Assembly: GCA_013002405.1 (NCBI GenBank)
Contig: JABDKA010000215.1
Location: 1-33,412, forward strand
Direction: 5' to 3'
Length of the DNA stretch: 33,412 nt
DNA from: Sulfitobacter sp.
GTDB taxonomy: Bacteria > Pseudomonadota > Alphaproteobacteria > Rhodobacterales > Rhodobacteraceae
How positions within the stretch are numbered: position 1 is the stretch's first letter; the number at the start of each line of letters is the position of its first letter. Below, piece after piece: positions 1-33,412 of the stretch. Under the pieces are notes generated by a model that saw nothing but the letters and a program-made list of their open reading frames with translations, made no database searches and was not told the origin of the DNA. A program made the position numbers and the translations under genes.

Positions 1-147
1 AAGGATCTGGTCGCGGACTATTATGAACCGGACGCCTTCAGGCGCACATCAGACGACGAGATCACCCTCTTCAAGAATGGCGGGGGCGCGCATCTCGACC
101 TGATAACCTCGCGCTACATCCTCGACCGCTGGCGTCAGGCGGGCTGA
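1..147 (+). CDS. C-terminal end of an ornithine cyclodeaminase/mu-crystallin family protein (partial)
   Basis: The window opens inside a reading frame that runs from base 1 to a TGA at 145-147 and encodes the last 48 residues of a protein. The segment ITLFKNGGGAHLDL followed by a basic helix is what I recognise as the C-terminal end of the ornithine cyclodeaminase/mu-crystallin family. These are NAD(P)-dependent Rossmann enzymes that act as ornithine cyclodeaminases, ketimine reductases or amino-acid dehydrogenases. The catalytic and NAD-binding parts lie outside the window, so the substrate cannot be judged. Its last 13 bases overlap the 3' end of the MFS gene on the opposite strand, a tail-to-tail overlap with no room for a separate terminator. 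Confidence is moderate because only the tail is visible. Confidence 0.6.
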   Translation, partial: KDLVADYYEPDAFRRTSDDEITLFKNGGGAHLDLITSRYILDRWRQAG

Positions 148-1376
148 ACGCGCACCGTGCGGTCTTCCCGGACCGGCAGGTGCACGATGGCCGAGAACGC
201 GCCCACCGCGACCCCGACCCACCAGACCACGGTGTAGTCGCCGTAGATGTCGTAGAGCCGCCCGCCGAGCCAGACGCCGGCGAAGGACCCGAGCTGGTGG
301 CTGAGGAACACGATCCCGAAAAGCGTTCCCATGTAGCGCAGCCCGTAGATGTGCGCGACGAGGCCGGAAGTCAGGGGCACCGTGGCAAGCCAGAGGGCAC
401 CCATGACGATGGAGAACAGGATCACCGTTTCAGGAGTGATGGGGAAGAGGATGAAAAGAGAGGCGGCGATGGTGCGGCCGGTGTAGATGCCTGCCAGCAG
501 GTATTTCTTGGAATAGCGCTTGCCTGCCCAGCCCGCCGCGAGCGTGCCCGCAATGTTGGCGAGGCCAATGAGGGAAATCGCCACAGCGCCCAGCGCCGAG
601 GTGGTGGTGATGCCGATGTTATGGAGCACACCGCCGGGCAGGATAGGGCCGCACATCTCTGTCACGAAGGCGGGGAAGTGGGCGGTGATAAAGGCCAGCT
701 GGTAACCGCAGGAGAAGAAGCCCAGGAAGATGAGCGTGTAGGAGGGATCGCGGAAGGCCTTGACCAGAATCTCGCCTAGCGACTCCTCAAGTTCCGTCTT
801 GCTGGCAAGGGCGGGGGCGCGCATGAGCGGGAGAAGCAGGATCAAGGAAAGGATCATGGCGGCGAAGGCCACAAAGACCGCCTGCCAGGTCATGAAGGTG
901 AGCATCCATTCGGCTACCGGCGCGCCGAAGACCTGGCCGGCGCTGCCCGCCGCCGTTGCAATGGCGAGCGACATGGAACGATTGTCATCGGAGGAGGCGC
1001 GACCCACCACGGCCAGGATCACGCCAAAGCCGGTGCCAGCGATGCCAAAGCCGACGAGCCAGGCATAGGTCTGGTGTTCGAGGGGTGTCACGGAGTTGGC
1101 CGAGAGAACGAGGCCTATCGCGTAAACGATCGACCCGATGATGATGGCGCGTCGGTCCCCGATCTTTTCCGCGAGCGCACCAAAGATGGGCTGGCCGATG
1201 CCCCATGCGAGGTTCTGGATGGCAATGGCGAGGGAGAATTCCGTGCGCAGCCAGCCGAATTCTTCGGCGACGGGGATCTGGAAGACACCGAAGGAGGCGC
1301 GCACGGCGAAGCTGACCATGATGATGATACAGCCCACGATGAGGACGGGCGTGAAGATAGAGGTGCGCTCAGGCAT
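135..1376 (-). CDS. MFS transporter
   Basis: This is a 413-residue, strongly hydrophobic protein with about twelve predicted membrane segments, the usual size for the major facilitator superfamily. The cytoplasmic loop after TM2 (about residues 66-76, GALAEKIGDRR) matches MFS motif A, and residues 21-40 form the TM1-loop region typical of the branch that includes monocarboxylate and oxalate/formate-type carriers. It should be an inner-membrane secondary transporter for a small organic solute; the sequence does not say which. The ATG at 1374-1376 is preceded by a GGAG element. It is divergent from zapE across a 127-base gap and converges on the cyclodeaminase-family gene. If the two convergent genes are related in function, an amino acid or keto acid would be a reasonable substrate guess, but that is inference only. 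Confidence 0.85.
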   Translation of the reverse strand: MPERTSIFTPVLIVGCIIIMVSFAVRASFGVFQIPVAEEFGWLRTEFSLAIAIQNLAWGIGQPIFGALAEKIGDRRAIIIGSIVYAIGLVLSANSVTPLEHQTYAWLVGFGIAGTGFGVILAVVGRASSDDNRSMSLAIATAAGSAGQVFGAPVAEWMLTFMTWQAVFVAFAAMILSLILLLPLMRAPALASKTELEESLGEILVKAFRDPSYTLIFLGFFSCGYQLAFITAHFPAFVTEMCGPILPGGVLHNIGITTTSALGAVAISLIGLANIAGTLAAGWAGKRYSKKYLLAGIYTGRTIAASLFILFPITPETVILFSIVMGALWLATVPLTSGLVAHIYGLRYMGTLFGIVFLSHQLGSFAGVWLGGRLYDIYGDYTVVWWVGVAVGAFSAIVHLPVREDRTVRVQPA

Positions 1377-1402
1377 GGAAGGCTCCGGTCGGTGGTGCGG
1401 TC

Positions 1403-1442
1403 ACCTTATGCAGATCGCGGGCGGGGTCAAATGACCACTGGT
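1403..1442 (-). promoter_or_regulatory. Candidate MFS promoter overlapped by short palindromes
   Basis: Read on the minus strand, TTGACC (complement of 1425-1430) and TAAGGT (complement of 1403-1408) are 16 bases apart and could be -35 and -10 elements for the MFS gene. The -35 element is good and the -10 is poor. Overlapping the -35 is the inverted repeat GGTCA-AA-TGACC (1425-1436), followed directly by ACCA-C-TGGT (1434-1442). Such palindromes over a -35 element suggest a repressor operator, possibly GntR-like. No regulator gene is adjacent, so this is a weak call from sequence alone. Confidence 0.3.
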
Positions 1443-1503
1443 GATGGGGGCGTCAAAATGCCTGATGCTTTCCAATCGGATGGCTTGCGGATAGTTCTGT
1501 GCC

Positions 1504-2574
1504 ATGGCGACCCTGCGTGAGACATTCGACCGCCTGATTGATGAGGGCAAGCTGCAACACGACCCCGCGCAGGAGGCCGTGCTGCCGGAATTCGACCGTA
1601 TCCGGGAGGCCCTGCTAACGCCCGTGAAGAAAGGGCTTTTCCGCAAGCCGCCAGAGCCGCCGAAGGGACTTTATCTCTGGGGCGGGGTGGGGCGCGGCAA
1701 GTCGATGCTGATGGACCTCTTCGTTGAGCACATGCAGGACGTGCCGACGCGCCGGGTCCATTTCCACGCCTTCATGCAGGAGATACACACCGCCATGCAC
1801 GAGGCGCGGAAGAGGGGCGTCGATGACGCCATCGCACCGGTAGCGGCGGATGTGGTGGATAAGGTGCGCCTGCTGGCCTTCGATGAGATGCAGATCACCG
1901 ACATTACCGATGCGATGATTGTTGGACGGCTCTTCGAAGCGCTCTTTGCGGGTGGCGTGACGATCGTGACCACCTCGAACCGCTTGCCGGATGCTCTTTA
2001 CAAGGATGGTCTGAACCGGGACCTGTTCCTTCCCTTCATCGAATTGATCAAGGCGCGGATGGTAGTTCATGAGCTGACGTCACCCACCGACTACCGGCAG
2101 GACCGGCTTGCGGGCAGCCCCAGCTATTTCACCCCGATCAACTCTGACACTCGCGCGGAGATGAACGCGATCTGGTCGGATCTGACGGGCGGCAAGGCGG
2201 AGCCGCTGACCCTGCAGGTCAAGGGACGGGAGGTGGTGATCCCGCGCTTTCACAATGCCATGGCGCGGGCGCGGTTTCACGATCTATGCGGCCAGCCACT
2301 CGGTGCGGCGGACTATCTGGCGCTGGCCGATGCGGTGCGGCTTCTGATGCTGGACGATATTCCGCAGATGGGCCGGTCCAACTTCAATGAGGCGAAACGC
2401 TTTGTCACGCTGATCGACGCGCTTTACGAGGCGCGGGTGCGGCTGATCTGTTCCGCCGCTGCGAAGCCCGAGATGCTGTATCTCGAGGGCGAAGGTACCT
2501 TCGAATTCGAGCGCACCGCGTCGCGCCTGCAAGAGATGCAGGCGGAGGGTTGGGGCGACCTACCCGCTTCCTAG
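1504..2574 (+). CDS. zapE: Cell division protein ZapE (AFG1/LACE1-like P-loop ATPase)
   Basis: The 356-residue product is a single-domain P-loop ATPase of the AFG1 family. Walker A is GGVGRGKS (residues 60-67), Walker B is LLAFDE (about 123-128), and the segment TTSNRLPDALYKDGLNRD is a family hallmark. In E. coli ZapE associates with the division ring and affects Z-ring stability; the mitochondrial relative AFG1 helps turn over inner-membrane proteins. The protein is expected in the cytoplasm at the membrane face. Length and motif order are normal and nothing is truncated. The ATG at 1504 has no strong Shine-Dalgarno sequence but gives the family's usual N-terminus. Its stop codon overlaps that of the small convergent gene at 2571-2750 by four bases. 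It appears to be monocistronic. Confidence 0.93.
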   Translation: MATLRETFDRLIDEGKLQHDPAQEAVLPEFDRIREALLTPVKKGLFRKPPEPPKGLYLWGGVGRGKSMLMDLFVEHMQDVPTRRVHFHAFMQEIHTAMHEARKRGVDDAIAPVAADVVDKVRLLAFDEMQITDITDAMIVGRLFEALFAGGVTIVTTSNRLPDALYKDGLNRDLFLPFIELIKARMVVHELTSPTDYRQDRLAGSPSYFTPINSDTRAEMNAIWSDLTGGKAEPLTLQVKGREVVIPRFHNAMARARFHDLCGQPLGAADYLALADAVRLLMLDDIPQMGRSNFNEAKRFVTLIDALYEARVRLICSAAAKPEMLYLEGEGTFEFERTASRLQEMQAEGWGDLPAS

Positions 2575-2750
2575 TCTGTCGTGAAGGTGCCTGTCTCTGA
2601 CCCTTGCCCATCGGGGTGGTAAGGCGCGTTGGCCATGTAAAGATACCATGCCCCTGCAAGGATGATCGTCAGGGTCCCGGTCAGAATGGCGATCTGCGGC
2701 AGCAAGGGTTTGCCGGACGGATCTGGCGCGTGGGGTGGGTTCTTGCTCAT
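2571..2750 (-). CDS. Small single-pass membrane protein (59 aa), unidentified
   Basis: A complete 60-codon frame runs from ATG (complement of 2748-2750) to TAG (complement of 2571-2573). The product begins with a polar, proline-rich stretch of about 18 residues, followed by one membrane segment (residues about 19-40, with ILTGTLTIILAGAWYLY at its core) and a short acidic tail. A GAGG about a dozen bases upstream could serve as ribosome binding site. I do not recognise the family. It lies 123 bases downstream of folC on the same strand and may be the last gene of the accD-folC transcript or have its own promoter. Its stop codon overlaps that of zapE. The clean amphipathic layout makes it more likely a real gene than a chance frame, but this is inference. 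Confidence 0.6.
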   Translation of the reverse strand: MSKNPPHAPDPSGKPLLPQIAILTGTLTIILAGAWYLYMANAPYHPDGQGSETGTFTTD

Positions 2751-2873
2751 AATGCTCGGCCTCGGTCGAAATCAGCTTTCCTGCGGCGGTGCCGCATTCC
2801 TAATCTCAAAGAGGATAGCGTATTTTGGGCCTGCACGGCAGGCGTGACACAACAAATTGCGAGGAAGTGTGAC

Positions 2874-4148
2874 TTATCCGTTTTCGCGCAGGATCGCCCC
2901 GGCGAGATAGAGCGAACCGCAGATCAGCACCTTGGCGTGCGGATCTGCCGCTACGATGGCGGAGAGTGCCGCAGCAACGCTCTGCGCTTCGAAAGCTTTG
3001 ATGCCGACGGCGCGGGCGATCTCAGCCGTGCGGGCGGCGGGCAGTGTGTTGGTCTCACCGGGGATGGAGACGGCGTAGAGGTTCTCGGCCTGGGCTGCCA
3101 GGGGGCGGAGGTAGCCTGTGACGTCCTTGGTATTGAGCATTCCGCAGATCAGGTGCACCGGTCGCGCGGCACCCTGAGCCAGCGTATCCGCCAGGGCGGC
3201 ACCGGCGGCAGGGTTGTGACCACCATCGAGCCAAAGCTCTGCCTGCGGCGCCGCATCAGCAAGCGGGCCCTGCGTCAGACGCTGCATGCGCGCGGGCCAG
3301 AAAGCGCGCGTTACTGCGGCTTCGCAGGCGGGCTCATCGGCATTCAGGTGGCGCAGGGCGGCAAGGGCGATCCCGGCATTCATCACCTGATGGTGGCCCG
3401 GAAGATTGGGCAGGGGCAGATCCAAAAGTCCCGTTTCATCCTGATAGATCAGACGGCCGCCTTCCGCTGTCACACGCCAGTGCTGCCCGTAAACCAGAAG
3501 GGGGGCCGCCTGCCGCTCTGCCACCGCCTCGATCACGTCAAGCGCGGCTTCCTCCTGAATGCCGACGACGCAGGGAATGCCGCGTTTGATGATCCCGGCC
3601 TTTTCGCCCGCAATCTGGGCGAGGGTATCGCCGAGGAACTGCTGGTGGTCGATGGAGACGGGGGTGATCACACTCAGCGCCGGACGGTCGATGACATTGG
3701 TTGCGTCAAGCCTGCCGCCAAGTCCCACTTCAAGCAGGGTGTAATCGGCGGGCGCGCGCGAAAAGGCCAGCAGGGCAGCGGCTGTGGTGATCTCGAAGTA
3801 GGTGATGTTGCCGCCCTGGTTAGCGGCGTAACATTCATCCAGGATCTCTGTCAGCGCGCCTTCATCGATGAGGTCACCGGCAAGGCGGATGCGTTCGTGA
3901 AACCGTGCCAGATGGGGGGAGGTATAGGCGTGGACGCTCTTGCCCATGGCCTCCAGCCCGGCGCGGATCATGGCCTGGGTCGATCCCTTTCCGTTGGTAC
4001 CCGCGATGTGGATGACCGGGGGCAGATCCCTTTCGGGATGGTCCAGCGCTGCAAGGAGACGGTGCATCCGGTCAAGCGTCAGATCGATGACCTTGGGATG
4101 CAGCGCCATCATCCGTTCCAGGATGACGTCGGATGTCGGCGCACTCAT
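2874..4148 (-). CDS. folC: Dihydrofolate synthase / folylpolyglutamate synthase
   Basis: This 424-residue protein is FolC, a Mur-ligase-fold enzyme. It adds glutamate to dihydropteroate and extends the polyglutamate tail of folates, using ATP in the cytoplasm. Visible motifs are the P-loop GTNGKGS (residues 50-56), the folate-binding segment TSPHLARFHERI, the GLGGRLDATN stretch, the HQQFLGDT and EKAGIIK segments, and DGGHNP in the C-terminal domain. Length is normal for the family. The ATG overlaps the accD stop codon as ATGA (4145-4148), so the two genes are probably translationally coupled. The accD-folC pair is widespread in proteobacteria and links fatty-acid and folate synthesis only through shared expression. 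Identification is secure. Confidence 0.96.
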   Translation of the reverse strand: MSAPTSDVILERMMALHPKVIDLTLDRMHRLLAALDHPERDLPPVIHIAGTNGKGSTQAMIRAGLEAMGKSVHAYTSPHLARFHERIRLAGDLIDEGALTEILDECYAANQGGNITYFEITTAAALLAFSRAPADYTLLEVGLGGRLDATNVIDRPALSVITPVSIDHQQFLGDTLAQIAGEKAGIIKRGIPCVVGIQEEAALDVIEAVAERQAAPLLVYGQHWRVTAEGGRLIYQDETGLLDLPLPNLPGHHQVMNAGIALAALRHLNADEPACEAAVTRAFWPARMQRLTQGPLADAAPQAELWLDGGHNPAAGAALADTLAQGAARPVHLICGMLNTKDVTGYLRPLAAQAENLYAVSIPGETNTLPAARTAEIARAVGIKAFEAQSVAAALSAIVAADPHAKVLICGSLYLAGAILRENG

Positions 4149-5086
4149 TTTTTGGCGGCTTCGTCTTCTGTCTCGGACAGGGCGTGGCCCAGTTCACCCC
4201 CCTCTTTGGGGGCGGGCAGTTCACCCCTGACGGCAGGCGGCAGACCCAGCAGCATGCGGGTAATGGTGATCAGTTCATCCCGCAGATCTGTCCGGGGCGT
4301 CACCCTGTCCAGCATCCCGTGATCCAGCAGGTATTCCGCCCGCTGAAAGCCGTCGGGCAGCTTTTCGCGGATGGTCTGTTCGATCACGCGCGGGCCGGCG
4401 AAACAGATAAGCGCGTTAGGCTCGGCGATGTGGACGTCTCCAAGCATGGCGTAACTTGCCGTCACCCCACCGGTGGTAGGGTGCGTGAGAACGACAATGT
4501 AGGGCAACCCGGCCTCTTTCAGCATCTGAACGGCGACCGTGGTCCGGGGCATCTGCATCAGGCTGAGGATTCCCTCCTGCATCCGTGCGCCGCCGGCGGC
4601 GGAGAAAAGGATGAGCGGCCGCTTGAGCTTTACCGCCTCTTCGGCAGCCGCGATGATCGCGTTGCCGACGTACATGCCCATGGAGCCTGCCATGAAGGAG
4701 AAATCCTGGCAGGCAGCGACGATGGGCGTGCGGCCCATCTCGCCGGTAGCGACCAGCATCGCCTCGGCCTCTCCGGTTTCCTTCTGGGCGGCCTTCAGCC
4801 GGTCGGGATAACGTTTCTGGTCCCTGAAATGCAGCGGATCGACAACGGGCTTGGGCACCGACACTTCGTTGAAGATGCCGCCGTCAAAGAGCGCGGTGAA
4901 CCGTTCACGCGGCCCAATCGGCATGTGATGGCCGCAGTTGGTGCAGACGTTCAGATTTGCCGCGACCTCACGGTGGAACAGCATCGTGCCGCAATCGTCA
5001 CATTTGGTCCAGAGGTTGTCCGGCGTCTCGCGGCGCGAGAAGATCGAGTTGATCCGGGGGCGGACGTAGTTGGTGATCCAGTTCAT
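4145..5086 (-). CDS. accD: Acetyl-CoA carboxylase carboxyltransferase subunit beta
   Basis: AccD pairs with AccA to form the carboxyltransferase of acetyl-CoA carboxylase, which makes malonyl-CoA for fatty-acid synthesis. The protein starts MNWITNYVRP, the usual N-terminus in this group. That places the start at 5084-5086, not at the in-frame ATG 93 bases upstream, and gives 313 residues. An AGGGA element lies just before this ATG. A four-cysteine zinc ribbon is seen at Cys29, Cys32, Cys48 and Cys51. The crotonase-like carboxyltransferase core contains the oxyanion-hole segment GGARMQEG. The final residues are charged, as is common. The gene follows the CPBP protease gene by 56 bases and overlaps folC by four. 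Identification is secure. Confidence 0.96.
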   Translation of the reverse strand: MNWITNYVRPRINSIFSRRETPDNLWTKCDDCGTMLFHREVAANLNVCTNCGHHMPIGPRERFTALFDGGIFNEVSVPKPVVDPLHFRDQKRYPDRLKAAQKETGEAEAMLVATGEMGRTPIVAACQDFSFMAGSMGMYVGNAIIAAAEEAVKLKRPLILFSAAGGARMQEGILSLMQMPRTTVAVQMLKEAGLPYIVVLTHPTTGGVTASYAMLGDVHIAEPNALICFAGPRVIEQTIREKLPDGFQRAEYLLDHGMLDRVTPRTDLRDELITITRMLLGLPPAVRGELPAPKEGGELGHALSETEDEAAKK

Positions 5087-5142
5087 GGAGGGTCCCTGAT
5101 GCCAGTTGAATGTCAGATAAGCCGCCGCCGCAAAAAAAGCAA

Positions 5143-6045
5143 TCAGCGGCGGATGGCAACCCGCGCGGCCAGCCAGCACACGAACATCGTTGCAAAATCA
5201 ACCGGCAGCCAGGCCTGAAGCGCTTCCCCCTCCGCCATCGAGAAGGGGGCAAGATACAGCGACAGACCCGACAGGTTGTCGGGCAGGGCGACGATGAGGA
5301 TGGCCGATACATTGTTGAAGAAGTGCACGGCAATGGCGGGCCCGAGGGAGCCCGAGCGCGCGGTCAGATCTGCCATCAGTATGCCGAAAATACCCGCCCA
5401 AATGGCGATGGTCAGCGCATTTTCCCCAGCCATATCGGGCAGATAGTGGCCCAACGCAAAAAGGAAGGCAGGCAGGACCATCCAGATCAGCGGGCTTTTG
5501 AAGCGCGCCGCCAGTTGCTGCTGCACATAACCGCGAAAGACGATCTCTTCGGCGCTGACCTGCACGAAGACCGCGATCAGGGACAGGGGCAGCAGGCTGA
5601 GCCAAAGCCTGGGTTCAAGGTTCGGGACAAAGGCGCCCCCCATATCGTAGGGCGGCAAGAGCACGATCGCGAGAGCGACGCCCAGGAGGGCGAAGAGAAC
5701 CCGGCGCAGGTCCCGCCAGAAGACCCGCATCGGCCCCAGCAGGCTGAGGAATGAACGCTTGTGCAGGATACGTGCACTGATCCCCACCCCCACGGCCATG
5801 AAGCCAAAGCTGAAGAGCAGCAGGAACATGGTAAGCGGCGTCGCACCCGAAACCAGATCCCGGTGCAGGGCCGCACTGTTGGGTTGGGCCAGCGCATAAG
5901 CGGTGGAGAAGTAGATCTGGCTCAGCGAAAGATAGGCAAAGCCCGCAAGGATCCCGCCCAGCAAAAACCGCCAGAGTTCCGAGTGCGGGCGCGCGGGTGC
6001 CACGTAGGTCTCGTGCGGCCTGTAGGCCTCTGCCGGTGCCCTCAT
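5143..6045 (-). CDS. CPBP-family intramembrane metalloprotease
   Basis: The 300-residue protein has about eight hydrophobic segments and all signature motifs of the CPBP (ABI/CAAX-prenyl-endopeptidase-like) family. These are EExxxR at Glu166, Glu167 and Arg171, FxxxH at Phe196 to His200, and HxxxN at His241 to Asn245. These residues form the glutamate/histidine metalloprotease centre of Rce1-type enzymes, so it is probably active. Known relatives cleave prenylated proteins, process peptides or confer bacteriocin immunity; the substrate here is unknown. Its ATG overlaps the stop codon of the upstream ABC-like gene as ATGA (6042-6045), so the two products are probably made together and may act together in the inner membrane. 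The first 25 residues are polar and would be cytoplasmic. Confidence 0.88.
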   Translation of the reverse strand: MRAPAEAYRPHETYVAPARPHSELWRFLLGGILAGFAYLSLSQIYFSTAYALAQPNSAALHRDLVSGATPLTMFLLLFSFGFMAVGVGISARILHKRSFLSLLGPMRVFWRDLRRVLFALLGVALAIVLLPPYDMGGAFVPNLEPRLWLSLLPLSLIAVFVQVSAEEIVFRGYVQQQLAARFKSPLIWMVLPAFLFALGHYLPDMAGENALTIAIWAGIFGILMADLTARSGSLGPAIAVHFFNNVSAILIVALPDNLSGLSLYLAPFSMAEGEALQAWLPVDFATMFVCWLAARVAIRR

Positions 6046-9000
6046 TCCGCCTCTTCCTTCTGGTCCGGTTGGTGCGGCCCGTATTCGCGCGGCACCTCCA
6101 TCCCGGCGGCCAGCAGCACGTCCGCAGCACCGGACAGGTGGCTACCCACGGTGCGCAGAAGGCTAAGCAGCACGGTTGTGTCTGTCTCCATCACCGAGCG
6201 GAACTGCTCTGCACCGATGCGCAGGAACTGCGAATCCTCCAGCGCGATCAGGTCCAGTTGGCGCGGTTCATCCAAAATGATCGCGAGATCGCCGATCAGG
6301 CGGCCCGGCTCAACCTCCGACACGTGGCGCAGGGTGCCATCGCTTTCCATCAGGGCCAGTTCCGCACGACCCGAGAGGCACAGATAGACGGCATCCGCGC
6401 GGTCCCCGGCGGCAAAGATGCGCTTGCCCCGTTCCGCATCATACCATTGCGCGGCGAAGGCAAGCAGGCGGCGGCTGCGGTTGTCGAGGTTGGCGAAAAG
6501 CTCATTACGCGACAGGATGCGCAGCTTGCGCCGCAGATCGTCAGAAGCGCTGTCATCCTGACTGGGCAGTTCCGCCTGCGCCAGACCGTCGATGCGGCCC
6601 TGCCGCACCTCCACATGGAGGTCGAATTCGGACGGATTGGCGAACTGATCGTTGATGTAGATCTGCGTGGTGTCCGGCAACAGCTTGCTGAGGCGCTTGC
6701 GGATCTTGGCCTGGGCTTCGGCGTCATGCCCGGCCAGAAGCTGATTGAAGATAAGGACATCGGGCCGCTTGATTGCCGCGCGGCCAAAGGCGGCCCGTTC
6801 CTGAAAGATCGTCGGCAGGTTGGTTCCGCCAATGGAGGTATGGATATCGAAGAGGTTGGTAGAAACCATCTGCTTCAGCCCGTGCTCCTCCATCACCTGC
6901 CCCACCATGTCGCGCACCAGATCGGCCTGCATGCCGGCCATCGAAGAGATCCGACCGTAGAGGACGTTTTCCAGGATGGTGAAACGGGGCAGATAGTTTT
7001 CGGGCGCGATTGGCACGAAAAGGCCCTTGGACCTTTCCCGCAGAAGGGGCGCGTTGTTCTTGCGGATGCGCAGGATCTCTTCCTTGAAACTTTCCGGGAA
7101 GGCAGGACCGATCTGTTCGGCGGTAAAAGCAAAGGGCACCGTCAGCAAAAGGGCGAACTCTTCCTGGCTGAGGGCTGCATCGCCCTTCTCCCGGCGGCGG
7201 GCGGCAATGTCGACCAGCTGCTCGTAAAGCTCTTCCTCAATCCCGATGGCGCGGAACAGCGGGTGATCCGTTCCATCCCTACCAAAGGTCTGGTGCAGCG
7301 TTTCAACCAGCGTCTGGGAAATGGCGATACCCTGTTCGGCAAGCCCCTGTTCGATAATCATCGCAAGGAATGCCTTCTCGGCGACCAGGCCCTGCTGGCT
7401 GATGTCGCGCACGGGCGCGGCAAACATCAGGTTACCACCCAGAGGGACCGCTGGATTGAACTCATCGGGGTCAAAACGGTAGACAACCTTGTCCAGCCCC
7501 TCTTCCTTGAGCCTTTCGTAAACCTCCTCCCGGATATCAACGATCCGCCTGGCCAGTTCCGGGTGTTTTTCGGGATCCATCAGTGAATTCATCATCCGCT
7601 CAAAGAGGGTATCCGCGGTCCCCAGGGCCGTCGTGATCTCAAACCAGAACTTGAGGATATCTTCACGGTCGTTCAGTCCGGCGATTTCCGGATCGAGCCA
7701 GTCTGCGTGGGTACTGTCGAGACTGTTGCCAGAGCGTTTCGCCTCAAGCGCCGCGCGGTCCTTGCGGTCGGGATCCCAAAGCACGGTCTTGGGACTTGTC
7801 CGCAGAGGCATCAGCAGGTTGTCGCCCACCGTGCCCTGAAACAGATAGGGCTGCGCGTGGGCATAGCCGATGCGGGCGGCCAGGACGGCCTGATGGAGCT
7901 CGTCCAGATCATGCCCCGCCATCGTGATCCTGCCCCGGCTTGGCATTATTTCACGGGTCAGCAGTTCCGCCATGGCCGTGCGTTCGGCCTGTGTAGCGGC
8001 CTCTACCGCGACCTGGCTGCCCGCTGGGATGTGCAGGGTGATATCGTCCAGAACCATGTTTCCATCCCGGTTTCGGACGCTGACCTTCTGAAGGTCGATG
8101 TCACCGCGGAGGTGGGGGATGGTTTCGGGTCGGCCTTCGAAAAGTTTCTCATCGATCATGCCTGCGGGGGCAAACCGTTCCGTAACGACATCCCAGCGCA
8201 GGGACATGTCCTGGGTTTGGTTGTAGTAGGTCAGAAGCTCCTTCCAGGGGTTTGAAAGATCCTTGTAGGCTGCCAGCGCCGCCACAAGGGCTCCGACCGT
8301 GATCTCCCCCCGGATGGCGAGGAAGCCGCCAACCGCGTAGAAGAAGAAGGGCGTCAGCTGTGTGATGAAGTTGTTGAGGAACTTCATGAAGAATTTCTTC
8401 TGGTAGATGCGGAAACGCACGTCGAAGAGGCGGTGCAACCGTTCGGTGAAGACCGCAAGCCGGTAACGCCAACCGCCGTTTGTGCGCAGGTCGGTGATGC
8501 CTGCGGCGGTCTCACCGATCTCAGCCGCGAAATGTCGGATTTCGACGATCCGTTCCTTGTTCAGCAAATTGATCTGCCGCTGCAGCATGGGGATAAGGTA
8601 CGCCTGCAGCGGGATCAGGGCGACACCAGCCAAACCGAACCACACGCTTTGCAGGAAAAGGAAGCTGACAATGACAATCATCTGACCGGCCTGAAAGACC
8701 GGCTGAGCGATGGCGTCACCCATCAGTCCACCCATCGGCTCTGCCTCAGAGGTGATCATGCTGACCAGTTCGCCCTGGCTGGTCTCATCGTAGTAGCGGC
8801 GCGGGAAGCGCATCATGCGGTTGATCAGCGTATAGCGAAACCGCCGCAACATCCTTTCGGCCAGGACCCCCTTCATCGTGTTGAGCCGCATCTTCAGCAG
8901 GCCGTGAACGACCACGGAGGCGAGGTAACCAAAACAGAGTGCAAAGAGGAAATTGACCTGGCTGATCTGATAGCCCCAGACGTTGATCACGTTCTGCTCG

Positions 9001-9143
9001 GCACCGATGGCGTCGTTGATGATGCGCTTGGGCAGTTCCAGCGTGGCGTAGAGGAAAGGGAATGTGAAAAGCGTGAAGGCAAGCAGGAACAACTGCTGCC
9101 TTCGCGAATACTTCCAGATGAAGGCAAAAATGCTGCGTTCCAT
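6042..9143 (-). CDS. ABC-exporter-like protein with degenerate ATPase domain, large insertion and C-terminal cyclic-nucleotide-binding domain
   Basis: The 1033-residue protein opens like a type IV half-ABC exporter: a membrane domain at residues 1-325, then the start of a nucleotide-binding domain at about 350. Compared with canonical exporters every catalytic motif is altered. The Walker A region (381-390) reads [10 protein letters not shown], with Arg388 in place of lysine. The Q-loop position is alanine (about 430). LSGGQ is replaced by LPTIF (776-780). The Walker B pair Asp-Glu is Asn800-Gln801, and the H-loop histidine is Asp832. About 280 residues (about 440-720), mostly charged helix, are inserted between two similar segments, GTVGDNLL and [14 protein letters not shown]-like cNMP-binding domain occupies about 880-1000. 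It probably does not hydrolyse ATP in the normal way; a sensor or scaffold role is inference. It is coupled to the CPBP protease gene downstream. No frameshift is seen, so it does not look like a decaying gene. Confidence 0.8.
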
Positions 9144-9179
9144 GGCAGGGACTTTCGCTGGGGGACGTCAAACGGCACT

Positions 9180-9208
9180 TTGCCAGCGCTGGTCCCTTGT
9201 CATGTAAT
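9180..9208 (+). promoter_or_regulatory. Sigma70-type promoter for ilvD
   Basis: TTGCCA (9180-9185) and TGTAAT (9203-9208) each match the vegetative consensus at five of six positions and are separated by exactly 17 bases. Transcription would start near 9215 and give a leader of about 100 bases before the ilvD ATG. The element lies in the 171-base gap between two divergent genes. I see no clear attenuator hairpin with a T-run in the leader. Confidence 0.55.
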
Positions 9209-9314
9209 GACTAACTATGTCGCAGGACGCATCTTTACAACATCGCCGCTTGGTCTTGCAGCACCCGCCCCGCCCGACTATTCCGGGATGAACGAGTTTT
9301 CGGGGAGCCAGAAG

Positions 9315-11081
9315 ATGTCCAGCAACCAGCGTTTCGACAAGTCAAAATTGCCCAGCCGCCATGTGACCGAAGGACCCGCGCGCGCACCGCACCGGTCCTA
9401 TTACTACGCGATGGGCATGACCGACGAAGAGATCCATCAGCCACTGGTCGGCGTCGCCACCTGTTGGAACGAGGCCGCGCCCTGTAACATCGCGCTCTCC
9501 CGTCAGGCGCAGGCCGTCAAGGTGGGCGTGAAGGAGGAACAGGGCACACCGCGCGAGTTCACCACCATCACCGTGACCGACGGTATTGCGATGGGTCACG
9601 AGGGCATGCGTTCCTCACTCGCCTCCCGCGAAGCCATCGCGGACACGGTCGAGCTGACGATGCGGGGCCACTGCTATGACGCGCTGGTGGGTCTGGCCGG
9701 TTGTGACAAGTCCCTGCCGGGGATGATGATGGCCATGATCCGTCTGAATGTGCCTTCGGTCTTCCTTTACGGTGGCTCCATCCTGCCGGGCAAGGCGCCC
9801 AAGGGCGCGAACGTGCCTGCCAGCTTTGCGGAGCGGGACCTAACCGTGCAGGACATGTTCGAGGCGGTGGGCAACTACCAGTCGGGCACCATGACGGAGG
9901 CCGAGCTGGAGATCCTCGAGCGGGTCGCCTGCCCCTCTGCCGGGGCCTGCGGCGGCCAGTTCACCGCCAACACCATGGCCTGCGTCTCCGAGGCCATCGG
10001 CCTCGCGCTGCCCAACTCCTCCGGCATGCCTGCCCCCTACAAGGACCGCGACGAATACGGCCGCGCCTCCGGTGCCGCCGTGATGAAGCTGATCGAAAAG
10101 AACATCCGCGCCCGCGACATCTGCACCCGCGAAGCGTTCGAGAACGCCGCGCGCATCGTCGCCTGCACCGGTGGTTCCACCAACGCGGGTCTGCATCTGC
10201 CCGCCATGGCACACGAGGCCGGGATCGAATTCTTCCTCGAAGACGTCTGCGAGATCTTCCGCGACACACCCTACTTCGTCGACATGAAGCCCGGCGGCCA
10301 GTTTGTGGCCAAAGACCTCTATGAGGCGGGCGGCGTGCCCGTGGTGATGAAGGAACTGCGCAAGGCGGGCCTCATCCACACCGACTGCATGACCGCGACG
10401 GGCTACTCCATGGGTGAGGTGCTGGACCAGGTCGAGCGCGAGGCGGACGGCAAGGTGATCCACCCGGTCGCGACTCCGCTCTCCACCACCGGTGGCGTCG
10501 TCGGCCTCAAGGGCAACCTGGCCCCCGAAGGCGCTATCGTGAAAATCGCGGGGATGGATGAGGACAGCATCGTCTTTACCGGCCCCGCGCTGGTCTTCGA
10601 GTGCGAACAGGATGCCTTCGAGGCGGTTCAGAACCGCACCTATTCCGAAGGAGACGTCTTTGTCATCCGCAACGAAGGACCGCGCGGCGGTCCTGGCATG
10701 CGGGAAATGCTGGCGACGACCGCCGCGCTCTCCGGTCAGGGGATGGGGAAGAAGGTGGCGCTGATTACAGACGGACGTTTCTCAGGTGCGACACGCGGCT
10801 TCTGCGTGGGCCATGTGGGGCCGGAGGCCGCGATGGGCGGGCCGATTGCTCTGCTCCGGAACGGTGATACGATCACCATCAACGCCATCACCGGCTCAAT
10901 CGAAGTGGACCTCAGCGATGAAGACCTGGCCAAGCGCAGGGCGAATTGGGAGGGCCCGAAGCCGACGAACTATGCTTCCGGTGCGCTCTGGAAATACGCG
11001 CAACTGGTCGGTCCGACCTATCTTGGGGCAGTGACGCACCCAGGCGCCAAGGCCGAAACCCATGATTACATGGATCTCTAG
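9315..11081 (+). CDS. ilvD: Dihydroxy-acid dehydratase
   Basis: IlvD dehydrates 2,3-dihydroxy-3-methylbutanoate and its valerate homologue to the 2-keto acids that lead to valine, leucine, isoleucine and pantothenate. The 588-residue product carries the three cysteines expected for the iron-sulfur cluster: Cys50 in ATCWNE, Cys130 in GCDKSLPG and Cys212 in [12 protein letters not shown]. It also has the metal-bridging lysine (Lys132) and the C-terminal FSGATRG segment with its serine. I chose the ATG at 9315 because GGGGAG lies eight bases upstream and the N-terminus then fits the family. In-frame starts at 9288 and 9207 are possible, but 9207 falls inside the predicted -10 box. The open frame extends far upstream to 8433 only as antisense to the neighbouring gene. 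Identification is secure. Confidence 0.96.
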
Positions 11082-11631
11082 GAGCCTCCTTGCCGCCCTT
11101 GCCCTGACAGCGCTATCGGGCTGTGAAGAGGCTCCGGGCGCCAATACGGAAGACGGGTCGGTCTTCGCGCTGCAACAGCTGCAGATGGCCTCCGGTGCGG
11201 TCACGCTTGTCCCGCCAGAGGGCTATTGCATTGATCGCCGCAGCGTCAGGCGGCGATTTGCGCTGATGGCGCGCTGCGATGTGCTGGGGCTGGAAGGCGC
11301 GGGTCGGGGTGCGCCGCTCGGTGTCATCATCGTAAGCCTGACCCCCCTTGCAGCCGATGCCCCCTTGCCGACCCCCCAGCAGAACGCCGCGGCCCTCGGG
11401 CTGAGTTCCGTTTCAGGGCCCGTGACAAGAGAGACCAGCGTCGTCTTTCGCGCGGAAGGGGCCGCACCGGCTCAGGATTTATCGCAGGAACACTGGCGCG
11501 GGGTTGCCCGAGTGAAGGAGTTTGGCCTTGGCCTGGCCTTCTACCGGCAAAATGACGCGGGCCGGATCAGCCGGGAAGGCCGCGATCTGCTGTCAGAACT
11601 GATCCGGCGCACCCAGGCCTCCAGTGGGTAG
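11062..11631 (+). CDS. Putative lipoprotein, unidentified
   Basis: The 189-residue protein begins with a lipoprotein signal peptide: basic Arg7, a hydrophobic stretch at residues 9-17 and the lipobox LSGC with the lipidated cysteine at 21. After the signal it is a soluble domain with two further cysteines, in the segments GYCIDRRS and ARCDVLG, and a helical C-terminus. Position +2 is glutamate, not aspartate, which by the E. coli sorting rule would favour the outer membrane; whether that rule holds here is unknown. I do not recognise a function. The gene starts inside ilvD and overlaps it by 20 bases, so it is probably co-transcribed with ilvD, although no metabolic link is visible. Confidence 0.8.
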
Positions 11632-11688
11632 AATTGTATCCATTCAGGAAACAATCGCCGGAATGGCGCGGAAGTGTCGCCAAATCAT

Positions 11689-11717
11689 TTGAACGAAACC
11701 ATCTCGGTGGATAGAGT
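11689..11717 (+). promoter_or_regulatory. Candidate promoter for the 257-residue gene
   Basis: TTGAAC (11689-11694) and TAGAGT (11712-11717) are spaced by 17 bases, each matching the sigma70 consensus at four of six positions. The predicted start near 11724 would leave a short leader before the ATG at 11742. The element lies in the 110-base gap after the lipoprotein gene. This is a plausible but weak match. Confidence 0.35.
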
Positions 11718-11741
11718 ATCCCCAAAAGGTTGCGGGCGAGC

Positions 11742-12515
11742 ATGTCAAAGATCGGCATAGGATTTCTGAACGGTGGGATGTTTTCGGGCCAGGTCCAGCG
11801 GTGGGTGCGGGCCGCGCGCAAGGCGCGACATATCGATCTTGCCGTCCTGCGCCGTCAACGCACACATGCACTGGCGTTGAAGTACCACCTGGACAAGCTC
11901 ATCCATGTGGCTGATGACCGGCTGGGCCTGCCCAAGATCGGGTCGAGCGCGGTACCCAGGCCGCACAACGCCGACTGGGCGTGGCGTCCCGACCTCTGGC
12001 GTGGCAGATTGCCGGTGCCGGGTCTGACCAACGTGGAAAGCAAGTCGCGGCTGGGCGAGGAGGTCACGCTTTTTCACGATTGCGACCGGTCGGAACTGAC
12101 CCTACGCCAGATCCGCAACCTGAGGGAAGAGGACCTGGCCCCCTTCGGCCTGCGCATGGATGTTTTTCAGTTCGATGGCTCCTTTCTCTCCATTGTCGTC
12201 GATCTTCCGCCGGAAGGAACCATCAATCTGCTGCGCACTCATATCATTCGGATGGACGCTATTCTTGAGCTGGAAAAGCCGATTGAGATCTTTGCCCGAC
12301 TTAACATCAAGAACGGCCCCAACACCGAACAGATCGTAAAGGAACTGCCGGTGTATGAGGATCATCACCGGGTTGAGTTCGATCTCGCCTATTCAAACCT
12401 GAACGAAAAACGGGTGGAGCGGGCCTGGGTCGATGTCATTTTCGAGGGGCCGCAGATGAACCAGGTAGTGGTACGGGATCTGACCTTTTCCCGGCGTCCG
12501 CGCGCACAGATCTAG
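11742..12515 (+). CDS. Conserved hypothetical protein (possibly DUF6478)
   Basis: The product is a soluble protein of 257 residues with no signal peptide or membrane segment. The N-terminal 60 residues are basic (RWVRAARKAR, RRQRTHALALKYHLDK). The C-terminal two thirds look like a beta-sandwich, with alternating hydrophobic strands such as DGSFLSIVVDLP and RAWVDVIFEGP. It resembles a Rhodobacterales family I believe is DUF6478, but I could not check this. I chose the ATG at 11742, although a TTG twelve bases upstream is in frame and neither has an ideal ribosome site. It is followed after 20 bases by a 121-residue gene on the same strand, and both end before a strong terminator, so they form a likely two-gene unit. 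No function can be assigned. Confidence 0.8.
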   Translation: MSKIGIGFLNGGMFSGQVQRWVRAARKARHIDLAVLRRQRTHALALKYHLDKLIHVADDRLGLPKIGSSAVPRPHNADWAWRPDLWRGRLPVPGLTNVESKSRLGEEVTLFHDCDRSELTLRQIRNLREEDLAPFGLRMDVFQFDGSFLSIVVDLPPEGTINLLRTHIIRMDAILELEKPIEIFARLNIKNGPNTEQIVKELPVYEDHHRVEFDLAYSNLNEKRVERAWVDVIFEGPQMNQVVVRDLTFSRRPRAQI

Positions 12516-12535
12516 CGAAAGGGCCAGGCTGAACC

Positions 12536-12901
12536 ATGCTGCAACTGACAGAAACGAAGATACGGGCAGGTGTCTGGGAAGGGATCTTGACCGGCGCGGG
12601 AGAGGAAGAGCCCAGCATCGAGGCCACCCATCAGACCAGGCCGGTTCAGGGTCTCAAATTGCAGCGCAATGAGGCGGAGAACTATTGGCTGGTGTCCCTG
12701 CCGATCCCGCCGGAGGCAATTTCGGAAGGGGTCCAGACCATCCTGCTGAACGACACGGCCAACGATCACCAGCTCGGCAGCATCACCCTACTGGCAGGGG
12801 ATGCCATGTCCGAGGACGTTCGCGCAGAGATTGATCTGCTTCGGGCCGAGCTTGACCTGTTGAAACGCGCCTTCCGGCGACACTGCGCCGAGACGGCCTA
12901 A
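12536..12901 (+). CDS. Conserved hypothetical protein (121 aa)
   Basis: The 121-residue soluble protein has a beta-rich first 90 residues and a C-terminal helix at about 93-115 (EIDLLRAELDLLKRAF) with heptad-like leucines that could form a coiled coil and mediate oligomerisation. There is no signal peptide, membrane segment or catalytic motif that I recognise. It lies 20 bases after the 257-residue gene and ends 20 bases before a hairpin terminator, so the two are probably made from one transcript. Both have beta-rich bodies, and a physical partnership is possible but is inference only. Confidence 0.75.
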   Translation: MLQLTETKIRAGVWEGILTGAGEEEPSIEATHQTRPVQGLKLQRNEAENYWLVSLPIPPEAISEGVQTILLNDTANDHQLGSITLLAGDAMSEDVRAEIDLLRAELDLLKRAFRRHCAETA

Positions 12902-12921
12902 CAGCGCCGCATGGCAATGAA

Positions 12922-12946
12922 AAAGCCCGCCGGTCTGGCGGGCTTT
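12922..12946. terminator. Bidirectional hairpin terminator
   Basis: AAAGCCCGCC (12922-12931) and GGCGGGCTTT (12937-12946) form a perfect 10-base-pair stem with a five-base loop. The stem ends in A-T pairs, so the T-tract forms on either strand. It lies between the convergent 121-residue gene (+) and ctpA (-) and should stop transcription from both sides. Confidence 0.85.
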
Positions 12947-12969
12947 CTGGTTTCAGCGGGAGGCGCCGA

Positions 12970-14304
12970 TCAGTCGGACTGCGCCAGGGCGGCAAGTCCC
13001 TTGAGGATGTCGATGGCGTAGGCCAGTTGGTAATCCTCTTCGCGCAGTTCCGCCGCCTTTTCGGCCTTCTCACGGTCCTCCATGATCTGCTGGACCTGGT
13101 CCTCCGTCAGGCTGTCGTTGTCCAGGCTGCCGCGCAGGTCCGCTTCGGAGCGGTTGGGCCGGTTCGGTGTCGTCTCCTCGGCCACCTTAGCAGAGGCCGG
13201 GGGCTGGGCCACGACGATGTCAGGCGACACGCCGAGCGCCTGGATGGAGCGGCCCGATGGCGTGTAGTAGCGTGCGGTGGTCAGGCGCATCGCGCCATTG
13301 CCGCGCAGGGGCATGACTGTCTGGACGGAACCTTTGCCGAAACTCTTGGTGCCGATGACGATTGCGCGGCGATGGTCCTGCAGAGCACCCGCGACAATCT
13401 CAGATGCCGAAGCGGAACCGCCGTTGATCAGAACCACGATCGGCTTGCCTTCGGTCAGGTCCCCTTCCGTGGCGTTCACACGGTCACCGTCTGCATTCCG
13501 GCGGCCACGGGTGCTGACGATCTCACCCTCGTCGAGAAAGGCGTCAGACACTGCGATGGCCTGGTTCAGAAGACCGCCGGGATTGTTGCGCAGATCGATG
13601 ACGAATCCGCTGACCGCATCCATGCCACCCAGCTTTTCGACCTCCTCTTCGATGGCTTCCTTCATCTTGGGGTAGGTCTGTTCGTTGAAGGTCGACAGGC
13701 GCAGCACCACTATGTCGCCTTCCGTCCGGGACCGCACGACGGTCAGTTCAATGGTGTCACGGATCAATGAGACGTCAAAGGGTTCCTGCTCCCCTTCGCG
13801 CACCACGGTAATGACGATTTCGGATCCGACGGGGCCGCGCATCATTTCAACCGCGTCGTCGAGCAGGAGACCCAGCAGGCTTTCGCCGTTCACGTGGGTG
13901 ATGAAATCACCCGCTTCGATGCCCGCTTCGGACGCCGGTGTGCCGTCGATGGGAGAGACGACCTTGACGAAACCCTCTTCCTGGGTGACCTCGATCCCCA
14001 GACCACCGAACTCACCCCGGGTCTGCTCGCGCATCTTGGCGGCGTCCTTGGGGGACAGGTAGCTTGAGTGGGGGTCGAGCGAGGTGAGCATGCCATTGAT
14101 GGCGGCCTCGATCAGGTCTGCGGAATCCACCTCTTCGACGTACTGCGCGCGGATCCGCTCAAAAATATCGCCGAAGAGGTCCAGCTGCTGGTAGACGTCT
14201 TCGGTCTTGGCCGCTTCCTGCGCCAGCAGCGGGGCAGCGATTTGCGTGGTCGCAATCGTACCAGCCACGATGCCGCCCAACGCGGCCATCACAAACTTCT
14301 TCAT
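12970..14304 (-). CDS. ctpA: S41 family C-terminal processing peptidase (CtpA)
   Basis: The 444-residue protein is a carboxyl-terminal processing protease exported by an N-terminal signal sequence or anchor (residues about 5-28, ending APLLA). A PDZ domain follows at about 95-180. The peptidase core holds the catalytic pair Ser299 in GSASASE and Lys324 in SFGKGSVQ, with the usual 25-residue spacing. Such enzymes trim periplasmic proteins, and in several alphaproteobacteria and other Gram-negatives they control peptidoglycan hydrolases. The C-terminal 70 residues are charged and helical. The gene starts three bases after envC, within a gpmI-envC-ctpA unit. That proximity supports a role in the envelope and perhaps in controlling EnvC or its amidase partner; that is inference. 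Identification of the family is secure. Confidence 0.94.
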   Translation of the reverse strand: MKKFVMAALGGIVAGTIATTQIAAPLLAQEAAKTEDVYQQLDLFGDIFERIRAQYVEEVDSADLIEAAINGMLTSLDPHSSYLSPKDAAKMREQTRGEFGGLGIEVTQEEGFVKVVSPIDGTPASEAGIEAGDFITHVNGESLLGLLLDDAVEMMRGPVGSEIVITVVREGEQEPFDVSLIRDTIELTVVRSRTEGDIVVLRLSTFNEQTYPKMKEAIEEEVEKLGGMDAVSGFVIDLRNNPGGLLNQAIAVSDAFLDEGEIVSTRGRRNADGDRVNATEGDLTEGKPIVVLINGGSASASEIVAGALQDHRRAIVIGTKSFGKGSVQTVMPLRGNGAMRLTTARYYTPSGRSIQALGVSPDIVVAQPPASAKVAEETTPNRPNRSEADLRGSLDNDSLTEDQVQQIMEDREKAEKAAELREEDYQLAYAIDILKGLAALAQSD

Positions 14305-14307
14305 CTC

Positions 14308-15438
14308 TTACCCATCCTCATCCGTTAGGAACCACGCCTCGGGGTCCTCAGGGGTGTTGTTCTGTCTGACTTCTATATAGAGCGTTTCTGTCCGGTCTGT
14401 ACCAGTGCCTTCACGCAGGGGTGACAATCCACCGCCGTTTTGTGCTGTCTCACCGCCCATAAGCCCCAGGGGGGTTCCAGCGGCGAGAACCTCACCGGTC
14501 TTTGGATAGACCACGTCAAGCCCGGCGAGCACGAAAAGCGTATCTGCCTGGGGTTCGAGAATCACCACATTACCCAGATCCAGCAGGGGTCCCTGGTACC
14601 GTACGGTTGCGGCTGTCGGCGTGGTCACGATGGCGCGGGGCCGGGTGGCCAGGATGATACCAGGGCGGGTGACGCCCGCTGCATCCGCCTCACCGGCGCG
14701 GCGCAGGATCAAACCCTGGGCCGGCAGGGGCAGCGCACCGACCTGTCCGTCGAGGTTCACCGCGATGGGCTCAATCTCATCCGCAGTGATCTCCGACAGG
14801 CCGCTGGCAAAACCATCGAGCGTTTCGGAGGACGCGATCAGGATGGCGGTACGCACGGGGTCTTCGGTAAAGCGGGTGGGCAGATCGGTGCGGTTCGCCA
14901 TCGCCTGATTGAGCGCGGTGCGCGCGGCCTGCAATTGGGTGAGCCCATCCTGCAGGCGCTGCGCTGCGTCCACCTGCAGGGCGCGCAAGGTCCTCACGCC
15001 CTCCAGATCGGTGCGCAGGGCATCGGCACGCTGGTTCAGCGCCGGGGTCAGTTCCGCCAGCAGCATGCCTGCGCGGGCGGTGCCGGTTGGCCCCGCGGGA
15101 TGCAACAGTTGGACCGGCGATCCTTCGGTGCCAAGGGTCTGAAGCACACCGATCAGTTGCGCGACTTCGCCCTCACGGGAGGCGAGCTTTTGCGTCAGCT
15201 GGGATTCGCTGATTGCCGCCTGCCGCAGTCCCGCACGGGTCGCGGCAAGCCCGGCTTCAAAGGCCTGGATGGTTTCCGTCAGGGCCCTCACCCGGTCTCG
15301 CGCGCTTTCAGCCCGGTCAAGCTGGGCCGAGGCCTCCTCCAGCGCCGCCGCTGCCGCGCGGGCCTGATCCGCCGCGTCATTTTGCGCCGAAAGGGCAAGC
15401 GGCCAGCAGAGAAGGAAGGCGGCAATCGGCAGTCTCAT
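14308..15438 (-). CDS. envC: Murein hydrolase activator, EnvC-like
   Basis: The 376-residue protein has a signal peptide (residues 1-18, cleavage after ALSA), a long alanine-, arginine- and glutamine-rich coiled coil (about 22-230) and a C-terminal LytM/M23-like domain (about 265-370). The zinc-binding histidines of active M23 enzymes are absent: where HxHxE-like sequence is expected it reads LYIEVRQ. This fits EnvC, whose non-catalytic LytM domain activates N-acetylmuramoyl-L-alanine amidases at the septum. I start it at the ATG 15436-15438, which overlaps the gpmI stop as ATGA. A longer open frame upstream is only gpmI in another frame. It is tightly linked to ctpA. Assignment to EnvC rather than another LytM factor rests on the coiled-coil layout. 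Confidence 0.88.
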   Translation of the reverse strand: MRLPIAAFLLCWPLALSAQNDAADQARAAAAALEEASAQLDRAESARDRVRALTETIQAFEAGLAATRAGLRQAAISESQLTQKLASREGEVAQLIGVLQTLGTEGSPVQLLHPAGPTGTARAGMLLAELTPALNQRADALRTDLEGVRTLRALQVDAAQRLQDGLTQLQAARTALNQAMANRTDLPTRFTEDPVRTAILIASSETLDGFASGLSEITADEIEPIAVNLDGQVGALPLPAQGLILRRAGEADAAGVTRPGIILATRPRAIVTTPTAATVRYQGPLLDLGNVVILEPQADTLFVLAGLDVVYPKTGEVLAAGTPLGLMGGETAQNGGGLSPLREGTGTDRTETLYIEVRQNNTPEDPEAWFLTDEDG

Positions 15439-16952
15439 GAGATCAGGCAGGTCCCGGTCATTTCGTCGGGCTTGGGCAGGCCCATCAGGTGCAGCAGCGT
15501 CGGGGCCAGATCGGCAAGGCGGCCATTCGCCAGCCTTGTCCCTTCGGGTGCGCCGATGACGGCGACCGGGACCGGGTTGAGCGTATGTGCGGTGTGTGGA
15601 CCTCCGGTTTCGGGGTCGATCATGGTTTCGCAATTGCCGTGATCCGCCGTCAGGACCATCGCGCCACCGGCCTTTTCAAGAGCCTTCAACACGCGGGCCA
15701 GACCGGCGTCGACCGCCTCGCAAGCGGCAATGGCGGCGGGAATGTCGCCCGTGTGGCCCACCATGTCGGGGTTGGCGTAGTTCACGACGATCAGGTCATA
15801 GCCTTCCTCGATCGCCTGAACGAAACGGTCGGTGACCTCCGCTGCGGACATTTCCGGCTGGAGGTCGTAGGTCGCCACATCGGGGGACTTGGGCATGTAG
15901 CGGTCCTCGCCCTCGCAGACGCCTTCTTCCCCACCGTTCAGGAAAAAGGTGACATGTGGGTACTTCTCCGTCTCCGCCAGCCGGAACTGGCGCAAGCCGT
16001 GCTGCGCGACCCAGGCCCCGAGAGTGTTGGGCAGATCGGGCTTGTGGTACATCGTGGTCATGTAGGCGGCGTGGCTGTCGGAGTATTGCGCCATGCCCAT
16101 GCGGGCGGACCACCGGGGGCGGCCTTCAATGGCGAAGTCATCGAAGCCGGGCGCGCCCAGCGCCGCCATGATTTCGCGCGCGCGGTCGGCGCGGAAATTG
16201 AGGCAGAAGACACCGTCGCCATCCCGGGCGCCGGCGTAGCCCCCAATCACGGTGGGCTGTATGAACTCGTCATTCTCATCCCGGGCGTAGGCCGCCTTGA
16301 CGGCGGCGGCGGCATCCTCTGCCGCGTCGCCCTGCCCGCGCACGAGGGCGTCAAAGGCCCTCTTGACCCTGTCCCAGCGGTTGTCCCGGTCCATGGCAAA
16401 GTAACGGCCCATTACGGTGACGATACGCACGGTGTCGGGCAAAGCGGCCTTCAGCGTTTCAAGGAATGCCAGAGCAGAACGGGGTGCCACGTCGCGCCCA
16501 TCGGTGAGTGCGTGGATCACGACCGGTACGCCCGCCGCGTCGATGACGCGCGCGGCTTCGATCATGTGGTTGAGATGCCCGTGAACCCCGCCATCGGACA
16601 CGAGGCCCATCAGGTGCGCCGTGCCGCCGCTCTTCTGCAGGCTGTTGATGAACTCAACGAGGGGTGGATTGGTGGCAAAGGCTCCTTCCTCGATCGCGAG
16701 GTCGATCTGACCAAGGTCCATGGCAACCACCCGGCCCGCGCCGATGTTGGTGTGCCCCACCTCGGAGTTGCCCATCTGCCCGCGCGGCAGGCCCACGTCG
16801 GGCCCGTGGGTGATGAGGGTCGCGTTGGGGCAGGTCTGCATGATCCGGTCGAAGGTGGGCGTTTCGGCAAGGATCGGCGCGTTGCCTTCGCGCACCTCGC
16901 TCAGGCCCCATCCATCCAAGATGCAAAGTACCACTGGCTTTGCCACGTTCAT
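15435..16952 (-). CDS. gpmI: 2,3-bisphosphoglycerate-independent phosphoglycerate mutase
   Basis: GpmI interconverts 3- and 2-phosphoglycerate in glycolysis and gluconeogenesis through a phosphoserine intermediate and two metal ions. The 505-residue length is typical. The catalytic serine is Ser63 in MGNSEVGH and a metal-binding aspartate is Asp13 in LDGWG. The ADHGNCE segment and the HTLNPVP stretch near the C-terminus complete the alkaline-phosphatase-type metal site. It heads the gpmI-envC-ctpA unit and overlaps envC by four bases. The 5' region (16953-17128) is shared with the divergent zinc-finger gene. Identification is secure. Confidence 0.96.
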   Translation of the reverse strand: MNVAKPVVLCILDGWGLSEVREGNAPILAETPTFDRIMQTCPNATLITHGPDVGLPRGQMGNSEVGHTNIGAGRVVAMDLGQIDLAIEEGAFATNPPLVEFINSLQKSGGTAHLMGLVSDGGVHGHLNHMIEAARVIDAAGVPVVIHALTDGRDVAPRSALAFLETLKAALPDTVRIVTVMGRYFAMDRDNRWDRVKRAFDALVRGQGDAAEDAAAAVKAAYARDENDEFIQPTVIGGYAGARDGDGVFCLNFRADRAREIMAALGAPGFDDFAIEGRPRWSARMGMAQYSDSHAAYMTTMYHKPDLPNTLGAWVAQHGLRQFRLAETEKYPHVTFFLNGGEEGVCEGEDRYMPKSPDVATYDLQPEMSAAEVTDRFVQAIEEGYDLIVVNYANPDMVGHTGDIPAAIAACEAVDAGLARVLKALEKAGGAMVLTADHGNCETMIDPETGGPHTAHTLNPVPVAVIGAPEGTRLANGRLADLAPTLLHLMGLPKPDEMTGTCLIS

Positions 16953-17128
16953 CTTTGTTCCGCCCGATCCTTATTTTGGGGCCCTTTTACGCCCCTTCTG
17001 CACCGGGGTGAACCGTTTTTCCACTCAGGCAGAGGAGCCGGGCGAAGGGCCCACATCAGCCTTGTTCCTTCACCAGCCTTTCGGCATAACGGGCCTGCAT
17101 GTGATCCACGAGGCAAGGACCCCGAAAG

Positions 17129-17308
17129 ATGAGCCAAGATGCGCCCGAGACCCGGATCGTGAATACCTACCGCATTGCCTGCGACGGGGGTGAAGGTGCC
17201 CTGGGTCATCCGCGCGTCTGGCTGCAGATCCCGCGCGACACCGGCTGGGTCGAATGCGGCTATTGCGACTGCAAGTTCGTGCACGCGGATTTCGAGGGGA
17301 AGGTCTGA
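17129..17308 (+). CDS. CHCC zinc-finger protein (NDUFS6-like), 59 aa
   Basis: A complete 60-codon frame from ATG 17129 to TGA 17308 encodes a small protein with the zf-CHCC pattern: Cys18, then [11 protein letters not shown] with His27, then Cys43 and Cys46 in CGYCDC. This is the fold of the mitochondrial complex I subunit NDUFS6 (13 kDa), which binds zinc. In alphaproteobacteria such as Paracoccus a homologue is found in the respiratory complex I, so a complex I accessory role is the best guess. The gene stands alone and is not near nuo genes here. An AGGA lies eleven bases upstream. A Cys48 adjacent to the site is extra. The motif makes the family call strong; the complex I link is established for the family, not for this copy. 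Confidence 0.85.
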
Positions 17309-17616
17309 GGGCCTCCTCATCAATCCCCTGACGGGGATTTACTCGTCCTTGTCAGACTGTTGAAATAATTGCGCACCAAACAGGCCTTTTGCCCTGTGGC
17401 CTTTGTTGTGCAGCCTCCGGCGGGGATTTTTTTCCATTTGGAATCATGGGGGCGGTGCGCTCAGTCTGGCCGGACCACGCTGGCGGTGACCTCTTTTTGG
17501 AGGAGGCCGGTTCGTTCTTTTCAATGCCGAGAGGGGGAGGCCGCAGCCGCATCATTGCAGCCGCATTCAGGATACGGGATAACGGGGCGAGCGATTGTTC
17601 GGGAACGGGTGAGACA
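17309..17616 (+). other. Intergenic region and leader before polA
   Basis: These 308 bases separate the CHCC zinc-finger gene from polA. The first part holds a hairpin terminator (17322-17339). The middle contains a GC-rich patch followed by seven T residues near 17430, without a convincing stem. Near the polA start, TTGCAG (17555-17560) and GATAAC (17578-17583) are 17 bases apart and could be a weak promoter. The polA frame stays open upstream to 17389, but that stretch has no recognisable protein sequence. I see no RNA gene. Confidence 0.5.
17322..17339 (+). terminator. Hairpin terminator after the zinc-finger gene
   Basis: AATCCCC (17322-17328) and GGGGATT (17333-17339) form a perfect seven-base-pair stem with a TGAC loop, 14 bases after the zinc-finger stop codon. 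The stem runs straight into a short T-rich tail. It probably separates that gene from polA. Confidence 0.55.
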
Positions 17617-20418
17617 ATGACAAAGACGAAGTTCGGCAAGGGCCATCACCTGCATCTGATCGACGGCTCCGCCTTCATCTTTCGTGCCTACCATGCCCTG
17701 CCGCCCTTGACGCGCAAATCGGATGGCCTGCCCATCGGGGCAGTGTCGGGCTTTTGCAACATGATCTTCAAGATGGTCGAGGACAATCACGGCCCCGATG
17801 CCCCGACCCACGTGGCGGTCATTTTTGACAAGGGCAGCCATACCTTCCGCAACGACATGTACGATCAATACAAGGCCAACCGCGAAGAGATGCCCGAGCC
17901 GCTGCGGCCGCAGATCCCCCTGACCCGCCTGGCGACGGAGGCCTTCAACATCGCCTGCAAGGAGAAGGAAGGCTGGGAGGCAGACGACATTATCGCCACC
18001 CTGGCCGTGCAGGCGCGCGAAGCCGGAGGCCGATGCACCATCATCAGTTCCGACAAGGACCTGATGCAGCTGGTGGGCGACGGGGTCGAAATGCTGGACG
18101 CCATGAAGAACACCCGCATCGACCGCGACGGCGTCTTTGAGAAATTCGGGGTCTACCCGGAGCACGTGACGGACGTACAGGCCCTTGCGGGCGATTCGGT
18201 TGACAACATCCCCGGTGCGCCGGGGATCGGTATCAAGACCGCGGCGCTGCTGATCAACGAGTACGGCGATCTGGAAACCCTGCTGGAGCGGGCCGAAGAG
18301 ATCAAACAACCCAAGCGGCGGGAGACCCTGATCGAGCACGCGGATCAGATCCGTCTGTCCCGCAAGCTGGTGGAACTGGACCAGGAGACACCGCTTGATT
18401 TCACCCTGGATGATCTGGAGGTACGGGAACCCGATCCCGGTGCCTTGCTGGGCTTTCTGGCGGAGATGGAGTTCCGCACCCTGACCAAGCGCGTGGCGGA
18501 AAAAATGGGCGCCGAGATGCCGGTGATCGAAGACACGCCCGCCTTGCCCGACGCGCCGCAGGTCGACGCCATTCCCTTTGATCCGGAAAAATACGAACAG
18601 GTCGGCGATGCGGCGGCGCTGCAGGTCTGGATCGACCGGATCTACGAGCGGGGCTATGTCGCGGTCGATACAGAAACGACGGGCCTCAATGAGATGACCG
18701 CCGATCTGGTTGGCATTTCCCTTGCGGTGGAGCCGGGCGAGGCCTGCTATATCCCCCTGACGCACAGGGCGGCGCGGGGCGACGATCTGTTCGGATCTGA
18801 CGATCTGGCCGAAGGGCAGATGCCTCTTGAGACCGCATTGAAGATGCTCAAGCCCGTGCTGGAAGACGACAGCATCCTCAAGATCGGCCAGAACATGAAG
18901 TACGATGCCAAGATCCTTGCCCAGATCGGGATCGATCTGGCACCTTTCGATGATACGATGCTGCTGTCCTACGCGCAGCATGCCGGACTGCACGGACATG
19001 GGATGGATCAGCTCTCTGAGCGGTATCTGGGGCACACGCCGATCCCGATCAAACCGCTGCTTGGATCCGGCAAATCGGCCATCACCTTTGACAAGGTCCC
19101 GTTGGATGATGCGGTGAAGTACGCGGCCGAAGATGCCGATATCACGCTGCGCCTCTGGCAGGTTCTGAAGCCGCAACTGCACCGGGTCCAGGTCACCCAG
19201 GTCTATGAAAGGATGGAGCGGCCGCTGGTGCCCGTGCTGGCCCGGATGGAACGGTCGGGCATCAAGGTGGACCGCGATACGCTTAGCCGGATGTCGAACG
19301 CCTTTGCCCAGAAGATGGCCGGGCTGGAGGATGAGATTTACGCGCTTGTCGGGCGCAGGTTCAACGTTGGCTCCCCCAAGCAGTTGGGTGAGATCCTCTT
19401 TGACGAGATGGGGATCGAGGGGGGTAAAAAGGGCAAAACCGGCGCCTATGCCACGGGTGCAGACGTGCTGGAGGATCTGGCGACGGAGCATGAATTGCCC
19501 GCACGCGTGCTGGACTGGCGGCAGCTTTCCAAACTGAAATCGACCTATACGGATGCGCTGCAGGATCACATCAACAGGGATACTGGCCGGGTTCATACCT
19601 CCTACTCCATCGCCGGGGCCTCGACAGGTCGGCTCGCCTCGACTGATCCGAACCTTCAGAACATTCCCATCCGGACCGAAGAGGGGCGTCGTATCCGTGA
19701 GGCTTTCGTGGCTGAACAGGGCAAGAAGCTGGTGGCGCTGGACTATAGTCAGATCGAGCTGCGCATCCTGGCCCACATCGCGGATATTCCAGCGCTGAAG
19801 GAGGCCTTTGCGCGGGGCGACGACATCCACGGCATGACCGCGTCGGAAATGTTCGATGTTCCGATGGAGGAGATGACCCCGGAGATCCGCCGCCGCGCCA
19901 AGGCCATCAACTTTGGCGTGATCTACGGCATTTCCGGCTTTGGACTGGCGCGCAATTTGCGGATCCCCAAGGCCGAGGCGCAGGGATTTATCGACCGCTA
20001 CTTCGAACGCTTTCCGGGCATTCGGACCTACATGGATGACACCAAGGCCTTCGCGAAGGAAAATGGCTTTGTCCAAACCCTCTTTGGCCGCAAAATTCAC
20101 ACGCCGGAGATCGGTGCCAAGGGCCCCCGCGCCGGATTTGCTGCCCGTGCGGCGATCAACGCGCCCATACAGGGCACTGCGGCGGACGTCATCCGGCGCG
20201 CCATGATCCGCATGCCCGAGGCCATCGCCGACCTGCCTGCCGCGATGCTGCTGCAGGTCCACGACGAGCTTCTGTTCGAGGTGGAGGAGGGCAGTGAGGA
20301 GAAGCTGATCGAGGCCGCGCGCGAGGTGATGGAGAATGCCAACGATCCGGTGGTGAAGCTGGACGTGAAGCTGACGGTCGATGCGGGAATCGGGGACAAC
20401 TGGGCCGACGCGCACTAG
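17617..20418 (+). CDS. polA: DNA polymerase I
   Basis: The 933-residue protein is a complete DNA polymerase I for repair and Okazaki-fragment maturation. Residues 1-300 form the 5'-3' exonuclease (flap nuclease), with IDGSAFIFRAYHALPP at the start and WEADDIIA inside. A 3'-5' exonuclease domain follows, and its acidic residues are present: Asp351 and Glu353 in AVDTET, the GQNMKYD segment and YAAEDAD. So proofreading is probably active. The polymerase domain has motif A with Asp709 (VALDYSQIELR), motif B (RRAKAINFGVIYG) and motif C with Asp883 (QVHDELLFEV). I start it at ATG 17617, preceded by GGGTGAGA, because the 76 upstream in-frame residues do not fit the family. Identification is secure. 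Confidence 0.97.
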   Translation: MTKTKFGKGHHLHLIDGSAFIFRAYHALPPLTRKSDGLPIGAVSGFCNMIFKMVEDNHGPDAPTHVAVIFDKGSHTFRNDMYDQYKANREEMPEPLRPQIPLTRLATEAFNIACKEKEGWEADDIIATLAVQAREAGGRCTIISSDKDLMQLVGDGVEMLDAMKNTRIDRDGVFEKFGVYPEHVTDVQALAGDSVDNIPGAPGIGIKTAALLINEYGDLETLLERAEEIKQPKRRETLIEHADQIRLSRKLVELDQETPLDFTLDDLEVREPDPGALLGFLAEMEFRTLTKRVAEKMGAEMPVIEDTPALPDAPQVDAIPFDPEKYEQVGDAAALQVWIDRIYERGYVAVDTETTGLNEMTADLVGISLAVEPGEACYIPLTHRAARGDDLFGSDDLAEGQMPLETALKMLKPVLEDDSILKIGQNMKYDAKILAQIGIDLAPFDDTMLLSYAQHAGLHGHGMDQLSERYLGHTPIPIKPLLGSGKSAITFDKVPLDDAVKYAAEDADITLRLWQVLKPQLHRVQVTQVYERMERPLVPVLARMERSGIKVDRDTLSRMSNAFAQKMAGLEDEIYALVGRRFNVGSPKQLGEILFDEMGIEGGKKGKTGAYATGADVLEDLATEHELPARVLDWRQLSKLKSTYTDALQDHINRDTGRVHTSYSIAGASTGRLASTDPNLQNIPIRTEEGRRIREAFVAEQGKKLVALDYSQIELRILAHIADIPALKEAFARGDDIHGMTASEMFDVPMEEMTPEIRRRAKAINFGVIYGISGFGLARNLRIPKAEAQGFIDRYFERFPGIRTYMDDTKAFAKENGFVQTLFGRKIHTPEIGAKGPRAGFAARAAINAPIQGTAADVIRRAMIRMPEAIADLPAAMLLQVHDELLFEVEEGSEEKLIEAAREVMENANDPVVKLDVKLTVDAGIGDNWADAH

Positions 20419-20478
20419 TCATCGAGGTCGCGACGAAACAAGCGGTCATCTGATGGGGGCTGTCTGCCCCTCACCCCC

Positions 20479-20515
20479 CCGAGAGTTTTGTCAGTGATAA
20501 AGAGAGGCCTCTCGG
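20479..20515. repeat. Inverted repeat after polA
   Basis: CCGAGAG (20479-20485) and CTCTCGG (20509-20515) are exact inverted copies 23 bases apart, and the right arm lies partly within a perfect 12-base palindrome GAGAGGCCTCTC (20502-20513). It lies between the convergent polA and the DUF2798 remnant. A weak GGGGC/GCCCC hairpin (20456-20470) precedes it. It may act as a 3' end structure for polA, but there is no T-run directly after it. Confidence 0.4.
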
Positions 20516-20522
20516 CGGTCGG

Positions 20523-20753
20523 CTATACGCTTCTGATCAGGCGCGCCACGATCCGGCGGTGATGGGGGCGGGGATCAGGACCGCCGGGAAGGCGACGGCC
20601 CAGCTGGGCAGCCAGCCGCTCACCCAGTCCCGGGTGAATTCCGCGTCGATCGGCACGGCCCGCGCGGTTAAGATGCCGGAGAACAGGAAGGACATCAGTC
20701 CCGACAGGATAAAGCCAAAAAAGGATCGGTGCGAAACGGTCCGGATAAGGCAG
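20523..20753 (-). pseudogene. DUF2798-family membrane protein remnant with two frameshifts
   Basis: Read on the minus strand, three frames together spell one small two-helix membrane protein of the DUF2798 type. The first frame gives PYPDRFAPILF and the second gives GFILSGLMSFLFSG through SWAVAFPAVLIPAP. The third gives RRIVARLIRSV and a stop (complement of 20523-20525). The first switch occurs in a run of six T (complement of 20717-20722), where five would keep the frame. The second is near 20560, where one base is missing. There is no ATG, GTG or TTG in the first frame between the DUF1285 stop and the conserved start; the nearest candidate is a CTG (complement of 20751-20753). DUF2798 proteins have no known function. 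It lies 42 bases downstream of the DUF1285 gene. Sequencing errors could produce the same picture. The family call is from memory of its conserved motifs. Confidence 0.6.
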
Positions 20754-20795
20754 CTCAGCCCAGAGATGGCTGATGTCGGCGGCAAATCCGATAGC

Positions 20796-21392
20796 TCAGC
20801 TTTCCTGGGGAAGCTCCTCGGACGGGATGATGTCGAAGAATATGCCTTGCGACCAAATGCCAAACCAGCCGTTATGATGGGTCCCGAGATCGACCAGCCG
20901 GTAGAAACTCTTGCGGTCAATCAGGGCCTCGAGGTTGCGGCGGATCAGGATATAGGGCGATGGCTCCCCGGTTTCGGGGTCCCGCTCAACCCTGATGGGG
21001 TGGTCCGGTCCGGCCTGCGCCCTGTCATCCACGTTGGTGTAGAATTCAAGCGTCTGGTCGGCACCTTCCCCGATCGCGTGGAAATCCACAGCGACAAATG
21101 GCGCATCCTCCACCTGGATGCCTACTTTTTCGACAGGCGTGAGCAGGAAATAGCTGTCGTCCTCACGCCACAGAATGGTCGAGAAGAGCTTGACCATTTC
21201 GGGCCTGGCAATCGGTGTTCCCTCGTAAAACCATGTTCCGTCACGCTTAATCTGCATGTCCAGATCGCCGCAGAAGGGCGGATTCCACTTCTCCAGCGGC
21301 GGTAATCCGCGCGTCTTGGCGGCCTTTGCCGTCTCCGCCAGGCTTGATGCGGTAGGGGTCACGGTTTTTTGTCCGCTCATAGCTTTTGCCAT
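20796..21392 (-). CDS. DUF1285 domain-containing protein
   Basis: The protein is soluble, about 198 residues, and carries the DUF1285 features PPLEKWNPPFCGDLDM near residue 35, then DGTWFYEGTPI, the YFLLTPVEKVGI segment and a C-terminal YRLVDLG stretch. Its function is unknown. The start is uncertain: ATG at 21390-21392 lies only two bases after an AGAGGA, while ATG at 21378-21380 is 13 bases after it; I give the longer form. A frame open further upstream to 21857 is antisense to moxR and is not used. It is divergent from moxR across about 60 bases. It may share regulation with that cluster; no functional link can be shown. Confidence 0.88.
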   Translation of the reverse strand: MAKAMSGQKTVTPTASSLAETAKAAKTRGLPPLEKWNPPFCGDLDMQIKRDGTWFYEGTPIARPEMVKLFSTILWREDDSYFLLTPVEKVGIQVEDAPFVAVDFHAIGEGADQTLEFYTNVDDRAQAGPDHPIRVERDPETGEPSPYILIRRNLEALIDRKSFYRLVDLGTHHNGWFGIWSQGIFFDIIPSEELPQES

Positions 21393-21426
21393 TTCCTCTG
21401 CGAGAGATACACTTACTGTTGAAGCA

Positions 21427-21432
21427 TATAAT
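21427..21432 (+). promoter_or_regulatory. Perfect -10 box upstream of moxR
   Basis: TATAAT at 21427-21432 is an exact consensus -10 element, 18 bases before the moxR ATG. No good -35 sequence is found 16-18 bases upstream, and there is no extended TGn. If used, transcription would start near 21439 and leave a leader of only about 12 bases, removing most of the AAGGA at 21435-21439. Confidence 0.35.
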
Positions 21433-21450
21433 CCAAGGATTTCATTTGTC

Positions 21451-22458
21451 ATGACGCAAGCCGAAGACATGGTGGCCGAGATCGAGGCACTTGGCGACAA
21501 GCTGGCCGAGGCCAGAACATCGATCACCAAGCGGTTCATCGGCCAGGACCGGGTGGTTGAGCTGACCCTGACGGCCCTCCTGTGCGGCGGCCACGGGCTG
21601 CTCATCGGTCTGCCGGGACTGGGCAAGACGCGCCTGGTAGAAACGCTGAGCACCGTGATGGGGCTGCAGGGCAACCGGGTGCAGTTCACGCCCGACCTGA
21701 TGCCCGCCGATATCCTTGGCTCCGAAGTCCTGGAAACGGCGGAGGACGGCACAAGGTCGTTCCGGTTCATCGAAGGACCGATTTTCTGCCAGCTTCTGAT
21801 GGCCGATGAGATCAACCGCGCCAGCCCGCGCACCCAGTCCGCGCTGCTGCAAGCCATGCAGGAAAAGACCGTGACCGTGGCGGGTCAGAGCCGTTCGCTG
21901 GGCGTGCCTTTCCACGTTCTGGCAACCCAGAACCCGATTGAGCAGGAGGGCACCTACCCCCTGCCCGAGGCGCAGCTGGACCGCTTTCTGGTTCAGATTG
22001 ACGTGGCCTATCCGGACCGCGAAACCGAACGGGATATCCTGATTGCCACAACGGGTGAGACGGAGGCGGAATCGACCGAGGTTTTCACCGCCAAGGAGCT
22101 GATCGAAGCGCAGCGGTTGCTGCGCCGCATGCCGGTGGGAGAGTCGGTGGTCGAGATGATCCTGGATCTGGTCCGCGCCTTCCGTCCCGAGGAAGAGGAC
22201 GCCAGCCCAAGGGTGAAGGAAACCGTCGCCTGGGGCCCCGGCCCCCGCGCGGCGCAGGCGCTGATGCTGGCGGTTCGGGCCCGGGCCCTGCTGCAGGGTC
22301 GCCTTGCCCCTTCAGCTGAGGATGTGATCGACATGGCGCGCCCCGTACTGAGCCACCGGATGGCGCTGAACTTTGCCGCACGGGCGCGGGGCGACAGCCT
22401 GCAGGGTCTGATCGATGAGACAGCCGCCGATCTGAGCCGATCGAAAGCCGCAGCGTGA
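21451..22458 (+). CDS. MoxR-family AAA+ ATPase
   Basis: The 335-residue protein is a MoxR AAA+ ATPase, a chaperone-like cytoplasmic ATPase that works with von Willebrand factor A (vWA) proteins. Walker A is GLPGLGKT (residues 53-60). Walker B is LLMADE, with Asp119 and Glu120, followed by the MoxR signature INRASPRTQSALLQAMQE. Sensor 1 is in ATQNPIEQEGTYPLPEAQLDRF. The ATG at 21451 has AAGGA eleven bases upstream. The downstream gene starts with a GTG that overlaps this stop codon as GTGA. It opens a five-gene run with a DUF58, a DUF4159 and a large membrane protein, the usual MoxR partners. Its role is probably to remodel or activate those membrane proteins; this is inference from the family. 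Confidence 0.93.
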   Translation: MTQAEDMVAEIEALGDKLAEARTSITKRFIGQDRVVELTLTALLCGGHGLLIGLPGLGKTRLVETLSTVMGLQGNRVQFTPDLMPADILGSEVLETAEDGTRSFRFIEGPIFCQLLMADEINRASPRTQSALLQAMQEKTVTVAGQSRSLGVPFHVLATQNPIEQEGTYPLPEAQLDRFLVQIDVAYPDRETERDILIATTGETEAESTEVFTAKELIEAQRLLRRMPVGESVVEMILDLVRAFRPEEEDASPRVKETVAWGPGPRAAQALMLAVRARALLQGRLAPSAEDVIDMARPVLSHRMALNFAARARGDSLQGLIDETAADLSRSKAAA

Positions 22459-23339
22459 AAACGCCCATCACCCTCCGCGCGCGGGCCGAAACCGAATCGG
22501 CCCGCCTGCCCGCGCTTCTGGCCCGGGCGGAGCATCTGGCTGGTGCCGTCCTTCTGGGTGCGCACGGGCGCAGACGCGCGGGGCTGGGTGATGATTTCTG
22601 GCAATACCGTCCCGCTCAGTTGGGCGACAGCCGCCGCCTGATCGATCACCGCCGGTCGGCCATGGGCGATCAGGAATTCGTCCGCGAAAGGGAATGGCAG
22701 ATTGCCCAGTCCGTGATGCTCTGGGTGGATCAGGGCGCCTCCATGCGGTTCACCTCGGACAGGCTGCTGCCGGAAAAGGCCGACCGCGCCCGCCTGCTGG
22801 GTCTCGCGCTCGCCATCCTTCTGATTCGCGGGGGGGAGCGTGTGGGCCTGACCGGCACGGCCCTGCCGCCCCGGCGCGGTAACGCACAGGTGCTTCGGCT
22901 GGCCGAGATGTTCAGCGAGGATGACGAAGCGGATTACAGCCCGCCGGAACACCGCGCGATGATCCCCCACGCACGTGCAGTCTTCATTTCCGATTTCCTG
23001 GGGGACCTGGCAGAGGTTGAACTGGCCCTGACGAAGGCTGCGGACCGCGGCGTGCGTGGGGTGCTTTACCACCTGCTTGACCCTTCCGAAGAGGTTTTCC
23101 CTTTCACGGGCCGTACGATTTTCGAAAGCGTCGGCGGCACCCTAAGCCACGAGACGCTCAAGGCTAACGACCTGAAGGACCGCTATCTGGATCGGCTGGC
23201 CGCCCGAAAGGCCGAGTTGCAGCGCCTTTGCACGCTGACAGGGTGGCAATACGGGCTGCACCACACGGACCATTCGGCACAGTCTGCGCTGCTTTGGCTC
23301 TATGGCGCGCTTGATACCCGCGGCGGGGTGGCAGCATGA
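22455..23339 (+). CDS. DUF58 domain-containing protein
   Basis: The 294-residue protein starts at GTG 22455, overlapping the moxR stop. It has the DUF58 hallmark near residues 36-75: GAHGRRRAGLGDDFWQYR, then LGDSRRLIDHRRSA, close to the family pattern GxGxEFxxxRxYxxGDxxRxIDW. A vWA-like core follows. Its MIDAS position reads DQGAS (residues 92-96), with glycine in place of the first serine, so metal binding is doubtful. The product has no membrane anchor, unlike many DUF58 proteins, and should be cytoplasmic. DUF58 proteins nearly always accompany MoxR ATPases. Function is unknown; it probably acts with MoxR on the two membrane proteins encoded next. Confidence 0.88.
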   Translation: MKTPITLRARAETESARLPALLARAEHLAGAVLLGAHGRRRAGLGDDFWQYRPAQLGDSRRLIDHRRSAMGDQEFVREREWQIAQSVMLWVDQGASMRFTSDRLLPEKADRARLLGLALAILLIRGGERVGLTGTALPPRRGNAQVLRLAEMFSEDDEADYSPPEHRAMIPHARAVFISDFLGDLAEVELALTKAADRGVRGVLYHLLDPSEEVFPFTGRTIFESVGGTLSHETLKANDLKDRYLDRLAARKAELQRLCTLTGWQYGLHHTDHSAQSALLWLYGALDTRGGVAA

Positions 23340-26104
23340 CGGTACTGGGCGGCATCGGATTTACCGCCCCCTGGCTGCTGGTCGCGCTGTTGGCGCTGCC
23401 CATTCTGTGGCTCATTCTGCGGGCTGTGCCGCCCGCACCGATCCGGCGCCGCTTTCCCGGTGTGGCCCTGCTGCTGGGGCTGAAGGACGACGAGACCGTT
23501 TCGGACCGCACGCCCTGGTGGCTCTTGCTGTTGCGGGTACTGGCAGTGGCCGCCATCATCCTGGGTCTTGCCGGTCCGGTTCTGAATCCGGAAACGGATC
23601 AGGCGCAGGGCAATGGCCCCCTTCTGATCGTGCTGGATGGCAGCTGGGCCGGGGCGACCCGCTGGCCGCAACAGACCGAGGCGATCGAGGCGCAGCTGAC
23701 CCGCGCCAGCCGCGCGGGCCGGACGGTGGGGTTCCTGACGCTGACACGGCCTGAGGCACCCAGTTTTCAGGCTGCTGACGCCTGGCGTTCGAGGTTGGCA
23801 GGCCTATCTCCCGCGCCCTGGCTGCCTTCCGAGGACCAGATCGACCGCGCGGCGGAGATCATCGGGGAATTGAGCCCGTTCGACAGCCTGTGGTTCAGCG
23901 ATGCGCTGGATTATGTCGGACGCGACCGTGTACTGGATGCGCTGCAGGACCAGGGGGCGGTTGAGGTCTACCAGACTGCCGCCAATGTCTTTGCTATTGC
24001 ACCGGCCACCTACGCCGACAGCCTTGTGAACCTCAGCGCCCACCGGGCTTCACCCGGTCAGGCGCGGGAGATCGTGATACAGGCCGAGGGGCGTGATCCG
24101 GCTGGCAATGCGCGCATCCTGGCAACGGCGAACGCGACCTTTGAGGCGAACGGCACCTTGGCCACGGCCGAATTGGCCCTGCCGTCGGAGTTGCGCGCGC
24201 GCATCACCGGTTTCGTGATCGCGGGCCAGCGGTCGGCCGGGGCGACAACGCTGGTGGACGATGCCCTGCGGCGCCGCGAGGTGGCCCTGATCGGCGCGGG
24301 CAGCGCGCAGGAGGGCCTGCAGCTCCTCTCGCCGCTGCACTACATCGAGCAGGCTCTGGTGCCGACGGCGGACCTGATCGACGGCTCCATCGCGGACGTC
24401 CTGCCCGCAAACCCGGATGTGATCGTTCTGGCGGATGTGGCCACCCTCGCAGAGGCGGAGGCGGCCCCCCTGATGGAATGGATCGATGAGGGCGGCATGC
24501 TGGTGCGTTTCGCGGGCCCCCGGATTGCCGCCAGTGACGTCAGCCGCGCGGACGAAGACCCGCTGATGCCCGTACGCCTGCGCGCAGGCGGCCGCAGTGT
24601 TGGCGGCGCGATGAGTTGGGGGGAACCGAAGGCGCTTGCCCCCTTCAGTGAAACCTCACCCTTTTTCGGGCTGCCGGTACCGGATGATGTTGTCGTCTCG
24701 GCTCAGGTCGTCGCGCAGCCCGACCCGACACTGGCCGAACGCGTGATTGCCTCGCTCAGCGACGGCACACCGCTTGTCACCCGCAAGGCCGTGGGGCAGG
24801 GCCAGATTGTCCTGTTCCACGTGACCGCGACGGCGGAATGGTCGACCCTGCCCCTTTCAGGATTGTTCGTGCAGATGATGGAACGGCTGGCCATCTCATC
24901 GGCCTCCGTGACGCCTGACGCACGTGATCTGGAGGGGACGACCTGGCGGCCCCTCCGCGTGATGGACGGTTACGGGGTTCTGCGGGATGCGGGCAATCTG
25001 CCCGGCGTGGCAGGGCCCAGGCTTGTCTCGGCCGCCATGGGCCCCGAGCTGCGCCCCGGAATCTACGCCAGCGGCGACCGGCGGCTGGCGCGCAATGTAC
25101 TTGGCCCCGATGACACCCTTACACCGGCAAGCTGGCCTGCGGATGTGCCCGTGCGCGGCTTTGCCGTGGCGCTCGAGCAGCCACTGGCCGGTTGGCTGCT
25201 GAGCCTCGCCATCCTGCTCTTGCTGGCCGATGTCGTCGCTTCGCTTGCCCTGTCGGGCCGCTTGATTGGGCGAAGCAACGCGACGGTGGCCATCGTGGCC
25301 GCTCTCCTGCTGGTTCAGGCGCCTCCGGCCGAGGCTCAGAGTTCAGACGATGATTTCGCCCTTGTTGCGACGTCAGAGGTATCGCTTGCCCATGTCATTA
25401 CCGGAAATGCCCGGGTGGATGAGATTGCGTCGGCCGGTCTGCGCGGTCTGTCAGATACGCTCTTCTTCCGCACCTCGGTCGAACCTGCGCCGCCCACAGC
25501 GGTGGATCTTGAGCTGGATGAGCTTGCCTTCTTTCCGATCCTTTACTGGCCCATCACGCCCGATCAGCCGCGCCCTTCATCTGAGGCCTACACCAGGCTG
25601 AACGAATACCTGCGTTCGGGCGGTCTGATCCTGTTCGACACAAGGGATGCCGATATCGCCCGGTTCGGCGGGGCCAGCCCCAATGGCCGCAAACTGCAGG
25701 ACCTTGCAGCACCTCTGGACATCCCCCCGCTTGAGCCGGTGCCGTCGGATCACGTGTTGACGCGAACCTTCTATCTGCTGCAGGATTTCCCGGGCCGTCA
25801 TTCATCCCGCGATGTCTGGGTCGAGGCCGCCCCGCCAGATGCGGAACAGATCGAAGGGATGCCCTTCCGCAACCTAAATGACGGGGTAACGCCGGTCGTC
25901 ATCGGTGGAAACGACTGGGGCGCTGCCTGGGCCGTGCGCAGCGACGGCGCGCCCTTGCTGCCCATTGGGCGCGGGTTCAGTGGAGAACGTCAGCGGGAAC
26001 TGGCGAACCGTTTTGGCGTGAACCTCATCATGCATGTGCTCACGGGCAATTATAAGTCGGACCAGGTCCATGTTCCTGCCCTGCTGGATCGGTTGGGCCA
26101 ATGA
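23336..26104 (+). CDS. BatA/DUF4159 domain-containing membrane protein
   Basis: The 922-residue protein has two N-terminal membrane helices (about 10-32 and 60-82) of the BatA type, then a periplasmic-size vWA-like region. Its MIDAS position is DGSWA (101-105), lacking the final serine of DxSxS. Further domains lead to a second hydrophobic pair at about 620-670, ending in an APPAEA cleavage-like sequence. The C-terminal part (about 690-905) is the DUF4159 domain, with LDELAFFPILYWP and LNEYLRSGGLILFDTRD. It was probably built from a BatA-like and a DUF4159 protein. The ATG overlaps the DUF58 stop as ATGA, and its own stop overlaps the next gene the same way. Function is unknown; membrane location and MoxR context are the main clues. 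Confidence 0.85.
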   Translation: MTVLGGIGFTAPWLLVALLALPILWLILRAVPPAPIRRRFPGVALLLGLKDDETVSDRTPWWLLLLRVLAVAAIILGLAGPVLNPETDQAQGNGPLLIVLDGSWAGATRWPQQTEAIEAQLTRASRAGRTVGFLTLTRPEAPSFQAADAWRSRLAGLSPAPWLPSEDQIDRAAEIIGELSPFDSLWFSDALDYVGRDRVLDALQDQGAVEVYQTAANVFAIAPATYADSLVNLSAHRASPGQAREIVIQAEGRDPAGNARILATANATFEANGTLATAELALPSELRARITGFVIAGQRSAGATTLVDDALRRREVALIGAGSAQEGLQLLSPLHYIEQALVPTADLIDGSIADVLPANPDVIVLADVATLAEAEAAPLMEWIDEGGMLVRFAGPRIAASDVSRADEDPLMPVRLRAGGRSVGGAMSWGEPKALAPFSETSPFFGLPVPDDVVVSAQVVAQPDPTLAERVIASLSDGTPLVTRKAVGQGQIVLFHVTATAEWSTLPLSGLFVQMMERLAISSASVTPDARDLEGTTWRPLRVMDGYGVLRDAGNLPGVAGPRLVSAAMGPELRPGIYASGDRRLARNVLGPDDTLTPASWPADVPVRGFAVALEQPLAGWLLSLAILLLLADVVASLALSGRLIGRSNATVAIVAALLLVQAPPAEAQSSDDDFALVATSEVSLAHVITGNARVDEIASAGLRGLSDTLFFRTSVEPAPPTAVDLELDELAFFPILYWPITPDQPRPSSEAYTRLNEYLRSGGLILFDTRDADIARFGGASPNGRKLQDLAAPLDIPPLEPVPSDHVLTRTFYLLQDFPGRHSSRDVWVEAAPPDAEQIEGMPFRNLNDGVTPVVIGGNDWGAAWAVRSDGAPLLPIGRGFSGERQRELANRFGVNLIMHVLTGNYKSDQVHVPALLDRLGQ

Positions 26105-28143
26105 CCGCAAGCATCGTTTATGACCCGCTGATCCCCTTGTCGCTGCTTATGGTGGTGGCGGTCATTGCGGCCCTGTCGATCGTGATCGCAGGTCTGCGCG
26201 GCCTGAATGGCTGGGGCCTGCGGGCCCTTGCGGCACTGGTCATAGTCGGCGCACTAGCGAACCCCTCCTATCAACAGGAGGACCGCGCACCGCTCAGCGA
26301 CATCGTGCTGCTTGTCGAAGACCAGAGCGCGAGCCAGCGCCTTGCCGACCGGGCGGCGCAGAGCGCGGACGCAACGGAGGCGCTTGCCGCCGCCATCATC
26401 GCGCGACCCAATACAGAGCTGCGGCGCATCGAGGTGCCAGATGGCGCGGGTGACGCGGGAACCGAACTGATCACCGCCATCACCGATGCCTTGGCCGAAG
26501 AGCCGCGCGGCCGGATTGCAGGGGTACTGGCCATCAGCGACGGGCGCGTGCACGATGCCGATCTGCCGCTGGATCTGCCCGCGCCGATGCATCTGCTGCT
26601 CACCGGGACGGAAGCAGACTGGGACCGCCGACTGACCGTGCGCAACGCGCCCGCCTTCGCCATCATCGGCGAGCCTGTGACCTTGACCCTGCGCATCGAC
26701 GATCTGGGCGCGGCACCCGAGAGCGACGGCCTTGTCCCCCTCGACATCTCCATCGACGGGGAGCCACCGCAGACCTTCCGCGTACCCTCGGGCCAGGATC
26801 TGGAACTGCCGGTCACGCTGCCCCATGGCGGACGCAATGTAATCCAGTTCACGGTGCCCGAAGCCGAAGGGGAACTGACCGATCGCAACAATACTGCGCT
26901 CATTCAGATGAACGGCGTCCGCGACCGGCTGAGGGTGCTTTTGGTCAGTGGGGAACCCCACCCCGGCGGACGCACCTGGCGAAACCTGCTAAAATCCGAC
27001 AGCTCCGTCGATCTGGTGCATTTCACCATCCTGCGGCCCCCGGAAAAGCAGGACGGCGTTCCGGTGAACGAATTGTCCCTCATCGCCTTTCCGACGCGTG
27101 AGCTGTTCATGGAGAAGATCAACGACTTCGATCTGATCATCTTTGACCGCTACCAGCGGCGGGGGATCTTGCCCGCGCTCTACCTTGACAACGTTGCCAA
27201 CTATATCCGGCAGGGGGGTGCGGTGCTGGTCGCGGCCGGACCCGACTTTGCCAGCGCCGACAGTCTTTTCCGCTCGCCCCTTGGCACCGTTCTGCCCGCC
27301 ACACCGACGGCCCGGGTGGTGGAGGAGCCTTATTTGCCGAAAGTGACCAATCTGGGCGAGCGGCATCCTGTTACCACCGACCTGCCCTCAGCGGGCGATT
27401 GGGGCCGCTGGCTGAGACAGATCGATGTGTCCGATCCCGATGGCCACGTGGTCATGGAAGGAATTGATGAGCGACCTCTGCTGGTTCTGAACCGGGTTGA
27501 GGAAGGGCGCGTGGCGCTGCTGGCCTCCGATCATGCCTGGCTTTGGAGCCGGGGCTACGAGGGCGGCGGGCCGCAGCTGGAGCTTTTGCGCCGTCTGGCC
27601 CACTGGATGATGAAAGAGCCAGAGCTGGAGGAAGAGGCCCTGACCGCAACCGCCGAAGGGCAGACCATGCGGATCACCCGCCGCACGCTGGGTGAAAGCG
27701 TGCCGCCTGTCGGCATTACCGCACCCGATGGGACCCTTGTGGAAATTCCGCTGACTGAAGAGGCTGCGGGGATTTACGAAGGGCTCTTCGAGGGTCCGGA
27801 AATCGGTCTTTACCGTCTGAAGAACGGCGATCAGAGCAGTGTCATCGGACTTGGCCCCGCGGCACCACGGGAATTCGTTGAGACCATCGCAAGCGGTGAG
27901 GCGCTGGATCCGATCATCACCGGGATGCGCGGCGGAATTGCCCGCCTCGAGGAGGGTCTCCCAAGGCTGCGCAACGTGCGTGCGGGCCGTCCGGCCGCGG
28001 GCCGCGGCTGGCTGGGTCTGACCCCACGCGGTGCCTATGAGACGCGCGATGTGCGCACAACCGCACTGTTGCCCGCCTGGCTCGTGCTGATCCTCTCCTC
28101 CTTCTTCATCCTTGCCGCCTGGCTTCGGGAAGGGCGGCGGTGA
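26101..28143 (+). CDS. Large membrane-anchored vWA/glutamine-amidotransferase-like protein
   Basis: The 680-residue protein has two N-terminal membrane helices (about 9-30 and 38-53) and one at the C-terminus (about 655-674), with a large soluble region between. Residues 74-78 read DQSAS, the full DxSxS MIDAS motif, in the context DIVLLVEDQSAS. At about 275-390 it resembles the class I glutamine amidotransferase-like fold seen in such proteins, with VLLVSGEPHPGGRTW and YIRQGGAVLVAAGPDF; no catalytic cysteine triad is evident. It is coupled to the DUF4159 gene by ATGA and to the GNAT gene by GTGA overlap. Similar proteins occur beside MoxR/DUF58 genes, but their job is not known. Family assignment is moderate. 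Confidence 0.8.
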   Translation: MTASIVYDPLIPLSLLMVVAVIAALSIVIAGLRGLNGWGLRALAALVIVGALANPSYQQEDRAPLSDIVLLVEDQSASQRLADRAAQSADATEALAAAIIARPNTELRRIEVPDGAGDAGTELITAITDALAEEPRGRIAGVLAISDGRVHDADLPLDLPAPMHLLLTGTEADWDRRLTVRNAPAFAIIGEPVTLTLRIDDLGAAPESDGLVPLDISIDGEPPQTFRVPSGQDLELPVTLPHGGRNVIQFTVPEAEGELTDRNNTALIQMNGVRDRLRVLLVSGEPHPGGRTWRNLLKSDSSVDLVHFTILRPPEKQDGVPVNELSLIAFPTRELFMEKINDFDLIIFDRYQRRGILPALYLDNVANYIRQGGAVLVAAGPDFASADSLFRSPLGTVLPATPTARVVEEPYLPKVTNLGERHPVTTDLPSAGDWGRWLRQIDVSDPDGHVVMEGIDERPLLVLNRVEEGRVALLASDHAWLWSRGYEGGGPQLELLRRLAHWMMKEPELEEEALTATAEGQTMRITRRTLGESVPPVGITAPDGTLVEIPLTEEAAGIYEGLFEGPEIGLYRLKNGDQSSVIGLGPAAPREFVETIASGEALDPIITGMRGGIARLEEGLPRLRNVRAGRPAAGRGWLGLTPRGAYETRDVRTTALLPAWLVLILSSFFILAAWLREGRR

Positions 28144-28595
28144 GCACTGGTTGTCGGGTGCTCAAACCCGATGACTACGTGGACGCGCGGACCCTATATG
28201 AAACGCTCTCAGCGGGACGGACCTTGCCGGAATTTGACATCGGACGCGCCGGTTTTGAGCGTGTGATCGGGCACGACGGAACCTGGATCATCGGTGCAGA
28301 ACGAGGCGGACGGATCGTCAGCTTTGCAACCCTGCATGTCCTTCCAAACATGACCTATCAGATGCGCCCCTATGCGCTGATTGAGAATGTCGCGACCCTC
28401 CCCGACTTTCAGCGCCGTGGCATTGGACGGACGGTAATGGCGGCCGCCACGCGCAAGGCCTGGGCTGAAAAAGCCTACAAGATCATGGTGTTGACCAACC
28501 ATGCGCGGCAAACGCGAGGGTTTTATGAGAAGCTGGGCTTTGTGAGTGGAGAGAAGGACGGGATGATCCTGCGACCGGACGCCCAGCCGACCTAG
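28140..28595 (+). CDS. GNAT family N-acetyltransferase
   Basis: The 151-residue protein is a single GNAT domain. The acetyl-CoA pyrophosphate-binding loop is QRRGIG (residues 91-96) after the beta strand ALIENVATLPDF, and the C-terminal NHARQTRGFYEKLGF matches GNAT motif B. It should transfer an acetyl group from acetyl-CoA to an unknown small molecule or protein amine. The start is GTG 28140, overlapping the stop of the 680-residue gene as GTGA, so it is translationally coupled to the MoxR cluster. It ends six bases before the convergent metal transporter gene. Whether it modifies a product of this cluster is an open guess. Confidence 0.9.
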   Translation: MSTGCRVLKPDDYVDARTLYETLSAGRTLPEFDIGRAGFERVIGHDGTWIIGAERGGRIVSFATLHVLPNMTYQMRPYALIENVATLPDFQRRGIGRTVMAAATRKAWAEKAYKIMVLTNHARQTRGFYEKLGFVSGEKDGMILRPDAQPT

Positions 28596-28601
28596 GCTCT
28601 T

Positions 28602-29495
28602 TCAAAGCGCCCGAAGCAGCAATCCAGTCGCAAGAAACAGGACCGCCGCACCCGCCAGAAACTCCACCCCCGCAGCGATCTGCGCAAGGCGCGGGGTCTG
28701 CGCAATTCCGGCAAGCAGTCCCCCCCGCAAACCACCAGCCGCCAGTCCGACAAGAACGGTCACAAGGGCAGTACCCAGCGCCATGGCAAAGGCCCCGCCG
28801 ATCCCCAGCCCGCCGATTCCCATCTGCCAGGTAATAATCAGCACAAAGAGCGCCCCGGTGCAGGGGCGTATCCCGATGCTGCCGATGAGCAAAAGCGCAT
28901 CGCGCAGGCCTTTGGCTCTGTCGATTTCCTCAATTGTAGGGCCGTGTGCATGACCGCAGCTTGAACAGACGGCAGTCTCGCCCACATGCGCGTGGCCCTG
29001 TCCTGGTTTGCGCAGTTTCCGCAATCCACGCAGGGCCAGCCAGAGACCGATCAGGGCGATGGCGGCGTAGCTTGCGGGGGCCATGATGTTCTCTGTCACG
29101 CCAATGAGTGCGGCACGGGAGAGGTTCAGAACCAGGACACCCGTGTAGACCAGCGCCACCGCCGTGACCGCCTGCCCGAGAGAGGCCGCCAAGGCGATGA
29201 CCGACAGCCGCAGCATGGGCACCCGCCGCGCCATTCCGTAGCCGCCGATCAGCACCTTGCCGTGCCCCGGTCCGGCGGCGTGGGCGAGGCCATAGGCAAA
29301 ACAGGCCGTCAGCAAGGCCGCAACAGCGCCCCCCTCACCCGCCCGCGCGGCCCGGAGGGCTCGGGCGATGGTGTTCTGAAAAGCGCGCTGCTGTTCCGCC
29401 GCCCAATGGCCCAGACGATCAAAACCGCCCTCCCACCAAAAGAAGGCCAGCGCCAGGATAAGCAGCAGCGCGATCAGGCTCAGGACACGGGGCAT
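28602..29495 (-). CDS. NicO/RcnA-like nickel-cobalt (or zinc) transporter
   Basis: The 297-residue inner-membrane protein has six or more hydrophobic segments and the NicO-family motif HAAGPGHGK (residues 72-80), whose histidines are thought to carry the metal. A cytosolic or periplasmic loop at about 165-186 is rich in ligands: His168, His170, Cys177, Cys180, His182 and His184. A further motif GIRPCTGAL lies at about 208-216. Such proteins move nickel, cobalt or, when paired with a DUF1007 protein, possibly zinc or other divalent metal. Direction of transport is not certain. It starts inside the DUF1007 gene, overlapping by 16 bases. No Zur or NikR site was found upstream of the pair. Confidence 0.88.
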   Translation of the reverse strand: MPRVLSLIALLLILALAFFWWEGGFDRLGHWAAEQQRAFQNTIARALRAARAGEGGAVAALLTACFAYGLAHAAGPGHGKVLIGGYGMARRVPMLRLSVIALAASLGQAVTAVALVYTGVLVLNLSRAALIGVTENIMAPASYAAIALIGLWLALRGLRKLRKPGQGHAHVGETAVCSSCGHAHGPTIEEIDRAKGLRDALLLIGSIGIRPCTGALFVLIITWQMGIGGLGIGGAFAMALGTALVTVLVGLAAGGLRGGLLAGIAQTPRLAQIAAGVEFLAGAAVLFLATGLLLRAL

Positions 29496-30130
29496 GTGAC
29501 GATAACCCTGGTGGCCAGTTCCGCACCGATGTTTGGAAGACCCTCTTCCTCCGGTGTCATCTCCGCGTCGAGCATTTGCAGCTTGGCGCGGAGTTCGATC
29601 AGTCCTTCATTCAGATCCGGCACTTCCAATCGGTGACGACAGGCGGCCTGCCCTTTCAGAACCACCGGCAGGGTCACGTCGTAGGCCGTGTAATAGCTCA
29701 GATCATAGGGCATCAACTCCAGCGGCTGGCCGACCACGGTTGGTGACATCACCTGCCGGGTGTGCACGGTCGTGATGCGCCCGTCCTGGTAACTGGCCGA
29801 GATCTTTTGCGGGCCGGACAGATCCAGCAGGTCGCCCTTCTGGAAGATTTCCAGATCGCCGTTGAACCCCTCGACCCATTGCATGTCGAAACCTGTCAGT
29901 TCCGCCTGTTCCGCCTCTGTCAGGATGCCGTCGTAATCGGGATCAAGGCCCATATCTTCGGTAATCAGGAGGGAATAAAACTCATCGTAGACCCAGGTCA
30001 CCCGCACGCTTTCCAGCTGTCCGGCAGAATCAAAACTCAGTTCAAGCCCGGTGTCGATGAAGACATGCGGATGGGCGCCAAGAGGCGCGGCGAAGAGCAG
30101 GCCAAAAAGGCAGGCGAGGGTCTTTCTCAT
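29480..30130 (-). CDS. DUF1007 family periplasmic protein, probably metal-binding
   Basis: The 216-residue protein has a clear signal peptide (residues 1-19), after which the mature protein begins HPHVFID, a histidine-rich start conserved in DUF1007. That exposed His-x-His could bind the metal delivered to, or taken from, the NicO-type transporter encoded by the overlapping next gene. I start it at ATG 30128-30130. A longer frame from 30175 would add 15 polar residues before the signal and is less likely. A weak promoter-like pair, TTGTCC and TATCAA with 17-base spacing, lies just before this ATG. DUF1007 function is not established; a metal-chaperone role is inference from the genomic pairing. 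Confidence 0.88.
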   Translation of the reverse strand: MRKTLACLFGLLFAAPLGAHPHVFIDTGLELSFDSAGQLESVRVTWVYDEFYSLLITEDMGLDPDYDGILTEAEQAELTGFDMQWVEGFNGDLEIFQKGDLLDLSGPQKISASYQDGRITTVHTRQVMSPTVVGQPLELMPYDLSYYTAYDVTLPVVLKGQAACRHRLEVPDLNEGLIELRAKLQMLDAEMTPEEEGLPNIGAELATRVIVTCPVS

Positions 30131-30269
30131 CGGGTCGATTGATAGCGCAGCGACGGGATTTGGACAATTGCTCATTGGCAGTGTTCCGCCGGTGCGGGAG
30201 TGCTGTGAACGATAAGGCAGCCCGGAACAGGACGGGTTGCGCGTAGCATTGCAGGTGGAGGGGTGTTTC

Positions 30270-32300
30270 TTACTCAGACAACCGGATTTCGACCCGGTCC
30301 GCGCGGCCCCGCGCGTCGATCACGGAAATGGTCGAATAGCCCGCCGTCTGCATGGGCAGCATCAGATCACGGCGGCGCAGACCCGTGTGGACGGGCGCGC
30401 CGTTGATCAGGACGGTGAGCGGCAGAATACCCGCCGCCAGTTTCAGCGGCAGGCCTTCAGGGGCCGACCGCAGGACGGCACCATCGGGGGGGAACTGCAC
30501 TTTCGGCGCGTCGTCGGCCGGGCTGAAGACCGCGTCCCGGCTGCGGAAACGCTGCAGGGGCTGCGGCAAGAGGGCGGTGCCTACCATCAGGGTCTCGGGC
30601 GGCGGTGGCGGAAGAGCCGCAGGCGCGGGCTTCAGGCGCCCGAAGGCCTCAAAAAGGATTGGGGCGGCCAGGTCCCCACCGAAGGCACCCGGCACGGGCG
30701 TACCGTCGGGACGTCCCAGCCAGACACCGATCACATGCGCGCCGTCAAAGCCGACCGCCCAGGCGTCGCGGTGCCCGTAAGAGGTCCCCGTCTTGTAGGC
30801 AATCTGGCCGGTCCGTGCACCACTGCCAGCCGGAGGCTGGATGCTGGCCAGGATATGGCCCACCTGCCAGGCCGCTGCGGCGCTCATAATGCGGCGAGGT
30901 GCCCCGGGCTCCGAATCGACGCGGAAAACGAGGGGTATTGCCTCCCCCCCGCGGGCAATCGCGGCGTAGAGTTGCACAAGGTCGGTCAGCGTCAGCCCGA
31001 CACCGCCAAGTGCGATGGCAAGGCCCGGCTTGCCCCCCGGCACCTGAGGGTCCGCGCCCGCCTGCCGCAGGCTGGCCATCAGCCGTGCGGGGCCCAGTTC
31101 CTGCGTTAGAAGAACCGGCGGGATGTTGAGTGATAGCTGCAGCGCCTCCCGAACCGTCAACTCCCCCCGAAAGTGCCCGTCAAAATTCCTCGGCGCATAG
31201 CGGCCGAAGGACACGGGCGCGTCGTTGATGATCGTTTCGGGATGAACCAGACCCTGATCGAAGGCCAATCCGTAGATGAGCGGTTTCAGGGTTGAGCCTG
31301 GCGAGCGCACCGCGCGGGTCATATCGACGAATCCCGAGGCACCGTTTCGGGCGTCATAGTAGGGCGACCCGACGCTGGCGAGGACCTCTCCAGTGCGGAG
31401 TTCAGCAACCAAGATCGCGGCCGAGAGGCCCCGCGCCTGTCCCTGCACCGCACGGCGGGCGAGGGTTTCAAGCTGTCCTTGCAGCCGACCGTCCAGCGTC
31501 ACATCGAACCGGTCGGCCAGCGGATCATCGGCGCGCTGGCGATCCGCCAGATGGGGAGCAAGGCGGGCGAAATTTCTCAACCTTCGCGGTACGGGTGCGG
31601 TGCGCCACTTACCCGGCAGCCCGACGCGGGCCAGCATCCTGTCACGTGCCGCCTGCGCGTTTGCCGGATGCCGGTCCGGGCGGCGCGCCTCGGGGGCTTG
31701 CGGAAGGGCGATCAGCAACGCGGCCTCCTCCGACGTCAGGCGTCGGGGTTCTTTCCCGAACCAGGCCAGCGCGCCCGCGCGCAGCCCCTCAAGCGGTCCG
31801 CCGTAAGGCGCATGGGTCAGGTAAAGCTCTAGGATTTGCGCCTTGCTCAACCGTCGTTCCAGCGCCAGGGCAAGGCGGACCTGCCTCAATTTGCCGGACC
31901 AGGTTCCAGTGCCTGAATTTTCCAACAGGCGGGCGACCTGCATGGTCAGAGTCGAGCCGCCTGAAACCACCCGTCCATGCCACAGCGCCTGTCCCGCCGC
32001 CCGCAGTGCTGCGATAGGGTCAACACCCGCGTGACGATGGAACCGCTTGTCCTCAACCGCGATCAGCATCTCTATGAAGGTGGGATCAACGTCCGCCAGC
32101 GCCAGCTTTAACCGGGTGCGTCCATTCTCCACCTGAAAGACCCGCAGAAGCACGCCGTGACGGTCGCGGACCTCGGTCGAGGATTCGGTCAGGATGGGCG
32201 GCAGGACCGTTGCCTCCACCCAGCGATCCGCCGCATCACGCAGCCCCGCGCCAACCCACAGGATCGCCGCCAGCAGGAGGAGGGCCGCATAACGGCTCAT
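30270..32300 (-). CDS. pbpC: Penicillin-binding protein 1C (bifunctional transglycosylase/transpeptidase)
   Basis: The 676-residue protein has an N-terminal membrane anchor (about 4-20), a glycosyltransferase 51 domain and a penicillin-binding transpeptidase domain. The GT51 domain has the catalytic Glu83 in VEDKRFHRH and GGSTLTMQ at 114-121. The transpeptidase active serine is Ser336 in the STLK box; SLN is at 390-392 and KTGT at 503-506. A C-terminal BiPBP_C domain (about 590-676) identifies PbpC rather than PBP1A or 1B. It polymerises and crosslinks glycan strands in the periplasm. Its ATG overlaps the stop codon of the upstream alpha-2-macroglobulin gene as ATGA, the usual pairing of these genes. 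Identification is secure. Confidence 0.96.
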   Translation of the reverse strand: MSRYAALLLLAAILWVGAGLRDAADRWVEATVLPPILTESSTEVRDRHGVLLRVFQVENGRTRLKLALADVDPTFIEMLIAVEDKRFHRHAGVDPIAALRAAGQALWHGRVVSGGSTLTMQVARLLENSGTGTWSGKLRQVRLALALERRLSKAQILELYLTHAPYGGPLEGLRAGALAWFGKEPRRLTSEEAALLIALPQAPEARRPDRHPANAQAARDRMLARVGLPGKWRTAPVPRRLRNFARLAPHLADRQRADDPLADRFDVTLDGRLQGQLETLARRAVQGQARGLSAAILVAELRTGEVLASVGSPYYDARNGASGFVDMTRAVRSPGSTLKPLIYGLAFDQGLVHPETIINDAPVSFGRYAPRNFDGHFRGELTVREALQLSLNIPPVLLTQELGPARLMASLRQAGADPQVPGGKPGLAIALGGVGLTLTDLVQLYAAIARGGEAIPLVFRVDSEPGAPRRIMSAAAAWQVGHILASIQPPAGSGARTGQIAYKTGTSYGHRDAWAVGFDGAHVIGVWLGRPDGTPVPGAFGGDLAAPILFEAFGRLKPAPAALPPPPPETLMVGTALLPQPLQRFRSRDAVFSPADDAPKVQFPPDGAVLRSAPEGLPLKLAAGILPLTVLINGAPVHTGLRRRDLMLPMQTAGYSTISVIDARGRADRVEIRLSE

Positions 32301-33412
32301 GGCAGAACTTTGACCTGAACCGAGGCCGTGTTGGCGCGGTATTCGGGGCGGTACATGTCTTCCACCGTTGCCGCCGGATGGTGGAAACTGCCGGGGCTGA
32401 CTGCCCGCAGGACATAGGCCAGACGGAAGGGGTCACTGCCCCTATAGTTCACCGCCGCAATGAAACGGTCACTGCGGAACTCCGCGCTCTCCACTTCCAC
32501 GGTCTTGAGCCAATCAAGACGGCCGATCTGTCCACTGCGGATCAAGTTTGGATTGTCGATCTCGTATCCTGCAGGCAGCGGATCGTCGATGATCAGCCTT
32601 GCGCCCACCTCCTCGAAAGGCGTGACCTCGATCACCGCGACCAGACGTTCGCCCGACTGGACGGCGCCGCTCAACGGTTTGCCTTCCATGTCATAGTAAC
32701 TGCGGGAGATCGCGTAGCCGTATCCGCCTGCCTCCGGCGGCACCAATGGCACGCCATAGGCGGTCATGGTGACGTCCATGCTCACGCCGCTGACGTTCTC
32801 TATGGTGGTGGCTGCAGTTTCCCGATCCGTCAGCCGCCGCACCACCGGACCCGCCGCTGCCGCGCCATCGACAAGCAGCCCGGGCACCGCGTTCGGATCG
32901 GCCAGCGCGTGGGCGGCCATCACAACCTGCGCCGCTTCCTGCGTGGAAAGGCGTTGCCGGTCCCGGCTGACAAGCGCCGCCATTGTGACCGGGTTGATCG
33001 CAGCGCTGCCCGCCTCGGCGCTCAGCTTCAGGACCGCTGCGGTGTCGCGCAGGTAGGTGCCGAAATCACTGCGCCAGCCGCGCTGGGGTGTGGCTGCGGA
33101 GAGCCGCTGCTGCGCGCGGCGGAAGAGGTCATCGGCCCGTGTCGGATCCCCGTAGGCCGCCAGCGCCGCACCCAGTTGCGCAAGGGCAAGTGGCGTGCCG
33201 AAGTCGTCCGCCTTCGTGTCCGCGTAGTAGCGCAGATCGCCCATGCTCGCCGCCCCTTCGCGGGCCAGAACGAGAAGCGCGTAGGCGATATCTTCGCCTC
33301 CCTTGTCGAAATCCGGGGCATAGCTGATCCGGTTGCGGAGGTTGTCCATGGCAAGGCGAAAGGCGAGGTCTGGCATCGTGAAACCCTTGGCCCGCGCACG
33401 GCTCAGGAAATC
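32297..33412 (-). CDS. Alpha-2-macroglobulin family protein, C-terminal part (partial)
   Basis: The frame is open to the window edge and covers about 371 C-terminal residues of a much larger protein. It has the helical alpha/alpha-barrel part (residues equivalent to DLAFRLAMDNLRNRISY and KADDFGTPLALAQLGAAL). The receptor-binding-like end follows, with SGERLVAVIEVTPFE and DPLPAGYEIDNPNL, typical of bacterial alpha-2-macroglobulins such as E. coli YfhM. The bait region and any thioester site lie outside the window. These proteins sit in the periplasm, usually lipid-anchored, and trap attacking proteases; the partner PbpC then repairs the wall. The four-base overlap with pbpC agrees with that. 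The internal methionine at 33376 is not the start. Confidence 0.9.
   Translation of the reverse strand, partial: DFLSRARAKGFTMPDLAFRLAMDNLRNRISYAPDFDKGGEDIAYALLVLAREGAASMGDLRYYADTKADDFGTPLALAQLGAALAAYGDPTRADDLFRRAQQRLSAATPQRGWRSDFGTYLRDTAAVLKLSAEAGSAAINPVTMAALVSRDRQRLSTQEAAQVVMAAHALADPNAVPGLLVDGAAAAGPVVRRLTDRETAATTIENVSGVSMDVTMTAYGVPLVPPEAGGYGYAISRSYYDMEGKPLSGAVQSGERLVAVIEVTPFEEVGARLIIDDPLPAGYEIDNPNLIRSGQIGRLDWLKTVEVESAEFRSDRFIAAVNYRGSDPFRLAYVLRAVSPGSFHHPAATVEDMYRPEYRANTASVQVKVLP

Follow-up and report, generated by a model that had tools for sequence, protein, structure and literature searches.

Among described systems, those closest in architecture to the protein analysed here are the type IV, ABCB-like exporters MsbA, TmrAB and TM287/288, with which it has in common the membrane-domain family, the NBD scaffold and the predicted fold, but from which it differs in lacking the catalytic motifs, in carrying a repeat-bearing insert of ~270 residues within the NBD and a C-terminal cNMP domain, and in belonging to a family whose TMD is more conserved than the NBD. 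A TM287/288-type heterodimer has one consensus composite ATP site, whereas the chain described here supplies neither the Walker residues nor the signature. In a literature search on pseudo-exporters, in which subscription journals were thinly covered, the nearest system was HetC of Nostoc PCC 7120. HetC is described as a peptidase-containing ABC exporter with a C39 peptidase domain and an N-terminal cNMP domain that binds ppGpp in vitro, and one of its catalytic ATPase residues is essential in vivo (PMC10986499). The likeness lies in an exporter polypeptide that bears a cNMP-type domain (PMC10986499); the present protein differs in having its cNMP domain at the C terminus, no detected peptidase domain and no ATPase residues. 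Among the matches listed for cNMP-bearing exporters, degenerate or pseudo-ATPase ABC exporters and S. meliloti genes, the pseudo-exporter family was not found in titles or abstract openings.

Domain architecture of the pseudo-exporter

The gene lies in a window of 33,412 nucleotides, by which we mean the whole stretch of Sulfitobacter sp. DNA that was analysed. It reads on the minus strand from an ATG through 1033 codons with zero internal stops, in agreement with the preliminary description, which had reported an intact frame. The features discussed below are as follows.

6042..9143, minus strand: pseudo-ABC exporter/cNMP fusion gene, 1033 aa (ORF call, Pfam)
8124..9143, minus strand: exporter-type transmembrane domain (TMD), residues 1-340 (Pfam ABC_membrane, column conservation, model)
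7803..8123, minus strand: N-terminal half of the pseudo-NBD, residues 341-447 (Pfam, profile alignment)
7980..7982, minus strand: Arg388 codon at the Walker A Lys position (profile alignment)
7854..7856, minus strand: Ala430 codon at the Q-loop Gln position (profile alignment)
6999..7802, minus strand: helical insert of ~270 residues, 448-715 (model, repeat analysis)
6570..6998, minus strand: C-terminal half of the pseudo-NBD, residues 716-858 (profile alignment)
6804..6818, minus strand: LPTIF (776-780) at the LSGGQ position (profile alignment)
6741..6746, minus strand: Asn800-Gln801 at the Walker B Asp-Glu position (profile alignment)
6648..6650, minus strand: Asp832 codon at the H-loop His position (profile alignment)
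6114..6488, minus strand: C-terminal cNMP-binding domain, residues 886-1010 (Pfam, model)
6261..6293, minus strand: phosphate-binding cassette of 11 residues, 951-961 (family alignment)
5143..6045, minus strand: gene for an Rce1-like intramembrane protease of the CPBP type, sharing 4 bases with the exporter gene (ORF call, profile match)

The proposed ABC framework with a C-terminal cNMP domain is confirmed by the Pfam matches and by the predicted exporter fold. ABC_membrane (PF00664) matches residues 52-291 (E = 1.7e-18, 67.8 bits against a cut-off of 28) and cNMP_binding (PF00027) matches residues 904-988 (E = 1.7e-15, 57.2 bits against a cut-off of 27.5), while ABC_tran covers residues 365-461 only, at 18.8 bits and below its cut-off of 25. 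A Pfam scan admitting E values up to 1 returned these three families alone, and no C39 peptidase domain. When the insert is excised, the two NBD halves align with the NBD of an intact exporter from the same genome at 99.7% in hhalign. The insert, which was missing from the preliminary description, splits the NBD between the Q-loop and the signature at about residues 448-715, and the EN..LFG unit that follows the Q-loop recurs in two further copies (540-590 and 692-745) within the insert and the beginning of the second half of the NBD.

The AlphaFold2 single-chain model, computed from 66 of the family sequences gathered by then, has a mean pLDDT of 83.9. Foldseek matched this model to ABC exporters with partial overlaps and large gaps, the TM-scores against the TmrAB chains being 0.48-0.60 when normalised to TmrAB and 0.29-0.35 when normalised to the model. 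Given this pLDDT and these exporter matches, nothing suggests that the true motifs lie elsewhere in the protein, an alternative that the preliminary description had raised and that we reject on the profile alignment and the structure model.

Loss of the ATPase motifs across the family

Motifs were mapped by aligning the family NBD profile, with the insert excised, to the intact exporter of the same genome. In this alignment the window protein has no Walker A Lys, Q-loop Gln, LSGGQ, Walker B Asp-Glu or H-loop His, and the five replacements proposed from the first reading of the sequence all fall at the positions proposed for them. The family was surveyed in 156 sequences (196 ORFs minus identical ones), comprising 104 nearer and 52 more distant relatives; one row, L206, which lacks any qualifying match to the window protein itself, was assigned to the distant group. 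The combination of Lys388, Ser/Thr389, Asp800 and Glu801 occurs in 0/156, as does Lys388 with Ser/Thr389 and Asp800, and at most four of the six core ATPase residues are found in any one sequence. Among the 104 nearer relatives, Lys388, Gln430 and His832 are each absent throughout, Glu801 occurs once, and the signature is likewise lost; Ser/Thr389 is retained in 54 and Asp800 in 60.

The preliminary description had expected the same substitutions to be conserved, and this holds for Arg388, which is kept in 87 of the 104 nearer relatives, but not for positions 389, 778, 779, 801 and 832, which rank with the more variable sites of the NBD (percentiles 77-93), and therefore it is the loss that has been fixed and not the particular replacement residues. 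Homologues that keep Lys, Glu and His, which it had named as evidence against a pseudo-ATPase, do exist: Lys388, Glu801 and His832 are all present in 8 of the 156, every one of them in the distant group (8/52), and some members may therefore still use ATP. Judged from their sequences, the distant alphaproteobacterial relatives (n = 52) are semi-degenerate.

Selection and conservation

The median dN/dS is about 0.05-0.10 in every domain, as estimated from 23 close pairs at 80-98.5% identity, of which those with dS under 1.5 (14-20 in each region) entered the medians. The TMD (residues 1-340) is the most conserved part, 54% of its columns being at least 95% conserved in a 91-row alignment of proteins longer than 900 aa, with duplicates removed and the window protein included (the 723-aa contig-end L073 and the 398-aa ORF of L076 were excluded). 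In 15 matched genomes, the identity of the pseudo-exporters is 0.835 in the TMD against 0.669 and 0.619 in the NBD halves, whereas an ordinary exporter from the same genomes shows the opposite order (NBD 0.856, TMD 0.829) and keeps all five motifs, each as one single string.

Within the genus, a copy of at least 67% identity is present in 30 of 36 genomes (in pieces in one case), five hold copies at 54% or less only, and one has only a contig-end match to the membrane domain; with six genomes lacking an orthologue-level copy, the orthologue is not universal in the genus. At least one full-length family member in an open frame is nevertheless present in 34 of the 36, and in a 35th (G005) there are pieces at contig ends. 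Taken together, the sequence comparisons show a family-wide motif loss under purifying selection. The preliminary view of the protein as a pseudo-ATPase is well supported by this family-wide loss and purifying selection, and also by the frozen phosphate-binding residues of the cNMP domain and by the NBD-less relatives described below.

The cNMP domain

Residues 951-961 we take to be the phosphate-binding cassette (Gly-acid...Arg), in which Gly951 and Arg961 are invariant in the 104 nearer relatives and residue 952 is Asp or Glu in all of them (Asp in 93). The residues that follow Arg961 are mostly other than the Ser/Thr-Ala that we take as consensus, with Gln at 962 in 63/104, where the separate cNMP proteins mostly have Thr. 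In the separate-cNMP cluster the G[ED]..R pattern occurs in 32 of 33 proteins, with Glu in 30, one of the 33 (L111) being part of a fused copy that is broken. Because the nearer group and the separate proteins differ in this site, the nearer group may have a different ligand or weak binding. In the window genome there are 16 matches to class III cyclase domains, which would make ligand available to the predicted domain. An assignment to a defence system was rejected, as the PADLOC matches were weak and came via the cNMP domain only.

Gene neighbourhood and distant relatives

In the window clade, the exporter gene lies between ilvD and CPBP-accD-folC, outside any glycosyltransferase cluster. 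The scan of genome contigs kept 80 of 317 relatives. The CPBP gene, which is intact in the window and downstream of the exporter gene, is present at 62 of 80 loci. Its residues E166, E167, R171, H200, H241 and N245, presumably the active site, are found in 63/63 aligned sequences, the window copy included. The coupling is limited to syntenic relatives, the Moritella and Granulosicoccus loci being without CPBP, and could therefore reflect inherited gene order. The NCBIfam model NF041647 (ABC permease/CPBP fusions) similarly pairs a CPBP protease with a membrane protein of the ABC type, though the window CPBP matches its protease end only, scoring 36.7 bits where the cut-off is 435. A phage origin was rejected, the PHROGs matches being to two families called ABC transporter.

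The two-gene relatives of Rhizobiaceae and other Alphaproteobacteria share the family, the insert and the exporter-then-cNMP order with the window protein, but the cNMP domain is unfused in 50 of the 52 distant proteins, usually with a separate cNMP gene following, many have lost the motifs only in part, and their neighbours recurrently include glycosyltransferase and methyltransferase genes (Pfam at two loci). On S. meliloti pSymB the order is GT-GT4-GT-ABC-Crp/Fnr-FkbM. The R28 pair is annotated as "ABC transporter ATP-binding protein" and "Crp/Fnr family transcriptional regulator", and in plasmid records most members are called "ABC transporter transmembrane domain-containing protein" or "ABC transporter ATP-binding protein"; these annotations may mislead. 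SMb20813 may be the S. meliloti member of the family. In one report it is called the msbA homologue (PMC10945364). MsbA2 is also an exporter-like protein linked to polysaccharide genes in S. meliloti, in this case a different gene on the same megaplasmid. It is SMb21191, and the ChvI-bound fragment of its operon lies at 938 kb on pSymB (PMC3687685; MsbA2 is also treated in PMC12239276 and PMC5596199). We rejected it as the counterpart, because the family homologue lies at 841.7-844.4 kb (strain 2011).

Of the 30 TMD residues that are invariant in the family, 29 are kept in three NBD-less relatives from copper loci, which fall on long branches outside the family. The tree, a quick one with SH-aLRT support only, suggests that cNMP fusion and completed motif loss came later, in the window lineage; because of the long branches at the outgroup and NBD-less rows, the placement of both is unsure.

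Alternative explanations

A transporter or flippase of glycolipid or polysaccharide that works without its own ATPase, by facilitated or ion-coupled movement, with the cNMP domain as a regulatory gate, seems to us rather unlikely, though it would account for the TMD being the most conserved domain and for the glycosyltransferase/methyltransferase clusters of distant relatives such as that on pSymB. The window clade lies outside such clusters, and we know of no established transporter class formed by ABC exporters without ATP coupling. Degenerate-site heterodimers, on the other hand, are well known among exporters, and the best PDB sequence match of the window protein is TM_0288, which we take to be a subunit of one; the window protein might then be a passive half with its ATPase supplied by a partner. 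That is improbable, as both the Walker residues and the signature are missing from the chain and both composite sites would therefore be disabled, and as none of the recurrent neighbours that were identified was a second exporter, in loci read to about 4-6 kb either side; at each of 46 loci there was a single member of the gene cluster formed by the family itself.

Residual hydrolysis in the nearer group through non-canonical residues such as Arg388 would fit the retention of this residue and the co-occurrence of Ser/Thr389 with Asp800 in 32 of the 156, yet with Gln430 and His832 gone throughout the nearer group, Glu801 left in a single member and the signature lost as well, it is very improbable. 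Least credible of all is a decaying, dispensable gene. The lost catalytic sites, the six same-genus genomes without an orthologue-level copy and genome G028, where one copy survives merely as pieces (L111), would agree with decay, but the 34 genomes with full-length open frames, the median dN/dS of 0.07 and the synteny speak against it, and we reject random decay, against which the preliminary description had also argued.

Proposed mode of action

We lean somewhat toward the view that the gene encodes an ATPase-dead pseudo-exporter of ancient origin that has become a cNMP-responsive regulator or scaffold in the membrane. Since the ATP-burning parts have been lost while the membrane core and the nucleotide-sensing domain were kept, the protein is probably a sensor or scaffold and not a pump. 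The distant relatives form a two-gene system of an exporter-like and a separate cNMP-binding protein, found within glycosyltransferase clusters in many Alphaproteobacteria and with its ATPase residues already partly lost. In the window protein, the TMD is a type IV exporter membrane domain and the NBD keeps its fold, and we infer from the motif losses that it should no longer hydrolyse ATP. The protein presumably forms a dimer, with the pseudo-NBDs serving as a coupling and dimerisation module. Its cNMP domain would bind a phosphate-bearing ligand, either a cyclic nucleotide or something similar such as ppGpp, and binding might shift the pseudo-NBDs and hence the membrane domain, which would then act as a regulator, scaffold or gate in place of an ATP-driven pump. 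A ligand-gated or scaffolding role, as first proposed, would be plausible, and in the window clade the CPBP protease from the next, overlapping gene is a plausible downstream partner. More tentatively, and with less than even confidence, a whole lineage of ABC-exporter TMDs may have left ATP-driven transport, with a membrane core whose conserved function needs no ATP and that is run by cNMP domains (fused or two-gene) or works without an NBD (copper loci).

Kinases and proteases provide familiar examples of pseudoenzymes, but a widely conserved full-length ABC exporter family without a complete ATPase site (0/156 sampled) would be unusual. The family holds graded intermediates, with partial motif loss and a split cNMP gene, together with the endpoints, dead and fused or with the NBD absent, and an ATP-free role of the exporter fold is therefore directly testable. 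If the more tentative reading is true, ABC exporters would have given rise to a new class of membrane receptor, channel or scaffold that responds to nucleotides and in the window clade possibly steers an intramembrane protease. The family also suggests that cyclic-nucleotide or alarmone signals have an output at the membrane of marine Roseobacter-group bacteria and rhizobia.

The pseudo-exporter and its replaced motifs

The pseudo-exporter, which comprises a transmembrane domain (TMD, residues 1-340), a split nucleotide-binding domain (NBD) and a C-terminal cNMP domain, is encoded by an intact, stop-free frame of 1033 codons, as the preliminary description had claimed, and its NBD carries an insert that is mainly helical:

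6042-9143, minus strand: pseudo-exporter ORF
6999-7802: NBD insert (residues 448-715, ~270 residues)

Pfam places ABC_membrane at residues 52-291 and cNMP_binding at 904-988, the latter where a cNMP domain had been proposed from sequence, and ABC_tran is matched only by a piece at 365-461 that scores 18.8 bits, below the cut-off of 25. When the family NBD without its insert is profile-aligned to an intact exporter from the same genome, Arg388 falls at the Walker A Lys, Ala430 at the Q-loop Gln, LPTIF at LSGGQ, Asn800-Gln801 at the Walker B Asp-Glu and Asp832 at the H-loop His, and all five sites had been correctly picked by eye. The AlphaFold2 model, built with 66 family sequences, has a mean pLDDT of 83.9 and a pTM of 0.70 and is weak at residues 161-174 and 288-297. 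Its Foldseek matches are P-glycoproteins, TmrAB and PCAT1, with TmrAB chains scoring 0.48-0.60 in TM-score by target length and 0.29-0.35 by model length, and with poor superpositions of full-length P-glycoproteins.

The distance from the Q-loop to the signature is ~345 residues because the insert lies between them. Segment 540-590 resembles segment 692-745 (hhalign 98%, E 1.6e-14), and similarity to the native post-Q-loop stretch at 405-455 is seen in both (80% and 72%, with E-values of 1.4e-5 and 3.5e-5), so the window NBD apparently contains two extra repeats of a unit around 'EN[LI]xFG'. Such repeats of the post-Q-loop hairpin are an unusual internal expansion for an ABC domain. The unit is also present in the distant members inspected, and the repeat therefore seems to predate complete motif loss.

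Motif loss and selection across the family

After duplicate removal the motif alignment comprised 156 members, each 750 aa or longer, with 104 at ≥37% identity to the window protein (nearer group) and 52 more distant.

Canonical residues kept at motif positions (nearer group; distant group)
Lys388: 0/104; 25/52
Ser/Thr389: 54/104; 2/52
Gln430: 0/104; 9/52
Asp800: 60/104; 6/52
Glu801: 1/104; 24/52
His832: 0/104; 15/52

The pseudo-ATPase state proposed earlier agrees with the finding that Lys388, Ser/Thr389, Asp800 and Glu801 occur together in none of the 156 aligned members, but eight of the 156 keep Lys388, Glu801 and His832, which speaks in part against a uniformly dead state. A quick membrane-domain tree built from 59 rows of the family recovers the nearer clade as a single group (SH-aLRT 100), and on it the Lys388 state needs at least 12 changes. 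The expectation that the same substitutions would be conserved holds within this clade for Arg388, which is fairly conserved (entropy percentile 30 among NBD sites), but not for sites 389, 778, 779, 801 and 832 (percentiles 77-93). We read the nearer clade as having lost catalysis, not as having swapped it for one fixed replacement set.

Overall, dN/dS has a median of 0.073, and by region the medians are 0.055 for the TMD, 0.099 for NBD-N, 0.081 for the insert, 0.048 for NBD-C and 0.065 for the cNMP domain, with regional values in individual pairs as high as about 0.23. In 15 matched same-genus genomes the one ordinary exporter used as a control has an identity of 0.856 in its NBD versus 0.829 in its TMD, and each of its motifs is one single string. 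In the window-protein family the same genomes give 0.835 for the TMD, 0.669 and 0.619 for the NBD halves and 0.666 for the cNMP domain, and the order of conservation is reversed.

Distribution, paralogues and NBD-less relatives

A scan of genome contigs gave 317 relatives, of which 80 were kept. All 36 genomes of the window's genus among the 60 searched have a match: 30 have a copy of ≥67% identity (G005 only in pieces), five have a best copy of 52-54%, and G026 has a membrane-domain match only, at a contig end. At class level 58/190 sampled genomes match at E 1e-60, and at phylum level 22/299 at E 1e-90, of which 21 belong to the same class as the window; a further 339 plasmid records match, foremost Rhizobium (144) and then Sinorhizobium (80). 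Diverged paralogues are common among the genomes searched. The one in the window's own genome likewise lacks catalytic residues, and in G028, of the same genus, a family copy reduced to pieces (L111:3998-5369) exemplifies paralogue decay.

G000:C220:24618-27620 (L101:3971-7003): second fused paralogue, 50% identity

Stand-alone proteins of ~430-470 aa match the membrane domain only, at ~40% identity, and a shorter, more distant kind has 324-353 aa:

L112:3857-5275, L113:3680-5077, L183:5677-7074: NBD-less exporter membrane domains, longer kind
L118:3965-5026, L119:1044-2057, L120:3950-4990, L102:3932-4906: NBD-less exporter membrane proteins, shorter kind

Of 30 invariant TMD residues defined from a 66-row family alignment, the three longer proteins retain 29 and each of the four shorter ones 20, which suggests that the conserved task of the membrane domain is feasible without any NBD. 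The longer proteins bear an N-terminal extension of ~110 residues. By Pfam, the L183 protein has a multicopper oxidase, a plastocyanin-like protein and a cytochrome c as neighbours; the plastocyanin-like and cytochrome clusters recur at 8 and 7 loci, respectively. The shorter copy L118 adjoins oligopeptide-type ABC importer genes.

The cNMP module, gene neighbourhoods and a possible mechanism

The cNMP domain is fused in 104/104 nearer and 2/52 distant proteins, and unfused relatives are usually followed on the same strand by a separate cNMP protein of ~150 aa. The cluster of these proteins covers 33 loci, a count that includes L111, where the protein is one piece of a broken-up fused copy and not a separate gene; 29 belong to the set of 32 distant loci whose wide flanks were retrieved, and the gap to the exporter is ≤100 bases in 25 of 32 measured. 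Gly951 and Arg961 are invariant in the nearer proteins (104/104), residue 952 is always acidic (Asp 93, Glu 11), and the cassette pattern is present in 32/33 cluster proteins. Class III cyclase domains are matched 16 times in the window's genome. The cNMP domain of HetC is reported to bind ppGpp and to gain no significant thermal protection from cAMP (PMC10986499).

Two glycosyltransferase clusters recur at distant loci, with totals of 31 and 30 loci (27 and 26 among the 32 distant), and a methyltransferase at 21. Pfam confirmed Glyco_tran_28_C, Glycos_transf_1 and Methyltransf_17 for the genes checked at L161 and L149, and L161 also has a histidine phosphatase. Among the distant alphaproteobacterial loci L149-L180, family-28-like and group-1 glycosyltransferases with methyltransferases recur next to the two-gene exporter/cNMP pair. 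The annotated order on pSymB of S. meliloti R28 is GT, GT4, GT, methyltransferase (opposite strand), ABC, Crp/Fnr and FkbM methyltransferase, and its ABC protein, by inspection of the translation, has Gly for the Walker A Lys and Asn-Gln at Walker B. The main rival to a ligand-responsive protein is an ATP-independent flippase of glycan or lipid.

Gene order in the window clade runs from a divergent ilvD through the pseudo-exporter and the CPBP protease to accD and folC. Among 80 loci, several of them cut short by contig ends, AccD neighbours 64, FolC 63, CPBP 62 and IlvD 57, and a further gene lies beyond ilvD:

11730-12515: DUF6478 gene, near 60/80 relatives

The catalytic-type positions of CPBP are invariant in 63/63 aligned sequences, and since its loci come from near relatives the link to the pseudo-exporter is suggestive and not independent evidence.

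The component parts and the fold are already known; among the papers listed in the literature searches, none described motif loss throughout a family together with a repeated insert, a cNMP domain at the C terminus and relatives that lack an NBD. At the level of sequence, dead motifs stand in a retained scaffold, with frozen phosphate-binding residues and a conserved membrane core, and the window protein probably does not hydrolyze ATP. Under the ligand-responsive reading it would act as a dimer in which ligand bound by the cNMP domain shifts the pseudo-NBDs and thereby the membrane domain, and the output may pass through the membrane domain itself or through a partner such as CPBP.
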